Part shown: piece after piece, positions 1 through 64,000 of the stretch
Position numbering within the stretch: position 1 is the stretch's first letter
Layout: each line of letters starts with the position of its first letter
Assembly (NCBI RefSeq): GCF_020164595.1
Contig: NZ_JAIQZE010000013.1
Location: forward strand, 1 to 64,000
Direction of reading: 5' to 3'
DNA from: Psychroflexus longus
Lineage (GTDB): Bacteria > Bacteroidota > Bacteroidia > Flavobacteriales > Flavobacteriaceae
Length of the DNA stretch: 64,000 nt
Notes under the pieces: model-generated
What the model saw: only the letters and a program-made list of their open reading frames with translations
Databases searched by the model: none
What the model was told of the DNA's origin: nothing
Translations under genes and position numbers: made by a program

Positions 1-37
1 TGCACAAGCAAAACAAACTCAAAAGAAAATCGTATAA
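1..37 (+). CDS. C-terminal tail of a gene entering from the left edge (tentative)
   Basis: An open frame enters from position 2 and ends in TAA at 35-37, giving a lysine- and glutamine-rich tail (AQAKQTQKKIV). A perfect hairpin follows seven bases later, which fits the end of a transcription unit. Eleven codons cannot identify a family, and the frame could be chance. Confidence 0.25.
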   Translation, partial: AQAKQTQKKIV

Positions 38-43
38 ATCAAA

Positions 44-75
44 AAACCTTAACGATGCTAGCATCGTTAAGGTTT
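44..75 (-). terminator. Perfect 32-bp palindrome, terminator
   Basis: The arms AAACCTTAACGATGCT and AGCATCGTTAAGGTTT form a perfect palindrome. Reading on the minus strand, the stem is followed by six T residues (41-46 read as A on plus), so termination is strongest leftward. It could also stop rightward transcription from the partial gene at 1-37. Confidence 0.65.
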
Positions 76-400
76 AAATTATAAATTTAATGGCTAATAA
101 TCTGTATCGGTTATTTAGGACGAGACAGATATTGAAAGTGACAACTTTCATAAATTGAATAAATAAAAGGTACAAGCACCTATAGGTACTGGCTTTTCTT
201 GAACAACAAACCTTTATTCATGATCACCGACCAGCGAGAGGTAATCCTGCCATCCCGACTTAACATCAAGCACTTAGTTTCCTAAATGGCTTTTTTATGC
301 CTTAAAATTTAAGAATTAACCCAAATTCATTCGATAATGTGGGGCTTCAAACATTCGAACACTTAAGAAAATAATGTTGATTTTTTATCGATCAATATCT
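76..400. other. 325-base gap without a convincing gene
   Basis: AT-rich spacer between the palindrome and the sugar-amine kinase stop. A short plus-strand open frame (about 163-285, ending in TAA) translates to a fairly protein-like string but has an ATG only for its last 21 codons, so it may be a gene remnant or chance. A small palindrome CTTAAAATTTAAG lies at about 301-313. No tRNA or promoter was seen. Confidence 0.4.
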
Positions 401-1249
401 TTAGTAACAAGCCATAATTTCCTTGGCCCTACTATAATAGTGTCCACCAAAGAGATTGACGTGAGCCAAAATATAATAAAGCTGCCATAAAGGAATTCGT
501 TCTTCAAAGTTATCTTCCAACGGAAAAGACTCCTGATACGCTTTTAACATCCTGTCATCAAAACCTCCAAAGAGCTTCATCATGGCCAGGTCCATTTCGC
601 GGGTAGCATAAGCTACAGCAGGATCTATCAAGCAGGGTTTATTATTTGAAGTAACCAAATAGTTTCCTGACCATAAATCGCCGTGAATCAAGGCTGGCAG
701 CTCATCTGGAATCAATTGCCCGACTTTTTTATAAAAGTCGTCTAAGTTATTAAAGTTAAACCCTCGTGTTTTAGCCATTTCAAATTGAGGCTTTAAACGC
801 TGTTCGATGAAAAATTCAGAAGCAGATGATGTACTCCTGTTATACTGTGGCAAACTTCCGATGTAATTGTCCTCGTCAAATCCAAATTTCTCTCTGGTAT
901 TTTGATGCAAAGTAGCTAACTGGTGTCCAAATAACTCCCAAAATTGACGATCAGCTTTACCCGGTTCTTTATACTCCAATAACAAGTAGGTACTATCTTC
1001 AAAATCACCAAAGCCCAAAATTTGCGGTACATCTATAGATCCTGTATCTCGCAAAGCCATTAATCCTTTAGCTTCCTTCTGAAACATTTCCGGAAAAGCA
1101 TCAGCCCGATTTACCTTGACAACAAATTGATCATCTTTGGTTTTTATATGATAGACCGAATTGATATCTCCCCCACTCAAGCCTTGGGTTGATTTTATTA
1201 TGAAGTCAAAACCTTCTTCTAAATGTGTTTTAAGTTTTACTGAAAGCAT
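401..1249 (-). CDS. Fructosamine/ketosamine kinase family protein
   Basis: The 282-residue product has the aminoglycoside-phosphotransferase-like fold of the fructosamine kinase family (PF03881). Visible motifs are the N-terminal glycine-rich loop LSGGDINSVYHI with the following lysine (VVKVN), the catalytic loop LIHGDLWSGNYLV with its Asp, and the metal-binding LIDPAVAY. Family members phosphorylate protein-bound ketosamines so that the sugar is released (protein deglycation); bacterial members may also act on ribulosamines or small substrates. Length is normal and both ends look complete. It stands alone on the minus strand, and no TAnnTTTG box was found upstream. The exact substrate cannot be read from sequence. 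Confidence 0.85.
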   Translation of the reverse strand: MLSVKLKTHLEEGFDFIIKSTQGLSGGDINSVYHIKTKDDQFVVKVNRADAFPEMFQKEAKGLMALRDTGSIDVPQILGFGDFEDSTYLLLEYKEPGKADRQFWELFGHQLATLHQNTREKFGFDEDNYIGSLPQYNRSTSSASEFFIEQRLKPQFEMAKTRGFNFNNLDDFYKKVGQLIPDELPALIHGDLWSGNYLVTSNNKPCLIDPAVAYATREMDLAMMKLFGGFDDRMLKAYQESFPLEDNFEERIPLWQLYYILAHVNLFGGHYYSRAKEIMACY

Positions 1250-1388
1250 AAAAGAGTTTAATCAATATTGAATTTAATTTGAAAATCATGTTTGTCTACC
1301 TTCTTAAAAAAACAAAATAAAATACTCTTCTTTATTCAAATAATAAGCATCTTTAATTTCAAAATTAACCAATCTAAATTCTTTTATC

Positions 1389-1991
1389 ATGAAACTGCTT
1401 ATTCCTATTTGTATATTATGTTTATCCATCCCCCAATTGTCTTTTTCTCAACAAGATAGTCCTGATCATCTCAATTACGGAGTGAAAGCTGGAAAGAGCT
1501 TTTACAGTTTTTCTGAAGATGCCGTAGAGCCCAGAACTGATCTTTCCTTTTACGCTGGAGGTTTTGTAAGCACTAGCTTTTCTTCGAAACTTAAACTGCA
1601 AACTGAACTATTATTTGAGGCTTATAATTTGAGGGATAATAACTTTTTCAACATTGAAACAAACATTTTACAATTAAGCGTTCCCGTGTTTGTAAAATTT
1701 GAAGCACTTCCCAACCTATTTTTGAATGCTGGTGGATTTGCGGGTTACCGAATAGACGTTAACACTGATGGTGACAACATCATAAATAATAATCTCATAA
1801 AAGACTGGGATGCTGGTTTGCTTACTGGTGCAGACTATCATTTTGATAATGGGCTATTTTTTGAAATTAGATATAATTATGGATTAGTCGATATTCAAAA
1901 TCAACCTCAATCAGACTTAGCTGATCTTATTATTTATGATAGTGAAATCAAAACCAGATCCTTCTTTATAGGTGTGGGCTTTCAATTTTAG
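1389..1991 (+). CDS. Secreted outer-membrane beta-barrel protein (OMP_b-brl_2 type)
   Basis: The 200-residue product has a signal peptide (MKLLIPICILCLSIPQLSFS, cleavage just before QQ) and then alternating aromatic/hydrophobic strands. It starts with the GVKAG entry typical of small Bacteroidota porin-like barrels and ends in an aromatic residue (GVGFQF), the usual C-terminal beta signal for outer-membrane insertion. Eight strands are expected for this size. It is a single gene between two minus-strand genes. Function is unknown; such barrels are usually structural or adhesive rather than true porins. Confidence 0.75.
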   Translation: MKLLIPICILCLSIPQLSFSQQDSPDHLNYGVKAGKSFYSFSEDAVEPRTDLSFYAGGFVSTSFSSKLKLQTELLFEAYNLRDNNFFNIETNILQLSVPVFVKFEALPNLFLNAGGFAGYRIDVNTDGDNIINNNLIKDWDAGLLTGADYHFDNGLFFEIRYNYGLVDIQNQPQSDLADLIIYDSEIKTRSFFIGVGFQF

Positions 1992-2119
1992 ACAGAGCTA
2001 TCTGATCTTCATCATCTCCTTCAGAAATCATCTCACTCCAGACGCTTCATCAATTTAAATATGATTTTAAGCTAGATGTCGTAAAACGTTAAAGTTTGCA
2101 GTATCAAAATCAGAAGAAA

Positions 2120-3088
2120 TTATTTCCTGAATCTATTAGCGAGACGAGAAGCAATGAAACTTATGTACAGGATCTGAAAGGCATGAAAAATCATAAGCGG
2201 GAGAAGGACTAAGCCAACTGACATGGATTCTGGAAAGAGCACTTTGGAAAAGACAGTTCCATGAACCAGTGACTTCTTGGTTCCGCAAAACTGGGCGGTA
2301 ATTTGATCTTCCTTATTAAATTTTAAATTCCGGGAAAGGTAGCCTGTGATAAAGTAAACCACAAAAAATAAAAGGATGGTGGCTATACCAAGAAAAATCA
2401 AATCTCTAGTTTTTACACTGGTAAACACCCCTTCGTCAAAGGATTCTACAAAGCTTTTGTAAATGATCAATAGAATAATTGACTTGTCAAAAAGGGAGAG
2501 TTGCCTGGCATATTTATTTACAAACTTTCCCCAGAACCTTTGCAATAGTAGTCCTAGACCGACGGGGAGTAAAATTTCAAGAAGTAACTTTAAATATATT
2601 CCTTCTAAATCATAACCTACTCCCGACTCCTGAAGGAAGAGACCAATCCACAACGGAGTTAGGACAATCCCGATAAGACCGGATATGCTTGCATTGAAAA
2701 TGGCTGCGGGAATATTGCCTTTGGCGATGGAAACCATCACCACCGATGAGGACACCGTTGATGGCAAAGCCGCCAAAAAGAGAAACGCCAGCCATAAAGT
2801 TTCTGGTTTACCCTGCTCTATGAAAGGGTAAAAACTGATCACAATAGCTGGAAATAAAAGGAATGTAGAAGACTGCACTAAAAGGTGAAGTCGCCAGTTT
2901 TTTAAACCCGAAGAAAGCTGATGTTTGCTCAACTTAAGTCCATAGGAAAAGAAAATTAAGGATATCCCAACACTTACGATGGTATCTAATGGAATAGCAT
3001 TCCCTTCTCTACCTAGCTCTGGAAAAAAATAAGCCAGAACTATTACCACGATAATGGAAACTACAAAAGGATCTAGTTTAATCTTCAT
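2120..3088 (-). CDS. Bile acid:sodium symporter family transporter (SBF-like, YfeH type)
   Basis: The 322-residue protein has about nine to ten hydrophobic segments. It shows the BASS-superfamily pattern of the SBF-like subgroup (PF13593): an N-terminal FSYGLKLS segment, a central ALPSTVSSSVVMVSIAKGN crossover motif, and near the C-terminus QFCGTKKSLVHG. Members of the superfamily move organic anions with sodium; the true substrate of this bacterial subgroup is unknown. The gene is monocistronic, with about 290 bases of gene-free sequence upstream. Length is typical. Confidence 0.85.
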   Translation of the reverse strand: MKIKLDPFVVSIIVVIVLAYFFPELGREGNAIPLDTIVSVGISLIFFSYGLKLSKHQLSSGLKNWRLHLLVQSSTFLLFPAIVISFYPFIEQGKPETLWLAFLFLAALPSTVSSSVVMVSIAKGNIPAAIFNASISGLIGIVLTPLWIGLFLQESGVGYDLEGIYLKLLLEILLPVGLGLLLQRFWGKFVNKYARQLSLFDKSIILLIIYKSFVESFDEGVFTSVKTRDLIFLGIATILLFFVVYFITGYLSRNLKFNKEDQITAQFCGTKKSLVHGTVFSKVLFPESMSVGLVLLPLMIFHAFQILYISFIASRLANRFRK

Positions 3089-3379
3089 CGCATGGAGTTG
3101 GAATCTTGAAAGTTATCTGATGCATTTATCTATTCACTTTTTTCAATAATACTCATTTCCTTTCAGTTATGCTAAAAGAATGTTTTTGTGGTAAAGTTCT
3201 TGTAAAATTTAGATATTTATAAACCCTTAAAAAAATCATCCCGCTCAAGATGCTGCATGAATCCATCTGAAACATTAAGCTTGATGTCGATATGCATTAA
3301 GCTAGTTCTGCTCAAATTCAGAAAAAGATTATTTAATAATCAAAAGTCAATAAATAAAATCGCAATTGAATACGAAAAT
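3089..3379. other. 291-base spacer
   Basis: AT-rich gap with no supported gene. The 16-mer at 3352-3367 (AAATAAAATCGCAATT) recurs at 10612-10627 upstream of lspA. With this base composition the match may be chance. Confidence 0.4.
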
Positions 3380-3811
3380 TCATTTCCGATGCCATTTGCT
3401 GGAAAATAACTTAATCGCTGCTTGTACAAAAGCAGTCATGAAAATCATTACTAAAGCATTACGCATTGACGTAAAATTTGCTCCTGTCTTAAAGGAACTT
3501 CCTAACGACCAAAACTGCTCTTCTTCGCCAAGGCTAAGGTAATGTCTAAAAAATATAAAAGCTAAAATGACGAGCAGGTAATCCAAAACGAAAATGATGT
3601 ACTTCTTTTGTGTCCACTGGTAGTAAGTAGCAGATGAAGTGACGATGACCCAACCTATCCATATACTTATGTGATAGTTTCTTAGGGAGAGCCTAACTTG
3701 GTCGGAAGATTTTATTTCTGAAAAGGCATTTTCCAGTTTTAAAAGATAGACTATGATGATAGCACACCCAATAGCAACAAAACTCCAACTTACTATTTTT
3801 TTAATAGACAT
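3380..3811 (-). CDS. Small integral membrane protein, unknown function
   Basis: The product has four predicted membrane segments separated by short charged loops and ends in a basic tail (SSKWHRK). Two starts are possible. GTG at 3877 would add 22 non-membrane residues; ATG at 3811 gives MSIKKIVSW, a typical inside-positive start before the first membrane helix, and was preferred. No domain family was recognised. The gene lies alone between the symporter and the operon at 4006-10392. Confidence 0.55.
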   Translation of the reverse strand: MSIKKIVSWSFVAIGCAIIIVYLLKLENAFSEIKSSDQVRLSLRNYHISIWIGWVIVTSSATYYQWTQKKYIIFVLDYLLVILAFIFFRHYLSLGEEEQFWSLGSSFKTGANFTSMRNALVMIFMTAFVQAAIKLFSSKWHRK

Positions 3812-4005
3812 GCCGATTTCGATTTTTGTTCCATAAATATTGATAATGGCCTGGTTTAAACCCTCACTAATTTCCACTAGATAAATCCAATATTAAAGGA
3901 TTAAGTAGTTTCACAACCTATAGTTAATTTCGTGTTTTCTTATTCAAAAAAACTAAAATATAATTTTACAACTGAATACTAGACCTATTATTTAAATTAC
4001 AAAAA

Positions 4006-5715
4006 TTAGTCTACACTAAAGACTTTGCGAATTGAAACGGGCTTCCCATTTATAGTGAATCCTTCCAGTTCAATTTCAAATTCCCCGCTCAAATCTGAAG
4101 TGAAAAAATTGAGTGATTTGTTCCTGTCAATATCCACATAGGGATTCCACCAGAGTTGATATCTATAGTCGGGAATGCGGTCTAAATCTTCATTTTTATA
4201 GTTAGGACTATAATACTGCTTTGGGTTTTGTGGTGTAATATGTTTAGTCGATTTCATATACGTATCTCTAAATTCTACGGGGAAATCCGCTTCTTTAGTT
4301 TCAACCGCAACTACACCTTGAAATGTTTGTGGACCAAAAAAAGTCTTCCTTGTGAGAAGTCCGATACTCTGAATTCGTTCTGCTCCAAAAGATATCAATT
4401 TACTATGATCCTGCACCACTACTCCATCAACAATGAGTAATGCTGGTAATGTGAATTGGCCATTGAAATTTTTGTTTCTAACGAATATGCTGTAGGTACC
4501 GTCTTTATTTTTTTCTACTCGTCCGGATTTTATTATTTCCACAAAAGTTTCATCAACTCCCTTGAATCTTGTGTAGTCGTCCAAATTGTATATAGTTAAT
4601 TCGTTATTGAAGAAATAAGATACATCTGCAGGAATTAAATTTTGATCAGCCTTAGTCGCTGAAAACGCATTTTCGATTTGATTATTTATGCTTTTTTCTA
4701 AAATAGAATCTTTAAGGTTGATTTGGACTTTAGGTCGCTTAACAAAATCCAATTTTGAATAATCTAGACTTTTATCTTTATAAAGCTCCACAGAAAAATC
4801 ATCCTCGGTATAGCCAGAAAGTTGAAACAAGATTTCGTCAATTGTTGTACTTTCATTTATGGTAAAGTTGAATTCACCAGTGTCATCTACAGAAACGAAA
4901 TTTACTTGATTTTGTTCACCAGGAAGGGATATGATCAAATTGCTACTTTGAATAGTTTGATTATTTGCTCCACTAATTTTACCCTTGAAAAATGAGCCTC
5001 TTACTTCTGGTAATATGAAATTACCAGAAAAACTCCAGGCATTTTTGTTATAGATTTCATAGAAATTTATGCTTTTCACACGCTTAGGTTTATCAAAACC
5101 ATCTATTTTTCTAACAGAAATTGAAAAATCACCTCTTACTTCTTTTAAATTGTCAACAGACAAGACGACTTCTTCTCGTTTTAAAAATGAATTTTTATTC
5201 AGACTTAAACTGAATTCATTTGAAGTTTGAGGTTTGATCTCTTCTTTTACAGTTTCAATTGTATCCTTAATAAGGATGTCTTTATTTGATTCTTGGTATG
5301 GGTTTAAAATATGAATATCTTGTTCAAAATAATAGTCTTCAGCATTCAGCATCCAAGACGTATATCCAAGAATCTTATAAGCTCCAGAGGGCAGGTTGGA
5401 AGGAATAAAGAAATCTGAATAAGCCTGACCGTTTTCTAAATTTAATTTGTGTTTAAAGACTTCCTCTTGATTTGAATCTACTAAAACTACCCATCCAATT
5501 TTACTGAGCATGCTCAGCTTTTGAGAGTCAGCATTCACACAATAAAATTTGTAAAGCAATTTTTCTCCACTCAGTAGTAAACTACTATTTACGTGAAGGT
5601 ACACCTGTTCTTTAGGAATCTCATTTTGTAAAAATTCTTTATCGGTGGTCTGGGATTGTAATGAATTCACAAATCCAAGCCAGGTAATAAAAATTAAGAT
5701 TATACTTTTTATCAT
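4006..5715 (-). CDS. Secreted MG2-like protein with C-terminal TonB-plug-like domain
   Basis: The 569-residue product has a signal peptide (MIKSIILIFITWLGFVNSLQS). Its N-terminal half resembles the MG2 domain of alpha-2-macroglobulin-like proteins (EQVYLHVNSSLLLSGEKLLYK, later LPSGAYKILGYTSWM). Near residues 430-480 it has a plug-like segment (LLIVDGVVVQDHSKL, then FFGPQTFQGVVAVETK) resembling a TonB receptor plug without a barrel. It is the last gene of a four-gene minus-strand operon, 15 bases after the DUF4249 gene. The architecture recurs beside TonB-dependent receptors in Bacteroidota; the function is unknown. At 569 residues it looks shorter than the roughly 800-residue relatives I would expect. 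Confidence 0.6.
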   Translation of the reverse strand: MIKSIILIFITWLGFVNSLQSQTTDKEFLQNEIPKEQVYLHVNSSLLLSGEKLLYKFYCVNADSQKLSMLSKIGWVVLVDSNQEEVFKHKLNLENGQAYSDFFIPSNLPSGAYKILGYTSWMLNAEDYYFEQDIHILNPYQESNKDILIKDTIETVKEEIKPQTSNEFSLSLNKNSFLKREEVVLSVDNLKEVRGDFSISVRKIDGFDKPKRVKSINFYEIYNKNAWSFSGNFILPEVRGSFFKGKISGANNQTIQSSNLIISLPGEQNQVNFVSVDDTGEFNFTINESTTIDEILFQLSGYTEDDFSVELYKDKSLDYSKLDFVKRPKVQINLKDSILEKSINNQIENAFSATKADQNLIPADVSYFFNNELTIYNLDDYTRFKGVDETFVEIIKSGRVEKNKDGTYSIFVRNKNFNGQFTLPALLIVDGVVVQDHSKLISFGAERIQSIGLLTRKTFFGPQTFQGVVAVETKEADFPVEFRDTYMKSTKHITPQNPKQYYSPNYKNEDLDRIPDYRYQLWWNPYVDIDRNKSLNFFTSDLSGEFEIELEGFTINGKPVSIRKVFSVD

Positions 5716-5730
5716 TAGTCTAATTTGTGA

Positions 5731-6891
5731 TTAATCTTCCCAAAATTCAGGTTTTTCGTTCGTCCCAAATACTGTACAATCCACACATCGCCTTTGAACT
5801 ACTGAAAATATGCCGCCTGGTGAGGTAGATGACCATCTTATTTGATTTTGCTGTATTTGTATTCTCAAAGCAGGAATACTAAGAGTTACTTCAGCACAAT
5901 TAGCATCAGCAACAAATTTTGGTCTTGTACTTCCTTGAGGGAAAAAATCTTCATAATCAAAATAAAGTCGTTTGGTCGACACGGTCGAAACATCAAAATA
6001 TCCAATGATTTTTTCATCTCGATTATTGATATTTGAAATATTACCCGCAAAAAACCCCGGTTGAGTTTGAGAAAAAAGGTTACCTGAGCCGGAAAGCTCT
6101 TTGAGTATTTCAAGGTATGCATAGGCTCCCTGACTAATAACAAATTGCCTTACCAGTATGCTATACCTATTGGAAAGTTTGGGATCATTTGAGTTAACAA
6201 ATGTGATAAATAAATCTTTTACACTGTTTTCTGAAAGTGTATTGGTATTGGCAATTATTATGTTTTGAGATTCATCAGTCCGGTAGCAGGTATATTCTTC
6301 CTTTTGTTTTGGAACCTCAACAACTTCACCATCTTCTATAATAAGGTCATTAACTTTGAGCAAATTTGAATTAAATTTAAATGTTTCAGTATACTCATAT
6401 CTATAAAAATTAGAAGATCCGGCGACGATTTCATTGTTCAAGGTGATAGCAATCCCATTTTCTCCATTTAAATCAATGCGAGAGGCCTCTAATTGATCTA
6501 TATTACTAGTATCTGGCAGCTGCATAGATTCAGATTCATACTCCTGCCCATTTACTGAAATCCTAAGTTGATAGCCAACCTCTGGTTCAGCAGCAAAAGT
6601 ATCTCTTGAGATGTAGATGCCCGGATCTGTTTCTTCAAAAACGTATTCATTATTGCCTACGACTCTAACTTCAGCTCCAGATAAAGGATTTGGGCCAGTT
6701 GTATCAACGGCGTAAGTTTCAGATAACTTGATTTGATGTTGTTTTAGCTCGTTGGTTATTGTGCCTTCTATAACAATAGCTTCCTCAAAGCCTTCAGTTT
6801 CCAATGGGATTTCTTCAACACAGGAAACTAGAATTGCTATCAAAGCAATTAGCAAAAATGATCGTTTTTGTTTTATATTTAAGTTCATCAC
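5731..6891 (-). CDS. DUF4249 family lipoprotein
   Basis: The 386-residue product has a lipoprotein signal ending in LVSC (Cys24). It then follows the DUF4249 pattern: an early IVIEGTITNE strand, the SGAEVRV and YISRDTFAAEPEVGYQLRI segments typical of the N-terminal beta-sandwich, and a Cys-containing C-terminus (RRCVDCTVFG). DUF4249 proteins are surface or periplasmic lipoproteins encoded beside TonB-dependent receptors and are presumed accessory binding partners. It starts 13 bases after the receptor gene and precedes the MG2/plug-like gene. The ligand is unknown. Confidence 0.8.
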   Translation of the reverse strand: MMNLNIKQKRSFLLIALIAILVSCVEEIPLETEGFEEAIVIEGTITNELKQHQIKLSETYAVDTTGPNPLSGAEVRVVGNNEYVFEETDPGIYISRDTFAAEPEVGYQLRISVNGQEYESESMQLPDTSNIDQLEASRIDLNGENGIAITLNNEIVAGSSNFYRYEYTETFKFNSNLLKVNDLIIEDGEVVEVPKQKEEYTCYRTDESQNIIIANTNTLSENSVKDLFITFVNSNDPKLSNRYSILVRQFVISQGAYAYLEILKELSGSGNLFSQTQPGFFAGNISNINNRDEKIIGYFDVSTVSTKRLYFDYEDFFPQGSTRPKFVADANCAEVTLSIPALRIQIQQNQIRWSSTSPGGIFSVVQRRCVDCTVFGTNEKPEFWED

Positions 6892-6904
6892 CTTCTTTGG
6901 TCGT

Positions 6905-9658
6905 TTAAAATCTAAAATTATAGGTTATTGTAGGAATTGGAATAGCAAAAATAGAGCTTTGAAGAGCTTTTACCTCTCCATTATCAGTTACAAAAAATAC
7001 AGAGTAGGGGTTATTTCTACCCAAAACGTTATAAACTGAAATATTCCAAAAGCTATGTGCAAATTTCTCAATTTTATGGTTTCCTTCAACATTAAAGCTT
7101 AGGTCCAATCTGTAATAATCGGGGATTCTAAATTGGTTTCTATCGCTGTAAACTACATATTCAGAGTTATTGAAACTATACTTTCCTATAGGATAAGTTA
7201 TTGGTCTCCCCGTTTGATAAACAAGATTAGCTGAAAAACTGAAGCGTTGTGTCAATTTATAATTCATCACAGCGCTAAAATCGTGAGGTTTATCAAAATT
7301 AGTAGGGAAAAAATCACCATTATTTACTCTTTCTTCTTGAAAATCACCGTCTAATTTTACAAATGATCTGGAATAGGTGTAGCCTAAATATCCGTTAAGT
7401 GCTCCCTTCTTTTTTCTAAGTAGTAATTCTACTCCATAAGCTTTTCCATCCCCTTGCAAAACTTCAGTTTCAATGTTGTCATTTAAAAATAAATCGGCGC
7501 CAACTTTGTAATCTAACAGATTGTCTGCTGTTTTGTAGTAACCTTCAAGACTTAGCTCATAAATGTTGTTATCAAAATTTTTGAAAAAACCAAGAGCATA
7601 TTGATTCGCTCTTTGTGGTTTTATAAAAGAATCCGATAACTTATAAGTGTCCGTAGGGGCCGCTGTGGTATTATTGGATAGAGTGTGAATGTATTGATAG
7701 GTATTATTGTAACTCAGTTTTGTTGAAAAATTGGGCGTAAGAAAATATCTCCCAGAAACTCTAACTTCTGGACCACTGTAAGTTTTTATAGCCTCGCCAC
7801 TATCAAAACTTTCTATTCCAATGTTGGTGGTTTCATTTCTAGGTAAACCTTCTTGATAAGTGTTTATTTCAGCTGGTCCAAAAGCTGTGAAAAACGAATA
7901 CCTCAACCCGGCATTTATTAAAAGCTTATCATTTACCTCAAAACTGTCTTCAATATAAACAGCAGTCTCTATCGCACGTTCCTTGGGAATACTAAGTTCT
8001 TCGATTAATGATTCTGAATTCCCTGGGCGCACTTCTCCTGGTGACACATTATAGTATTTTGAATTTATACCGTAATTCAGCGTATGTTTCTTATTATGAA
8101 AATATTTCATTTTCAACTTCACTTCAGACTCATTGATAGTATAACCAGAGTCAAAGTTATTATCGAAGTCACTTTCGAAATCTAAATTAAAATCATAATT
8201 AGAATTGGTTGCTACCAATTCTCCACGATGTTTTTCGTTAAACACTTTACTGTAAGATACAGCAAGCATTCTATTGGTATAGCTGAATAATGAATCTGAT
8301 GTTACACTGAAAACGTCACTACTATAATATCCACTTACATTTAACTCATCCTGATTGTCGAATTCATGACTGTATTTTCCGACAAAATCATAGAATGAAG
8401 CTTGGCTATCTTTTAAGGATTCATCGTCTAAAAGGTTTAATATCCAGTCTGAGTAAGTGGCACGACCACCCACAATCAAACTCGATTTACCTTCAACAAT
8501 GGGTATTTCAAGACTTACATTTCCAGTCACAGGTCCTAAAGAAACCTCTCCGGTAAATTTTTCTTTATTTGCTTTTTTGGTATTCAAATCGAAAACAGAA
8601 GATAATCTTCCTCCATAAGCAGCAGGGATACTCCCTTTGTAAATACTAACATTACCTGTAGTAAAGGGATTTAATCCTGAAAATATTCCAAAGAAATGCG
8701 TAGGATTATAAATTACTCCTTCATCCAATAAAATTAAATTCTGGTCGGTTTTACCACCTCTTACATTATAGCCACTTGCCGCTTCACCTGCCGTGGTAAT
8801 CCCGGGTAAAGTGGTAGCAACTTTTAGGATATCCCGTTCACCGAGAACCAGAGGAATCGTTTTGATTTCTGAAACGTTTATTTTTTCTACTCCGGTTAAT
8901 GCAGACTTTACATTATCCCTTGCATTGGCTTCTATTAAAACTTCTCCTAATTCTTCAAAGTTTTTTTCTATTTCAAAGTTTAAAACACCATCGCTGTAAA
9001 CCACCAGACGCTTTTTCATATTATTTACACCAAGAGCCTGCATCTCAATTAAATTTACTCCTTTTGGTAAATTTATACTGTAATTTCCGTCAATGTCGGT
9101 AACTGTTCCGGTATTTTGATTTGGTAACAAGATGTTCAATCCAGAAATCGGCTCTCCCTGTTTTGAAAATACTCTGCCTTCAATCTGATAGCTGTTTTGC
9201 TTGGACTGCCTGTTTTCTTTCCCGATAAGAATAGTCTCAACAGTATTCGATTTTTCTGAACTATTCACATAAAAAATAGGATTAGGTGTCTGAGTATCTT
9301 CTTCTGCAAGCAGTGTCTCGTCTTCAATCTTTAAAAAATCATCAGAAAGTCTATCGTAAATTATGCTCCCTTGAGTAAGAATGATACGTTGATCCTTAAT
9401 AAAATAATTCAAGTTTGTATCCTTAAAAACATCTCTCAATATTTCATCAAGACTGACTTGTGAATATTCTCCAGATAGCTTTTCAAAATCAAACCATTTC
9501 TCATCAAAGAAAAATCGATAGTCAGTTTGCTCTTCAATCTCTATAATGACATCGAGTAAATTTTTATTTTCAAAACTTAAAGATATTTTGGAATCTGAGG
9601 TTTGGGCATTAGCACAAGGGAAATAGATTAAAAGTAAAAGAAATAAATATTTTCTCAT
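6905..9658 (-). CDS. TonB-dependent receptor with N-terminal STN domain
   Basis: The 917-residue outer-membrane receptor has a signal peptide and then an STN domain at about residues 25-100 (LLDVIIEIEEQTDYRFFFDE), as in FecA- and SusC-like transducers. A carboxypeptidase-regulatory fold follows (IEGRVFSKQGEPISGLNILL), then a plug at about 250-360 (LPGITTAGEAASGYNVRGG, IYKGSIPAAYGGRLSSV), and a 22-strand-type barrel ending in TITYNFRF. STN domains normally contact a FecR-type anti-sigma factor, but no sigma/anti-sigma pair lies in this operon. The ATG overlaps the upstream gene by four bases (9655-9658), so translation is probably coupled. Substrate unknown. Confidence 0.9.
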   Translation of the reverse strand: MRKYLFLLLLIYFPCANAQTSDSKISLSFENKNLLDVIIEIEEQTDYRFFFDEKWFDFEKLSGEYSQVSLDEILRDVFKDTNLNYFIKDQRIILTQGSIIYDRLSDDFLKIEDETLLAEEDTQTPNPIFYVNSSEKSNTVETILIGKENRQSKQNSYQIEGRVFSKQGEPISGLNILLPNQNTGTVTDIDGNYSINLPKGVNLIEMQALGVNNMKKRLVVYSDGVLNFEIEKNFEELGEVLIEANARDNVKSALTGVEKINVSEIKTIPLVLGERDILKVATTLPGITTAGEAASGYNVRGGKTDQNLILLDEGVIYNPTHFFGIFSGLNPFTTGNVSIYKGSIPAAYGGRLSSVFDLNTKKANKEKFTGEVSLGPVTGNVSLEIPIVEGKSSLIVGGRATYSDWILNLLDDESLKDSQASFYDFVGKYSHEFDNQDELNVSGYYSSDVFSVTSDSLFSYTNRMLAVSYSKVFNEKHRGELVATNSNYDFNLDFESDFDNNFDSGYTINESEVKLKMKYFHNKKHTLNYGINSKYYNVSPGEVRPGNSESLIEELSIPKERAIETAVYIEDSFEVNDKLLINAGLRYSFFTAFGPAEINTYQEGLPRNETTNIGIESFDSGEAIKTYSGPEVRVSGRYFLTPNFSTKLSYNNTYQYIHTLSNNTTAAPTDTYKLSDSFIKPQRANQYALGFFKNFDNNIYELSLEGYYKTADNLLDYKVGADLFLNDNIETEVLQGDGKAYGVELLLRKKKGALNGYLGYTYSRSFVKLDGDFQEERVNNGDFFPTNFDKPHDFSAVMNYKLTQRFSFSANLVYQTGRPITYPIGKYSFNNSEYVVYSDRNQFRIPDYYRLDLSFNVEGNHKIEKFAHSFWNISVYNVLGRNNPYSVFFVTDNGEVKALQSSIFAIPIPTITYNFRF

Positions 9659-10392
9659 TCGTCAATATCATTTTGTGTATTTGAAAGAAGGATGCTCATT
9701 TTCTCAGCGAGTCTCTCCATGAATTCATCTGGATTATTTCTCGACTGCTTTTTAAAATCCCTATAAAAATCTTTAATTTCTTTTTTACGATCAGGAAATC
9801 TTGAAAATAGATCTCTGCGTTTGTTTAAATCATAAAACTCACCATTATACTCAAAAACATAAGCAGGTTTGGCAGCATAAAATTCAAAATAGGCTAATCT
9901 TTTATCTCTTCTTTCAGTTCTATCTTTGATGTGTTTTTTAAATATTTTAAAATCTCCTTCTTCACTTATGATTTCATAAAACCCTAAGATACTGGAATCA
10001 TTATCAGTCTTGATATAGCTGAATTCATGACCATGAAGTTGAAAATTATTAACCTTATCACTGAATAACTCAAAAAATAAATTCCTCTGCTCATATTGAA
10101 GGTAAATGAGCAATATATCGTCATAGATATTAAATTTTAGTGTCACTTCATTGAATAGTTGTCCATCATAAACCAGTACTCCTTTTTGAAATTCATTGGA
10201 CTCCAAGAATTTATGATTTTCATTGATCATTCTGTGCTCTTCTATATATTCAACACCGCGAAGTAATTTAGAGTTTTGAATTCCGGTTTGAGTGTCGTAC
10301 CAAGAATAAATTTCTGTATTAGAGTAGCTTTGACCAAAACTTGTTAAGCTGATAAATAAGATTAATAAAATTGAATAATAGTTTAAGTTCAT
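9655..10392 (-). CDS. Secreted protein of unknown function, first gene of the receptor operon
   Basis: The 245-residue product has a signal peptide (MNLNYYSILLILFISLTSFG, then QSYS) and no further membrane segment. The mature part is mixed beta/alpha and rich in Phe and Tyr, with a charged helical C-terminus from about residue 190 (KKEIKDFYRDFKKQ) ending in an acidic NDIDE. I do not recognise the family. Its stop overlaps the receptor start by four bases, so it is very likely co-expressed with the STN receptor and may be a periplasmic partner of it. Confidence 0.6.
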   Translation of the reverse strand: MNLNYYSILLILFISLTSFGQSYSNTEIYSWYDTQTGIQNSKLLRGVEYIEEHRMINENHKFLESNEFQKGVLVYDGQLFNEVTLKFNIYDDILLIYLQYEQRNLFFELFSDKVNNFQLHGHEFSYIKTDNDSSILGFYEIISEEGDFKIFKKHIKDRTERRDKRLAYFEFYAAKPAYVFEYNGEFYDLNKRRDLFSRFPDRKKEIKDFYRDFKKQSRNNPDEFMERLAEKMSILLSNTQNDIDE

Positions 10393-10639
10393 TAATAAAA
10401 CAAGATTAAGGATATGATAAAATTCATAATAAATTAAAAGAATTAATCTATTTCAACAAATCTGTAAATTAGAGGTGTAAACTTAAATAATTTTATTTCT
10501 AATTATTAAAATAATAAAGAAATAAATATATCATCCAGAGAGTCCATTCTAAGTCTTATGTGAAGTAGCAAACTTCTTTTAACTATATCCAGCAACTTAG
10601 CAAAAACCAGAAAATAAAATCGCAATTCAATAAAAAAAC

Positions 10640-10647
10640 TATTTTTG
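10640..10647 (+). promoter_or_regulatory. -7 box upstream of lspA
   Basis: TATTTTTG matches the Bacteroidota TAnnTTTG element, 18 bases before the ATG at 10666. An in-frame TTG at 10645 lies inside this box, which supports the ATG as the true start. No clear -33 TTG was found. Confidence 0.55.
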
Positions 10648-10665
10648 TGCTTTCAAATTAATATT

Positions 10666-11262
10666 ATGTCCTTAAAGAAAGCTTCCCTAATTATCCTTCT
10701 TATTTTGGTTATAGACCAAGTCTCCAAAATTTACATCAAAACCAACTTTATGTTGGGCGAAGAAATCAATGTTTTAGGCTGGTTTCGTATACTTTTTGTA
10801 GAAAATGATGGAATGGCCTGGGGAGCAAAAATTCCAGGATCCTATGGAAAAATTTTACTCACTTCCTTTAGGATTGTTGCCATTGGCCTCATCAGTTATT
10901 GGTTGTGGGACATCGTAAAGAAAAAATCTCCTAAGATCTTAATTGTCTCGGTCTCTTTAATTTTGGCTGGAGCCATTGGAAACATAATCGATTCTGTGTT
11001 CTACGGCGTCATTTTCGACAGTAGTTTAGGAAACGTTGCTACATTGTTTGCAGAGAAACCTTACGGGGAATTGCTCAAAGGGAAAGTGGTAGACATGCTG
11101 TATTTTCCACTCTATAACGACACGCTACCCAACTGGATTCCGATCTGGGGTGGAGAGCGCTTTGTGTTTTTCGAGCCTGTTTTCAATGTGGCCGATACAG
11201 CAATCAGCACAGGATTTGGTTTATTGGTCGTGTTCAACAAAAAAGCCTTTCCAAAGAAGTAA
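10666..11262 (+). CDS. lspA: Prolipoprotein signal peptidase II
   Basis: LspA is an inner-membrane aspartic protease that cleaves the signal peptide from lipid-modified prolipoproteins at the lipobox Cys. The product (198 residues from this ATG) has four membrane helices. It carries the signature VIDQVSKIYIKTNF near the N-terminus and the two catalytic-Asp motifs: GAIGNIIDSVFYGVIFD, and FEPVFNVADTAIS near the C-terminus. An insertion (about residues 115-165) between the two active-site regions is usual for Bacteroidota LspA. Several lipoproteins in this window (5731, 32941, 47817, 62761) would be substrates. It converges with the next gene with three bases between the stops. Confidence 0.95.
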   Translation: MSLKKASLIILLILVIDQVSKIYIKTNFMLGEEINVLGWFRILFVENDGMAWGAKIPGSYGKILLTSFRIVAIGLISYWLWDIVKKKSPKILIVSVSLILAGAIGNIIDSVFYGVIFDSSLGNVATLFAEKPYGELLKGKVVDMLYFPLYNDTLPNWIPIWGGERFVFFEPVFNVADTAISTGFGLLVVFNKKAFPKK

Positions 11263-11265
11263 ATC

Positions 11266-11727
11266 CTAAGATTTTTTAGGCTGTATTTTCAGTAAAAGTT
11301 GGTAAGCCTTTATGTTATCTTTCGCAGTAATTGGGTACGGTGTCAGGTTTTTCAAGTATACAACATGCTCGGATGTAGAAAAGAGTTCCCTATGAAATCC
11401 AAGTGCGGGAATCGCGATTGTTTTAGAGGTTGTGTCCGTTCCATCAAAGATCTCTAGCATCACGTTGGCTTCACCAGGCCAGACGCAAGTTACTTTTTCA
11501 GGACATCTACCGTCATTTACAATACTTTTAAAGGTTAACCGATACTCATCAATCTGTAGCTGTTCCAAGACTTTAAGTTTGGTCACAATTTCAGGCACCT
11601 GCACTTTTTCTTGAGACAGGTTTTTATTTTCTTCGGACCTGCCTGACTGCGTCACGCGGGCAGGATTTTGAGCCGTTAAACTTAAGGATAACGATATCAA
11701 GCTTAAAATTAAAAGGGTGAATTTCAT
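11266..11727 (-). CDS. Secreted protein with DGRCP...C-W-GEA motif, unknown function
   Basis: The 153-residue product has a signal peptide (MKFTLLILSLISLSLSLTA) followed by a short charged linker and a compact beta domain. The core motif NDGRCPEKVTCVWPGEANV contains two Cys, probably a disulfide in the periplasm or outside the cell. This matches a widespread small secreted family, usually seen as DSRCP-C-W-G-A, without assigned function. It ends three bases from the lspA stop on the opposite strand and has no operon partner. Confidence 0.6.
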   Translation of the reverse strand: MKFTLLILSLISLSLSLTAQNPARVTQSGRSEENKNLSQEKVQVPEIVTKLKVLEQLQIDEYRLTFKSIVNDGRCPEKVTCVWPGEANVMLEIFDGTDTTSKTIAIPALGFHRELFSTSEHVVYLKNLTPYPITAKDNIKAYQLLLKIQPKKS

Positions 11728-11777
11728 GTGCCGTCTGGGATTGTAAGTTGTAAAAGCTAAAGGTAATAGAAATAGTT

Positions 11778-12599
11778 TTATCCCAAACCAACGTCTAAAG
11801 TCATCATTACCACGAAACCACCAATAAAGCCGAGGGTGGCCAAATCGATATTACGGTCTTGTTGTGACTCAGGAACCACTTCTTCAATCACTACGAAAAT
11901 CATGGCCCCGGCAGCGAAACACAAAGCATAAGGTAAAATCGGCTCAAAGGTTAAAACTGCCCAGGCACCAAGCACTGCCGCAAAAGGTTCTACGATAGCA
12001 GATAAATGGCCATAATTAAAACTCTTCCAGCGGGAAAGTCCAAGTCCCCGAAGCGGCATTGCGACTGCAAACCCTTCCGGGAAATTTTGTAATCCTATAC
12101 CGATGGCTAGGGCTACCGCACCTCCAATGCTTGCTCCCTCCATCCCTGCAGCTGCTCCACCGAACAAAACTCCTACAGCTAATCCTTCAGGGATGTTGTG
12201 CAAAGTAATCGCGAGAGTTAATAAGACTGATTTATGCCATTTAGTCTTTACGCCTTCTTTTCTATTTTCTTTAAAATTGACGTGTAAATGAGGTAATACT
12301 TTATCAAGTCCAAAAATGAATAAAGCTCCAAGTACAAATCCCACCACTGCAGGAATAACTTTTATAAATCCCTCGCCTTCGCTCATTTCAATGCCTGGAG
12401 CCAACAAACTCCAAAAACTCGCTGCTACCATCACCCCACCGGTAAAACCGAGCATAGCATCAAAAAACTTTCGGTTCATACTTTTAAATAAAAACACTAA
12501 AGATGCCCCAAGTCCTGTCACCAACCAAGTGAAAATAGTGGCTATAAGTGCCGCCATCACGGGATCCTGAGCTTCAAAAAAAGAGATTAAATTCTCCAT
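11778..12599 (-). CDS. ZIP family divalent metal transporter (ZupT-like)
   Basis: The 273-residue protein has about eight membrane helices. It carries the ZIP metal-binding helices IV and V: HNIPEG at about residues 134-139 and QNFPEG at 171-176, plus a later EEVVPES. ZIP proteins import Zn, Mn or Fe into the cytoplasm. The variable loop between helices III and IV carries HLHVN and a basic segment. It starts two bases after the DtxR-type regulator gene, so the pair forms a regulator-transporter operon. This context points to manganese, iron or zinc uptake under metal-dependent control. Confidence 0.88.
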   Translation of the reverse strand: MENLISFFEAQDPVMAALIATIFTWLVTGLGASLVFLFKSMNRKFFDAMLGFTGGVMVAASFWSLLAPGIEMSEGEGFIKVIPAVVGFVLGALFIFGLDKVLPHLHVNFKENRKEGVKTKWHKSVLLTLAITLHNIPEGLAVGVLFGGAAAGMEGASIGGAVALAIGIGLQNFPEGFAVAMPLRGLGLSRWKSFNYGHLSAIVEPFAAVLGAWAVLTFEPILPYALCFAAGAMIFVVIEEVVPESQQDRNIDLATLGFIGGFVVMMTLDVGLG

Positions 12600-12601
12600 A
12601 G

Positions 12602-13261
12602 TCAGATTTTTATAAAAATATTTGCAGTAACCATCGTAGATACTCTTAAACTTTGGTCTTCAATCTGAATCAACATTGAACCGTCAAATTCTTCTTTGTC
12701 AACCACTTCAATGGTTTTACCCAAAGCGATGTCATTTTTGTCAAGGTATTTCAAAAATTCTGGTGAAGTATCTTTAACACCAACCAAGGTACCTTTTTCT
12801 CCTTTGGACAGGTCCGATAATAAAGTTTTATTGGCAACCTGAAAATCACCTTGAGCATCTGGAATTGGATCACCGTGTGGATCTCGCTTAGGATAATCCA
12901 AAAATTTATCCAATTCTGAAATTAATTTTTCAGATTTAATGTGTTCCAACTCTTCCGCAACTTCGTGGACTTCATCCCAGGTAAAATCCAATTTTTCAAC
13001 AAGAAAAACCTCCCAAAGTCTATGTTTTCTGATAATCTGCAAAGCGGTTTCTCGGCCTGATTCAGAAAGATAAACTCCCTGATATTTTTTATAAATGACA
13101 AGATTTTTGTCGGAGAGCTTCTTAACCATATCGGTAACAGAAGAGGCTTTAGTTTGCATTTCTTCAGCTAGGGCGTTTGTACTCACTCCTGCTTTGGGAT
13201 GCGTTTGTAGATGAAAAATCGCTTTGAGATAATTTTCTTCCGATAAGGAAAACATAACCAT
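12602..13261 (-). CDS. DtxR/MntR family metal-dependent transcriptional regulator
   Basis: The product has an N-terminal winged helix (LSEENYLKAIFHLQ, then TNALAEEMQTKASSVTDMVKKL), a metal-binding/dimerisation domain with HRLWEVFLVEKL and EVHEVAEELEHI, and a C-terminal FeoA/SH3-like domain from about residue 140. With bound Mn or Fe such proteins repress metal uptake genes. ATG 13261 (or ATG 13255) was chosen because a -7-like box lies at 13276-13283, inside the longer open frame starting at 13318. It forms an operon with the ZIP transporter. Metal specificity is not determined. Confidence 0.88.
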   Translation of the reverse strand: MVMFSLSEENYLKAIFHLQTHPKAGVSTNALAEEMQTKASSVTDMVKKLSDKNLVIYKKYQGVYLSESGRETALQIIRKHRLWEVFLVEKLDFTWDEVHEVAEELEHIKSEKLISELDKFLDYPKRDPHGDPIPDAQGDFQVANKTLLSDLSKGEKGTLVGVKDTSPEFLKYLDKNDIALGKTIEVVDKEEFDGSMLIQIEDQSLRVSTMVTANIFIKI

Positions 13262-13295
13262 AAATTTAGACCTCACGAAAGTAACGATTAAATTT
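13261..13295 (-). promoter_or_regulatory. Promoter/operator region of the DtxR-ZIP operon
   Basis: On the minus strand a TACTTTCG box (13276-13283, one mismatch to TAnnTTTG) is flanked by two copies of the palindrome TAAATTTA, at 13288-13295 and 13261-13268, 27 bases apart. Their position around the -7 box suits an autoregulatory operator. The assignment is inference, since AT-rich palindromes are common here. Confidence 0.35.
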
Positions 13296-13475
13296 ATTCT
13301 TGTAAAATATTTAGACATCTCTAATTTTAAAATATTCTTAATCTAACAATCGATTTTAAAATTGATGTGATTACAAATCAAATTCTTTGAAGTCCTTGAC
13401 ATTGGAACATAGGAGCATTTCTTTTATTAATGAAAATTTAATAAAAATGCATTCTATTATAAAAACTATTAGCAA

Positions 13476-13483
13476 TAATTTTG
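13476..13483 (+). promoter_or_regulatory. -7 box of the GNAT-ovoA operon, near-leaderless start
   Basis: TAATTTTG matches TAnnTTTG and lies only seven bases before the ATG at 13491. Transcription would therefore start at or within a few bases of the start codon. No -33 TTG is evident. Confidence 0.55.
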
Positions 13484-13490
13484 CCTTTAC

Positions 13491-14024
13491 ATGATTTCAT
13501 TAAACAAAGCAGACAAAAAATCATATTTAGACGTCAAGCAGGAGCTTGTGCGCCTTTATTTGAGTGCGTTTACAGAAGGAATCTCCGCTCAGAAAATAAC
13601 TACCGATGAAGCCGAAACCTACCTGGATAAATTATTTTCTGACGGTTACGGGATCTTTGCATTCTCAGATGATCAATTAATTGCTGCTTTAATTTCAATA
13701 CCGTTAACCTCCGATAACGAACGCCCGGAAAACATCAGAACTTTATACGACACTGCAGCTGCTGAATACATTGCAGAAGTCCTTGTCGATAAAAATTTCC
13801 GTGAAATGGGATTGGGTAAAAAGTTGATGCGTGCTTTTGAAGACCATTTAGATAAAAAAAGAAAACATGTTTTGCTAAGAGTTTGGAATCAAAATGAAGC
13901 TGCTGTTGCCCTATATCAAAAAGCTGGGTTTAAGGTTTGCGGTCACATCGTTCAAGAAAAAATAAGGCCTCTTACAAATGATAAGTTTGTAATGCATAAA
14001 AATTATATGGTAAAGATTTATTAG
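13491..14024 (+). CDS. GNAT family N-acetyltransferase, operon partner of ovoA
   Basis: The 177-residue protein has the GNAT fold. Motif A is visible as AEYIAEVLVDKNFREMGLGKKLM (acetyl-CoA pyrophosphate loop R-x-x-G-x-G/L), followed by LLRVWNQNEAAVALYQKAGFKVCG (motif B). It ends nine bases before ovoA and almost certainly shares its transcript. The substrate is unknown. The linkage suggests it acts on a thiohistidine or related amino compound, or simply shares stress regulation. The promoter places its start codon near the 5' end of the mRNA. Confidence 0.8.
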   Translation: MISLNKADKKSYLDVKQELVRLYLSAFTEGISAQKITTDEAETYLDKLFSDGYGIFAFSDDQLIAALISIPLTSDNERPENIRTLYDTAAAEYIAEVLVDKNFREMGLGKKLMRAFEDHLDKKRKHVLLRVWNQNEAAVALYQKAGFKVCGHIVQEKIRPLTNDKFVMHKNYMVKIY

Positions 14025-14033
14025 TCCATTAAT

Positions 14034-16139
14034 ATGAAACAATTTAATCTAAAAACCCCGAACCTTCTGGAGGGGAAACAAGAACTGAAACGTCAAGAAA
14101 TTCTTGATTATTTTAAAAGAACCTTTAGTCTGGATGACGAGTTATATAAAACGCTAAAGGATGAAAAAACCTTTTACATGCGAGCTGATCAGCTTCGCCA
14201 TCCACTCATTTTTTATTACGGACACACGTCGTGTTTTTACGTCAATAAGCTGGTACTAGCCGGACTTATACCTGCTCCTATCAATCCAGTCATTGAATCC
14301 ATGTTTGCTATTGGGGTTGATGAAATGTCATGGGATGATTTAAATGATAAAAACTACAACTGGCCAAGTGTTGATGAAGTTACGAATTACCGAAATACTG
14401 TTAAATCAACAATAATAAAACTCATTAATAAATTGCCTTTATCGCTACCTATCAATTGGGAAAGTGCTTTTTGGCCTATTATAATGGGTATAGAACACCA
14501 AAATATTCATATCGAAACCTCATCAGTGTTGATCAGACAATTGCCTGTTGAACTACTTCAAAATGCAAGTTTTGATGCGATCTATAACACAGATGAACAA
14601 CCCGTTCAAAATGAACTGATCGCTGTTGAAGGCGCCGAAATGCAATTAGGAAAACCACATGATCATCATTCTTATGGATGGGATTTGGAATACGGAACTT
14701 ACAATGAAAATGTCAAAGAGTTTAAAGCGTCCAAATATCTGGTTTCAAACGCTGAATTTCTAGAGTTTGTTGAAGATGGTGGTTACCAAAACAAAGAATG
14801 GTGGACTGAAGAAGGTTGGTCCTGGAAAACCTATAAAAAAGCAGAACATCCTTTATTTTGGCGTAAAGATGGTGGTTCTTATCAACTGCGTTTGATGACC
14901 ATGATCGTGCCTATGAAATGGAGTTTTCCTGTTGAAATCAATTATTTAGAAGCTAAAGCATTTTGCAATTGGAAATCTGCTAAAACAGGGAAAAAACTGC
15001 GTTTACCAACCGAAGCTGAGTGGTATCGTTTAGTAGAATATAGCGATGTCAAAGATGCTACCGAGTGGGAGACTGCGCCAGGGAATATCAACTTAGAACA
15101 TTACACATCACCGTGTCCAGTAGATAAGTTTTCTTTTGGTGATTTTTATGATGTGATGGGCAATGTCTGGCAATGGACAGAAAGTCCGATTACAGGCTAT
15201 CCAGGATTTAAAGTTCACCCATTATACGATGATTTTTCGACGCCTACGTTTGATGGGAAACATAACATCATCAAAGGAGGATCATGGATTTCTACCGGCA
15301 ATGAAGCTACACTTCATGCGAGGTATGCGTTCAGAAGACATTTTTATCAGCATGCTGGCTTTAGATACATTGAATCTGAATTTGAACCAAAGATTCGAAT
15401 TGATAGTTACGAAACTGACGAAGAAGTAGTGATTTCCTGTGAAGAAAATTATGGAGAGGATTACTTAGGGTTTCAAAAATATCCACTTCAACTTGCTGGA
15501 CTATTAAAAGAACAGATTGAAAATCCCATAGAGAAGAAGTTTCTAGATTTAAATTGTAGTACGGGACGTTTGGCTTTCGAGGCTTCAAAAATGTTTAAAG
15601 AAGTGACAGCAATCGATACTTCCGCACGCTTTATTCGACCTGCCATTGAATTACAGAACAGTGGTTTGCTTCGCTATGTCATCAAAGATGAAGGCGATTT
15701 GCAATTATATAAAGATGTATTATTGGAAGATATAAAGCCTAATGAAGATTCCAGCCCATTGCATTTCTTTCAGGACGATGCTATGAAACTGAAAAAGAAA
15801 TTCAGTGATTATGATGTGATTTTAGCTTTCAATTTACTTGAAGAATTACAAAATCCAACTGCTTTTCTCAGCACAATCCATGAACGATTGAATGATGGTG
15901 GTACATTGATTTTAGGTTCAACTTATGAATGGAAAGAAAGCATCAGCCACAAGGACAATTGGGTAGGTGGCGTTAAAAAGAATGGTGAACCTGTGAAATC
16001 TATCGAAGGTATAACCGATATATTATCATCTCATTTTACTTTAGTTTCTCAGCCATTTGACTTACAATACGCAACTAGAAAATCAAGTCGCAACTTTGAA
16101 GTAAATAATTCAGAAATAAGTATTTGGCGTAAAAAGTAA
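14034..16139 (+). CDS. ovoA: 5-histidylcysteine sulfoxide synthase / ovothiol biosynthesis methyltransferase OvoA
   Basis: OvoA is a non-heme iron sulfoxide synthase that joins cysteine to C5 of histidine using O2; its C-terminal domain methylates the imidazole to give ovothiol. The 701-residue product has the full three-part layout. A DinB-like N-terminal domain carries the iron ligands His64 (YGHTS) and His155/His159 in HQNIHIE (HX3HXE). An FGE-sulfatase domain runs from about 190 to 470 (GGSWISTGNEATLHARYAFRRH, HAGFRYI). A SAM methyltransferase domain runs from about 500 (FLDLNCSTGRLAF). It is preceded by a GNAT gene in the same operon and followed by a hairpin at 16208. The OvoB lyase gene is not in this window. 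Confidence 0.93.
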   Translation: MKQFNLKTPNLLEGKQELKRQEILDYFKRTFSLDDELYKTLKDEKTFYMRADQLRHPLIFYYGHTSCFYVNKLVLAGLIPAPINPVIESMFAIGVDEMSWDDLNDKNYNWPSVDEVTNYRNTVKSTIIKLINKLPLSLPINWESAFWPIIMGIEHQNIHIETSSVLIRQLPVELLQNASFDAIYNTDEQPVQNELIAVEGAEMQLGKPHDHHSYGWDLEYGTYNENVKEFKASKYLVSNAEFLEFVEDGGYQNKEWWTEEGWSWKTYKKAEHPLFWRKDGGSYQLRLMTMIVPMKWSFPVEINYLEAKAFCNWKSAKTGKKLRLPTEAEWYRLVEYSDVKDATEWETAPGNINLEHYTSPCPVDKFSFGDFYDVMGNVWQWTESPITGYPGFKVHPLYDDFSTPTFDGKHNIIKGGSWISTGNEATLHARYAFRRHFYQHAGFRYIESEFEPKIRIDSYETDEEVVISCEENYGEDYLGFQKYPLQLAGLLKEQIENPIEKKFLDLNCSTGRLAFEASKMFKEVTAIDTSARFIRPAIELQNSGLLRYVIKDEGDLQLYKDVLLEDIKPNEDSSPLHFFQDDAMKLKKKFSDYDVILAFNLLEELQNPTAFLSTIHERLNDGGTLILGSTYEWKESISHKDNWVGGVKKNGEPVKSIEGITDILSSHFTLVSQPFDLQYATRKSSRNFEVNNSEISIWRKK

Positions 16140-16207
16140 ACCTTTAGTATTGGTTTATTAACAGTCAAGTATTACAAACAGTCTCACTTGTTTGAACATG
16201 ATTTTAA

Positions 16208-16242
16208 ATACAAGATACTCCGCTTTGCGGAGTTTCTTGTAT
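16208..16242 (+). terminator. Hairpin after ovoA
   Basis: ATACAAGA-T-ACTCCGC / GCGGAGT-T-TCTTGTAT forms a 15-pair stem with one T:T mismatch and a TTT loop, 69 bases after the ovoA stop. The T-rich track is short, so termination may be partial. Confidence 0.55.
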
Positions 16243-16373
16243 AAGCTAAACAAATTAATTGCATTAACTAAGTAAATAGCCAGAGTAAAAAATCTCCAAG
16301 AACTGTAATCCAAGCCCTTTATAAATTTTCTGTTAATCACTCTTAGTATTTAGATGTGTAACCATTTATTTTT

Positions 16374-16381
16374 TAGTTTTG
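16374..16381 (+). promoter_or_regulatory. -7 box upstream of the ZnuD-like receptor
   Basis: TAGTTTTG matches TAnnTTTG and lies 22 bases before ATG 16404. Confidence 0.5.
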
Positions 16382-16403
16382 CCTAAAATAAAATTAATTA
16401 TTG

Positions 16404-18671
16404 ATGAAATATATAATTTGGTTGGCCTTATCGCTTACAAGTTTAGGATCTTTATCTCAAAATGGAAGCATCGAAGGGACAGTAAGTTTTGAGGATGAAG
16501 CTGGGTTATCGGCAACAATTGAAATTATTGATGAAGATATGTACACAATTACAGATCAGAACAACGCATTTTCATTTCAGAATTTACCTGAAGGCACTTA
16601 TAAGTTAAAGGTCACATCACTAGGCTATGTCGATTTAATCAAGTCAGTGACAGTGAAATCAGAAGAAATTAGCAGGGTTCAATTTCATCTTCAACCCAAG
16701 GACAATACTTTAGAAGAAGTAGTTATCATTGACAGGCAAACGGGTTTAAATTCAAAAACACCCTACAATTATACGCCTGTGAGTATGGATAGAATTGAGA
16801 ATAAAAGCAGCCCGTCTGGAGTCATGGGAATTCTAAGAGAAGTTCCTGGTGTTTATGGTGCTGAGTTTGGACAAGGCATCGTCAAACCATTTATTCGTGG
16901 GCTTGGTTTTAGCCGCGTGGCTACCGTTTTCCAGGGTAATAAATTAGAGAATCAACAATGGGGTGCCGATCACGGCCTGGGGGTAAATGATCTGGGAGTA
17001 GAAAGTATTGATGTCATCAAAGGTCCTGCCTCTGTTCTTTACGGCTCCGGAGCTTTAGGCGGTGTTATTTTGATTCAGGATGATGAGTTTTATAAAACTT
17101 CAAAAGAGCTTTCAGGTAATTTTGGAACAACATTCAATTCAGTTTCTAACGGAATAAGAACTTACGGGTCAGTAGGCCAAAAATTGAAAAACGATCTTTT
17201 CTTTGGAGCTGAACTTGCTTACGAAAATCACGCTGATTACAAATCTGGTGATGGTGATGTCATTGGCAATAGCAGATTCAATATGAGTAGCGCTAGAATT
17301 CACGCAGGAATTGATAAAGAAAATTTCGACAATAAATTATCGGTATCCTATTCAAGACAAGACCTTGGAATTATTGAAGATGACGAGCTGGAAAATTCCA
17401 ATGCCACCACAAGAAATGACAGAGACATGCAGTTGCCGTTTCAGGAAGTGACCGATGTTTTACTGTCTTATAATCAACGGATAGACCATGGAAAATTTGA
17501 ATCTGTTTTTCATCTCTCCCATCATTTTAACGACAGAAAAGAAATAGAAGATAACCTGAGCCTTGTAGATCTTGGTCTTAACCAAAACAATACTTTTTAT
17601 AACGCCAGAGTAAATTTTGACACAGGTCGGTTCACTCATAATTTCGGACTTCAGGGAAATTTTTTAAGGAACGAAAATCAAAACAAGGTTCAGGAGATTT
17701 TGATCCCTAATGCCAGTTATTCTGAAAATGGCGCCTATTATATGGTCAATTTTGATTGGGAAAGCTACTTCATTCAAGGAGCCGTAAGATACGACTACAG
17801 AACAGTCAATGCAGATGCGAGTGATTCACAATTTATAGATGCAGGCTTTGTATTGCCTGGCGAACCCGAAAGCAGAACACTGGATTCGGACTTTAGTGGA
17901 TTTACCGGGTCGCTGGGAATTACCAAAACCTTAAGTAAGACTCAAAAGCTTAAAGCCAACTTGTCGTCTGGATTTCGTTCGCCGGACTTGGCAGAATTGT
18001 ACTCTTTTGGTCAACATCCTGGCACCAATAGATTTGAAATTGGTAATGCCAATTTTGAACGTGAACAAAGCATACAGCTTGATTTGAACTATAGCCTGAC
18101 TATGGATAGATTTAGATTGGAATGGTCTGTTTTTGGAAGTCAGGTCGATAACTTTATCTTTTTTGCCGATACAGGAGAAATTCAGCCAGATTCAGGACTT
18201 CAAATTTGGGAATATCAGCAGGCCAAGGCTCAACTTTATGGAGGTGAAATCAACTTGCAGTATGTCGCATTGGAAGATCGAAGCTTGAGATTTAATCTTG
18301 GAGCAGCTTTGGCAAGAGGCGAGAATAAGGATTTTGATGAACCACTCACCTTTATTCCGCCAGATAATTTAAATTTTGAAGTGAACTATGGATTTGGCAA
18401 GCTGCAAAATACATCCTTGTATTCAAAAATTAGAGCAGTGGCCAGACAGGATCGTCCTGGGTTTAATGAACGAGAAACGCCAGGTTTTACTTTAGTCGAT
18501 ATTGGATTAAGCAGAACATTTGATTTTGGAGAAACCAATCAGCTGGAAGCATCGGTTGTTCTACAAAATTTATTTAACGAAACTTACGTAGACCATTTAT
18601 CGATCCTTAGGGCTTTTAATATTCCAAGTCCAGGTAGAAATCTAATGCTTAATGTGAGGTATATGTTTTGA
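16404..18671 (+). CDS. TonB-dependent outer-membrane receptor, ZnuD-like plug
   Basis: The 755-residue receptor has a signal peptide, an N-terminal carboxypeptidase-regulatory domain (GSIEGTVSFEDE, about 20-105), a TonB-box-like LEEVVII, and a plug with IRGLGFSRVATVFQGNKLE and VIKGPASVLYGSGALGGV. The barrel ends in LMLNVRYMF. The WGADHGLGVNDLGVESI stretch resembles the SPDHA loop of ZnuD-type zinc receptors, but few His or acidic metal-binding clusters were seen in the loops, so zinc is only a guess. TTG 16401 directly precedes ATG 16404, which was preferred. The next gene, DUF2721, follows after 64 bases. Confidence 0.88.
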   Translation: MKYIIWLALSLTSLGSLSQNGSIEGTVSFEDEAGLSATIEIIDEDMYTITDQNNAFSFQNLPEGTYKLKVTSLGYVDLIKSVTVKSEEISRVQFHLQPKDNTLEEVVIIDRQTGLNSKTPYNYTPVSMDRIENKSSPSGVMGILREVPGVYGAEFGQGIVKPFIRGLGFSRVATVFQGNKLENQQWGADHGLGVNDLGVESIDVIKGPASVLYGSGALGGVILIQDDEFYKTSKELSGNFGTTFNSVSNGIRTYGSVGQKLKNDLFFGAELAYENHADYKSGDGDVIGNSRFNMSSARIHAGIDKENFDNKLSVSYSRQDLGIIEDDELENSNATTRNDRDMQLPFQEVTDVLLSYNQRIDHGKFESVFHLSHHFNDRKEIEDNLSLVDLGLNQNNTFYNARVNFDTGRFTHNFGLQGNFLRNENQNKVQEILIPNASYSENGAYYMVNFDWESYFIQGAVRYDYRTVNADASDSQFIDAGFVLPGEPESRTLDSDFSGFTGSLGITKTLSKTQKLKANLSSGFRSPDLAELYSFGQHPGTNRFEIGNANFEREQSIQLDLNYSLTMDRFRLEWSVFGSQVDNFIFFADTGEIQPDSGLQIWEYQQAKAQLYGGEINLQYVALEDRSLRFNLGAALARGENKDFDEPLTFIPPDNLNFEVNYGFGKLQNTSLYSKIRAVARQDRPGFNERETPGFTLVDIGLSRTFDFGETNQLEASVVLQNLFNETYVDHLSILRAFNIPSPGRNLMLNVRYMF

Positions 18672-18735
18672 AGATTCTCCGTTTGTTTAAGTAAAACCTA
18701 ATTATCATTGATTAAATAATTATTATATATCAACA

Positions 18736-19128
18736 ATGGAAGTTTCATTAACCACTCCTGCCCTACTATTTCCTGCGATTTCGTTATTGCTTCTCGCCTA
18801 TACCAATAGGTTTTTAACCATAGCTGGATTGATCAGAAATTTACATAAGAAATATCAAGATGATCCAGATACCAATGTAAAAGCTCAAATTTCAAATCTA
18901 AAAAAACGGGTGACCCTCATCAAAAACATGCAACTGTTCGGCATCGTTTCGCTATTGCTTTGCGTAGTCAGCATGTTTGCCATTTATGAAACTTGGCAAA
19001 CGGTTGGCAGTATCATTTTTGGAGTTTCTTTGGTTCTGCTGATGATTTCTCTGATCTTGTCCATTATCGAAATCCAAATCAGCGTGAAAGCCCTAAATAT
19101 TCAACTTAAGGATATAGGGAACGATTAA
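18736..19128 (+). CDS. DUF2721 family membrane protein
   Basis: The 130-residue protein has three membrane helices: an N-terminal TPALLFPAISLLLLAYTNRF segment, a soluble basic stretch with IRNLHKKYQDDPD and ISNLKKRV, and two closely spaced C-terminal helices. This matches DUF2721, a small inner-membrane family of unknown function. It is probably co-transcribed with the receptor upstream. Its last four bases overlap the convergent reductase gene. Confidence 0.75.
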   Translation: MEVSLTTPALLFPAISLLLLAYTNRFLTIAGLIRNLHKKYQDDPDTNVKAQISNLKKRVTLIKNMQLFGIVSLLLCVVSMFAIYETWQTVGSIIFGVSLVLLMISLILSIIEIQISVKALNIQLKDIGND

Positions 19129-20168
19129 ATATCGTCGTAATCCACTACTACTTTAGCGGAAGTGGGTTGCGCCTGACAAGTCAGAACCAGACCTTCTTCT
19201 AACTCATCATCAGTAAGAATTTGGTTCTTTCGCATTTCGACAGTTCCTTCTTTAATTTTTGCAACACATGAGCTACAAATTCCACCTTGACAAGAATAAG
19301 GTGCATCAATATCTTCAGCTAAAACAGCATCCAAAATAACTCCATTTTGATCCATGGAAAGTTCAAATTCTTCATCGTCGACTATAACTGTAAGCTTTGT
19401 TTGTCCATCAGTTGCAGCTTCAACCTCGCCTTCTTCCTTGGAAAAGAATAGCTCAAACTTAATTTGATTTTCTTCGACTTCTGCCTCTTTCAAAGTGTTC
19501 TGCACCATCTCTATCATTGGCTCTGGACCACAGAGGTAATATTGAGAAAAGTCGAATCCATCGTATTTATTTTTGATGACGTAATTCACCGTCCCTTTGT
19601 CGATCCTTCCAAATTTGGCATTATCCTCCTGAGTTTCACTATAAATGAATTCAATGAAAAAGCGTTCAGAAAAATCTTTTTGCAAGTCCAATAATTCTTG
19701 AAAATAAATAGTTTGCTCTGGAGATTTATTACCATAAACCAAAACAAATTTTGCTGTTTCAGATTGAGCTAACAAAGTCCTTATCATGGACATAATTGGA
19801 GTAATACCGCTACCAGCAGAAAAGGCACAAAATGTTTTGCCATCCAGTTGTTCTGGCAATAAAAACTTACCCTCGGCAGGATGTACTTCAATCTCATCGC
19901 CTTCTGCTAGAACAGAATTGGCATAATTTGAAAATTTTCCGTCAGGAATTGCTTTTACAACAATCCCCAAATCTTTTCCTTCTTCGGAAGAAATAGAATA
20001 CGAACGTCTCACGTTCTCTCCCTCAATCTTGGTTTCTAAGGTTAAGTATTGACCTGCTTTAAATTTATAGTCTGAAGCATATTCAGAAGGAACATCAAAG
20101 ATGATGTTCACTGCTTTATCGGTTTGTCTGTTGATTTCTTTGATAGAAAGCGTACGAAATTGATCCAT
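19125..20168 (-). CDS. PaaE-type flavin/2Fe-2S oxidoreductase (ferredoxin-NADP reductase family)
   Basis: The 347-residue protein has an FAD-binding beta-barrel (RRSYSISSEEGKD), an NAD(P)H domain (FSAGSGITPIMSMIRTLL, YLCGPEPMIEMV), and a C-terminal plant-type ferredoxin domain. The cluster ligands are Cys293, Cys298, Cys301 (CQGGICSSC) and Cys331. The order matches PaaE/PaaK, the electron-transfer subunit of phenylacetyl-CoA epoxidase. No paaABCD or other phenylacetate genes lie nearby, so it may instead serve another oxygenase or desaturase. It is monocistronic and overlaps the DUF2721 stop by four bases. Confidence 0.85.
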   Translation of the reverse strand: MDQFRTLSIKEINRQTDKAVNIIFDVPSEYASDYKFKAGQYLTLETKIEGENVRRSYSISSEEGKDLGIVVKAIPDGKFSNYANSVLAEGDEIEVHPAEGKFLLPEQLDGKTFCAFSAGSGITPIMSMIRTLLAQSETAKFVLVYGNKSPEQTIYFQELLDLQKDFSERFFIEFIYSETQEDNAKFGRIDKGTVNYVIKNKYDGFDFSQYYLCGPEPMIEMVQNTLKEAEVEENQIKFELFFSKEEGEVEAATDGQTKLTVIVDDEEFELSMDQNGVILDAVLAEDIDAPYSCQGGICSSCVAKIKEGTVEMRKNQILTDDELEEGLVLTCQAQPTSAKVVVDYDDI

Positions 20169-20277
20169 TAATTTTTATTTATGGGATAAAAATACAACCC
20201 TTCAGAAATTAGCCTAATCATTGAACAATATTTTAATGTGCTTTTAAGTTTTTATCCATAAATACACATTTTCAAAT

Positions 20278-20285
20278 TACATTTG
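20278..20285 (+). promoter_or_regulatory. -7 box of the lytic transglycosylase gene
   Basis: TACATTTG matches TAnnTTTG, 21 bases before ATG 20307. Confidence 0.55.
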
Positions 20286-20306
20286 TATACTTAATTTTTT
20301 CAACTT

Positions 20307-21833
20307 ATGACTTTAAATCATCTACGTTTTACTTTACTTTTTCTTAGCTTAGGAACGATTTGTTTTGCGCAGGATTTAAGACCAGATACGAAAAATCGAT
20401 CTTCGCAAAAAGTAGAACTGCATAAGATTGAAGTAGATTCATTGGAGTTGATTTTGGAAGATTACAGACAATCTATGAAATTGGATTCGCTATGGAGAAT
20501 CCAATTGACAGATCAAAGCTATTCCAGACGTTTAGAAAATGTCATCAAAGACAGTCTGGAAAATAAGGCCGTTATCACAGAAATATCCACAGAGCTTTTA
20601 AAAGAACGTTTATCAACTTTAAACGCAAAAACTCCATTCAATATTGAATACAATGAAAGTTTGGAAAGTGTCATCGGTTATTTCTTAAGGAGAGAAAAAC
20701 AAGGAACGGAAAGACTTATAGGATTAAGTAAATTTTACTTTCCCATGTTTGAAGCCACACTGGATAAATATGACGTTCCGCTTGAGATGAAATATTTAGC
20801 TTTAGTAGAATCTGCCTTAAATCCTCAGGCAAAATCCAGAGTTGGCGCCACAGGCTTATGGCAATTTATGTACAGCACAGGAAAAATGTACGATCTTGAT
20901 GTGAGTAGTTATGTGGACGAGCGTATGGATCCCGTGGCTTCAACGGAAGCTGCTGCAAAGTATTTGAAAAGGTTATACCACATGTTCGACGATTGGGATC
21001 TGGCATTGGCGGCTTACAATTCCGGACCAGGAAACGTGTCCAAAGCCATACGCCGAAGCGGAGGAGAAACCAATTACTGGAAACTCAGAAGATATTTACC
21101 ACGAGAAACTGCTGGCTACGTACCTTCCTTTCAAGCCATGCTTTACCTCTATGAATATGCAGACGAACACGGGTTCCAGCCTCAGCGTCCAAAATCAACT
21201 TATTATGGTACCGATACCATTAGAGTAAAGCAGCTCATCACTCTAGACCAGGTGGCCAAGGTTACCCAGACCGATAAAGAATTGCTGGAATTTCTCAACC
21301 CCAGCTATAAATTAGGAATTGTACCTTTTGAAGAAAATAAATCCTATTATTTGCGCCTTCCATATGAAAAATCAGGATTGTTTGTAGCCAATGAAAATGA
21401 GATCTATGGCTTTGCTAAAGAGCGTCTTGCTGAAGCTAAAGAGGCTCTCCCAAAAAATTATAAAGCCGACGATAAGATCAATTATTACGTCAAGTCTGGG
21501 GATTATCTTGGAAGAATTGCAGAAAAATTTGGAGTCGGTGTAAGCCAGATCAAATCCTGGAATAGTTTGAGAGGGAACAACTTGTATATAGGACAAAAGC
21601 TTATCATTTATCCAAGAAATGTAAATGCTATGGTGGAAGCTCAGTCTAAAACTACTCCAGCCAAATCTTCAACTGAAAGCAAAACTGAATTTTACAATGT
21701 CAAACCCGGAGATTCACTTTGGACCATATCCAGAAAATACCCTGGCATCAGTGTTGAAGACTTAAAGTCCATCAACAAACTGAATAACAGTCAATTAAAG
21801 CCGGGAATGAAACTCAAAGTGTCCAAAAGCTAA
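20307..21833 (+). CDS. Membrane-bound lytic murein transglycosylase D-like (SLT + 2 LysM)
   Basis: The enzyme cleaves the MurNAc-GlcNAc bond of peptidoglycan with formation of 1,6-anhydro ends. The 508-residue product has a signal peptide ending in CFA-Q, a coiled N-terminal region, an SLT domain at about 145-265 with catalytic Glu168 in ALVESALNPQA, and the GATGLWQFM and AAYNSGPGNV motifs. Two LysM repeats follow at about 390-433 and 462-507, typical of MltD. Its stop overlaps the stop of the convergent 21830-25234 gene by four bases, so there is no room for a separate terminator between them. Confidence 0.9.
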   Translation: MTLNHLRFTLLFLSLGTICFAQDLRPDTKNRSSQKVELHKIEVDSLELILEDYRQSMKLDSLWRIQLTDQSYSRRLENVIKDSLENKAVITEISTELLKERLSTLNAKTPFNIEYNESLESVIGYFLRREKQGTERLIGLSKFYFPMFEATLDKYDVPLEMKYLALVESALNPQAKSRVGATGLWQFMYSTGKMYDLDVSSYVDERMDPVASTEAAAKYLKRLYHMFDDWDLALAAYNSGPGNVSKAIRRSGGETNYWKLRRYLPRETAGYVPSFQAMLYLYEYADEHGFQPQRPKSTYYGTDTIRVKQLITLDQVAKVTQTDKELLEFLNPSYKLGIVPFEENKSYYLRLPYEKSGLFVANENEIYGFAKERLAEAKEALPKNYKADDKINYYVKSGDYLGRIAEKFGVGVSQIKSWNSLRGNNLYIGQKLIIYPRNVNAMVEAQSKTTPAKSSTESKTEFYNVKPGDSLWTISRKYPGISVEDLKSINKLNNSQLKPGMKLKVSKS

Positions 21834-24800
21834 AAGAACGCTCTTAATTGAACACTTCCCGTGTGTATTGCACTTACATTTTCACTTTTTCTGCCGAAAT
21901 AGGTCAAGTTAAGATCTAAAAAATCTGTGATTTTCTTTTGGAGAAACAACGACCAAGTAAAGTTATCATTGGGCAATAAGCCTTCCAGCAATTGGTAAGC
22001 CACCGGAGAAAATGTACTCCCTTCAAATTTATTTTGAATGTAATTCATCTCTCCGTTAATGCTATATTTTTGAGCATTATTTAAGGTAAACGATAAGCCA
22101 AAGGTTTGCTGATTCAAAAATTCCTGCTCTCCTACCTGGTTTTCCTTGGAAGCTAATTCATAGAATACATCAAAACGTTTGTCACCAAGCAAATAAGACA
22201 ATTTAGGATTTAAAGAAAAACCCTCAATTTCAAAATTTCTATTCTGAAATCGATCCGAAAAACTCTCGGAAGAATTAAGGTCCTGAGTTAATGTCAACAA
22301 CCAACTCTCCTGAAACTTATGAATAAACTTGAGCTCATGCAAAAGATTTGAGCTTTCCTGAAGCCCTAAAAGACTGAAGTTTTTAGTTGTATTCTGTGTG
22401 AAATTATAAGACGTTGTAAATTTTTGAAGACTACGATTAAAAAATAGAATATTTCTAAACGTCGTATTTTCTCCCAAAATATTTTCACCACTTCCTCCAA
22501 AGGGATTTAGACTCAATGAATTCCCATCTTTACGAAATTTCTTATCCAGCAATAGTGAAGTTTGATTGTAAAACTTAGAAGCTATTTTTTTCCAGCCTTG
22601 TTTATTCTGCCAGGTTTGAAAATTTAAAGTGAGTTGTTGGCTAAATCGAGTTTGATTGGTTCTCACAAAAATTTGATTGGGTAGTAATATCCTCACAAAT
22701 CTCCCTTCATCCTGAAACTGAGCAATTTCAAATTCATTCAACTCTTGGACTCCATTACCATTATAATCTATCCAGGTGTACTGTCCTTGACCCGGCTCAA
22801 CTTCGAGATAGGTGAATTCCTGCTGTGCAATACTTCCACTATTGGTTTCATATGAAGTGTTTAGATTAACCAGCCTATCCCACAAGTTTTGAGAATAGTT
22901 GACTCTGGAGTTCAAACTTTGCTCATCTGCCCGGTCCTGCTCATTAAATTTCAGGTTCCTGAGATTAGCAAATACTCTGAGTTTGGTCGCTTGCGTATTG
23001 ACCAATTGAGACCTCACAAAGTAATTATCGGACGAGTTGACGCGTTGCAGATTGTTATTTCTTAAACTATCATTTTCTCGATACCTGTAACCCAATTCTG
23101 CATAAACATTTGTAGAATCTCCCACCCCGGAGAACACTTCATAACTAGCAAAGCGCTGAGTATTGGGGGTGAATTCTTCATTGTCTACTCTCGATTCCTG
23201 ATTATCCTCCAAATTGTAACGCAAACCCGACCAAAATTTTCTAAAATCATAAATTCCAGAGACACTTGCCCTCACAAATTTAGAATTCAGAAATGAAGAT
23301 TCACTATCCATATAACTGGCGTTCGCATCTATTCTGAATTTGCTTTGAACTTGCCTGGCGCTTATAGAGTGTTTTTCGCCAAGAAAATCTTTTGAATATT
23401 CCAAACGCTGAAAGCGGTACTGAGTATTGCTTTCCAAATTATTTCTGAAATCAAAGCCAGTATCGACAAAGATTTGATCTCCAGTTGGATTAAAAAGATT
23501 CCAATCTCTGGTAAATTCAACATTGTACAATCGTTCAATACTCTTATAAGTTTCTTCTATAAAATTCAAATTTCCAAAAACATCCAGCTTTTTATCTGCA
23601 CCCTGTTGATATAGAGTCTGATTAATAGATAATTGAGTTGCCAGGCCACGATTATCTCCCTGGTCTCTATCAGAAAATAAATTTTCATCATTATTACTAG
23701 CTGCGACTTCAAACTGAACCGTTGTTTTTTCTGAAGGAGAATAGACGCCATTGAGCATAGCAATTTGGAGTTTGGTAGGAGCAAAAAGCTTGACGACAGG
23801 TTCAAAATTACCCTGTGGAATACCATCGATTGGTGAGACATATTCATAAATATTAGCAATAGCATCTCGACTTGATAATATATAATTCCCTTGATTGGTG
23901 CCCAGATTGGTAAACCGAACGTTGAACAATTCAGCTTCGGGATCGTTGGAAAACACGAACACTTCCCTGCCATCACGAAGTTCTTTTTCGTATAAAATTC
24001 TGTTTTCAGAATATTCAGCAGGAACTGCGCTCAGCGCAAACATTTGGTCTTGATTATCGCCAGCGTCCTCTAAAGCATTCACTTGCTCATCTGTAAGACT
24101 TTGTTGTAAAGGCTGATTTTTGAGGTCATTTTCATTGTAAAGAAATCCATTCAGTTGAAGTGCTTCAGACCTAAATCGAGATCCTGTTGTGGCAACGATT
24201 CTTGAAAAGTTTCTGTCGGAGACCTGATATTCAACAACAATTCGCATTTCAGAAGTAATAGGAAAAGTAGAATTAAAGATTAGTTCGCCAGCATTATAGT
24301 CTATGAGATAGTCTTCGTTTTCTCCCCGGGTTAATAGCCTTCCATTGACATAGACATCTTCACTTCCAGAGATGATCAAGACAAAAAGTTCACCATTTTG
24401 TCCCACCAGTTTATAAGGTCCTTGATTTCCCTCCTGAGCAGTCAGCTCACTCCGTGTAAAAACCCCTCTCACTAATGCGCCAGCGGAGTAAACTTCGGTT
24501 TGGCGCTTTTCATTACCTACATCTGCAGAGAGCAAAAGTCCTTGCACCCGCTTGGTGTAGGAAGCAAAAAAAGATTCGTTTTCTATCAAGTCAATATCAC
24601 CAGCACGTATTCTCCACTTCTCAGCTTCCAATTCAATAAAAATCTGGTCAAATTCATCTAGTTGTTGGGTATATCCTCCCGACTGAGTTGGTGCATTGTC
24701 GTCCTGAATGGAAGCCTTCAAAGACACATTTTCAGAAATTTTTCCGGAGATCTGCAAATCAAGTTCAGATCTTACCACTGCATTTTGATTATTTCCAACA

Positions 24801-25234
24801 CTTATTGCTCTTGAGATGCTTCCGCTGGTATTAAGTCCGGCAAATGGGACAAAACTGCTAGGCTGTCGCTGTTGCTGTAATTCATACAAATTATCAACAG
24901 GGTTTCCTGTATCAATAATCAGGCTTTCGTCCAGGCCTTTGTAAGTTTTGGTTAGAGATTCGGGATACTTTAAATAAGTAACTATCAAACTATCATAGTT
25001 TGATTTTAATTCTGAAGAAGGAAACAGCTGAGCCTTGGGAAAATCAATCCTAAAAAAGGTGGATTCAATGTCTAAACTATCGGTGGTTTGTAATCTGAAT
25101 TGAAATGGAGCAATACTTACCTCTTCGAGTTGAATGGTATCTTGGACACTTACAGTTTTGGTGACTAAGCCAGACTGACCAAAAATTGAGCTGATGCCGC
25201 AACACAAAAAGACAAGTAAGAGATAATGCCTCAT
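21830..25234 (-). CDS. Large outer-membrane/secreted beta-rich protein, conserved in Bacteroidota, unknown function
   Basis: The 1134-residue product has a signal peptide (MRHYLLLVFLCCGISSIFG). An N-terminal region of about 130 residues is followed by repeated beta strands. The segment SGSEDVYVNGRLLTRGENED then DYNAGELIFN (about residues 290-325) matches a motif also seen in SprA-like gliding/secretion proteins. The C-terminal half is a run of amphipathic strands rich in Gln, Asn and Phe, ending in QLRAFF, compatible with a large barrel. At 1134 residues it is much shorter than SprA (over 2000). An unusual peptide-plus-terminator unit lies just upstream (25310-25417). Function unknown. Confidence 0.6.
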   Translation of the reverse strand: MRHYLLLVFLCCGISSIFGQSGLVTKTVSVQDTIQLEEVSIAPFQFRLQTTDSLDIESTFFRIDFPKAQLFPSSELKSNYDSLIVTYLKYPESLTKTYKGLDESLIIDTGNPVDNLYELQQQRQPSSFVPFAGLNTSGSISRAISVGNNQNAVVRSELDLQISGKISENVSLKASIQDDNAPTQSGGYTQQLDEFDQIFIELEAEKWRIRAGDIDLIENESFFASYTKRVQGLLLSADVGNEKRQTEVYSAGALVRGVFTRSELTAQEGNQGPYKLVGQNGELFVLIISGSEDVYVNGRLLTRGENEDYLIDYNAGELIFNSTFPITSEMRIVVEYQVSDRNFSRIVATTGSRFRSEALQLNGFLYNENDLKNQPLQQSLTDEQVNALEDAGDNQDQMFALSAVPAEYSENRILYEKELRDGREVFVFSNDPEAELFNVRFTNLGTNQGNYILSSRDAIANIYEYVSPIDGIPQGNFEPVVKLFAPTKLQIAMLNGVYSPSEKTTVQFEVAASNNDENLFSDRDQGDNRGLATQLSINQTLYQQGADKKLDVFGNLNFIEETYKSIERLYNVEFTRDWNLFNPTGDQIFVDTGFDFRNNLESNTQYRFQRLEYSKDFLGEKHSISARQVQSKFRIDANASYMDSESSFLNSKFVRASVSGIYDFRKFWSGLRYNLEDNQESRVDNEEFTPNTQRFASYEVFSGVGDSTNVYAELGYRYRENDSLRNNNLQRVNSSDNYFVRSQLVNTQATKLRVFANLRNLKFNEQDRADEQSLNSRVNYSQNLWDRLVNLNTSYETNSGSIAQQEFTYLEVEPGQGQYTWIDYNGNGVQELNEFEIAQFQDEGRFVRILLPNQIFVRTNQTRFSQQLTLNFQTWQNKQGWKKIASKFYNQTSLLLDKKFRKDGNSLSLNPFGGSGENILGENTTFRNILFFNRSLQKFTTSYNFTQNTTKNFSLLGLQESSNLLHELKFIHKFQESWLLTLTQDLNSSESFSDRFQNRNFEIEGFSLNPKLSYLLGDKRFDVFYELASKENQVGEQEFLNQQTFGLSFTLNNAQKYSINGEMNYIQNKFEGSTFSPVAYQLLEGLLPNDNFTWSLFLQKKITDFLDLNLTYFGRKSENVSAIHTGSVQLRAFF

Positions 25235-25318
25235 GTGTGTAAAACTAAAGCTTTACTAAAATATTTTAATCACTTACAAAAAAGTAATTGAGGAAATCAG
25301 GAAAGTTTATAAAAACAC

Positions 25319-25346
25319 AAAGCCTCGGTTATGAATCCGAGGCTTT
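25319..25346 (-). terminator. Intrinsic terminator of the short unit
   Basis: AAAGCCTCGG and CCGAGGCTTT form ten perfect pairs around an eight-base loop. The U-rich tract GTGTTTTT follows on the minus strand, so the terminator is directional. In the minus sense the left arm encodes the last codons of the peptide and the loop holds its stop. Confidence 0.8.
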
Positions 25347-25379
25347 GCTAATTAACCAATCTATTATGAAAAACTTCAT
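25329..25379 (-). CDS. 16-residue peptide ORF overlapping the terminator
   Basis: ATG at 25379 opens a 16-codon frame, MKFFIIDWLISKASDS, with TAA at 25329-25331 inside the terminator loop. The last codons (Lys-Ala-Ser-Asp-Ser) form the 5' arm of the stem. A ribosome reaching the stop would cover that arm and prevent the hairpin. ATG lies seven bases after the -7 box, so the message would be nearly leaderless. Expression is not proven; the geometry is that of a leader peptide. Confidence 0.4.
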   Translation of the reverse strand: MKFFIIDWLISKASDS

Positions 25380-25386
25380 CCTGATA

Positions 25387-25417
25387 CAAATATAGAAGAT
25401 TTGTTTACTTTTCAAAA
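25387..25417 (-). promoter_or_regulatory. Near-consensus -33/-7 promoter
   Basis: On the minus strand TTTTG (25413-25417) is followed after 18 bases by TATATTTG (25387-25394), matching the Bacteroidota TTTG/TAnnTTTG promoter with good spacing. It lies between the stop of the Atl-like gene and the short terminated unit. Confidence 0.7.
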
Positions 25418-25451
25418 CAATTAATAAGCTAAAGATTTATTAAATTTAAAA

Positions 25452-25793
25452 TTAATTTTCAAAGCTCTCGTTAACAGGGGGTTGCCAATAAATATTTTTA
25501 AAGTTTTTTATTTTATCATTTTCAATTTCCACACCCTCTTCTTCCAATAGCCGTTGCATCGTATTCTGCCCAGGAAAATGATGTTTACCTGTTAACATTC
25601 CATTTCTATTCACCACACGATGCGCTGGCAAATCCCGATCCAGCTTCACACAGGCATTCATGGCATATCCAACAGTTCTGGCACTTTTTGCAGCACCAAT
25701 AGATTTTGCAATTGCTCCGTAGCTGGTCACTTTACCCTCTGGAATTTGTGCAACAACTTCGTAAACCCTTTCAAAAAAATCTGAATTAGCCAT
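25452..25793 (-). CDS. Alkyltransferase-like (Atl) protein, MGMT family without the catalytic Cys
   Basis: The 113-residue product matches the DNA-binding domain of O6-alkylguanine-DNA alkyltransferase, including GKVTSYGAIAK and the arginine finger in SARTVGYAM. The acceptor motif PCHRV reads PAHRV here (Ala57), so it cannot accept alkyl groups. Atl proteins bind O6-alkylguanine lesions and hand them to nucleotide excision repair. It is the third gene of a trmB-lysE-atl operon with three-base gaps, and is about as long as other Atl proteins. Confidence 0.88.
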   Translation of the reverse strand: MANSDFFERVYEVVAQIPEGKVTSYGAIAKSIGAAKSARTVGYAMNACVKLDRDLPAHRVVNRNGMLTGKHHFPGQNTMQRLLEEEGVEIENDKIKNFKNIYWQPPVNESFEN

Positions 25794-25796
25794 GAT

Positions 25797-26420
25797 TTAC
25801 ATATTATATAATCTAGCAATAGTAATGATAATAAGAACCAGCATCAAAGCCGCCATAAAATAATTGGAGTATTTCTTAAACAACTCCGTCTTTCCATCGA
25901 TTTTCATAATGAAAATGATGTAAAGGTATAATGTTGTAAAAGTGCCCAGAGCTGCACTCAAGGCAAAAAAAACATCATTATAAATCGTAAAAGTGATTTT
26001 GAAATTGTTAGTCAACAGAGTTCCAATAAGGACAAAATAAGGTATTGGAAAAATATTGAGTCCTGAAACTAAAATACCCGTGAAAAAACTTTTAGTTCCG
26101 GTTCGCTTCTTAATTGTACGTTGAGTCTTTTTGCGATTGGCAGACAATAAAAAGTAGAGAAACATCAAGATCAGGATGGCAACTCCTGCTTTGAGAAACA
26201 TACTCTTGACGTAAGGGTTTGAAAAAATATATTTTGAAATTAAAACAGCAAGTAGCGCCTGAAAGAAAACAACTAAAGAAGCGCCAAAAGCCATAAAAGT
26301 ACCATTGCGCTTTCCTTTTTCAAGGCAGGTTTTTGCTACACTCATATTAACAAGTCCCGGAGGCACCACCCCAACAAAAGCCGCTAAAAAGGTATAGATG
26401 TAAATCTGTAAGTCCTCCAA
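25797..26420 (-). CDS. LysE family translocator
   Basis: The 207-residue protein has six membrane helices. Near the N-terminus it has VGVVPPGLVNMSVAKTCLEKG, corresponding to the conserved proline-rich PGP segment of LysE/RhtB exporters. A basic cytoplasmic loop (NRKKTQRTIKKRTG) separates the two halves. LysE proteins export amino acids; the substrate here cannot be told. It is the middle gene of the trmB-lysE-atl operon with three bases between genes. Confidence 0.75.
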   Translation of the reverse strand: MEDLQIYIYTFLAAFVGVVPPGLVNMSVAKTCLEKGKRNGTFMAFGASLVVFFQALLAVLISKYIFSNPYVKSMFLKAGVAILILMFLYFLLSANRKKTQRTIKKRTGTKSFFTGILVSGLNIFPIPYFVLIGTLLTNNFKITFTIYNDVFFALSAALGTFTTLYLYIIFIMKIDGKTELFKKYSNYFMAALMLVLIIITIARLYNM

Positions 26421-26423
26421 ATC

Positions 26424-27101
26424 TTAGTCCTTGAGTCTAAATTTTAAATAGGTGATAGATTTCTTTTTGTCCAAATATTGCTGTTCATAGAAAGTTTGAA
26501 TACCAACTACTTCTTCCGGCGCTTCATGGTTAACGTAAACATCGTGATGCGCATAAATAATGTCGTGACCCAAACCTTCTAAAATGCCCAGAGTGTAACC
26601 ATGCATAAATTCGCTGTCCGTTTTTAGATGAATAAGGCCTTCTTTGGTTAATATTTTTTTGTATTTATTCAAAAAATCAGGATTGGTCATTCTGTGTTTG
26701 GTGCGTTTCCACTTGATTTGAGGATCTGGGAAAGTGATCCAAATTTCGTCCACTTCACCTTCTGCAAAGACCTGGTCGACTAGTTCAATTTGGGTTCGCA
26801 GAAATCCTACGTTTGACATGTCTTCTTCAATTGCTGTTTTGGCCCCTCTCCAGAAACGCGCTCCTTTGATGTCTATTCCCAGAAAATTACAGTTTGGGTT
26901 TCGCTTGGCCAAACCAACCGTATACTCTCCTTTACCACATCCTAATTCTAAAACCAGAGGGTTGTTATTCTTGAAAAACTCTGTTTTCCACTTTCCTTTA
27001 TATTCGTATAGTTCATCAACTATTTCAGATCGTGTAGGTTGTACTACATTTTCAAAAACCTCGTTCTCTTTAAATCGTTTAAGCTTGTTTTTACTCCCCA
27101 C
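26424..27101 (-). CDS. trmB: tRNA (guanine-N7-)-methyltransferase
   Basis: TrmB uses S-adenosylmethionine to form m7G46 in the variable loop of tRNAs. The 225-residue product shows motif I LELGCGKGEYTVGLA, the following FLGIDIKGARFWRGAK, and the family signature ITFPDPQIKWKRTKHRM with the tRNA-contacting RTKHR. The start is GTG (27099-27101); no in-frame ATG is available before the conserved region. It is first in the trmB-lysE-atl operon and diverges from the glycosyltransferase with 59 bases between them. Confidence 0.93.
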   Translation of the reverse strand: MGSKNKLKRFKENEVFENVVQPTRSEIVDELYEYKGKWKTEFFKNNNPLVLELGCGKGEYTVGLAKRNPNCNFLGIDIKGARFWRGAKTAIEEDMSNVGFLRTQIELVDQVFAEGEVDEIWITFPDPQIKWKRTKHRMTNPDFLNKYKKILTKEGLIHLKTDSEFMHGYTLGILEGLGHDIIYAHHDVYVNHEAPEEVVGIQTFYEQQYLDKKKSITYLKFRLKD

Positions 27102-27160
27102 TTTTGCTGAAATTTTTGTGTAAAATTAACTAAATTTACCAATACTCAAAACCTTCTATT

Positions 27161-28222
27161 TTGGACTTTCCCAACCATGTTCTTGTTTCTCCTCTCAACT
27201 GGGGTCTTGGCCACGCCAGTAGATGTGTGCCCGTGATCCGCTATTTTCTGAAACAAGGCTCTAAAGTCAGCATTGCATCCGATGGAAATGCGTTACAGTT
27301 ATTAAAAGACGAATTTCCAGACCTGGATGTTTTAGAATTAAATTCTAGCAATGTCACTTATTCTACATTTGGTTTTTTCTTTTATCTGAAATTGATACTG
27401 CAAGGTTTTGGACTTCAGAAAAGGGCTTTAAAAGATGAGAAACTGGTAAAGGCTTTCGTCAAAAAACATAAAGTAGACTTAATAGTTGCAGACCATAGAT
27501 TTGGCACTTTTTCAGAAAATGTAAAGTCGGTAATTATCTGTCATCAACTTCAGTTTAAAGCAGGGCTTTTTTCCTACAGCTCATCTCATTTCAATGCCAA
27601 AAGTTTAAATAGATTTTCTGAAGTTTGGGTTCCAGACACAGATACATCTCCAAGTTTGAGTGGTGTTTTAAGTCAATATCATAAAGTTAAAGCACCCGTG
27701 AAGACGATTGGCATCTTAAGCCGTTTTTCCAAACTCGAACTGGGAGAAGACATTGACTACATAGCAGTTATTTCGGGACCGGAACCTCTTCGAACCCAGT
27801 TTGAAAAGAAATTGATTCAAGCCTTTTCAAACTTAAAATCCAAAACCTGTGTGATCGTACGAGGAGTTTATGATAGGGAGAAATTAAAAGATTTACCTCA
27901 TCTAAAATTTTATAACCATTTAAATTCTGAAGAGCTCAATTCGCTGGTCTGTAGAGCCAAAGTAGTAATTTGCAGATCGGGTTATTCCTCTGTTATGGAT
28001 ATGGCTTGTCTTGGTAAAAAAGTATTTTTTGTTCCTACACCTCACCAAGGCGAACAGGAATATTTAGCAGAAAGACTAGAACACATGAAGATTGCACCGT
28101 TCTCATCTCAGGAGAAATTTAAAACTACAGATCTCGAAAACTTAAAGTTTTATTCTGGATTTAATTCAGAAGAGATGCATCAGTTTCCTCTTCCAGGATT
28201 TCTTGAGACTTTGGAAGGGTAA
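27161..28222 (+). CDS. MurG-like GT-B glycosyltransferase
   Basis: The 353-residue protein has a GT28-like two-domain layout: a Gly-rich N-terminal loop (PLNWGLGHASRCVPVIRYF), a linker, and a C-terminal nucleotide-sugar domain (VVICRSGYSSVMDMACLGKK, then PTPHQGEQEYLAERL). It resembles UDP-GlcNAc transferases of the MurG type but is not MurG itself. The only start before the first loop is TTG 27161. Its last 62 bases overlap the convergent phoR-like gene on the other strand. The acceptor is unknown, possibly a surface glycan or glycolipid. Confidence 0.75.
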   Translation: MDFPNHVLVSPLNWGLGHASRCVPVIRYFLKQGSKVSIASDGNALQLLKDEFPDLDVLELNSSNVTYSTFGFFFYLKLILQGFGLQKRALKDEKLVKAFVKKHKVDLIVADHRFGTFSENVKSVIICHQLQFKAGLFSYSSSHFNAKSLNRFSEVWVPDTDTSPSLSGVLSQYHKVKAPVKTIGILSRFSKLELGEDIDYIAVISGPEPLRTQFEKKLIQAFSNLKSKTCVIVRGVYDREKLKDLPHLKFYNHLNSEELNSLVCRAKVVICRSGYSSVMDMACLGKKVFFVPTPHQGEQEYLAERLEHMKIAPFSSQEKFKTTDLENLKFYSGFNSEEMHQFPLPGFLETLEG

Positions 28223-29240
28223 AGGAAAATTCACTGCCAATGCCGTAAACACTATCTACAAAAATTTGTTCATTGTGTGCTTCTATAATGTGCTTTACAA
28301 TGGAAAGTCCTAAGCCAGAACCGCCTTCACGTCTGGAGCCTGTTTTATCAACTCGAAAGAACCGCTCAAAAAGTCTTGGAATGTGTTCCTTCTCAATACC
28401 TTCCCCGTTATCATTGACACGAAGTATGATTTTCGAGTTTTCTAACTCTTCAAAACTGATTTCTGTAGTTCCTCCTTTCTTACCGTATTTGATAGAATTG
28501 ACAATAAGATTGGTCACCACCTGCTGGATGCGTTCCTTATCGCCATCGACATAAATAGGAGCATACTCCTTATCAAAATTAAGACTTATTTCTTTTTTAG
28601 CCGACTTCATTTCCAGAAGTTCGAAAACACCTTCGACAAGCTCTACAAGGTTAAAGGGTTCAATATAAAGATCGAGATCTCCAGTTTCCAGCTTCGTGAT
28701 CATGTCCAGATCTTTCACGATGTAAATCAGTCGATCTACACCTTTGCTAGCTCTATTCAGATATTTTTTTCTGACTTTTTTATCTTTTATAGCGCCATCC
28801 AACAAGGTAAGAATATATCCCTGAACAGTAAATAAAGGGGTTTTAAGCTCATGAGAGACATTCCCTATAAATTCTTTTCGGTAATTTTCTCTCACTTTCA
28901 ACGTTTCAATTTCAAGTTTCTTCCCTTTAGCAAATCGCTCGACTTCTTCTGTAAGCGTTTTCATATCGGAAGTTGTTCTTGGATTTGAAAGTGAGGATTG
29001 ATCTAGGACTGAAACGCTATCATAGATAGATTTTACTCGTTTATAAATGAAAAATTCTATCCTGAGTTGAATGATGAAGAAAGAAAAAACAAAGCAAAGC
29101 AGAGCAAAAACAAAAATAGAAGCCAAATTGACTTCTAGTTGTATGTACTCATAAAATGTGATTAAGCCCGTAAGAAAAACAGTGATATAAGTGGAGGTAT
29201 TGAGGGCAAACTTATAGGATCTTTTAAATTTTTTACTCAT
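28161..29240 (-). CDS. PhoR-like sensor histidine kinase
   Basis: The 359-residue kinase has two N-terminal membrane helices (about 15-33 and 40-60) with almost no periplasmic loop, a HisKA domain with His130 (GNVSHELKTPL), and a HATPase_c domain (NLIVNSIKYG, DNGEGI, GSGLGLSIVKHI). The missing periplasmic sensor domain is as in E. coli PhoR, where signalling comes through partner proteins, though no PAS domain is obvious. It overlaps the regulator gene by four bases and the convergent glycosyltransferase gene by 62 bases. A role in phosphate sensing is inferred from family resemblance; no pst or phoU genes are nearby. Confidence 0.85.
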   Translation of the reverse strand: MSKKFKRSYKFALNTSTYITVFLTGLITFYEYIQLEVNLASIFVFALLCFVFSFFIIQLRIEFFIYKRVKSIYDSVSVLDQSSLSNPRTTSDMKTLTEEVERFAKGKKLEIETLKVRENYRKEFIGNVSHELKTPLFTVQGYILTLLDGAIKDKKVRKKYLNRASKGVDRLIYIVKDLDMITKLETGDLDLYIEPFNLVELVEGVFELLEMKSAKKEISLNFDKEYAPIYVDGDKERIQQVVTNLIVNSIKYGKKGGTTEISFEELENSKIILRVNDNGEGIEKEHIPRLFERFFRVDKTGSRREGGSGLGLSIVKHIIEAHNEQIFVDSVYGIGSEFSFTLPKSQEILEEETDASLLN

Positions 29241-29923
29241 TCATGAACAAACTTATAGCCGACGCCTTTCACGGTTTTGAATTTGTCGTCGCCCAATTTT
29301 TCTCTTAATTTTCGAATATGGACATCGATGGTTCTTCCACCCACAACCACTTCATTTCCCCAAACTGTGTTTAAAATATCATCTCTTTTAAAGACTTTAT
29401 TAGGTTCTGAAGTGAGTAAAGATAGCAATTCAAATTCTTTTCTCGGTAAGGTCATCTCAGTTCCTTGGCTAGAAATTTTATACTCATCCCGATTGATGAT
29501 AATATCTCCTATTTCTACGATGTTCTTTTCAGATGATCCCGATTTAAAGCGTCTCAACAAGGCTTTCACTTTGCTCATTAAGACTTTGGGTTTTACTGGC
29601 TTGGTAATGTAATCATCGGCGCCAGCGTCAAATCCTGCTACTTGTGAGTAATCTTCTCCTCTCGCCGTTAAAAAAGTGATGATGGTATTCTCCAGGCCTT
29701 TGGTTTCACGAATCTGTTCACAAGCTTCTATCCCGTCCATCTCTGGCATCATCACGTCCAGGATCACAAGTTGGGGCTTTTTCTTCTTGGCTTTTTTAAC
29801 GGCTTCAAACCCGTTTTCTGCCGTGACTACTTTATAACCTTCAGCATTTAAGTTATAACTTAAGATTTCTAAGATATCTGGATCATCGTCCACAACAAGT
29901 ATAGTGATGTCGGATTTTTTCAT
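29237..29923 (-). CDS. PhoB/OmpR family response regulator
   Basis: The 228-residue protein has a receiver domain with the acidic pocket (VVDDDPDILE), phospho-acceptor Asp56 (LVILDVMMPEMDG) and Lys in ITKPVKP. Its OmpR-type winged-helix domain (about 130-226) contains LPRKEFELLSLL and the recognition-helix segment GGRTIDVHIRKLREKLGD, close to PhoB. It is translationally coupled to the kinase (ATGA overlap 29237-29240). A TAAATTTG promoter box lies upstream. It probably controls the receptor/lipoprotein operon immediately upstream. Confidence 0.9.
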   Translation of the reverse strand: MKKSDITILVVDDDPDILEILSYNLNAEGYKVVTAENGFEAVKKAKKKKPQLVILDVMMPEMDGIEACEQIRETKGLENTIITFLTARGEDYSQVAGFDAGADDYITKPVKPKVLMSKVKALLRRFKSGSSEKNIVEIGDIIINRDEYKISSQGTEMTLPRKEFELLSLLTSEPNKVFKRDDILNTVWGNEVVVGGRTIDVHIRKLREKLGDDKFKTVKGVGYKFVHE

Positions 29924-29945
29924 GAAGTTTTAGTTTTGATAATGA

Positions 29946-29980
29946 CAAATTTAAGGCTTTGAATATTAGCATAAAGTTAA
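29946..29980 (-). promoter_or_regulatory. Promoter of the PhoBR-like operon
   Basis: On the minus strand TAAATTTG (29946-29953) lies 22 bases before ATG 29923. Two TTAACA-like half-sites, TTAACT (29975-29980) and CTAATA (29964-29969), are spaced 11 bases apart upstream and could be an autoregulatory site. The half-sites are weak. Confidence 0.45.
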
Positions 29981-29995
29981 GAATAAGGAATAAAA

Positions 29996-30021
29996 AAAGC
30001 TGCTCCGTAAAGAGCAGCTTT
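29996..30021 (-). terminator. Intrinsic terminator of the receptor operon
   Basis: AAAGCTGCTC and GAGCAGCTTT form ten pairs around a six-base loop. On the minus strand the stem runs into a T-rich tract (TTTTTTTATT), 23 bases after the stop of the gene at 30044. Confidence 0.85.
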
Positions 30022-30043
30022 CTGGCTAATTATCAAAAAACAT

Positions 30044-32857
30044 TTAAAATTTATAACTGTATCCTAAAGAAAAACTTCTGAAAGGTCTTCTTATCTCAAA
30101 AAGCTCCCTTTGACCTCCAAAAGATTGGTATTGACTTTCTCTGTCATCATTGAGAATATTGTTAGCTCCAAAACTTATGGTCGATTTCTGGTCTTTTCCA
30201 AATTTTTGAGAAAAGTTGAAATTCAAACTATGAAATGGTTCTATATATACATCTGGGTTAAGACCAAAACCTACAACCTGTAACGTTTCACCCTGCACAT
30301 TGTAGAAAAAGCCAGCTTCCAGACCCATTTCCTGGTTATTATAATTCAAACCGGCATTGATCAAATATGGAGATTGGCCTTGTAGTTCTCTTGTATCATC
30401 AATAACTTCTCCTTCTCTCGCAAATGCTTGTCTGGACTCAAACTCCTGCCCAGCACCTTTATTCATCTCAATCCTTGATTCAATAAAAGAAATGTTGAAG
30501 TTTAGACTTAGATCTTTTAAGCTTTCAGCAATAAAATTGAAATTTTTTCTAGCTTCAAATTCAATTCCAAAAACTTCTGCAAAATCAGAATTTCTCGGTG
30601 TAAATTGGTTTGGAGCATTGACGTTGAACGCAACGAGTTCAATTGGATCGTTGAATCTTTTGTAAAAACCACTTAGAGCAAACATCTGTGCCTGGTCACC
30701 ATAAAACTCATATCTCAAATCGAAATTATCGATGTAGGAAGGCTCAACATCAAGGTTCCCCAAATATATTATGCCTGTAAGAAGATCTACAATTTGGACA
30801 TTCGATTTTTCTTTGAAAGAAGGTCTGGCTGTTGTTCTGGCATAAGATAATCTGAAATTGGTATTATCACTGTACTCGTAAACGAAGTTTGCAGATGGAA
30901 AAAGATCTAGTTTGCTTAATGTTTCTTCATTATCAAAAGCTTGCCCACCTGTAGTTACGCCTGTGTAGTACATTCTGAAATCTACTAATCTTAAACCAAT
31001 AACACTTTTCAACTTATCACCAATTTTAAATTCATTGGAAGCATATGCAGCACTAACGGTTTGGCTAGCATCAAAAGCATTGGAAGGTTGAAAAGCACCT
31101 CTCATAAAATATCCAGAATTTGAGTCAGCATCATAAACATTATCACTTCTTAGAATAGCATTTGGATCACCATTAAGGTCTCTTGGATTTGTATTTATAA
31201 AACCAACATTATAGTTGTAAATAGCATAATCCCTTTGTTTGTAAGAAAAGAATCCTCCAAATTTTAGTGTTGAGTTTTTTTCTAATAAAGAATACTTTTT
31301 GGTGAAATCCAATTTTCCTACTGCATTTACTTCTTCCAGCTCTCTCCACAATCTAGTAGGGAATCCAGCATCAGAGCTTATGTTTAATGTATTTACTTCT
31401 CTAATGAAAGTAGTAAGTCTCACATCTTTATCATCTGCTTTTACAAAACTTGGTGATAAAGACCAGTCTATTGTAAAATTACCATCATCCCGCGTATGTT
31501 TTCCGCCTAGAAGAAAATTGGTAATTGATCTTTCGTTGTACTCAAGGTTGTCTTTTACTGTAGAAATAGCATTAGAAATTTGGGTATCCTGATCGAACAA
31601 AGAAGCTTGACTCAAACCATTCTGTATATGCAGAACATTAAATTTGTACTTTGAATAATCTGTCTTGTAGGAAAGACCAGTCATACCGGTAAGCAAAACG
31701 TTGTTTTGACCTAAATCACCTATCTGTCGTCTGTCAAACCTTAATTCGTTTACAGAAGGGTCTGGATTCTTTTGGTAAATACCGTTTTCAAAATTCTCAT
31801 AAAAATTAGTCTTATTTTTATAGTCGAGCGAAGCAATAAAACCCAACTTATTGTCCTTGACATCCCATTGATTGCCGTAACCCAAACCTAGACTAAAGTT
31901 CATAGGACTTGTATTTCTCTCTGTTGCCATCTGTGGATTAAACCTACTCGTTAAAGGACCAGTAAGCTGATTATCTGGAGAGGCTGGGTTCGGAATTCTT
32001 ACATTCGGATTTACCGGAAGTTCTCTGGTTCCATCATCAAAGCCTAAGAAGTCAGTATTACCACCAGGATAATTCAGATAACTATCTTGGAAATGCATGT
32101 CTGGATTATATTCGCTACTGAAAGACACGGTAAATTCTTCCTTTGAAGGAAAGTCTCTTGTAATAATATCAATTACACCACCTGTAAAATCCGCTTGTAA
32201 GTCTGCTGAAGCAGATTTGGAGACATTTACATTCTCTAAAATACTTGTCGGGAAAATATCCATTTGAATGGTATTTTTGTCTGGGTCAAGACCTGGAATA
32301 TCCATACCGTTAAGCACAGATTTCGTGTATCGGTCTCCTAATCCTCTTACAAAAACATATTTACCATCTTGGATAGAAACTCCAGGTACTGTTTTTACAG
32401 CCGAAGCGATATCACTTGCTCCAGAACGTTTCATGGTTTCTATAGAGATAGCATCCATCAAAACGTTGGAATTTTTTTGCATCCTAAGAACAGATTCTTC
32501 TGTATTTTGTCTTGCAGTCGTAGTAATGATAACTTCATCAAGATTTCCTGCTGCTGCACTTAAAGTTACATTGACGAAAGTATTATCGCCTTCTTTTACG
32601 ATTACCCCCGTAATTTCTTTAGTCTGATAACCTACAAATGAAAACACTATATCATAGGTTCCTGGCTCAAGGCTTAGCTGGAAGTCTCCCTCAAAATCTG
32701 TAGTTGCTCCTTTAGACGTATTTTTAACCGAAATGTTAGCAAACGGAAGAACATCATTTAACTCGCCGTCCATTACTGTTCCTGAAACTTTACCTGTTTG
32801 TGCATTCGTAGTTAAAAACATGAAACTGAATACCACAAGACTTAATAGATATCTCAT
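30044..32857 (-). CDS. TonB-dependent receptor, carboxypeptidase-regulatory type
   Basis: The 937-residue receptor has a signal peptide ending near TTNAQ, a carboxypeptidase-regulatory beta-sandwich at about 24-105 (GKVSGTVMDGELNDVLPFANI), a plug with SGASDIASAVKTVPGVSIQDG and YVFVRGLGDRYTKSVLNG, and a barrel ending in FSLGYSYKF. The plug sequence, with its ADLQADFTGGVIDI continuation, is of the type often seen beside surface lipoproteins in flavobacteria. It follows the lipoprotein gene at 32941 with a hairpin in between, and the PhoBR-like genes lie downstream. A role in uptake of a phosphate-containing compound is plausible but inferred. Confidence 0.88.
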   Translation of the reverse strand: MRYLLSLVVFSFMFLTTNAQTGKVSGTVMDGELNDVLPFANISVKNTSKGATTDFEGDFQLSLEPGTYDIVFSFVGYQTKEITGVIVKEGDNTFVNVTLSAAAGNLDEVIITTTARQNTEESVLRMQKNSNVLMDAISIETMKRSGASDIASAVKTVPGVSIQDGKYVFVRGLGDRYTKSVLNGMDIPGLDPDKNTIQMDIFPTSILENVNVSKSASADLQADFTGGVIDIITRDFPSKEEFTVSFSSEYNPDMHFQDSYLNYPGGNTDFLGFDDGTRELPVNPNVRIPNPASPDNQLTGPLTSRFNPQMATERNTSPMNFSLGLGYGNQWDVKDNKLGFIASLDYKNKTNFYENFENGIYQKNPDPSVNELRFDRRQIGDLGQNNVLLTGMTGLSYKTDYSKYKFNVLHIQNGLSQASLFDQDTQISNAISTVKDNLEYNERSITNFLLGGKHTRDDGNFTIDWSLSPSFVKADDKDVRLTTFIREVNTLNISSDAGFPTRLWRELEEVNAVGKLDFTKKYSLLEKNSTLKFGGFFSYKQRDYAIYNYNVGFINTNPRDLNGDPNAILRSDNVYDADSNSGYFMRGAFQPSNAFDASQTVSAAYASNEFKIGDKLKSVIGLRLVDFRMYYTGVTTGGQAFDNEETLSKLDLFPSANFVYEYSDNTNFRLSYARTTARPSFKEKSNVQIVDLLTGIIYLGNLDVEPSYIDNFDLRYEFYGDQAQMFALSGFYKRFNDPIELVAFNVNAPNQFTPRNSDFAEVFGIEFEARKNFNFIAESLKDLSLNFNISFIESRIEMNKGAGQEFESRQAFAREGEVIDDTRELQGQSPYLINAGLNYNNQEMGLEAGFFYNVQGETLQVVGFGLNPDVYIEPFHSLNFNFSQKFGKDQKSTISFGANNILNDDRESQYQSFGGQRELFEIRRPFRSFSLGYSYKF

Positions 32858-32892
32858 TTGAAAGATCTTTGTTTATTTTTATTTATGAAAAA

Positions 32893-32919
32893 ATCCACCG
32901 CTCAAAATGAGCAGTGGAT
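32893..32919 (-). terminator. Hairpin between lipoprotein and receptor genes (terminator/attenuator)
   Basis: ATCCACTGCTC and GAGCGGTGGAT (minus sense) pair with one G:U, followed by TTTTTT. It lies 22 bases after the stop of the lipoprotein gene and 36 bases before the receptor start. No separate receptor promoter was found, so partial readthrough would lower receptor relative to lipoprotein expression. Confidence 0.7.
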
Positions 32920-32940
32920 AATAATTATAGTGTGATTTAT

Positions 32941-34212
32941 TTATAAGGCATTCTGAGAAGAGGCATACGTCCAATTTGCAAATACTGATAAGTCAGCACC
33001 TACTGTTGCATTGGAAGCAGCCTGAAGCACAGTTACATTATTAGTAAAATTACCTTCAGACCCGGCTGGAGCATCTATAAGAAGTTCTTCAGCGCTTGCA
33101 ACACCTACTGGCAGAACGATTTCATTAGTATCAAATACAATAAGTCCATTCGCAAAATTATTTTGAGAATCTACACCATTGAATCTAAATTTAGCTTCGC
33201 CTGTTGTAGTCCCACTGAAAACCGCATTTTTAATTGTACCTATGGCACCGTCTCTAAAGTCAGCATAGAACTCACCATCTTCAGCATCTATAACTGTAAG
33301 GCCATCAATTGTGAATCCAAAGTCAGCTGGATTTGCTGCATCTGGTCCTTCTGGTCCGTCAATTTCTAAAGCTCTGTCAGAATTTGATGACTGGATAACA
33401 GCAGCATTGGTAATTGTCCCGTTATAAGCCTGATCAATGTCTAAACCGTCATCTTGCTGAGCCCAAGCCAATAGGTTTGAAGAATTTGTTGTTCCACCAA
33501 ACCATTCAAAAGCATCGTCCTGATTAGCTACAACTTCAACATGGTCGATAGTTGTTCCAAGGCCAACACCTCCCATAGTTAATCCGTTGATTTCGTTATC
33601 CTGTCCAATGGTAATTCCTCCGTGTCTGATTGAGACATATCTTATGATACCAGAGTTATCCTGTGGATCGTTGCCACCATATTGTCCATAAGGTTCTGTT
33701 GCCGGAATACCCTCTATCTGTGCAGTACCAACGTTACCATCAACAGATATTGGAGCATTTCCTAAAACTATTACACCTCCCCATAGACCAACATTCCCTA
33801 AGTTCAAATTTGTTCCTGCAACTGCACCCAATTCAATATTATCAAGAACTGACGTGAATATAATTGGTGACTGAGCTGTACCATCAGCGATTAATCTTCC
33901 ACCTTGATCAACAACTAGTGCTGCCGCCGCTGCTTCTTGACCTTGTTCTCCTTTAATGATAGTTCCTGGCTCAATTGTAAGAGTCACACCCTCATTCACC
34001 ACTACTTTTCCATCAAGTACCCAGAACTTATCGGCAGTCCAGGTTTCGTCTTCAGTTAAAATTCCAGATCTCACCTCAGTGTTACCTTCTTCTCCTCCAC
34101 CTTGACCTGGAACATCTGGTGCATCATCGTCACTGCTACAACCAACGGAAACAATACTTAAGCTTAACATTAAAGCAAGGATTGTAAAAATGTTTAAATT
34201 CAATTTTTTCAT
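32941..34212 (-). CDS. Surface lipoprotein with right-handed beta-helix-like repeats
   Basis: The product (423 residues from ATG 34212) has a lipoprotein signal ending in SVGC (Cys25) followed by SSDDD and a flexible Gly/Glu linker, typical of surface-exported Bacteroidota lipoproteins. The rest is rich in Gly, Asn, Asp, Ile and Val in repeating short strands (VVVNEGVTLTIEPGTIIKG, LTMGGVGLGTTIDHVEVVAN), as in parallel beta-helix proteins. The -7 box at 34243 supports this ATG over the upstream one at 34245. It is first in an operon with the TonB receptor and is presumably its partner. Ligand unknown. Confidence 0.7.
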   Translation of the reverse strand: MKKLNLNIFTILALMLSLSIVSVGCSSDDDAPDVPGQGGGEEGNTEVRSGILTEDETWTADKFWVLDGKVVVNEGVTLTIEPGTIIKGEQGQEAAAAALVVDQGGRLIADGTAQSPIIFTSVLDNIELGAVAGTNLNLGNVGLWGGVIVLGNAPISVDGNVGTAQIEGIPATEPYGQYGGNDPQDNSGIIRYVSIRHGGITIGQDNEINGLTMGGVGLGTTIDHVEVVANQDDAFEWFGGTTNSSNLLAWAQQDDGLDIDQAYNGTITNAAVIQSSNSDRALEIDGPEGPDAANPADFGFTIDGLTVIDAEDGEFYADFRDGAIGTIKNAVFSGTTTGEAKFRFNGVDSQNNFANGLIVFDTNEIVLPVGVASAEELLIDAPAGSEGNFTNNVTVLQAASNATVGADLSVFANWTYASSQNAL

Positions 34213-34242
34213 TTTGATAAATTTAATTTGTTTTTGATGTGG

Positions 34243-34298
34243 CAAACTTACGGGCAGAATTGAGTTCTGATGTTATGTAGTTGTTAACAAAAGATTAT
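34243..34298 (-). promoter_or_regulatory. Activator-type promoter with PhoB-box-like 11-bp repeats
   Basis: On the minus strand three half-sites ATAATC (34293-34298), TTAACA (34282-34287) and ATAACA (34271-34276) repeat with an exact 11-base period. The last lies 20 bases before the -7 box TAAGTTTG (34243-34250), replacing a -33 TTG. This is the geometry of PhoB/PhoP-activated promoters. A PhoBR-like pair lies just downstream of the operon. Binding is inferred. Confidence 0.45.
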
Positions 34299-34411
34299 TC
34301 CCAGATTAATAGATTGAAGTTTTGTTAATCAAAATTTTACATTGGAATAAAAGACTAGTTCCGACCTCAAGAGGGTGTATAAATTTTAGCTTTCTAAGTT
34401 TATATTAAGGT

Positions 34412-34426
34412 TAAGTCATTGACTTA
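34412..34426. promoter_or_regulatory. Perfect 7-1-7 palindrome upstream of the T9SS gene
   Basis: TAAGTCA-T-TGACTTA lies about 16 bases upstream of the -33 element of the plus-strand gene at 34495. Its place suits an operator or activator site. No regulator can be named. Confidence 0.3.
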
Positions 34427-34441
34427 TAGATTAAAACATAA

Positions 34442-34470
34442 TTGATATTGAAAGTTTTCTGTTATTTTTG
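34442..34470 (+). promoter_or_regulatory. -33/-7 promoter of the T9SS-secreted protein gene
   Basis: TTG (34442-34444), an 18-base spacer and TATTTTTG (34463-34470) match the Bacteroidota promoter consensus, 24 bases before ATG 34495. Confidence 0.65.
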
Positions 34471-34494
34471 GTAAGAACTTTAAAAACTTCAATT

Positions 34495-36441
34495 ATGAAA
34501 AAAATTACTCTATTGTTAATTGCAATTTCATTCTGTTTGAATTCTAATGGACAGGGTACAGAAACATTTGACAATCTTGAATTGTCAGGAACTAGTTATC
34601 AAGACGGAACTTTCGAAGGACAGGACGGCTCTACTTGGACTTATACTCAATGTAGAGGCGATGTTGAAATCACAGGTCAATCTATTATGATTGGTAGAAA
34701 TAGATCACCACAAGCTGAATTCTTTTCTGGGTCAATTTCTGGAGGAATTGGAGAACTTACATTCAACTACTTACAAGCATTTGGTACTGATGTTAATCTA
34801 AATATATTAGTAAATGATATTGTTGTTGGTAATGTAACAAGCAGTGACGAACAAAATATTGTAAAAAATTCTGGAACGATAACTATAGATCAACCTGGAG
34901 ATTTTGTAATCAAATTTATAAATGAAAACAATAGTGATGGTCAGGTAGTTATTGATGATATTTCATGGACCGGATATACTGGTTCGGCTACACCTAATAT
35001 ATCTGTGGGAAGTGATGTCTCCGGCTTATTTTATTTTGAAGGCAATTTCGATCCTACCAATGCTGAAGGCTCATTTTCTGTGCAGGGAATTAATCTCACA
35101 GAAAATATTACAATTACTTCACCCGCAGATTTTGAAATCTCAACCACATCTGGTGGAACTTTTTCCAATGCAATAAGCCTTACAGAAAATAGTGGAGAAG
35201 TTTCTTCAACTGAAGTATTTGTAAGATTACAATCAAATTTATCTCCTGGAAATTACTCAGGAGCTGTTATTGTAAGTTCAAGTAGCGTTTCAGAATCTGT
35301 AAGCGTTTATGGTGAAGTCTTAGTAGCTAGTCCACAACTGGATGTACAAACTGCTTCTATTTCAGATTTAAACTATGATCTAGGCAACGGTCCATCTCAA
35401 GAAGAAAGCTTTGTGATTGAAGGTCAATTTTTGATTGATGATATCAATGTTGCTGCGCCAGTCGATTTTGAAGTCTCCTTAAGTTCTGGTACTGGATTTT
35501 CTAATAATGTAACTGTTAATCAAACTGCGGGAAATGCTTCATCTACTGTATATGTAAGACTAGTACAAGGCCTTACGGAAGGAGCTTACACAGGAAATCT
35601 TCAAGTCACTTCACCTAATGCGACCCAGGAAACAGTAGAATTAAGTGGAAATGTATTTGGTGAAGTTACCAGCGATATGATTATTACAGGTGTTTTTGAC
35701 GGGCCTCTAACAGGTGGAACTCCAAAAGTAATTGAGTTCTATGTAGTAAGAGACATTTCGGACCTTAGCACATTCGGTGCTGGAAGTGCCAATAATGGTG
35801 GTGGAACAGACGGACAAGAGTTCACTTTTCCTAATGTAACCGCAACCGCTGGTGAGTTCATTTACATTTCATCTGAAGCTCCAAATTTCAACGCCTTTTT
35901 TGGTTTTGATTCAGACTATGTTTCAACCGTAGCTAATAACAATGGTGATGATGCCATTGAATTGTTTCAAAACGGACAGGTGATAGATACTTTTGGGGAC
36001 ATTAACACAGATGGAACAGGTGAAGCATGGGAATATTTAGACGGATGGGTATACAGAACTAATAATACGGGACCTGACGGTAGCTCCTTTGTACTAGGCA
36101 ACTGGACATTCAGCGGTGTCGATGAAAATGACGATGATACAACTCAAGATACAGCAACCAATCCTTGGCCAATCGGAACTTTTTCAACTACTTTAAGTGT
36201 CAATGCATTTGATTTAAACTCAATAAAATTATACCCTAATCCAGTTTCCAATGGAATTTTAAATATTGAGACTTCTGCAAACGATGCGCTAAGTATTGAA
36301 TTCTTTAATATGCTTGGTCAACGCGTATTGACTTCCAAAAATTCCAAAAACATCAACGTTTCCAATTTGAATGCAGGTGTATATTTGGTGAAAATTAATC
36401 AAGGTTCATCATCACTTACAAAGAAAGTTGTGATCAAGTAA
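34495..36441 (+). CDS. Type IX secretion substrate with lamin-tail-like domain
   Basis: The product (648 residues from ATG 34495) has a signal peptide (MKKITLLLIAISFCLNSNG). An N-terminal beta domain (about 20-165) precedes two related Ig-like repeats (about 165-280 and 285-390; SPADFEISTTSGGTFSNAI and APVDFEVSLSSGTGFSNNV). A lamin-tail-like domain follows (about 395-545; KVIEFYVVRDISDL, GEFIYISSEAPNF). The C-terminus is a type A sorting domain (LYPNPVSNGILNIE ... NLNAGVYLVKI ... KKVVIK) that directs T9SS export and surface attachment. No catalytic domain was seen. It diverges from the PhoB-box operon. Confidence 0.8.
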   Translation: MKKITLLLIAISFCLNSNGQGTETFDNLELSGTSYQDGTFEGQDGSTWTYTQCRGDVEITGQSIMIGRNRSPQAEFFSGSISGGIGELTFNYLQAFGTDVNLNILVNDIVVGNVTSSDEQNIVKNSGTITIDQPGDFVIKFINENNSDGQVVIDDISWTGYTGSATPNISVGSDVSGLFYFEGNFDPTNAEGSFSVQGINLTENITITSPADFEISTTSGGTFSNAISLTENSGEVSSTEVFVRLQSNLSPGNYSGAVIVSSSSVSESVSVYGEVLVASPQLDVQTASISDLNYDLGNGPSQEESFVIEGQFLIDDINVAAPVDFEVSLSSGTGFSNNVTVNQTAGNASSTVYVRLVQGLTEGAYTGNLQVTSPNATQETVELSGNVFGEVTSDMIITGVFDGPLTGGTPKVIEFYVVRDISDLSTFGAGSANNGGGTDGQEFTFPNVTATAGEFIYISSEAPNFNAFFGFDSDYVSTVANNNGDDAIELFQNGQVIDTFGDINTDGTGEAWEYLDGWVYRTNNTGPDGSSFVLGNWTFSGVDENDDDTTQDTATNPWPIGTFSTTLSVNAFDLNSIKLYPNPVSNGILNIETSANDALSIEFFNMLGQRVLTSKNSKNINVSNLNAGVYLVKINQGSSSLTKKVVIK

Positions 36442-36469
36442 GATTTAATTCAGTATCCACTTATTTACT

Positions 36470-36498
36470 AAAGCACCCTATTTGCAGGGTGCTTTTTT
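36470..36498 (+). terminator. Intrinsic terminator after the T9SS gene
   Basis: AAAGCACCCT and AGGGTGCTTT form ten pairs around ATTTGC, followed by a TTT tract. The next gene's -7 box starts right after it. Confidence 0.9.
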
Positions 36499-36500
36499 AT

Positions 36501-36508
36501 TACTTTTG
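36501..36508 (+). promoter_or_regulatory. -7 box of the LuxE-like gene
   Basis: TACTTTTG matches TAnnTTTG directly after the terminator T-tract and 16 bases before ATG 36525. Confidence 0.5.
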
Positions 36509-36524
36509 AATTCCATTTAAATTT

Positions 36525-37502
36525 ATGAATTACGACTTCCCGTTACATATAACATCAGATCAGGATTTTGAAAAAGTTGCCTTAAAGTTATTTCAGCAAC
36601 AATTCAATTTCAATCCTGTCTATAATGAATTTTGTAAACATCTGAATGTCAATAAGCATCGAGTGAAATCGCTAAAAGATATTCCCTTCTTGCCTATTCA
36701 GTTTTTTAAAACTCATGAGGTGAAGACTAGTGATTTCACTCCTGAAATTACCTTTCTAAGCAGTGGAACTACAGGGCAGATTCAAAGTCAGCACAAAGTG
36801 AAAAATCTCTCACTTTACGAAGATAGTTTCACCAAAACCTTCGAACATTTCTATGGGAATATCGAAGACTTTGTCATTTTAGGTTTGCTTCCCTCCTATT
36901 TGGAACGCGAAGGTTCATCTTTGATTTATATGATCGATCATTTTATAAAGAAAAGCAAATTTAAAGAGAGTGGGTTTTATTTAAATGAGCTTGACCAACT
37001 TTCAGAAACCCTAAAAAAAGTTGACCAATCTGGGAAGAAAGTTCTACTGATTGGAGTTTCGTTTGCTTTGCTCGACCTGGTGGAAAAAGAAACGTTTCAA
37101 CTTCAAAACACCATCGTCATGGAAACCGGAGGAATGAAAGGTCGACGTAAAGAGATGATACGTAAAGAACTCCATGACATTTTAAGTAAGGGTTTTGGGG
37201 TTGGAGATATACATAGTGAATACGGTATGACCGAGCTCCTTTCTCAAGCCTATTCCAAAGGTCAAAGTAAATTTGAATGTCCGCCTCATATGAAGATATT
37301 GATAAGAGATACAGAAGATCCATTTCATTATTTAGAAAAGGGAAAAACTGGCGGAATTAATGTGATTGATCTTGCAAACATCGATTCATGCCCATTTATA
37401 GCGACTCAAGATTTGGGTAAAAAAATCAATTCTAAAGAATTTGAAATTCTCGGAAGATTTGATCAAAGCGACATACGCGGGTGTAATCTTCTTGTGTTAT
37501 AA
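36525..37502 (+). CDS. LuxE/acyl-protein synthetase-like adenylate-forming enzyme
   Basis: The 325-residue protein matches the LuxE family (PF04443). It has the adenylation loop FLSSGTTGQIQSQHKV, the GVSFALLDLVEK segment, METGGMKGRRKEM, and IHSEYGMTELLSQAYSKG. LuxE activates fatty acids as acyl-AMP for transfer to a carrier. In non-luminous Bacteroidota, relatives sit in surface polysaccharide or lipid pathways. Here there is no adjacent reductase or carrier protein, so the acyl donor and acceptor are unknown. It is monocistronic between a terminator and the mrp promoter. Confidence 0.8.
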   Translation: MNYDFPLHITSDQDFEKVALKLFQQQFNFNPVYNEFCKHLNVNKHRVKSLKDIPFLPIQFFKTHEVKTSDFTPEITFLSSGTTGQIQSQHKVKNLSLYEDSFTKTFEHFYGNIEDFVILGLLPSYLEREGSSLIYMIDHFIKKSKFKESGFYLNELDQLSETLKKVDQSGKKVLLIGVSFALLDLVEKETFQLQNTIVMETGGMKGRRKEMIRKELHDILSKGFGVGDIHSEYGMTELLSQAYSKGQSKFECPPHMKILIRDTEDPFHYLEKGKTGGINVIDLANIDSCPFIATQDLGKKINSKEFEILGRFDQSDIRGCNLLVL

Positions 37503-37595
37503 CATCTAAGTTTTTAATTCTTTTGAACTCGTTAATTTATCCCTAAGAATCAGCGTAAAACAACTTCAATTACAAGCAAATAGAGGATTAACTTG

Positions 37596-37603
37596 TATAT
37601 TTG
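37596..37603 (+). promoter_or_regulatory. -7 box of the mrp-nifU unit
   Basis: TATATTTG matches TAnnTTTG, 36 bases before ATG 37640. An alternative upstream start at 37601 would begin inside this box, which supports 37640. Confidence 0.55.
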
Positions 37604-37639
37604 CATTTAGATTTAATCTTAATAGAAGTAAATTGTTTT

Positions 37640-38779
37640 ATGAAATTGAATAAAGACGATATTAAAAAGGCTTTAGAGACAATTACCATTGCAGGTGAAG
37701 GTCAAAATATAGTGGAGAGTGGGGCATTACAAAACATTATCACTTTTGGTGATGAAGTGGTTGTAGATCTTAAACTTTCAACTCCTGCTCTACATATTAA
37801 AAAGCGTGCTGAAGTAGATGTGATGAAAGCCATCCACGAACACGTATACAACAAAGCAAAAGTTGAAGTCAAAATAACCGTTGAAGCTCCAGAAAAGAAA
37901 AATGTTAACGAAATCAAAGGAAAACCAATTCCTGGCATTCAAAATATTATTGCAGTAGCCTCTGGTAAAGGAGGTGTAGGAAAATCTACTGTGACTGCAA
38001 ATTTGGCTGTGACTTTATCAAAGTTAGGCTTCAAAGTAGGATTGCTAGATGCAGATATTTATGGACCTTCTGGTCCCATCATGTTTGATGTGGCTAATGA
38101 AAAACCGCTATCGGTAACCAAAGATGGAAAATCCAAAATGAAACCGATCGAAAATTACGGTGTAAAGTTGCTTTCTATAGGATTTTTTACCAAGCCAGAT
38201 CAGGCTGTGATTTGGAGAGGGCCTATGGCAGCAAAAGCACTCAATCAAATGATTTTTGATGCCGATTGGGGAGAGCTTGACTTCTTGCTTGTAGATTTAC
38301 CTCCAGGAACTGGAGATATTCATTTATCGATCATGCAGTCTATGCCAATTACTGGCGCATTAATCGTAAGTACTCCTCAAAATGTAGCTTTGGCTGACGC
38401 TAAAAAAGCAGTGTCGATGTTTCAGCAAGAAAGCATAAATGTTCCTGTTTTAGGAATTTGCGAAAACATGGCTTATTTTACTCCAGAAGAATTACCTGAT
38501 AACAAGTATTATATCTTTGGAGAAAAAGGAGCCAAATACCTTGCAGAAGATTTAGGAGTTCCATTTTTGGGAGAAATTCCTTTGGTACAAAGTCTTAGAG
38601 AGTCTGGAGACGTTGGTCGGCCAGCTGCTCTGCAAGAAGGGACCCCACTTAGTGAATCCTTTGCAGAATTGACGCGTAACACTGTGCAACAAGTGGTGAA
38701 TAGAAATAAAACCTTACCGCCTACAGAAGCTATTAAAATCACAACTATGGCTGGATGTAGTGCCGTTAAAAAGAAATAA
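37640..38779 (+). CDS. Mrp/NBP35 family P-loop ATPase, Fe-S carrier
   Basis: Mrp proteins bind and transfer [4Fe-4S] clusters to apoproteins, using ATP. The product (379 residues) has an N-terminal MIP18/DUF59 domain (about 3-80) and a deviant Walker A motif SGKGGVGKST (about 108-117), then DLPPGTGDIHLS. The usual C-terminal CxxC is absent: after ICENMAYF the sequence reads TPEELPDNKYYIFG. A late Cys in AGCSAVKKK remains. The NifU-like gene follows after two bases, which supports a role in Fe-S maturation. Confidence 0.88.
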   Translation: MKLNKDDIKKALETITIAGEGQNIVESGALQNIITFGDEVVVDLKLSTPALHIKKRAEVDVMKAIHEHVYNKAKVEVKITVEAPEKKNVNEIKGKPIPGIQNIIAVASGKGGVGKSTVTANLAVTLSKLGFKVGLLDADIYGPSGPIMFDVANEKPLSVTKDGKSKMKPIENYGVKLLSIGFFTKPDQAVIWRGPMAAKALNQMIFDADWGELDFLLVDLPPGTGDIHLSIMQSMPITGALIVSTPQNVALADAKKAVSMFQQESINVPVLGICENMAYFTPEELPDNKYYIFGEKGAKYLAEDLGVPFLGEIPLVQSLRESGDVGRPAALQEGTPLSESFAELTRNTVQQVVNRNKTLPPTEAIKITTMAGCSAVKKK

Positions 38780-38781
38780 TT

Positions 38782-39039
38782 ATGATGACTGGTCAAGAAT
38801 TAAGAAGAACTATAGAAACAGCATTGGACGAAATCCGTCCTTTTTTGAAAAGTGATGGCGGAGATATTGAGCTGCTTTCTATTGAAGACGATTCTCTTGT
38901 AAAAGTTCAATTGATGGGAACTTGTGTGGATTGCACCGTAAATCAAATGACATTGAAATCTGGTGTAGAAATGACGATAAAAAAACATGCCCCTCAGATA
39001 AAAGAGGTCGTAAATGTAAAAGCCGATCAGTTGGCTTAA
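38782..39039 (+). CDS. NifU C-terminal-like Fe-S scaffold protein
   Basis: The 85-residue product is a single NifU C-terminal (Nfu) domain with the cluster-binding CxxC at Cys48/Cys51 (GTCVDCTVNQMT) and the typical IRPFLKSDGGDIEL start. Such proteins carry [4Fe-4S] clusters to targets. Two ATGs (38782 and 38785) are adjacent. It starts two bases after mrp, so the two are co-translated, and reductase and ferredoxin genes follow. Confidence 0.9.
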   Translation: MMTGQELRRTIETALDEIRPFLKSDGGDIELLSIEDDSLVKVQLMGTCVDCTVNQMTLKSGVEMTIKKHAPQIKEVVNVKADQLA

Positions 39040-39076
39040 AAAGTTGAATTTTTAAAATTAAATAGTTGATTTTGAT

Positions 39077-40138
39077 ATGATCAAAACAGATATTCTCATT
39101 ATTGGAGCAGGACCTACAGGACTTTTTACTGTATTTGAAGCAGGATTGTTGAAACTGAAATGTCACATCATAGATGCCTTACCTCAACCAGGTGGGCAAC
39201 TTTCAGAATTATATCCTAAAAAACCTATCTACGATATTCCTGGTTTTCCAGAAGTAAAAGCTGGGCAGTTGGTTGATAACTTGATGGAGCAAATCAAATC
39301 TTTTCAACCTGGGTTTACGCTTGGTGAACGAGCAAAAGATATCGAGAGACAAGAGGACGGGAGTTTTATTGTCACTACAGATGAAGGCACCAAACACCAC
39401 GCCCCTATCGTGGCTATAGCTGGTGGTCTTGGAAGTTTCGAACCTAGAAAACCACCTATTAATAACATTTCCAAGTTTGAGAACAAGGGTATTCACTACA
39501 TGGTAAAGGATCCTGAGCAGTTTAGAGACAAATCGGTGGTGATTGCAGGCGGTGGAGATTCTGCTTTGGACTGGAGCATCTATTTGGCCGATGTGGCTTC
39601 TGAAGTGACTTTGGTGCACAGAAGAAATGAATTTAGAGGTGCGCTGGAATCTGTAGACCGTGTGAAGGAACTAAAGGATATGGGTAAAATCAAATTAATT
39701 ACCCCTGCCGAAATTGTGGATGTGAATGGTGAGGATCACTTAGAATCGGTATCGATCCGCAAAAACAATAATCCCGAAGAAGATTTTACCTTAGAAACAG
39801 ATTACTTTATTCCGCTGTTTGGACTCTCTCCAAAACTGGGTCCTATTGCGGACTGGGGATTAGAAATTGAAAAAAATGCGATTAAGGTTGATAATACGTT
39901 AGATTATCAAACCAATATTCCCGGCATTTATGCCATTGGAGATGTCAACACCTATCCCGGTAAACTAAAATTGATTCTTTGTGGATTTCACGAAGCGACT
40001 TTGATGTGTCAAAGTGCCTTTGCAAAAATCCATCCTGGGAAACGCAACGTTTTAAAATATACTACCGTCGGTGGTGTCGCAGGTTTTGATGGCACCAAGA
40101 AAGAAGCGCCTAAGTCTGTGATTAGAAGCATCGATTAA
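39077..40138 (+). CDS. NAD(P)H-dependent ferredoxin/thioredoxin reductase-like flavoprotein
   Basis: The 353-residue protein has the two-dinucleotide-domain fold of thioredoxin-reductase-like ferredoxin-NADP reductases (YumC type): FAD loop IIGAGPTGLFTVFEAG, NADPH loop VIAGGGDSALDW, and GIYAIGDVNTYPGK near the C-terminus. There is no redox-active CxxC, which separates it from true thioredoxin reductase. It lies 37 bases after the NifU-like gene and upstream of a 2Fe-2S ferredoxin gene, its likely partner. Confidence 0.88.
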   Translation: MIKTDILIIGAGPTGLFTVFEAGLLKLKCHIIDALPQPGGQLSELYPKKPIYDIPGFPEVKAGQLVDNLMEQIKSFQPGFTLGERAKDIERQEDGSFIVTTDEGTKHHAPIVAIAGGLGSFEPRKPPINNISKFENKGIHYMVKDPEQFRDKSVVIAGGGDSALDWSIYLADVASEVTLVHRRNEFRGALESVDRVKELKDMGKIKLITPAEIVDVNGEDHLESVSIRKNNNPEEDFTLETDYFIPLFGLSPKLGPIADWGLEIEKNAIKVDNTLDYQTNIPGIYAIGDVNTYPGKLKLILCGFHEATLMCQSAFAKIHPGKRNVLKYTTVGGVAGFDGTKKEAPKSVIRSID

Positions 40139-40312
40139 CCAACAAGATTTTTCCTATTACACTTAGATTTAAATTTTGAATTGATTTTCAATTGGTTAAA
40201 ATTTATTTTTGCTTTTAAAGCAAAGCGATCTATGTTCTATGTTCTAAAAGCGAAGCAGTCTAAACTTTATTTAAAACTGATTGAGGTCAGCTGAAAATCC
40301 CTTTAGATTAAA

Positions 40313-40320
40313 TAGTTTTG
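40313..40320 (+). promoter_or_regulatory. -7 box of the ferredoxin gene
   Basis: TAGTTTTG matches TAnnTTTG, 23 bases before ATG 40344. It lies within the longer open frame from 40281, so 40344 is preferred as start. Confidence 0.5.
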
Positions 40321-40343
40321 CCACTTCGAATATCGTTACAACA

Positions 40344-40673
40344 ATGGATGTAAAAATTACAATTATAGATCGGGACGGCACTGCTCACAAAGTAGATGCT
40401 CCTACAGATATGGCTATGAACCTCATGGAAGTGGTCCGCTCTTATGAACTTGCGCCTGAAGGTACGATAGGAATTTGTGGTGGCATGGCGATGTGTGCCT
40501 CCTGCCAATGCTATGTGAAATCTGATACGCCCCTGCGTGAGAAAGAGGACGATGAAGAAGCCATGCTAGCAGAGGCCTTTTACGTTCAGGATAACAGTCG
40601 ACTAAGTTGCCAGATTCCCATCACCGAAGAGCTGGAAGGTCTAGTGGTTGAGCTAGCGCCGAGTGAGGAGTAG
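40344..40673 (+). CDS. 2Fe-2S ferredoxin, adrenodoxin type
   Basis: The 109-residue product has the cluster motif with Cys45, Cys51, Cys54 (ICGGMAMCASC) and Cys89 (RLSCQIP), the C-X5-C-X2-C-Xn-C spacing of vertebrate-type/Isc ferredoxins. It is acidic, as electron carriers are. The reductase at 39077 is probably its donor, and mrp/nifU upstream suggests a role in Fe-S assembly. The TAG stop is the first three bases of an 82-base heptamer repeat. Confidence 0.88.
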   Translation: MDVKITIIDRDGTAHKVDAPTDMAMNLMEVVRSYELAPEGTIGICGGMAMCASCQCYVKSDTPLREKEDDEEAMLAEAFYVQDNSRLSCQIPITEELEGLVVELAPSEE

Positions 40674-40752
40674 TCGGTAGTCGGTAGTCGGTAGTCGGTA
40701 GTCGGTAGTCGGTAGTCGGTAGTCGGTAGTCGGTAGTCGGTAGTCGGTAGTC
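40671..40752. repeat. Heptanucleotide tandem repeat (TAGTCGG)x11.7
   Basis: Eleven perfect TAGTCGG units plus TAGTC run without a mismatch from the ferredoxin stop codon onward. A perfect array of this length implies recent slippage expansion. It lies between the ferredoxin stop and the hairpin at 40789, so a copy change would alter only the 3' untranslated spacing, not the protein. Confidence 0.97.
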
Positions 40753-40788
40753 AAAATAATTGATTTGGGTGAATTAGAGGTAGAAGTC

Positions 40789-40815
40789 AAGGTAATTATA
40801 ATCCATAATTACCTT
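40789..40815. terminator. Hairpin between convergent ferredoxin and receptor genes
   Basis: AAGGTAATTAT and ATAATTACCTT form eleven pairs around a five-base loop, between the heptamer repeat and the stop of the convergent receptor gene. There is no strong U-tract on either strand, so terminator function is tentative. Confidence 0.45.
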
Positions 40816-40869
40816 ATGTTTAAAATTTTGATTTTATCTCTCTTTGGAAAAGCTTCGAGAAACAGCTAT

Positions 40870-43536
40870 TTAAAATCTATACAAAACCTTTAATAAAACA
40901 TACTTTGGCAATAGCCGATAAGTCGTAGTGGTGGATCCGATATCACTAATGTTGAAATTTCTAAACTGCCTGGTATTGAAAAGATTTTTTCCACTCAGTC
41001 CAAGCGTCCACTTGTCTTTTTTTAATTTATACTGTGCTTCCAAATCGGCAAAATAATACACATTGTCTAGGTTGATATTTCCAAATTCGTAACGCTCTGA
41101 CTCCACCTGAATATAGAACCTCTCATTTAAAATAAAACTTAGATCCAAAAAACTTACATTATCTGTAAACGAATTTTGAATCGTCGTTTGTATCTCGTTA
41201 CTAGTCCACTTAGTGCCCAAATGGTAGTTAAACCAACCCGTAAAACCTGATCTTAATTCCAGACCATAACCAATAGTAGTAGATTCCACTTGCCTTAGTT
41301 CAGAATCGTTGACTATGTTTTTGAATTCTGATTGACTGTAACTTAGGTCCAATTTCAAATTGGAGGATATAAACTTAAAATAATAATCCAATTTGGAATT
41401 AATACTGATAAACTCCCTATCCTGGATCAAAATTTTGCTCGATTGTGTGAAGTTTTGATCTATAAATGTATTGGTGCTAAAAAAATCATGATTCTTACTG
41501 TAAATCAAAAATGTGTTGGCAAAAAATCGGCTGCTCCAGTTCCCGAGTTCATAATTGAAAGTCACCGAGGAAGCGTCTAATTGGTTAAACTCTCCCGTAC
41601 CTCTAGTAAAAGGCCTAAAACCTGTCAATACAAATTCTGAATATACATCTAGAATTTTAGCATTGGTGGTGGTGTGAGAATAAGACGAACGTATTCTGTT
41701 TTTATCGTTGATCTTCCAATCCAAACTCAATCTAGGATTTACAAAAAAAGGAGATTCGTTATCTGAAGAATTCTCTAATTCCAACTTGTTAAACAATTGA
41801 TGCACATTTGCTTCCCCTATGATCGCAAAATCATTTATACTGTATCTGTATTTGGATTTTAAATACAAGTCATTCACCGTGTAGGAGGTTTGGTTTTGGT
41901 AGCCATCGGGTCGATTTGAGACCACATCATCTTCTAATAGCTCCAAACTGGTCTGCAAGCGGTCTCTCCTCAATTCATTTCCCACTTGCACTTCAAATAA
42001 ATCATCATTAGCCTTTCTATCCAATAAATGCGCGTTTACACCAATGTACTGCATTTTGTTGTTACTGAGTTGTCTGACATTATCTGCAGATTGATCTGGG
42101 AACAGATCTTCATAAAAGAATTGATTTAAACGGTGAGTTTGTGGTGTCATTTCGTCAATAAAGCGCCCTGTGAGCAGAAAGACTTTTTTGTCTTTAAACT
42201 TATTGCTATAACTCAGCTTTTGATCAAATAACGTATTGGTATGCGACAAATCTTGCCGGGTAGAGATCCCATTGAAAAGTAAATTGGAATCATCATCAAA
42301 ATTTCCGGAATTATATTTTGTGGTGCTTTCCAGCATTTCAGTTTTTGAAAAATCATAAACAAAATCTAATTTTCCAAAGCCTATTAGCTTTCTATTTTTC
42401 AGTTGAAAATCTTCTGTATTCGTAAAATTGACATCATTTAATGTTACATTTTGGATATTGGTTTGGAAGAAATCGGTTTCATCGGCATTAAAGAAACCTA
42501 AGGTTTTGATCTTAAGCTTTTCAGTAGTATTAAAAATTGCATTCAAAGATACCAACTCGGCATTGTTAAAATTAGTTCTTCTGCGCTTGAAATTAAGCTG
42601 TGGAGGCGCCAAACTAATAAGGTCGCGCACCTGCTGGTTGTCTCCAATACTGGCTGGTTCGTTATAACGCATTGGTCGTATCAATTGATTGATATCTCCA
42701 GTCGCATCGTAACCTATGCTGTTGAAATTGGTCAGGAAGTAATATTTATTCTTTTTCCCAAAATTCATCAAGTTAGTCTTCAGTTCATAAAACCCGTCAT
42801 TGCCGTGGCCTGCTTCTATATTTCCAAACCAGATGCGTTTGGATTTTTCGTCCAGTTTCAAATTAAGAGCCACTTTATTACTTTCCTCAACGCCTTTTAG
42901 AAGCCTGTTGTTGGAGTAATTTTTAAGCACTTCCACTTCTTCGATAGGATAAGCTGGCATGTTTTTGGATAAAATTTTATAGCCTCGTTCAAAAAGATCA
43001 TCACCGTCCACCATTAATTTTTCGATTTCCTGGTTACCTACTTTTATGGTGCCTTCACTATTAATTTGTAAACCTGGAATTCTCCGCAATAGATCTTCCA
43101 CAGTTTGCTCTGTTCCATCCGTGAAGTATTTAGATTTAAAGGTGATGGTGTCGTTTTGCACTCTAATAGGTCGTTCGGCTAAAACTATAACTTCGTCTAA
43201 GCTTGTAGACTCACCTTTGAGGACTATATCTACATTAATTTCATCTGTATCTTCATTTATAATAACAATTTTATTTTGAGAAGCATACCCAAGGCTGGAA
43301 AAGACTAAAGTATACTCACCAGATTTCTTGATGCTGATGTTGTACTTTCCTTCAGCATCTGAATAGGTGTAGGATATAATAGAGGACAGAGAGTCTTTTT
43401 TGACAAGAACATTACTAAAAGCAATGGTATTCCCTTCAGTGTCATTGATGGTTCCTTTTACTGTGGTTTGGGCATTTGAAATACTAGAGCAAATCAATGA
43501 TGAAATTAGAATTAAAAATAGACTAAGATATTTCAT
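40870..43536 (-). CDS. TonB-dependent receptor-like outer-membrane protein of the GLPGLI operon
   Basis: The 888-residue product has a signal peptide, a carboxypeptidase-regulatory domain at about 24-110 (KGTINDTEGNTIAFSNVLV), a plug with LDEVIVLAERPIRVQND and VEDLLRRIPGLQINSEG, and a barrel ending in VLLKVLYRF. The plug lacks the usual RGG motif and reads GNQEIEKLMVDGDDLFE, typical of receptor relatives encoded next to GLPGLI genes. It begins four bases after the last GLPGLI gene. Ligand unknown. Confidence 0.8.
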   Translation of the reverse strand: MKYLSLFLILISSLICSSISNAQTTVKGTINDTEGNTIAFSNVLVKKDSLSSIISYTYSDAEGKYNISIKKSGEYTLVFSSLGYASQNKIVIINEDTDEINVDIVLKGESTSLDEVIVLAERPIRVQNDTITFKSKYFTDGTEQTVEDLLRRIPGLQINSEGTIKVGNQEIEKLMVDGDDLFERGYKILSKNMPAYPIEEVEVLKNYSNNRLLKGVEESNKVALNLKLDEKSKRIWFGNIEAGHGNDGFYELKTNLMNFGKKNKYYFLTNFNSIGYDATGDINQLIRPMRYNEPASIGDNQQVRDLISLAPPQLNFKRRRTNFNNAELVSLNAIFNTTEKLKIKTLGFFNADETDFFQTNIQNVTLNDVNFTNTEDFQLKNRKLIGFGKLDFVYDFSKTEMLESTTKYNSGNFDDDSNLLFNGISTRQDLSHTNTLFDQKLSYSNKFKDKKVFLLTGRFIDEMTPQTHRLNQFFYEDLFPDQSADNVRQLSNNKMQYIGVNAHLLDRKANDDLFEVQVGNELRRDRLQTSLELLEDDVVSNRPDGYQNQTSYTVNDLYLKSKYRYSINDFAIIGEANVHQLFNKLELENSSDNESPFFVNPRLSLDWKINDKNRIRSSYSHTTTNAKILDVYSEFVLTGFRPFTRGTGEFNQLDASSVTFNYELGNWSSRFFANTFLIYSKNHDFFSTNTFIDQNFTQSSKILIQDREFISINSKLDYYFKFISSNLKLDLSYSQSEFKNIVNDSELRQVESTTIGYGLELRSGFTGWFNYHLGTKWTSNEIQTTIQNSFTDNVSFLDLSFILNERFYIQVESERYEFGNINLDNVYYFADLEAQYKLKKDKWTLGLSGKNLFNTRQFRNFNISDIGSTTTTYRLLPKYVLLKVLYRF

Positions 43537-43540
43537 ACTT

Positions 43541-44296
43541 TTAATTTTCCCAGGGATATTCCAACTCCAATCCTTTGTATTTAGATGTTTTGATATTACT
43601 TACTCTGCTATCTCTAGGAAGTTTAGCTAAGAGTTTGGCAAATTGTTTTTCAACGTCTTTTTGTCTTAGTTCTATATAGCCTTTGAGAGTAATTTCGTTA
43701 TGATCATCATTTTCATTTGGAATATTCAGTTCTTTAAAAGAGCCTTGTTCATACTTCAAACGTGTTGCATAAAAATGTACTTCATCCATTTTATCATAAG
43801 CTTCTAAAATAAGACCAGGCAAACCTTGAAGCTTCCAGGGACCAAAAGGCACGGGTATATCTGGCGAAAACCAGGCTGTATAAAGTCTACCACGGAAAAG
43901 AGCTTCTGCTTCTATACAATCAAAACCCATAATCTCTCGTTTAGAGTCGGGTTTTATATTCCATTCAATAGCTGGCAAATTCTCTTTTACGATTATTCTT
44001 TCACCATCTAATTGGGTTTTCATTCTCAACGTCCGATCTTTTAAATTCACAAAATAAAAAGTGGGATTTGTGCCTGATAAATCTCTAACTTGAGTATTAT
44101 CAGGAATTGATTTTATATCTCCTTTACCTTCTTTGTATATAGATTGGGCTGAAGTAAAAGTTAATTGAGAATTTTTAGATATTGGAATATCTAAATTTAA
44201 ATCAAGCGTGTATTCTACAATCGTATGATTTTGAATATTCTCCTGAGTGTAAGTGTTTGATAAAGTAATGAGAAGTAGTACCAGCAATTTATTCAT
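43541..44296 (-). CDS. GLPGLI family secreted protein (paralogue 4)
   Basis: The 251-residue product has a signal peptide (MNKLLVLLLITLSNTYT) and the family core: IEWNIKPDSKREIMGFDCIEAEALFRG split around Cys, then FRGRLYTAWFSPDIPVPFGPW and LQGLPGLILEAYDK. GLPGLI proteins (TIGR01200) are secreted proteins of Bacteroidota without known activity. It lies between paralogue 3 (three bases) and the receptor (four bases), so translation of all three is probably coupled. Confidence 0.9.
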   Translation of the reverse strand: MNKLLVLLLITLSNTYTQENIQNHTIVEYTLDLNLDIPISKNSQLTFTSAQSIYKEGKGDIKSIPDNTQVRDLSGTNPTFYFVNLKDRTLRMKTQLDGERIIVKENLPAIEWNIKPDSKREIMGFDCIEAEALFRGRLYTAWFSPDIPVPFGPWKLQGLPGLILEAYDKMDEVHFYATRLKYEQGSFKELNIPNENDDHNEITLKGYIELRQKDVEKQFAKLLAKLPRDSRVSNIKTSKYKGLELEYPWEN

Positions 44297-44299
44297 GAG

Positions 44300-45073
44300 T
44301 TATTTATTAAATTTTTCAACTTGCTCCTTACAATCTTCACATTTTTGGTTGAGAGGTTGGTTTTTGTAACCTTTTGGCATTTTACTAGAAAGCCTGGCTA
44401 ATTCTTTATTTACAAGAATTTCTCTTTCTATCAAATATTCATCTACAGTCATAGGATTCTCAAACTTAGATTCATCATAAGAAATTGAACAAGACTGTTC
44501 TTTGGATAGTGATATTTTTTTTGCGTGTATATGTAAAACTCTATCTGCATCATATACCTCTAATATAAGCCCTGGGAGTCCTTGGAATTTCCAAGGCCCA
44601 AATTGAATTGGTATTTCTGGCGAGTACCAGGCTGTATAAAATCTACCTCTAAACTCTATTTTAGCTTTATAGCATAAGAAATTTCCAATCGTTTTGGTTT
44701 CATCTTTCAAGTCCCAATTCCATTGGAAAGCATCTTCCTTGACAACAAGCTCTTTGTCGTACCAAATCTGTAAAAAATGTAAGTCATCAATTTTGTTGAG
44801 ATACATCTCTGGATTAAGATTGTTTCTTTCTGCTTCAACATTCATTTGTAAACCCTCATCTTCTTGTGAGATAGACTCTTTTTTATTTGATTTCTTATTC
44901 ACCACTTCCTTATAAAGAGAGGATCTCGAATTAAATTCCAATGTGAATTCTCTTGAGAAATCTCTTGAAAAATGAGTAGAATGTGTGTAGTTAACCTTAC
45001 CACAAATGGACTGGGCACTTGATTGAATTACAAATAATAAGACAACTAAACTGAATTTTATAAATGTTTTCAT
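44300..45073 (-). CDS. GLPGLI family secreted protein (paralogue 3)
   Basis: The 257-residue product has a signal peptide (MKTFIKFSLVVLLFVIQSSA) and the GLPGLI core: FRGRFYTAWYSPEIPIQFG then FQGLPGLILEVYDADR. The C-terminal tail differs from the paralogues and ends in a Cys-containing QKCEDCKEQVEKFNK. It overlaps none of its neighbours but lies three bases upstream of paralogue 4, and 72 bases downstream of the pseudogene. Confidence 0.9.
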   Translation of the reverse strand: MKTFIKFSLVVLLFVIQSSAQSICGKVNYTHSTHFSRDFSREFTLEFNSRSSLYKEVVNKKSNKKESISQEDEGLQMNVEAERNNLNPEMYLNKIDDLHFLQIWYDKELVVKEDAFQWNWDLKDETKTIGNFLCYKAKIEFRGRFYTAWYSPEIPIQFGPWKFQGLPGLILEVYDADRVLHIHAKKISLSKEQSCSISYDESKFENPMTVDEYLIEREILVNKELARLSSKMPKGYKNQPLNQKCEDCKEQVEKFNK

Positions 45074-45145
45074 TTTTAAAATTATAGAAGTTCGATTCTG
45101 ACAAATATAACTAAAAAATTAGTCAATTAAATTTTTATTCAAATT

Positions 45146-45897
45146 TTAAAGCTCCCACTCATAAATCTTTTCGACACCAGCTCGGTTAATTTTTGAATTT
45201 ACAGATGTAACACCTTGTGGGACTCTAGATTGCATTCTCTGCATTTGCAATTTAATATGTTCCTCCTTTCTTCTACAATCTCTTTGTAGTCGACGATTTC
45301 AAGATCATTTTGGTAATCTAGCCTTAACTCCGTATCAAAAGGATATTTTACTTGGGTAGCCCTCCAATGATGAATCATAGGTTCGTCCACTGTATATATT
45401 TCTAAAATTATACCTGGTAATCCTTTAAATTTCCAAGGACCAAATTGGTTGATTATTTCAGGTGTAAACAAAACTTTGTAGGTTCTACCTCTAAAAGATC
45501 CTGTTGCTTTTAAGCATTGGTAGGGTCCTATTTGTTTGGTTTCTTTAGATATTTGCCACTTAAAATCGGGTAAATCATCTTCTACAATGACATATTCTTT
45601 ACCGCTATTAAATACGACGTCTCTAAATATCAATTTATCTGAACGGTTATAGTACTGATTACCAATGGAGTCATTAAGCGATATTTTAAAACTCAATTCA
45701 CCTGACTCATCCTGGGTCAAGTTATTTTCTCCTTGAAAATTAAATATTGATATGGATTCATTCGAATTAAATATATGCTTCACTGGTATAGTTTTTCCTA
45801 ATCCAACATTGATGTAATCATACTGTGATTCGTAGTTGTTTTGTCCAAAAGAAAAAAACATAAATGAGAGAAAAATGAGAGATATAAAGGTTTTCGT
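45146..45897 (-). pseudogene. Decaying GLPGLI paralogue 2 with -1 frameshift and ACG start
   Basis: The intact frame reads from 45861 to a premature stop at 45199, but both ends look damaged. Upstream, codons 45897-45862 continue the same frame as a good signal peptide (KTFISLIFLSFMFFSFG) whose first codon is ACG where the paralogue at 44300 has ATG. Downstream, a one-base loss near 45261-45268 throws the gene out of frame. The other frame continues (QSRVPQGVTSVNSKI) and ends in VEKIYEWEL at 45146, matching the tail LEKIYEWEEK of the paralogue at 46036. The core FRGRTYKVLFTPEI and FKGLPGIILEIYTVD is retained. Sequencing error at the frameshift cannot be excluded. Confidence 0.75.
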
Positions 45898-46035
45898 AAG
45901 TTAAGTTTTGATTTCATCTAATTAGAAAATTGCTTGATTTTAAAAATTATATTTTTGATTTTTTTTCCTGATCTTTACTTATTTAGTACTTTCATGAAAA
46001 AAAAGGATATTGTTAGAATTAAAGAATTCATAAGT

Positions 46036-46821
46036 TTATTTCTCTTCCCATTCGTAAATTTTTTCTAAACTCACTCGTTCTGTTTTATTCAATGTTATAG
46101 AACCTCCTCTTGAAACCCTAGCTTTCATTCTTTCATCCATTTGTTTCAATTTGTTATCAAATTTTTCGACAATACTTCTATAGGTAACTAACGGTGAATC
46201 ATACAGTTCTTCTGAAAACTTTAAATTTAATTTTTGATTAAATGGGCTAATAATTTTTATTGCCTTCCAGTGATATTTTAATCCGCTATATTCATTATAA
46301 GCTTCTAAAATTAAGCCTGGTAATCCCTTAAGTTTAAATGGTCCGAATCCAGCTGGGATTCCTGGAGCATAATAAGCAACTATTTTACTACCCCTGAATG
46401 TAGTCTTTGCTTCAAAACAAGTAAATGTATTGATCTCTTTAGTCTTGTTTGGGCTCAATTCCCATTGCAGTTTTGGTAAACTATCTACTGCAACGATGGT
46501 GTTCTCGGAATTTTTAGACTGACTTACAAAATACAAGTAGGGTGAGTCCAGCTGGCTATAATACTTCATAGCATTGACTTTTACTATTTCAGGATTGATT
46601 CTGTAGTCATCACCATCCTCGCTTTCTATAGTCTTGTCATTCTTCACTTCTATAAAATCAGTGGTATAAAGCGCATTATTGGTATTAGCTATTAAATATT
46701 CAGTACTATTGATAGAACCTTTATTGACAGCGTACTCCACATAAATTTTTGAAGATTTATCTTGGCCGTTTGTAAAATGAACTGTAATAAAGGTAATTAA
46801 AAGACATATTATATTTTTCAT
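46036..46821 (-). CDS. GLPGLI family secreted protein (paralogue 1)
   Basis: The product (261 residues from ATG 46821, giving MKNIICLLITF) has a signal peptide and the core WELSPNKTKEINTFTCFEAK, FRGSKIVAYYAPGIPAGFG and LKGLPGLILEAYNEY. The C-terminus has a charged helix (KQMDERMKARVSRG) and the tail LEKIYEWEEK. It is the most upstream of the four tandem GLPGLI genes. The gap to the pseudogene is about 140 bases. Confidence 0.88.
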   Translation of the reverse strand: MKNIICLLITFITVHFTNGQDKSSKIYVEYAVNKGSINSTEYLIANTNNALYTTDFIEVKNDKTIESEDGDDYRINPEIVKVNAMKYYSQLDSPYLYFVSQSKNSENTIVAVDSLPKLQWELSPNKTKEINTFTCFEAKTTFRGSKIVAYYAPGIPAGFGPFKLKGLPGLILEAYNEYSGLKYHWKAIKIISPFNQKLNLKFSEELYDSPLVTYRSIVEKFDNKLKQMDERMKARVSRGGSITLNKTERVSLEKIYEWEEK

Positions 46822-46841
46822 TTGAATCATTTAAATAAAAT

Positions 46842-46867
46842 GAGGCTGACAATATTTTATCAACCCC
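46842..46867 (-). terminator. Terminator between the small secreted gene and the GLPGLI genes
   Basis: In the minus sense GGGGTTGA and TCAGCCTC form eight pairs (two wobble) around a ten-base loop, followed by ATTTTATTT. It separates the transcript of the gene at 46884 from the GLPGLI operon. Confidence 0.55.
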
Positions 46868-46883
46868 ATCTGTAAAATTAATC

Positions 46884-47198
46884 TTAATTGTTTAACTCAG
46901 CTTGAACTAATCTGGCTTGCAACATCATAGTAGTCTTAGCATATGCTTTATATTCAGTTTCACTTGAATCATTAGCTGTTTGAGTGTAGTTTCTAGTTAT
47001 TACTTCTCCAGTAACTTGATTAGTTGCAGTTATGCTGTAACTAAACATACAAAGTCCGTAATCGACATCAATATTAGATTCTATATCCAGGGAATCTAAA
47101 CACAATAATTCGAACTCAAAGTTTTCATTTGGATCATTGGCAGCAAATGCAAAGGTTCTTACTAGCATAAAAGCTAGTGCAAAAAATAAAGTTTTTAT
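46884..47198 (-). CDS. Small secreted protein, expected ATG replaced by ATA
   Basis: The product (104 residues from ATA 47198) would begin with a good signal peptide, ATA-KTLFFALAFMLVRTFAFA, then ANDPNENFEFELLC. Its only in-frame ATG (47168) lies inside that signal peptide and would leave it very short. The upstream context TTTTAATC-ATA-AAA-ACT is the same as TTTTAATC-ATG-AAA at the lipoprotein gene 48308, so ATG appears to have changed to ATA. The mature protein has two Cys (about 31 and 47 of the mature part) and no recognised domain. Either a rare non-AUG start or a gene losing expression. Confidence 0.5.
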   Translation of the reverse strand: MKTLFFALAFMLVRTFAFAANDPNENFEFELLCLDSLDIESNIDVDYGLCMFSYSITATNQVTGEVITRNYTQTANDSSETEYKAYAKTTMMLQARLVQAELNN

Positions 47199-47553
47199 GA
47201 TTAAAATTTTAAATAACGATTTTGGCAGTTAAACGGTTCTCTAGAAAGCGAGTAGCATGCTAAAAACTAGCCTAACTTTAAGTTTATCTTTTATTTTTAA
47301 ATATACAGTAGTTTTTGTTTTAGCACTTACAAGCTATTGGTTATGCTATATATTATTTGCAGTTTAAATCTTAATTATTAGATCTATTAAAGTTAAAGAT
47401 AATAGTAGAATTAAAATGAACAATAAAAATTTATTAAAATATCTTCTATTTTTTATTTTGAACAGATTGTCAGTTGACAAATGATATATAGCTATAAGTA
47501 TTGCAATTGATAATAATGCTATTTAAAATATGAGTAAATCATAGTACTAATAT
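47199..47553. other. 355-base AT-rich gap
   Basis: No supported gene. A plus-strand open frame of 22 codons (47416-47484, MNNKNLLKYLLFFILNRLSV) resembles a truncated signal peptide but has no promoter box. No TAnnTTTG box was found on the plus strand. Confidence 0.4.
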
Positions 47554-47751
47554 TTAAGAAGCTACTTCTTCATTTACGTTAGCTTTATACATGCAATATG
47601 AAAAATCAGCTACAGCCCATGTTACACCAACCCGATTCAATGCTCTTCCCAACACTTTACCAACCATTCTAAAAACTGATTTTTTACCTAGCCTTTTTAT
47701 ACCTTCTTTTATATACTCATTTATTATACCCTCGAGTATTTTTGATTGCAT
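47554..47751 (-). CDS. 65-residue cationic amphipathic protein, unknown
   Basis: The product has alternating basic and hydrophobic residues (IKEGIKRLGKKSVFRMVGKVLGRALNRVG) followed by a more hydrophobic segment with one Cys (VTWAVADFSYCMYKANV). There is no signal peptide or known family. It starts immediately after a hairpin (47753-47790) and 65 bases downstream of the lipoprotein gene, which probably shares its transcript. The composition fits a membrane-active or nucleic-acid-binding peptide; this is only composition-based. Confidence 0.45.
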   Translation of the reverse strand: MQSKILEGIINEYIKEGIKRLGKKSVFRMVGKVLGRALNRVGVTWAVADFSYCMYKANVNEEVAS

Positions 47752-47752
47752 G

Positions 47753-47790
47753 AACAGTAGCTAAAACTTTTAAAAGTTACGGCTACTGTT
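47753..47790. other. Long hairpin directly upstream of the 65-residue ORF
   Basis: AACAGTAGC and GCTACTGTT form nine pairs; inside, AACTTTTAAAAGTT is a perfect palindrome. On the plus strand the stem is followed by TTTTTTATTTTA, so it would terminate rightward transcripts antisense to the ORF. On the minus strand it ends one base before the ATG at 47751 and could restrict ribosome access. Confidence 0.55.
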
Positions 47791-47816
47791 TTTTATTTTA
47801 ATTGTAAATAAATTGT

Positions 47817-48308
47817 TTAATTCACATACCTTTCATAACAGATTTCTAATCCTGTTTGAACACCTAAAGTACGTTTGACTCTAACTCTTATATCAACATC
47901 AGTATTACCTTCTCCTACTGCTTCTGAAAGAGTACTTTTTACACATTCTTCATTCCTACAAGTATTGCAAACTGTTTCAGAGTCCCAAAAACCTGGAGGG
48001 TCAGCTTTTAAGAGGTTATTGTCATTATTATTAATACTTTTAAGAGCGAAGGTATTTTTATTTTTTCTTAAAAAAATCTTTAGCTCTAAATCATCTTCCA
48101 TAGTTAATAACTCTTCAAAATTTGAAGTCAAAAATTCATTTACATTTCCGTTTTTGATTTCAACTTCCTTTCCTAAACTTTCAAATGATTTTAAATTTAA
48201 CTGGAAATTGGATTCATTTATTGACAAATTGTCTACTTCTCTAATTACTTCATCTTTAGTACAAGAGGTGATGAAAATTATTACAATAAATAAAAATAAA
48301 TTTTTCAT
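47817..48308 (-). CDS. Cys-containing lipoprotein, unknown
   Basis: The 163-residue product has a lipoprotein signal ending in ITSC (Cys16). The middle is acidic (FEELLTMEDDLELKIFL) and the C-terminal domain has four Cys (TVCNTCRNEECVK and LEICYERY), probably two disulfides. The family was not recognised. It lies upstream of the 65-residue gene on the same strand, and the two may form an operon. Confidence 0.6.
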   Translation of the reverse strand: MKNLFLFIVIIFITSCTKDEVIREVDNLSINESNFQLNLKSFESLGKEVEIKNGNVNEFLTSNFEELLTMEDDLELKIFLRKNKNTFALKSINNNDNNLLKADPPGFWDSETVCNTCRNEECVKSTLSEAVGEGNTDVDIRVRVKRTLGVQTGLEICYERYVN

Positions 48309-48360
48309 GATTAAAATTATTAAACAATTTTTTTAAGCAATTTTCAATCTTACCGGATTC

Positions 48361-48485
48361 TCCACACTTCTCGCTTAAGAAGTTGCACATCTCATGAAAA
48401 CCTATACATTTACGAAACGAAGTGAAGCATATGTATTCATGCCTTTACGGGAGAAGCTTCTGCCTGGCAGGAGCTTTCTCTTTTT
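48361..48485 (+). ncRNA. Candidate structured RNA with terminator
   Basis: Hairpin ACTTCT-CGCTTA-AGAAGT (48366-48383), a second paired region CATGAA/TTCATG with TACAT/ATGTA inside it (about 48393-48441), and a strong 3' hairpin with TTTTT (48451-48485) lie in order. No promoter box was found upstream, so transcription is unproven. Confidence 0.3.
48451..48485 (+). terminator. Intrinsic terminator-like hairpin in the 625-base gap
   Basis: GAGAAGCTTCTG pairs with CAGGAGCTTTCTC (one bulge, one G:U) around CCTGG, followed by TTTTT. No annotated plus-strand gene precedes it. Confidence 0.6.
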
Positions 48486-48555
48486 AATCCTTATAACTAT
48501 CTCATTCGCATATGATTTTGTTTCATAAAGATATAGTTAATATTCAGTTCACAAT

Positions 48556-48576
48556 TACGGTTCGACCGTACTTTTG
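48556..48576 (+). promoter_or_regulatory. Palindrome overlapping a -7 box
   Basis: TACGGT-TCG-ACCGTA (48556-48570) overlaps the first two bases of TACTTTTG (48569-48576), a match to TAnnTTTG. A third half-site ACCGTAAA occurs at about 48586. The layout suits a repressor operator. The transcript would run toward ssb with a long leader of about 350 bases. Confidence 0.4.
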
Positions 48577-48740
48577 TTAGGGGAAAACCGTAAATATTTT
48601 CAAACCAAATTTTGATCTAAAAAACTTCTCATCCCACTGTTTACAGAAGATTACTATTTTCGCACTACAAAAAACCTTGTTTTTCAGAAAAAAATTCTTC
48701 TAGTTTTTGAAATTCCCAGAAGTAACTTGTTTCATTTTTA

Positions 48741-48796
48741 ATTTGTTTGTTGGCAAACTACAATCGTTTACAAACGACTACAAACGTTTGTAAACG
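48741..48796. repeat. GTTTG/CAAAC palindrome cluster
   Basis: CGTTTACAAACG (48765-48776) and its exact reverse complement CGTTTGTAAACG (48785-48796) flank ACTACAAA. They overlap the perfect palindrome ACAAACGTTTGT (48780-48791), and a GTTTG-TTGG-CAAAC hairpin precedes them. The central CG with AAAC/GTTT arms resembles LacI-family operators; iteron-like use is the alternative. Confidence 0.6.
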
Positions 48797-48933
48797 TAAG
48801 TAAAAGAAAGTAAATGGATAACAGACGACTAATCCCCTATTGTCGAAGCACCTTTGCCCTGTCGATTGGAAACACCGTCGATGTGACTTGGAGAGACTAA
48901 GTCAGTTTTTAAAACCATTTTAATTTTATAGTT

Positions 48934-49269
48934 ATGAGTACTTTAAAAAATCACGTACAGTTAATGGGCCACTTAGGCCAGGATCCAGAAGTAGTTAATC
49001 TAGACTCTGGAAAGAAATTAGTTAAATTCTCTATCGCTACCAACGAGTCGTATTACGATAACAGCGGAGAGAAAGTCACCAACACCTATTGGCACAACAT
49101 CATCGCCTGGGGCAAGACGGCTAGTTTTATAGAAACCTACGTCAAGAGAGGACAAGAAGTCCTATTGAGAGGTAAACTTGCCCCACGCTCTTACGAAACC
49201 AAAGACGGCGAAAAACGCTACATCACCGAAGTCAATTGTTCGGAGATTGTACCTACAAGCCAGAAATAG
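48934..49269 (+). CDS. Short single-stranded DNA-binding protein
   Basis: The 111-residue product is an OB-fold SSB (VQLMGHLGQDPEVVNLDSG, YWHNIIAWGKTA, KRGQEVLLRGKL). It ends at SEIVPTSQK, without the acidic tail and final DDxPF tip through which housekeeping SSB recruits repair proteins. It is therefore probably an accessory paralogue, as in competence or mobile DNA, or an SSB whose partners differ. The upstream gap has operator-like palindromes. Confidence 0.85.
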   Translation: MSTLKNHVQLMGHLGQDPEVVNLDSGKKLVKFSIATNESYYDNSGEKVTNTYWHNIIAWGKTASFIETYVKRGQEVLLRGKLAPRSYETKDGEKRYITEVNCSEIVPTSQK

Positions 49270-49285
49270 GCAAAAGTCAAATCCC

Positions 49286-49420
49286 TCACTCTAACTCCCT
49301 CCCGGGGGGAATAACTTTTACTCCTGCTCTACAATTAGAGCAGGAGTTTTTTAATTTTCTTCCCTTAGGGATGGGCTAGGGCTGGGCATTTTTCTTCCTC
49401 TCCTTCAGGGAGGTCGGGAG
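49286..49420. repeat. Pyrimidine-rich CTCCCTCCC / GGGAGGG spacer repeats
   Basis: Sequences such as CTCCCTCCCGGGGGG (about 49294-49308) and GGGAGG/GGGAGGGG (about 49407-49423) flank the terminator. They resemble short GC-rich intergenic repeats seen in Bacteroidota chromosomes. Identity and copy number elsewhere are unknown. Confidence 0.3.
49320..49352 (+). terminator. Intrinsic terminator after ssb
   Basis: ACTCCTGCTCT and AGAGCAGGAGT form eleven pairs around ACAATT, followed by TTTTTT. Confidence 0.9.
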
Positions 49421-49425
49421 GGGAC

Positions 49426-50208
49426 TTACGCTATAGCCTTGTAATAATTGATTTCTTTGGCAATCCCATCCCAAAGAATAAGTCGTTTTTCTAAAGCTTC
49501 TCGAGAACACGCTTCCACTTCCTTCCACTTTTGCTCATCCTCACCACATAAGGCAGCGATCAATTCTAAAGCCATCGGGCCGTGTTCGTCTTCATCCAGC
49601 TCGATGTGACGGTCAAAATAGTACTTTAACAAACTCAAATCTTCCTCTGGAAAATTCTGCTGAATCTCGCCGATGATAGAGGTAAACATATCCGGAATCA
49701 ATTCTTCTCTTCCAAACGTAAAACAGGCGGCAATTTCATGAGCTTTCCCATTTTTGATGGTGTTGAAGGTAAATATCAGAAACTCCTTCACACTCTCTGG
49801 TAAGTCGCTGGTAGCAATGACCAAAAACACATCTGTCCCGTGCTGAATTTGATCCACAAAATCCTGCACTGTCTGGGTGGAAGCTCCTGCCTTTTGCATC
49901 GCATCCAGATACATTTCAAAATGACTCTGGCGTTCACCATCGGCATTAAGGTCGGTTTCCTCTGCTAGAACAATCTCATTGATCAGGTAGCGGTGTTTTG
50001 GATTCCCTACAGGCACCCAGGGCGAACTTGTGCAGGTCAACTGCGTTTGGAGTGACTTCAAGAGCGACATAAAATCCCAAACCGCAAACACATGGTGTTT
50101 CATGAAGATTTGTAAATCTTGAGGAGATTCTACACTTTTATAAAGGTGGTGGCGTATGAGTTGTGGCCTTAAGTCTTTTAAATTTGCTTTGAGTTCCGTT
50201 ACCTGCAT
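49426..50208 (-). CDS. DUF3050 protein, heme-oxygenase-like fold
   Basis: The product (260 residues from ATG 50208) matches DUF3050: KHHVFAVWDFMSLLKSLQ, NEIVLAEETD, SHFEMYLDAM, FTFGREELIPDMF and HIELDEDEHGPMALEL. The regularly placed His/Glu/Asp residues on predicted helices suggest a helical-bundle metal site as in heme-oxygenase-like diiron oxidases; this is inference. ATG 50208 was preferred to 50229 because the -7 box overlaps the latter. It follows the glutaryl-CoA dehydrogenase gene on the same strand but has its own promoter. Confidence 0.75.
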   Translation of the reverse strand: MQVTELKANLKDLRPQLIRHHLYKSVESPQDLQIFMKHHVFAVWDFMSLLKSLQTQLTCTSSPWVPVGNPKHRYLINEIVLAEETDLNADGERQSHFEMYLDAMQKAGASTQTVQDFVDQIQHGTDVFLVIATSDLPESVKEFLIFTFNTIKNGKAHEIAACFTFGREELIPDMFTSIIGEIQQNFPEEDLSLLKYYFDRHIELDEDEHGPMALELIAALCGEDEQKWKEVEACSREALEKRLILWDGIAKEINYYKAIA

Positions 50209-50226
50209 TATCTTCAATTTTATTTG

Positions 50227-50234
50227 CAAAAATA
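50227..50234 (-). promoter_or_regulatory. -7 box of the DUF3050 gene
   Basis: TATTTTTG on the minus strand matches TAnnTTTG, 18 bases before ATG 50208. Confidence 0.55.
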
Positions 50235-50302
50235 GAGAGTCAGATAAGATTTAACTCTATCTGACTCTTTATTTTAGAATTTTATTTTGAATATCTTATC
50301 TT

Positions 50303-51481
50303 TTATTTAAAAGCCGAAATCCCAGTAATATCCAGCCCTGTAATCAGTAAATGAATATCATGGGTGCCTTCGTAAGTCACCACACTTTCCAGATTCATCA
50401 TATGCCTCATAATGCTGTATTCTCCAGTAATTCCCATGCCACCAAGAATTTGTCTTGCTTCTCTGGCAATGTTGATCGCCATCTCTACATTATTACGTTT
50501 GGCCATTGAGATCTGAGCCGTCGTCGCTTTGTCTTCGTTTTTCAACTGACCCAATCGTAAGGCTAGCAACTGAGCTTTTGTGATTTCAGTAATCATTTCA
50601 GCCAATTTTTTCTGCTGCAATTGGTAACCAGCAATAGGTTTTCCAAATTGGATGCGTTCTTTAGCATAACGAAGCGCCGTATCGTAGCAATCCATTGCTG
50701 CACCTATAGCACCCCAGGCAATACCGTAACGAGCCGAATCCAAACAAGATAAGGGCGCTCCAAGTCCACTTTTACCTGGCAATAGATTTTCTTTAGGCAC
50801 TTTTACATCCTGAAAAATCAACTCGCCGGTAGCTGAAGCTCTAAGCGACCATTTGTTGTGCGTTTCTGGAGTAGAAAACCCTTCCATACCACGCTCCACG
50901 ATCAGTCCGTGAATTCTGCCTTCTTCATTTTTAGCCCAAACTACAGCAATGTCACAAAATGGTGAATTGGAGATCCACATTTTGGCACCATTCAATAGAT
51001 AATGATCGCCTTTATCCACAAAATTAGTTGTCATTCCGCTGGGATTAGAACCATGGTCTGGCTCCGTCAATCCAAAAGAACCCATAAATTCGCCTGAGGC
51101 CAACTTTGGCAAGAACTTTTTACGTTGTTCTTCAGTGCCGTAGGCATAGATCGGATACATTACCAAAGACGACTGTACCGAAGCCGTAGACCGCACTCCA
51201 CTATCTCCTCTTTCAATTTCTTGCATGATCAATCCGTAAGAAATTTGATCTAAGCCTGCTCCCCCATATTCTTCCGGAATATAAGGTCCAAAAGCACCTA
51301 TTTCTGATAAACCTTTGATGATTGACTTAGGAAATTCAGCTTTTTGAGCGGCCTCTTCTATGATAGGGCTCACATCACGCTTCACCCAATCTCTCGCCGC
51401 CTGGCGAATCATGCGGTGTTCTTCCGTTAATAAATCATCTATATTGTAATAATCTGGGGCTTGAAAAGTATCTTGTTTCAT
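50303..51481 (-). CDS. gcdH: Glutaryl-CoA dehydrogenase (acyl-CoA dehydrogenase family)
   Basis: The enzyme oxidises and decarboxylates glutaryl-CoA to crotonyl-CoA in lysine and tryptophan breakdown. The 392-residue protein carries GLTEPDHGSNPSGM (flavin/substrate loop), DSGVRSTASVQSSLVMYPIY, and the GCDH-type catalytic motif YEGTHDIH (Glu371), unlike short-chain acyl-CoA dehydrogenases. Length is typical. The TAAATTTG box lies 19 bases upstream. The DUF3050 gene follows downstream. Confidence 0.92.
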   Translation of the reverse strand: MKQDTFQAPDYYNIDDLLTEEHRMIRQAARDWVKRDVSPIIEEAAQKAEFPKSIIKGLSEIGAFGPYIPEEYGGAGLDQISYGLIMQEIERGDSGVRSTASVQSSLVMYPIYAYGTEEQRKKFLPKLASGEFMGSFGLTEPDHGSNPSGMTTNFVDKGDHYLLNGAKMWISNSPFCDIAVVWAKNEEGRIHGLIVERGMEGFSTPETHNKWSLRASATGELIFQDVKVPKENLLPGKSGLGAPLSCLDSARYGIAWGAIGAAMDCYDTALRYAKERIQFGKPIAGYQLQQKKLAEMITEITKAQLLALRLGQLKNEDKATTAQISMAKRNNVEMAINIAREARQILGGMGITGEYSIMRHMMNLESVVTYEGTHDIHLLITGLDITGISAFK

Positions 51482-51500
51482 AATAAAATAATATTGTAAA

Positions 51501-51508
51501 CAAATTTA
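51501..51508 (-). promoter_or_regulatory. -7 box of the glutaryl-CoA dehydrogenase gene
   Basis: TAAATTTG on the minus strand matches TAnnTTTG, 19 bases before ATG 51481. Confidence 0.55.
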
Positions 51509-51568
51509 ACGAATACAGGACTGAACTTCTACTAAGCTTTGTTATTATTTTACTTAAATCCCAAAAGA

Positions 51569-52294
51569 TCACATCTTTAAATAGAAATCTTTTACCAAAT
51601 CGATATATTCCTGGGTATATATGTGCCTGGAATGCTCAATAATCAATTCTTCAATTATAACTTGCTCTGTTTTGTTTCTTCTGAATTTGAGTAGCGTTCG
51701 CTTGATTGGGGAAGCAGGTTGGCCTCTCACATTTAGTATGTCTGATGGGTACAGCTGGGAATCTTTAGCCACTGAAATGAATTTTTCCTGTTCTGAAAAA
51801 GGAAGAATTACACTGAAGGATCCACTAGCAGACAACAACATAGAAACTCCCTGTAATAAATCTTCGAAACTTAAATGCTCCTGAAACCTAGCTTTTTCCC
51901 GTGAGGTATTTTCGCCATCAAAATTAGGTTGTTCTGAATAAAAAGGTGGGTTCGAGATAATCAAATCGTAGGTGTCATCCATTTCAGAATAAAATTCTTT
52001 AAAGCTGGCGTGATAACAAAACAAGCGATCGCCCCAGGGACTGTTTTCAAAATTCTCAACACATTCTTCAAAAGCATCAGGATCTATTTCCACCGCATCA
52101 ATAGTTTCAGCATGAAAGCGTTGAGCCATCTGAAGTGCTAGAACTCCTGTTCCTGCGCCTACATCCAAAATGGAGTTGATATTTTCATCAACATCTGTCC
52201 AGGCGCCTAGAAGGACAGCATCCGTTCCAATTTTCATCGCCGATTTGGAATGATTGATATTAAATTCCTTAAACTGAAAAACTTTATCTTTCAT
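51569..52294 (-). CDS. tRNA1(Val) adenine-37 N6-methyltransferase, TrmN6-like
   Basis: The SAM-dependent methyltransferase has motif I LDVGAGTGVLALQMAQ and the N6-adenine motif NPPF (LIISNPPFYSEQ), as in YfiC/TrmN6. It modifies A37 next to the valine anticodon of tRNA1. ATG 52294 was chosen: it follows the end of the RND gene with an 11-base overlap, whereas ATG 52321 would overlap it by 38 bases. The gene is probably co-translated with the exporter. Confidence 0.82.
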   Translation of the reverse strand: MKDKVFQFKEFNINHSKSAMKIGTDAVLLGAWTDVDENINSILDVGAGTGVLALQMAQRFHAETIDAVEIDPDAFEECVENFENSPWGDRLFCYHASFKEFYSEMDDTYDLIISNPPFYSEQPNFDGENTSREKARFQEHLSFEDLLQGVSMLLSASGSFSVILPFSEQEKFISVAKDSQLYPSDILNVRGQPASPIKRTLLKFRRNKTEQVIIEELIIEHSRHIYTQEYIDLVKDFYLKM

Positions 52295-54686
52295 TTTCTT
52301 CGTCTTCATAATCATCGACATCGATAATCTTCATCTGCGGCTCCTTCATCGTTCGTTGATTAGCTATGCTTCTTTCCAGAGAAAGCAACAACGAGGGGAG
52401 AAGTAGTAAGTTAGCCAACATCGCAAATAATAAAGTGGCGGAAACTAATCCTCCCAAAGCTACTGTTCCACCAAAACTTGAAATCATAAACACTGAAAAC
52501 CCAAAAAACAAAACAATTGAAGTATAGAACATGCTCACCGTAGTTTCGCGTAAAGCTGGGTAAACTGAGCGTTTTATTTTCCAATGGTTTGCCTTTAACT
52601 CCTGCCTGTATTTGGCGAGAAAGTGAATGGTATCATCAACACTAATCCCGAAGGCAATACTAAAAACCAAAATGGTAGAAGGTTTTATAGGAATACCGAT
52701 AAAGCCCATCATACCTGCTGTCATCAAGAGTGGCAGTAAATTGGGAATTAAAGAGATTAAAATCATCCTAAACGATCTAAACATCCAGGCCATAAATAAG
52801 GCAATAAGTATGATCGCAAGTGATAAGGAAAGTACAAGATTGTCTACTAAATAATGCGTACCCTTTTGGTACACCAAAGCTTTTCCAGTCATTGTAACCT
52901 CGAAGCGCTCTTCCGGAAATATTTTTTTAATTTCTGGAAGTAATTTAGCTTCAATTCTGGATATTTCTTCGGTAGTGACATCTTTCATGAACATGGTCAT
53001 TCTGGCAAATTGCCCAGTCGAATCTACATAGGAGGAAATTCCACCTTCAAGGTTATCCATGCTTCTAATGTATGGAGCCATAAAAGTTTGCTCTTGTGAA
53101 GTAGGCAGTTGGTAATATTTGGAATTGTTATTATAAAACGCTTGCTTGGCATATTTCGCCAAATTTACGATAGATAAGGGTGGAGAAAGCTCTTCAATTT
53201 CATTGATTTCAGATTTTAACTCATCCATTTTTTTCAATGTAGAGAGTTTGGTCACACCATTTGGACGTTTAGTGTCAATCATAATTTCCAAAGGAAGCAC
53301 GCCATCAAATTTGTCTTCAAAAAACTTGATGTCTTTGAAAAATTCAGCGTTTTGCGGCATGTCTTCAAGAAGACTCCCTGAGATTTTAATATTAAAAATA
53401 CCTATGATGCTAAGGCCTAAAACAGCTACAGAAGTAAAGTAAATAGTTACTCTTCTATGTTTTACCATCTTAACAATCCACTCCACAAAGCCTTCAATCC
53501 ACTGCTTGCCTAAATGCCTCAAATGCTTATCCTTTGGCAGCGGCATATAACTGTAGATGATGGGTATAATGAGTAAGCTCAAGATGAAAATCGCAATGAT
53601 ATTGATGGAAGCCAGAATACCAAATTCTTTAAGCAATTCGCTTTGAGTAAAAATAAAGGTGGCAAAACCAGAAGCTGTAGTCACATTGGTCATCAAAGTA
53701 GCATTACCGATTTTGGTGATTACACGCTGAAGCGATTTAGCCTGATTACCGTGTTTTTTGATCTCATGCTGGTATTTATTGATGAGAAAAATACAGTTAG
53801 GAATCCCTATGATGATAATTAAAGGCGGAATGACCGCGGTCAATACAGTAATTTCAAATCCTAATAAGCCTATGAACCCAAATGCCCACATCACACCAAC
53901 AATAACAGTAAGCATTGAAATAAGTGTCGCCCTAAAGGATCTAAAAAAAAAGAAAAATATTAATGACGTTACAAATAAAGCAGAGAGGACAAACCACTGA
54001 ATCTCATCCACTATATTCTGAGAATTCAAAGTCCGGATATAAGGCATTCCAGAAACATGAATTTCTAAGGAATTGTCTTTCTTGAAAGACTCTATCAATG
54101 GAACAAATTTTTCCATAATAAAAATCTGTCGCCCTTTAGCATTGACGATGCTGTCCTGCATGTAGGCAACTGTCTGCACAGTCTTACTTTTAGAATTGAA
54201 AATAAGTCCGTCGTAGAATGGGTAATCTGTAAATAAAGTTTTACCGTAGTTTTTAATTTCGTCTTCAGAAAGGGAATCCCTGTCTAAAATGGAGTGCATT
54301 TCAAAGCGCTTGGGGTCTTCTCGCTTTTCTAATTGCTGCAAGTTATGAATGCCTATTACAGATTTTATTTCTGAAAATGAAGCTAAAGTGTCAGCCAATT
54401 CTGCCCAAGCATTAAACTTTTCTGGAGTAAATAGGCTCTCATCATCGGTGGCTATCATGATCACATTACCATCCGATCCAAATTTCTCTTCAAATTCAGC
54501 ATATTGTTGATTAATTGGAGCATCATCGGGTAACAAGTTGGCTTCAGAAAAAGAAAACTTCATGTGTTGCCACTGAAAACCAAGAAAGACTGTAATTGCT
54601 AAAAGCAATATGATGATCAAAATTCTATTTCGAAGAATCTTGCTAGCTATGAAATTCCAAAATCCGAAGCTGAAAACCTTATTCAT
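52284..54686 (-). CDS. RND superfamily exporter, MMPL type
   Basis: The product (800 residues from ATG 54686) has twelve predicted membrane helices in two halves, each with a large periplasmic loop. The repeated TM4-type motifs are FFFFRSFRATLISMLTVIVG and MAWMFRSFRMILISLIPNL, and FGISVDDTIHFLAKYRQEL is a typical RND sequence. MMPL-like RNDs move lipids, hopanoids or sterol-like substrates; no adaptor or OM channel gene is present. The TACATTTG box at 54706 supports this start. It lies 58 bases from the DUF5686 gene. Confidence 0.85.
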   Translation of the reverse strand: MNKVFSFGFWNFIASKILRNRILIIILLLAITVFLGFQWQHMKFSFSEANLLPDDAPINQQYAEFEEKFGSDGNVIMIATDDESLFTPEKFNAWAELADTLASFSEIKSVIGIHNLQQLEKREDPKRFEMHSILDRDSLSEDEIKNYGKTLFTDYPFYDGLIFNSKSKTVQTVAYMQDSIVNAKGRQIFIMEKFVPLIESFKKDNSLEIHVSGMPYIRTLNSQNIVDEIQWFVLSALFVTSLIFFFFFRSFRATLISMLTVIVGVMWAFGFIGLLGFEITVLTAVIPPLIIIIGIPNCIFLINKYQHEIKKHGNQAKSLQRVITKIGNATLMTNVTTASGFATFIFTQSELLKEFGILASINIIAIFILSLLIIPIIYSYMPLPKDKHLRHLGKQWIEGFVEWIVKMVKHRRVTIYFTSVAVLGLSIIGIFNIKISGSLLEDMPQNAEFFKDIKFFEDKFDGVLPLEIMIDTKRPNGVTKLSTLKKMDELKSEINEIEELSPPLSIVNLAKYAKQAFYNNNSKYYQLPTSQEQTFMAPYIRSMDNLEGGISSYVDSTGQFARMTMFMKDVTTEEISRIEAKLLPEIKKIFPEERFEVTMTGKALVYQKGTHYLVDNLVLSLSLAIILIALFMAWMFRSFRMILISLIPNLLPLLMTAGMMGFIGIPIKPSTILVFSIAFGISVDDTIHFLAKYRQELKANHWKIKRSVYPALRETTVSMFYTSIVLFFGFSVFMISSFGGTVALGGLVSATLLFAMLANLLLLPSLLLSLERSIANQRTMKEPQMKIIDVDDYEDEENER

Positions 54687-54705
54687 GTAGTATTGTGTGA
54701 ATTTG

Positions 54706-54713
54706 CAAATGTA
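54706..54713 (-). promoter_or_regulatory. -7 box of the RND exporter gene
   Basis: TACATTTG on the minus strand matches TAnnTTTG, 19 bases before ATG 54686. Confidence 0.55.
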
Positions 54714-54744
54714 AAAAATCAAAAACTGTAAGTGTTTTTAATTT

Positions 54745-57045
54745 TTAAAGCTTTAAGTAAAATGTGAATTTGAATGAAACATTGTCTTCAAGATCAGGGA
54801 GATGGTAAGCACCGTACCTATAAGCAAAACTCAACCCAAAACCAAAAAGGAGTTTATTAAGTTCGAATCCCGCTTCATTGTAACCTTGTGAAAGATCATT
54901 GAAGGAAATATTTTGATGCTGTTCGGGATTATCAAAATCTCCAATGGCATGCCTGGATATTAGAACCAATTCTGGCTGAATGGTATTGGAAATTTTAAAT
55001 GGTGCTAACCTATGTTTCATGTGTAAAGTAGCCAACTTTGTACTAAAAAACTCATTGAAATACATAGTTTCAAAACTCTTAACTCCAGCTACCGAAAACC
55101 GATTAAAAATACCTGCTTTGTTAGGACTATTGGGAAAAGCATGAAATGTATGCATCAAAGGAATATCTCCAAACCCAAGATCTCCACCTAACTCAACGCT
55201 AGATACACTTCCCCAACTATGAATAAAGTCATAGTCAATTTTTGCACTCATTTTTGTAAAATTAAAATCGCCATCCATGACACCATTGAAACTTTGGCTA
55301 ACCTGGGCTGAAACTTCAGGAGCAGATGTATTATTTATATAAATCCGCTTTCCTACTTTGGAATAGCTGTAATTTGGTGTCCATCTTAAACCAAAGGTAG
55401 CTGTGGTAAGATTATAATTCTCGAACACATCTCCGTTATTTAAAAACGCGTAGTCTCTGGTTTGAGAGATATTGCTTTTATCAACTTTAAATTCAGAAAT
55501 CAATTGAGGAGAAAAGTTATGCTGAAGGCTTAGCCCATACTTTTCGTATTTATAAAAGAACGTAATATTGACAAGCCGTGGCTCAAACAAAGAGTAAACA
55601 CGCTGATCTGTGAGGTAATTGTTCATCCCAACCTCTTCAATGTCATTATCGTAAAAGGCATTAAACCATGTAGCCGAGTCAGGATTTATTAACATTCCTG
55701 CATTAAAGCCATATTTAAAATTTCCATCTTGAGTTCCGTAGGCTGTAAACCCTCCCAACCGGTATTTTTCTGAAAACGACTGATTGGTTTGTAAACCCAA
55801 TCCAAGTCGTAAACCTTCATAATTATTTGCTTTCACAAGCCTGGTAAGATCGACGTCTACGATGCCTATAGGAAAATATCCGGCATCAAAAGCTGATATT
55901 CTTTTCACCCTGTTCTTTATGTTTTCTTCTTTAACATAAGTCTCCAGATCTTCTGTATTCTGTTCCCTTTCACTTATAAAGGAGAAGTTAAAATTCTCCC
56001 AGTAAGCATCTGGGATTGTCTCATTTTTATCTTCTAAGACCTTACTCAGAGATTTTGGAAAAGGGGAAACACTATTTTCAGCTACAAAATCATAATAAAT
56101 TTGTTTGTGCTTTAAAACGGCTTCATCATCTGGATTTTTTTTCTGAATTCGACCAAAAGACATCCCGCCACCAAAAAATGAAAGTTTCGTTCCTCCCGTT
56201 CCTGGATAAATATCTAGACTGATATCTTTTGGCAAACCAGTATCAAGGTCGAAAATTGTGATCATATTCAATCTAAAATCTGCATCCAGAGTCACTTGAA
56301 TTTTTTCAAATTTGGAAGTTGATTTGTTAAGCAAGAGAATCCCTTTGAAAGATCGCTGAAAACCTTTCAAAATGGGTTCAAATTGAATGACTTCAAATTC
56401 AGAAGTTTCATAAATGCTATAGAATTCATAGTTGACTGAATTGAATCTATTGAAAGGAGAAACAAATCGTTCATCAAAAATTTCAACATGGGTTTGGAAC
56501 CAGTTGAACGAGAAAATATCTTTGTTCACCATTTTGGGAACAACCTCATCTATTCCATCGACACTTATAGCATTAAACTTCTGTTGAAGACCTTCTTGTC
56601 CAGTAAGTCGGAGATCAATGTCTTTTCTTAAAACGAAATCAGATTTTTGATTTGTGATTCTTGTTTTACTTAAACTTTTGAATTTGTAGTTTGTAGAAAA
56701 AGAATGATTCTTGGATAGTGAATCAATTCTACTTGCTTCAATTTCTTTAGCATCGATAGATTCTTTAGGTATCATTTTAAGATTTGAGAAATCTTCGAAA
56801 ATTTCCAAACTTTCAAATCCTTTGGAAATAACTTTATCGATAAACTCACCTTGATTAAGCTCTTCAGAAAATTCACCATTATAATCTGAAAAAAAATAAC
56901 GCTGTTGATTCGTAATCAAAACAGCGTTAGAAATAAAATTCTTTTCATTTGAGTTATCTCTAATTCTTCCATTTACTGAAGATTGGGCATAACTATTCAA
57001 CACTATTGCAAAAAATAAAAAGCTGAAAAGATGTTGAATTTTCAA
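54745..57045 (-). CDS. DUF5686-type outer-membrane protein with carboxypeptidase-regulatory domain
   Basis: The 766-residue product has a signal peptide ending near SYAQ and a carboxypeptidase-regulatory domain at about 21-90 (SVNGRIRDNSNEKNFISN). A middle domain follows with FKGILLLNKSTSKFEKIQVTL and GGTKLSFFGGGMSFGR, resembling DUF5686, and then a barrel that ends in SFKFTFYLKL. It begins 32 bases after frr, so it may ride on the pyrH-frr transcript. Function unknown; no TonB plug was seen, so it is not a classical receptor. Confidence 0.6.
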   Translation of the reverse strand: MKIQHLFSFLFFAIVLNSYAQSSVNGRIRDNSNEKNFISNAVLITNQQRYFFSDYNGEFSEELNQGEFIDKVISKGFESLEIFEDFSNLKMIPKESIDAKEIEASRIDSLSKNHSFSTNYKFKSLSKTRITNQKSDFVLRKDIDLRLTGQEGLQQKFNAISVDGIDEVVPKMVNKDIFSFNWFQTHVEIFDERFVSPFNRFNSVNYEFYSIYETSEFEVIQFEPILKGFQRSFKGILLLNKSTSKFEKIQVTLDADFRLNMITIFDLDTGLPKDISLDIYPGTGGTKLSFFGGGMSFGRIQKKNPDDEAVLKHKQIYYDFVAENSVSPFPKSLSKVLEDKNETIPDAYWENFNFSFISEREQNTEDLETYVKEENIKNRVKRISAFDAGYFPIGIVDVDLTRLVKANNYEGLRLGLGLQTNQSFSEKYRLGGFTAYGTQDGNFKYGFNAGMLINPDSATWFNAFYDNDIEEVGMNNYLTDQRVYSLFEPRLVNITFFYKYEKYGLSLQHNFSPQLISEFKVDKSNISQTRDYAFLNNGDVFENYNLTTATFGLRWTPNYSYSKVGKRIYINNTSAPEVSAQVSQSFNGVMDGDFNFTKMSAKIDYDFIHSWGSVSSVELGGDLGFGDIPLMHTFHAFPNSPNKAGIFNRFSVAGVKSFETMYFNEFFSTKLATLHMKHRLAPFKISNTIQPELVLISRHAIGDFDNPEQHQNISFNDLSQGYNEAGFELNKLLFGFGLSFAYRYGAYHLPDLEDNVSFKFTFYLKL

Positions 57046-57077
57046 ATTTTGAAGTTGTAAAACAATACCACCGAATA

Positions 57078-57632
57078 TTATACGGTCATGATTTCTTTTT
57101 CCTTAATTGTATTAATTCTATCGATTTCAACGATAAAAGAATCGGTCAGTTTCTGAATTTCATCTTCGGTATCTTTTTGAACATCCTCAGGAAGATCTGC
57201 TTTTTTAATCTCATTCATAGCAGTTCTTCTGTCGTTTCTAACTCCAATTTTAGCTTCTTCAGCTTCAGCCTTGGCTTGTTTAGAAAGCTGTAGACGTCTT
57301 TCTTCAGTTAAAGGCGGAACATTTATAATTACGCTTTCTCCATTATTCATAGGATTGAAACCAAGATTTGCATTCATGATTCCTTTTTCAATTTCCTTGA
57401 ACATGGCTTTTTCAAATGGCTGAATCGTAAGCGTTCTTGCGTCTGGAGTATTTACATTACTCACTTGATTAAGTGGTGTCATGGTACCATAATACTCTAC
57501 CATAACAGAAGATAGCATAGCTGGATTTGCTTTTCCTGCCCTTATATTTGTCAATTGCTTTTTAAGATGCTTGATCGCTTCTTCCATCGACTCCTTGGCG
57601 CTATCTAAAATAAAATCTATTTCTTCGTTCAT
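57078..57632 (-). CDS. frr: Ribosome recycling factor
   Basis: RRF splits the post-termination ribosome with EF-G. The 184-residue product matches throughout: LTNIRAGKANPAMLSSVMVEYYG, NVNTPDARTLTIQPFEK and a C-terminal helix with a conserved DEIQKLTD. It starts two bases after pyrH, the usual order in bacteria. Confidence 0.97.
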   Translation of the reverse strand: MNEEIDFILDSAKESMEEAIKHLKKQLTNIRAGKANPAMLSSVMVEYYGTMTPLNQVSNVNTPDARTLTIQPFEKAMFKEIEKGIMNANLGFNPMNNGESVIINVPPLTEERRLQLSKQAKAEAEEAKIGVRNDRRTAMNEIKKADLPEDVQKDTEDEIQKLTDSFIVEIDRINTIKEKEIMTV

Positions 57633-57634
57633 AT

Positions 57635-58342
57635 CTATAAGTTCACTTTTGTTCCGATTTTTTCTCCTGAAATTATTCTAAGTAAATTTCCGGGCGTATT
57701 CATATCAAATACGATAATAGGCAATTCATTTTCTTGGCTCAATGTAAATGCTGTAGTATCCATTACTTTCAATCCTTTTCTCAGCACATCTTCAAAACTG
57801 ATAAAATCAAATTTTGTTGCATCTGTATTTTGTTCTGGATCTGAAGTATAGATTCCATCAACGCGAGTGCCTTTTAGAATAACATCTGCTTCCATTTCAA
57901 TAGCTCTCAGCACAGCAGCAGAATCTGTAGTAAAGTAAGGGTTTCCTGTTCCACCACCAAAAATAACTACTCTTCCTTTCTCTAAATGACGGATAGCTTT
58001 TCTTCTGATAAAAGGCTCAGCAACTTCATTGATTTTTATGGCAGACTGAAGTCTGGTTTGCATACCATTGTCCTCACAAGAACTCTGCAAAGCAAGACCG
58101 TTGATGACAGTAGCAAGCATTCCCATGTGGTCACCTTGAACTCTGTCCATACCTTTACTGGCACCAGCAATTCCTCTAAAAATATTACCACCCCCTATAA
58201 CAATCGCTACTTCTACTCCTTTATCTACAATCGATTTGATCTCTTTTGCGTAATCATCTAGTCTTTTAGGATCGATTCCATATTGACGATCACCCATGAG
58301 AGCTTCTCCTGAAAGTTTGAGTAAAATTCGCTTATACTGCAT
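57635..58342 (-). CDS. pyrH: UMP kinase
   Basis: PyrH phosphorylates UMP to UDP in pyrimidine biosynthesis. The 235-residue amino-acid-kinase-fold protein shows [40 protein letters not shown] and [14 protein letters not shown]. The operon continues with frr. A hairpin separates it from tsf upstream, and a -7 box at 58365 gives it its own promoter. Confidence 0.97.
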
Positions 58343-58364
58343 AGCTATTTAAAATAAAGTTTTG

Positions 58365-58372
58365 CAAATATA
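58365..58372 (-). promoter_or_regulatory. -7 box of pyrH-frr
   Basis: TATATTTG on the minus strand matches TAnnTTTG, 22 bases before ATG 58342. Confidence 0.6.
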
Positions 58373-58427
58373 AGGATAATCTCATACGAAAAAATGACAT
58401 ATTCACTTCAATTTTGAGCATAAAAAA

Positions 58428-58451
58428 ACCCTTTAGATTTCACTAAAGGGT
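58428..58451 (-). terminator. Terminator between tsf and pyrH
   Basis: ACCCTTTAG and CTAAAGGGT form nine pairs around ATTTCA; on the minus strand TTTTTTT follows. Confidence 0.85.
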
Positions 58452-58473
58452 CATATAATAATTGAATAAAGAA

Positions 58474-59295
58474 TTAGCCTAAAGCAACTCTTTCAAAAGC
58501 GACGATTTCAACATCACCCAAAGTTTTCACATGTTGAGCAACAGAAATTTTGCTGTCTTTAATAAAGGCTTGATTAACAAGAGTATTATCTTTAAAGAAA
58601 CGTTGAATTTTTCCTTTAGCGATTTTATCCAGCATATCTTCTGGCTTACCTTCTTGTCTTAATTGATCTTTAGCAATCTCGACTTCCTTATCGATAGTTG
58701 TTTGGTCAACACCTTCCTCATTAAGAGCTACTGGGTTCATAGCAGCTGCTTGCATAGAAACTTCTTTAGCTACTTCTTCTGCACCTTCAGCAGGCTTTGA
58801 AAGACCAGTTAAAACCGCAATTTTATTTCCAGCGTGAATATAAGATCCAACGAACGGAGCTTTTAGGATTCTAAAGTCACCGATTTCAATTTTCTCACCT
58901 ATTACTCCAGTTTGCTCAGTAAGTTTTTCACTTACAGTGATGCCGTTATAATCAAGTTTTAATAATTCTTCTTTGCTTTCTACACCAAGTGCAAGTTGAG
59001 CAAAATCATTTGCCATTTTGGTAAATGAATCATTTTTAGCAACGAAATCTGTTTCACAGTTTAAAGAAACAATAGCACCTTTGGTAGCTTCATCGTTTAC
59101 TACAGCTATAACTGCACCTTCAGATGAGTCTCTGTCTGCTCTGTTAGCAGCAACCTTTTGTCCTTTCTTTCTTAATATTTCGATAGCTTTATCAAAATCA
59201 CCCTCGCTTTCTACAAGAGCTTTTTTGCAATCCATCATACCAGCACCAGTGCTTTTTCTCAATTTATTGACCTCAGCAGCCGTTATTTTTGCCAT
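58474..59295 (-). CDS. tsf: Elongation factor Ts
   Basis: EF-Ts exchanges GDP for GTP on EF-Tu. The 273-residue product has the N-terminal UBA-like VNKLRKSTGAGMMDCKKALVE, then LNCETDFVAKNDSF. It lies between rpsB and pyrH, as in most bacteria, and ends with a terminator. Confidence 0.97.
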   Translation of the reverse strand: MAKITAAEVNKLRKSTGAGMMDCKKALVESEGDFDKAIEILRKKGQKVAANRADRDSSEGAVIAVVNDEATKGAIVSLNCETDFVAKNDSFTKMANDFAQLALGVESKEELLKLDYNGITVSEKLTEQTGVIGEKIEIGDFRILKAPFVGSYIHAGNKIAVLTGLSKPAEGAEEVAKEVSMQAAAMNPVALNEEGVDQTTIDKEVEIAKDQLRQEGKPEDMLDKIAKGKIQRFFKDNTLVNQAFIKDSKISVAQHVKTLGDVEIVAFERVALG

Positions 59296-59321
59296 GATTT
59301 GTATGTTTTGTGTTAATATAA

Positions 59322-59350
59322 AAATCGCTTAAGTAAGACTTAAGCGATTT
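59322..59350 (-). terminator. Hairpin between rpsB and tsf (partial terminator)
   Basis: AAATCGCTTAAG and CTTAAGCGATTT form twelve pairs around TAAGA; on the minus strand a short T tract follows. It could lower tsf relative to rpsB. Confidence 0.65.
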
Positions 59351-59368
59351 GCAATCTTTAAATTTATG

Positions 59369-60241
59369 TTATTCTGAAGCTTTATTTTCTTCACCAGCTG
59401 GCTTTGTAGGTTCTGCCTTATCAGCTGGAACTTCTTCAACAACAGGTGCTTTCTTATCAGCTTTTGCTTCAGTTTCTTTTTTATCAGATTTATCTTCCGA
59501 TGCTTTTTCTTTTTTAGCTTTTGCTGGTTTCGCATCAGCATCTTTGCTTTCTTTTCTATCATTCATACCTTCAAGGATAGAATCTGCCATATAAGACATA
59601 ATCTTATGAATAGATTTTGAAGCATCATCATTTGCAGGGATAGCATAATCCACATCTCTAGGATTTGAATTCGTATCTACCATTGCAAACACAGGAATGT
59701 TTAATTTTTGTGCTTCTTTTACTGCGATGTGCTCTCTTAAAGTATCAACAACAAATATTGCAGCAGGCAATCTTGACATTTCAGAAATAGAACCTAAGTT
59801 CTTTTCCAATTTAGCTCTCATCCTGTCAACCTGCAATCTTTCTTTTTTGGAAAGGGAATTGAAAGTACCGTCTTTTTTCATACGATCTACTGTTGCCATT
59901 TTCTTTACAGACTTTCTTATGGTCACAAAATTGGTCAACATACCTCCAGGCCATCTTTCGGTAATGTAAGGCATTTGTGCTCTCTGGGATTCTTGAGCCA
60001 CAATTTCTTTTGCCTGTTTTTTGGTAGCGACGAAAAGAATTTTTCTTCCGCTTGCTGCTATTTTTGAAAGAGCTTCTCCAGCTTCTTCCATTTTAGCAAC
60101 CGTTTTGTATAGGTTGATGATGTGAATACCATTGCGCTCCATATATACATAAGGAGCCATGTTTGGATTCCATCGTCTTGTAAGGTGTCCAAAATGTACA
60201 CCAGCGTCAAGTAATTCCTTGACCTCTATTTGATTTGCCAT
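59369..60241 (-). CDS. rpsB: 30S ribosomal protein S2 with charged C-terminal extension
   Basis: The 290-residue protein matches S2 from ELLDAGVHFGHLTRRWNP through VDTNSNPRDVDYAIPANDDASKSI. E. coli S2 is about 241 residues. The extra about 50 residues at the C-terminus are a low-complexity Lys/Glu/Ala stretch (KESKDADAKPAKAKKEKA). It leads the rpsB-tsf pair and lies downstream of rplM-rpsI. Confidence 0.96.
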   Translation of the reverse strand: MANQIEVKELLDAGVHFGHLTRRWNPNMAPYVYMERNGIHIINLYKTVAKMEEAGEALSKIAASGRKILFVATKKQAKEIVAQESQRAQMPYITERWPGGMLTNFVTIRKSVKKMATVDRMKKDGTFNSLSKKERLQVDRMRAKLEKNLGSISEMSRLPAAIFVVDTLREHIAVKEAQKLNIPVFAMVDTNSNPRDVDYAIPANDDASKSIHKIMSYMADSILEGMNDRKESKDADAKPAKAKKEKASEDKSDKKETEAKADKKAPVVEEVPADKAEPTKPAGEENKASE

Positions 60242-60399
60242 TTTTGTTTTAGTTTACGTTCTTCTGTTGGGATAGCAATAAATAAGTAGCAATAATATTG
60301 GTCTTATTCATTTAGATGCTAAACTAACTTTGGGCTTTACCCAAATAACAACAAAAAATTGAACTATTAATAATTTCAATAATTGAATGAAATTCCCGA

Positions 60400-60786
60400 T
60401 TAACGTTTTGAGAATTGGAATTTCTTTCTTGCTTTTTTCTGACCGAATTTCTTACGTTCTACCATTCTAGGGTCTCTGGTAAGTAATCCTTCTGGCTTAA
60501 GCGTAGCTCTATTTTCTGGGTCTAGCTCGCACATTGCTCTAGATAACGCCAATCTGATAGCTTCTGCCTGTCCGGTGATACCACCACCAAACACGTTTAC
60601 ATTGATATCAAATCTATCTTCATTACCAGTTAAAGCCAAAGCTTGGTTGACTTTATAAAGCAAAGGTCCGGTTGTGAAATATTCGTTAGCTTTTTTCTTG
60701 TTAACGGTAATTTCACCTTTTCCCTCAGAAAGATAAACTCTAGCTACGGCAGTTTTTCTACGGCCAATTTTGTGAATTGTCTCCAT
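60400..60786 (-). CDS. rpsI: 30S ribosomal protein S9
   Basis: The 128-residue protein has HKIGRRKTAVARVYLSEG, GGGITGQAEAIRLALSRA and the basic tail KKARKKFQFSKR that reaches the P-site tRNA. It begins directly after the rplM stop. Confidence 0.97.
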   Translation of the reverse strand: METIHKIGRRKTAVARVYLSEGKGEITVNKKKANEYFTTGPLLYKVNQALALTGNEDRFDINVNVFGGGITGQAEAIRLALSRAMCELDPENRATLKPEGLLTRDPRMVERKKFGQKKARKKFQFSKR

Positions 60787-61242
60787 TTACACTAGTTCGT
60801 TTATATTAATTTCCTTTGGTTGTTGAGCATTCATGTTATGCTCTGTTCCTGTAAAGACACGTAGATTTCTAAATAAATCTGCACCTAATTTGTTTTTAGG
60901 CAGCATCCCTTTTACAGATTTTTCCACAAGACGCTCAGGGCTCTTGTCAAAAACTTCTTGAGCTGTTAAACTTCTCTGTCCACCAGGATATCCAGTATGT
61001 CGGATATACTCTTTTGAGTCCCACTTTTTACCTGTCAAGTTGACTTCCTCTGCGTTAACAATGATTACATTGTCTCCACAATCAACATGAGGGCTAAAGC
61101 TAGGCTTGTACTTACCTCTCAAAAGTTTGGCAACAATAGAAGCTACACGTCCAAGAGATTGTCCGCTGGCATCAACTACAACCCATTGCTTATCTGCAGT
61201 AGCTTTGTTGGTTGAAACCGTTTTGTAACTTAATGTATCCAC
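60787..61242 (-). CDS. rplM: 50S ribosomal protein L13
   Basis: The 151-residue protein shows KQWVVVDASGQSLGRVAS, HVDCGDNVIIVNAE and PERLVEKSVKGMLPKNKLG. It is followed directly by rpsI, the universal L13-S9 pair. Its promoter is a near-consensus -33/-7 pair upstream. Confidence 0.97.
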   Translation of the reverse strand: MDTLSYKTVSTNKATADKQWVVVDASGQSLGRVASIVAKLLRGKYKPSFSPHVDCGDNVIIVNAEEVNLTGKKWDSKEYIRHTGYPGGQRSLTAQEVFDKSPERLVEKSVKGMLPKNKLGADLFRNLRVFTGTEHNMNAQQPKEININELV

Positions 61243-61302
61243 ACTTAAATTTTTAAATAATTAAACATTCCTTTTATCTTCAAAGTCTTGAAAATAAGGG
61301 TG

Positions 61303-61332
61303 CAAATTTACGATTATAAATTTATATAACAA
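61303..61332 (-). promoter_or_regulatory. Strong -33/-7 promoter of rplM-rpsI
   Basis: On the minus strand TTG (61330-61332), a 19-base spacer and TAAATTTG (61303-61310) match the Bacteroidota consensus. The leader before ATG 61242 is about 60 bases. Confidence 0.75.
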
Positions 61333-61633
61333 GGTATGCCCTCAAATATTTTGTAAACACATTTAGACTCAAGTCTTTAGGTCTTACTTGAGTGATAAAA
61401 CGAAGTTTGTGGAAATCCTCAATCAAGTTAAAATTTTTATTTCAGGCATTACCAATGTGTCCTAGGACAATGAGGAGTGACACTTCACGGTTTTTCTTAA
61501 AATTGTATTTAAGCTGAATAGTTTCTTACTGTATTCAACACTGGTACTCATGGTGATTAAAATAATGACTAAACCTTAAATCCCAGTCCTACTTAGTAGA
61601 TGACATATTATAATGGAATAAAAGTCAATTTTA
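61333..61633. other. Spacer with one hairpin
   Basis: No supported gene. ACTCAAGT and ACTTGAGT (61367-61374 and 61386-61393) could pair, but no U-tract follows on either strand. Confidence 0.4.
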
Positions 61634-61904
61634 GTGACAACTCCAACAGATTCAAATATTCCAAAAGTTGAATTTACTTTTAAAAATAATCAAAATATAA
61701 GTTGTTTAAAAGTTATTGACAAGGGCACTAACACACAAAATAATGATGTGTAAACAAATGCAACAACCTTTAATGGCTCAACAAACACCGGAAGCATTAA
61801 CATTAAGATTTACAATCACAAGTCGTCAGTTATTAGATTTTGAAAACAGTAAAATAAAATTCAGATTTAGAATTTCTAGAGTTTGTATTTCAAAATTAAC
61901 CTGA
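61634..61904 (+). pseudogene. Possible remnant of a secreted protein gene
   Basis: A plus-strand frame opening at GTG 61634 reads as Asn/Thr/Ile/Lys-rich protein-like sequence (KVEFTFKNNQNISCLKVID), stops at TAA 61751-61753, and continues in the same frame (TNATTFNGSTNTGSINIKI) to a second stop. A different frame then continues with DFENSKIKFRFRI. Stops plus a frame change would fit a decayed gene. No homologue was recognised and chance is possible. Confidence 0.25.
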
Positions 61905-61910
61905 CAAATG

Positions 61911-61918
61911 TATTTTTG
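61911..61918 (+). promoter_or_regulatory. -7 box of the zinc metallopeptidase gene
   Basis: TATTTTTG matches TAnnTTTG, 35 bases before ATG 61954. Confidence 0.5.
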
Positions 61919-61953
61919 GTCAAACTTTTGATTAAGCATTTAAAAAGACAACA

Positions 61954-62646
61954 ATGATAGGATATTACGTTTTAATTGGAGCCATCTTACTTGTAAGTTG
62001 GTATGTGAGTAATAAACTGAAAAGTAAATTCAAAAAATACTCAAAAATTCAACTCCAGAATGGAATGACTGGAGCCGAAATTGCCAGAAAAATGCTGGAA
62101 CATCATCATATTCATGATGTAAAAGTGATTTCTACACCAGGGCAATTGACTGATCATTATCACCCCACTAAAAAGACAGTAAACTTAAGTGAAAGTGTTT
62201 ACAATCAAAGGAACGCAGCTGCTGCTGCAGTTGCAGCTCACGAAGTAGGTCATGCTGTACAACACGCTAAAGCCTATTCATGGTTAGAAATGAGAAGCCA
62301 ACTTGTCCCACTTGTTAGTGTTGCTTCCCAATGGAGCCAATGGGTCATTTTTGGTGGCCTTATTTTGATGACAATGGTAAGCGTAGGTGTTGGTCAAACT
62401 GTACTTCTAGCTGGTATCATTATGTTTGGTCTGGGTACATTATTCAGTTTCATCACGCTACCTGTAGAATATGATGCAAGTAACCGAGCTTTAGCCTGGA
62501 TGAAAGATCATAACATCGTCAACCAGGAAGAATATAAAATGTCTGAAGATTCTTTGAAGTGGGCCGCAAGAACATATGTGGTTGCAGCCATTGGTTCTCT
62601 CGCCACTTTACTTTATTTCCTTAGTATTTACATGGGTCGAGATTAA
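61954..62646 (+). CDS. Membrane zinc metallopeptidase (Zn_peptidase_2, YugP-like)
   Basis: The 230-residue protein has an N-terminal membrane helix, the catalytic HEVGH motif at residues 96-100 (AAHEVGHAVQHA), and three further C-terminal hydrophobic segments. The layout matches the PF04298 family. Natural substrates are unknown; a role in membrane protein quality control is often assumed. A strong terminator follows. Confidence 0.88.
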   Translation: MIGYYVLIGAILLVSWYVSNKLKSKFKKYSKIQLQNGMTGAEIARKMLEHHHIHDVKVISTPGQLTDHYHPTKKTVNLSESVYNQRNAAAAAVAAHEVGHAVQHAKAYSWLEMRSQLVPLVSVASQWSQWVIFGGLILMTMVSVGVGQTVLLAGIIMFGLGTLFSFITLPVEYDASNRALAWMKDHNIVNQEEYKMSEDSLKWAARTYVVAAIGSLATLLYFLSIYMGRD

Positions 62647-62672
62647 AAAACTATTCAATAGTATAATAGTAT

Positions 62673-62708
62673 AAAAGGCGTTTTAGAGGTTTCTAAAACG
62701 CCTTTTTT
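62673..62708 (+). terminator. Bidirectional terminator after the metallopeptidase
   Basis: AAAAGGCGTTTTAGA and TCTAAAACGCCTTTT form 15 pairs around GGTT, with TTTTTT on the plus strand. A shorter T run on the minus strand allows it to serve the convergent lipoprotein gene too. Confidence 0.9.
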
Positions 62709-62760
62709 AGCTTTCGGCTATCATTTTAAGATTGACTAAAGTAATTTTGTTCGCAATAGA

Positions 62761-63123
62761 CTAAGTACAATTGATATTTGATTGGCAATCCGGATCATCA
62801 CAATCTATTAAACCATCCCCGTCGTTGTCAATTCCGTCGATGCAACGTTCAATAAGGCAATCTTGAAAATCTTCACAATCTAAATCTTCGCAATCTATAA
62901 AACCGTCTCCATCGTTATCAATTCCATCATCACAACTACTTTCAATACAAGCCCTGTTTGAAGAGCAACTTGCATCTTCACAATCCACAAAACCATTACT
63001 GTCATTATCAATTCCATCATCGCAGATCTCTACTTCAATATCATTTGCCTCATTTTCGGAATCCGAACATGAACCTAAGCAAAGCAGAAAAGATGGTATT
63101 ATGACAATTAAGAATTTTCGCAC
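62761..63123 (-). CDS. Lipoprotein with three DGIDND-type repeats
   Basis: The 120-residue product starts at GTG (63121-63123) and has a lipoprotein signal ending in LGSC (Cys19). Three tandem repeats follow with the pattern C-x-DGIDND-x-DG-x-x-DC-x-D-x-x-C (CDDGIDNDSNGFVDCEDASC and two more). Such repeats are found in MopE-like metal-binding and calcium-binding surface proteins. The very high Asp content suggests calcium binding. It faces the metallopeptidase gene across a shared terminator. Confidence 0.75.
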   Translation of the reverse strand: MRKFLIVIIPSFLLCLGSCSDSENEANDIEVEICDDGIDNDSNGFVDCEDASCSSNRACIESSCDDGIDNDGDGFIDCEDLDCEDFQDCLIERCIDGIDNDGDGLIDCDDPDCQSNINCT

Positions 63124-63236
63124 ACTCTAAATATAGCATAAAATCCAAAAGAATAATTGTTTCCCTAAAACTTTATTATTTTTAAATGAGGTCTAACTAA
63201 ATTATTATTTCAATGTAATTTAGAGAATAATCTATT

Positions 63237-64000
63237 TTACTTATGCCGTTTCAAGGTATACAAATCATTACGAATATCTTTCAAATTCTTGACACTTCCG
63301 AAATTATGAAGTTCTCGTAAAGCCAGCAAGTCCACATCTGCAATTAAAATCATTTCCGTGTTGGGTGTGGTTTGTGCTTTTATGCCATCACTTGGGAAAG
63401 CAAAATCCGAAGGTGTAAATACAGCCGATTGTGCATATTGAATATCCATATTATGAACCTTTGGCAAATTACCCACACTCCCGGCGATTGCGACATAACA
63501 CTCATTTTCTACCGCTCTGGCCTGCGCGCAAAGTTTCACTCTAGAAAATCCATTTTGTGTATCCGTAAGAAAAGGAACGAACAAAATATCCATACCTTCT
63601 TTGGCCAGAATCCTGGATAACTCCGGAAACTCCACATCATAGCATATCAAAATCCCTATTTTCCCACAGTCTGTATCAAACACCTTAAACTCACTTCCAC
63701 GCTGCATTCCCCATACACGAGCTTCATCTGGAGTCACATGTATTTTCTCATAACGCTCTATACTTCCATCACGTTTACATAAATAACCTACATTATAAAG
63801 TTTATTGTCTATAATTTCTGGCATACTGCCCGAAATGATATTGATATTGTAAGCAATTGACAGTTCTGCCATTTTATTTTTGACAGGCTCTGTGTATTTA
63901 GCCAGTTCTCGTATGGCATCAGGCTCGCTCAAGTGGTTATACTTAGACATCAGCGGAGCATTGAAAAATTCTGGAAATAGCGCAAAATCTGAGCGGTAAC
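63237..64000 (-). CDS. Carbon-nitrogen hydrolase (nitrilase) domain, 5' end beyond the window
   Basis: The minus-strand frame is open from the window edge through DFALFPEFFNAPL (catalytic Glu at 63969-63971) and then to the stop at 63237. Lys in YEKIHVTPDE and Cys in GILICYDVEFPE complete the Glu-Lys-Cys triad. An ATG at 63950 exists but would remove the catalytic Glu, so the true start lies beyond 64000. In Bacteroidota and Bacillus such domains are often fused to an N-terminal GNAT domain (YhcX-like); the fusion cannot be seen here. The substrate is an unknown amide or nitrile-like compound. Confidence 0.85.
   Translation of the reverse strand, partial: YRSDFALFPEFFNAPLMSKYNHLSEPDAIRELAKYTEPVKNKMAELSIAYNINIISGSMPEIIDNKLYNVGYLCKRDGSIERYEKIHVTPDEARVWGMQRGSEFKVFDTDCGKIGILICYDVEFPELSRILAKEGMDILFVPFLTDTQNGFSRVKLCAQARAVENECYVAIAGSVGNLPKVHNMDIQYAQSAVFTPSDFAFPSDGIKAQTTPNTEMILIADVDLLALRELHNFGSVKNLKDIRNDLYTLKRHK

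Follow-up and report, generated by a model that had tools for sequence, protein, structure and literature searches.

A predicted small noncoding RNA gene family with a constant terminator-adjacent core in Psychroflexus and related Flavobacteriaceae

A short open reading frame enclosed by a promoter-like sequence and a terminator, just before a large gene, raises the question of whether it encodes a peptide, controls its neighbour or merely lies within an RNA. Such a frame occurs in the stretch of Psychroflexus DNA analysed here (64,000 nt; the window), where a first-pass annotation had read it as a translated peptide governing readthrough into a 1134-residue protein gene, with a small RNA as one alternative. 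All elements of the locus are on the minus strand. Its upstream neighbour (25452..25793, minus strand) encodes a protein whose DNA-binding domain is that of 6-O-methylguanine DNA methyltransferase (PF01035), and its downstream neighbour is the 1134-aa open reading frame (21830..25234, minus strand), in which a search with Pfam and NCBIfam profiles found no match.

The elements named in the annotation were all found in their given places: a TTTTG serving as the putative -33 element of a sigma-A-type promoter (25413..25417), a spacer of 18 bases, the -7 element TATATTTG (25387..25394; consensus TAnnTTTG), the seven bases TATCAGG, an ATG at 25379-25377, and a 16-codon frame, MKFFIIDWLISKASDS (25329..25379), whose stop codon (25331-25329) falls inside the 8-base terminator loop. 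The hairpin of this intrinsic terminator (25317..25348) is present, as sequence, fold and covariation all indicate, with 12 pairs (7 G-C) rather than the ten that had been given; GTTTTT follows (GTTTTTATAA directly 3' of the hairpin at 25348-25317), and the 1134-aa gene does lie downstream, its ATG 82 bases from the stem end. The -7 element recurs in all 10 aligned window-type rows covering its position, an 11th such row, cut from the stretch neighbouring L014, having no coverage there. A consensus promoter scanner, for which the consensus is TTGACA/TATAAT, made no call for the window promoter. In a study of Flavobacterium psychrophilum, the promoter box spans -12 to -5 (PMC9723704), and the RNA in the window is expected to start near 25382.

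Covariance model R1 delimits a predicted intergenic sRNA gene of ~74 nt (25309..25382, minus strand), matching the window at 25310-25382 with 84 bits (E 1.0e-10), the window copy being among the model's training copies. From its 5' end, the predicted RNA comprises a mini-hairpin, AUGAA-GUUU-UUCAU (25366..25379), supported by fold and alignment and with a loop length that differs among copies; a 17-nt unpaired stretch, AAUAGAUUGGUUAAUUA (25349..25365), the putative seed, within which the nine bases GAUUGGUUA (25353..25361) do not vary among the 41 aligned copies; and the terminator. The predicted fold has an energy of -23 kcal/mol, whereas 200 shuffles averaged -11.6 +/- 2.6 (z -4.45).

Comparison of the copies distinguishes an RNA from a peptide. 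In the terminator, both sides have changed in all 12 pairs (112 cells against 32.6 +/- 6.7 in shuffles, with 0 of 500 reaching the observed values). The near-constant core consists of ATGAA-loop-TTCAT followed by AATAGATTGGTTA(A/G)TTA, and the terminator sequence is free to change; the stem of the 5' hairpin is nearly unchanging in the close family and hence has no covariation support there. Copies usually have 5 or 6 T in the loop of this first hairpin, and the reading frame shifts accordingly. Among 76 predicted RNAs (36 sigma-A-type and 40 ECF-type, with 20 of 96 places excluded as having no recognised promoter), the 16-aa MKFFII peptide occurs in 7, an MKFFII frame of 17-24 aa in a further 9, and a 10-aa MKFFHN peptide in 21, the remainder having other short frames or none. 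An ATG is absent from the 32 nt preceding the core TTGG in 22 of the 76, a figure counted from the core; the alternative count of 19/76, over the first 25 nt, hinges on the assigned RNA start. Predicted lengths are 65-78 nt for the sigma-A-type RNAs and 75-129 nt for the ECF-type RNAs, and the 5' hairpin is predicted in 74 of the 76 folds. The mean unpaired probability of the putative seed is 0.81 in the former class and 0.70 in the latter, with whole-RNA means of 0.45 and 0.40. Because the terminator compensates, the core is constant and the frame is not kept, we favour an RNA over a peptide. The annotation's check of codons against stem conservation thus falls on the side of the stem, and its conserved translated frame overlapping the terminator is not borne out; its small RNA alternative, given the compensated stem, dispersed copies and unkept frame, fits best, the flanking promoter and Rho-independent terminator around an RNA with no conserved frame being present as predictions from sequence.

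We consider it probable that the locus is a stand-alone gene for a noncoding RNA of ~74 nt, one of a paralogous family, that would act in trans on mRNAs. At the level of sequence, the promoter elements, the terminator, the constant core with no constant frame and the presence at several chromosomal places are established. The RNA, if made and acting in trans, would pair through its unpaired GAUUGGUUA(A/G)UUA with mRNA start regions and block their translation, its ends being protected by the mini-hairpin on the 5' side and by the terminator on the other. An ECF sigma factor may control the ancestral gene, which lies between tyrS and a LuxE-like gene; in Psychroflexus the gene would have been copied and brought under the housekeeping sigma factor, making the window copy one derived paralogue. 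Should ECF-driven members silence outer-membrane protein mRNAs, they would be alike in action to MicA and RybB of enterobacteria. RNA regulation in Flavobacteriaceae is little known, and an sRNA gene family is of interest for that reason.

The closest known system, and our best reading by analogy, is FopS, in that the RNA may work as a trans-acting base-pairing sRNA of that kind. FopS of Bacteroides thetaiotaomicron is described as a 14-member paralogous sRNA family, reported to act in trans on mRNA start regions, with FopS-10 blocking translation of the mRNA for a SusC-type transporter; the near-identical copies are ~65-70 nt long, 9 of 14 intergenic, with sigma-A-type promoters, a conserved seed before the Rho-independent terminator and a single-stranded 5' stretch (PMC11697453). 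Compared by description, the present family shares the near-identical copies, the similar length, the seed before the terminator and the sigma-A-type promoters. It differs in having 1-6 model matches per genome rather than 14 members, a mini-hairpin before the seed rather than a single-stranded 5' stretch, and many relatives with ECF-type promoters. The Rfam check of the block proposed by the annotation gave no match at gathering score; a permissive search gave 7 matches far under gathering scores, and BSnc120, rnk_pseudo and EF3314_EF3315, each overlapping a copy (L032, L021 and L031, respectively) at sub-gathering scores, were taken as chance. A search of the own genome for RRM_1 (PF00076), the domain of the FopS partner RbpB, gave no match at E <= 0.001; of 14 control genomes, 2 were positive in the same search, one of them Bacteroides ihuae. 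We do not claim FopS membership because of the missing Rfam match and because RRM_1 was not found in the own genome. Rfp11 of F. psychrophilum, a putative regulatory RNA with an ECF-type promoter (SM6, CGT box), strong predicted structure and conservation in other species (PMC9723704), could be the orthologue of the RNA at tyrS. GibS of Bacteroides, a trans-acting sRNA, resembles the predicted RNA by description in that its 5' seed is unpaired and conserved and base-pairs with mRNA start regions; it is ~145 nt long, unlike the ~74-nt RNA here, and has a different promoter motif, PM2 (PMC7366714). Literature on this RNA was not found among open-licence PMC papers. Trans-acting sRNAs seem little studied in Flavobacteriaceae; flavobacterial transcription studies include PMC9723704 and PMC5395568.

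A fixed seed makes targets directly testable. The window holds one candidate, a weak lead: an outer-membrane beta-barrel gene (1389-1991) whose 5' region includes a 14-nt perfect complement, AATTAACCAATCTA (1363..1376, plus strand). This candidate is poorly conserved; the protein has matches in 9 of 27 genomes, its own included, and the locus of the 49%-identical match contains no AACCAAT. Duplex energies with 675 start regions of the own genome were better for the core (top-20 mean -18.7) than for shuffled cores (-16.8 +/- 0.37, 30 shuffles). Secreted-type proteins, as assigned by a crude hydropathy rule to 202 of the 675 proteins, made up 20-21 of the 40 best duplexes of the whole 5' part, against 11.5 +/- 2.9 (40 shuffles, maximum 19), and 12-13 of the 40 best seed-only duplexes, against 12.4 +/- 3.3, showing no preference. 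Because the enrichment vanishes with the seed alone, its probable source is the pairing of UUUUUUCAU opposite AUGAAA. Start regions held more complementary words than the whole-sequence background, an excess no longer clear in the 675 own start regions when compared with a second-order Markov expectation. A search of the own genome allowing up to 3 mismatches gave 49 matches to the core complement and 52 to the reversed control; the two exact matches are the RNA genes themselves.

Across genomes, the pattern TAACCAATC-N0-22-ATGAA had 127 matches in 27 genomes against 26 for the reversed pattern, of which 63 are the complementary strand of RNA genes and 64 remain; 4 of 15 remaining loci that were opened precede an ORF. 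One of these pattern loci, porV-like as named by eye (L193), apparently overlaps the gene before it at that gene's end. TAACTAACCAA-N7-24-ATGA had 39 matches in 30 of 60 genomes, against 23 reversed; of 30 loci opened, 11 precede an ORF and several are further sRNA-like genes read backwards. Ten of the 11 ORFs were domain-scanned, and 3 have carboxypeptidase-regulatory, TonB-plug or beta-barrel domains, the others being a C25 peptidase, a PKD and a fasciclin protein (1 each) and 4 of other kinds. Envelope-protein mRNAs as targets are a weak lead, and our confidence in the preferred reading is slightly reduced because both the own-genome search for the core complement and the TAACTAACCAA-N7-24-ATGA pattern were negative.

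The unpaired stretch might instead bind a protein, the noncoding RNA being a sponge or chaperone ligand, as CsrB or 6S RNA are, and its copies titrating that protein. Such a role would fit the constancy of a short unpaired stretch, the several copies and the fact that complementary sites are not clearly enriched in start regions; however, the site is single, not repeated, in close-family copies, and a protein of the one family searched, RRM_1, was not found in the own genome. We regard protein binding as unlikely and return to the trans-acting RNA as the preferred reading.

The places at which the RNA gene lies bear on its origin. Among 73 neighbour rows, which include tandem copies sharing one gene and 2 chance pattern matches, the next gene is tyrS, convergent, in 42 (identified by a TIGR00234 match for one member and by clustering for others), and the same-strand upstream gene is in 36 one that we take to be LuxE-like. 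In the family search, tyrS is found at 24 of the 30 loci that matched best, and the LuxE-like gene at 20. When tyrS loci were chosen blind to the RNA, a strict rule placed it behind tyrS in 12 of 32 Flavobacteriaceae, own genome included, a count that leaves out four loci positive by eye (L234, L244, L247 and L252), scores as absent one locus (L249) whose genome carries the RNA on a different contig, and lacks one family genome with no locus (G030). By the same rule, the RNA was present at 0 of 26 tyrS loci from other families of the order, one of which (L268) has 8 bases only behind tyrS; one genome of the order (G063) had no tyrS match. The gene order of the window, with a methyltransferase-like gene upstream and a 1134-aa-type gene downstream, occurs in 12 of the 73 rows. 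Because the tyrS place is the commonest and the window order is confined to those rows, the window place looks like that of a derived paralogue. Homologues of the 1134-aa neighbour adjoin the RNA gene in other genomes of the genus.

Two promoter classes precede the one core. With the ECF type defined as TGTAA[AGT]-N15/16-CG[AT]C upstream and the sigma-A type as TAnnTTTG close before the core, 95 non-redundant places, many of them orthologues and so not independent, divide into 40 ECF-type, 35 sigma-A-type, 20 with neither and 0 with both. Scanned over spacings of 6 to 26, the ECF motif pair is 16 apart in 35 cases, 15 in 5 and 26 in one, with no others; so sharp a peak would hardly arise unless the promoter were real. 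In F. psychrophilum, the ECF-type motif SM6, with its CGT box, is similar to the CG[AT]C box (PMC9723704). An unchanged core, a free terminator and two interchangeable promoter classes make a natural experiment on the shift of an sRNA regulon between sigma factors. At tyrS the hairpin sits where two genes converge, a position at which one would expect a two-way terminator, so that the element could be a mere terminator with a conserved flank and no functional RNA; the promoter elements at fixed spacing in front, conservation higher in the core than in the terminator, and copies away from tyrS make this improbable.

The predicted sRNA gene is widespread in the genus. Model R1, built from 41 of 64 collected copies, matches 64 copies in 26 of 27 genomes, 1-6 each (E <= 0.001), the single genome without a match being 52%-complete; the block is thus more than a chance arrangement. 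In a sample of the family, R1 matches 88 of 397 genomes (E <= 0.01), weaker matches being uncertain. Searched with a 126-base block, the genus proved to have copies throughout, and the own genome to have a second one (contig C1, 241077-241136), which sits at tyrS and, as the window copy does, has a sigma-A-type promoter. When named genomes were scanned with a pattern, 56 stretches matched, with Psychroflexus, Mesonia, Gillisia, Salegentibacter, Mesohalobacter and Haloflavibacter among them; two matches, in Ferroacidibacillus and Patescibacteria, look like chance. Chance matches (L052 and L058) and copies in which a script found no hairpin (L017, L028 and L056) were left out of the copy lists. 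In the own genome (864 kb), TTGGTTA followed by a terminator occurs at 2 of 162 places, both of them the known copies, and permuted words at 25 of 4754. A diverged third copy is also present there (L315 ~1494-1590, plus strand; G000:C43 near 78912-78948), with GATTGGTTAGTTAGG before a hairpin and T run and TGTAAG-N16-CTAC upstream; it follows what, by eye, appears to be a uvrA end. Tandem pairs 138-332 bases apart, differing in terminators and upstream sequences, occur in L014, L023, L024, L026, L030, L065 and L077, and four Gillisia-like copies (L199, L203, L078 and L089) have, upstream of the core, an extra 5' inverted repeat, GTAAAC...GTTTAC, with a second TTGGTTAGG in the loop. Being multicopy and partly tandem, the element might be a dispersed repeat or mobile element of the REP type and not a regulatory gene, which is very improbable given its low copy number, the same place kept across genera and the two promoter classes before one core.

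An attenuator with leader peptide for the 1134-aa gene, as the annotation had inferred from an anatomy that the window locus does display, and to which an MKFFII frame of 16-24 aa in 16 of 76 predicted RNAs and the gene order kept in 12 window-type rows might lend weight, is scarcely credible when the frame shifts among copies, an ATG near the core is missing in 22 of 76, the usual downstream neighbour is a convergent tyrS and one locus (L048) has two tandem copies before the same gene. At tyrS places no gene is left to attenuate, because tyrS is convergent and the RNA points at its 3' end, and the regulated same-strand gene presumed directly downstream is not general among relatives.

The putative seed has a wider circle in the Flavobacteriaceae. 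Of 100 family genomes, 69 contain the 12-mer TTGGTTAGTTAG, which has 177 places in all; the reversed word has 106. At 30 places opened a terminator comes next at 14, compared with 9 when 600 positions were drawn at random from these loci. These opened places include at least 2 further sRNA-like groups, similar between genera, and the pattern suggests, from sequence, a superfamily with one common terminator-adjacent seed. It is conceivable, and we offer it tentatively, that there is a large undescribed Flavobacteriaceae sRNA superfamily, with the seed UUGGUUAGUUAG or a near variant abutting a terminator, whether at tyrS, in 3' UTRs or behind other genes, of which the window gene is one branch; the tyrS branch would be ECF-driven in many genera, and in Psychroflexus rewired to the housekeeping sigma factor and then multiplied, the whole serving, with no need of an RRM protein, as a common brake on envelope proteins at the post-transcriptional level. 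The odds of this are slightly reduced because an ECF-like motif was present at 0 of the 30 opened TTGGTTAGTTAG places.

Several minor observations concern these places. One sRNA-like group (L323, L325, L334 and L340, near 1501) has TTGGTTAGTTAG before a terminator and, in 3 of 4, GTTTATTGAGTGGTTACTTTAAAC upstream. In another (L322, L329 and L345, near 1501), TTGAGATTTCATAATTGAAAT precedes TTGGTTAGTTAGTTG and a terminator whose loop region contains CTACTCAATCG; this group is nearly identical in three genera and apparently lies at a gene's 3' end. The own genome has two more exact TTGGTTAGTTAG places, G000:C34:206286 and G000:C40:123250.
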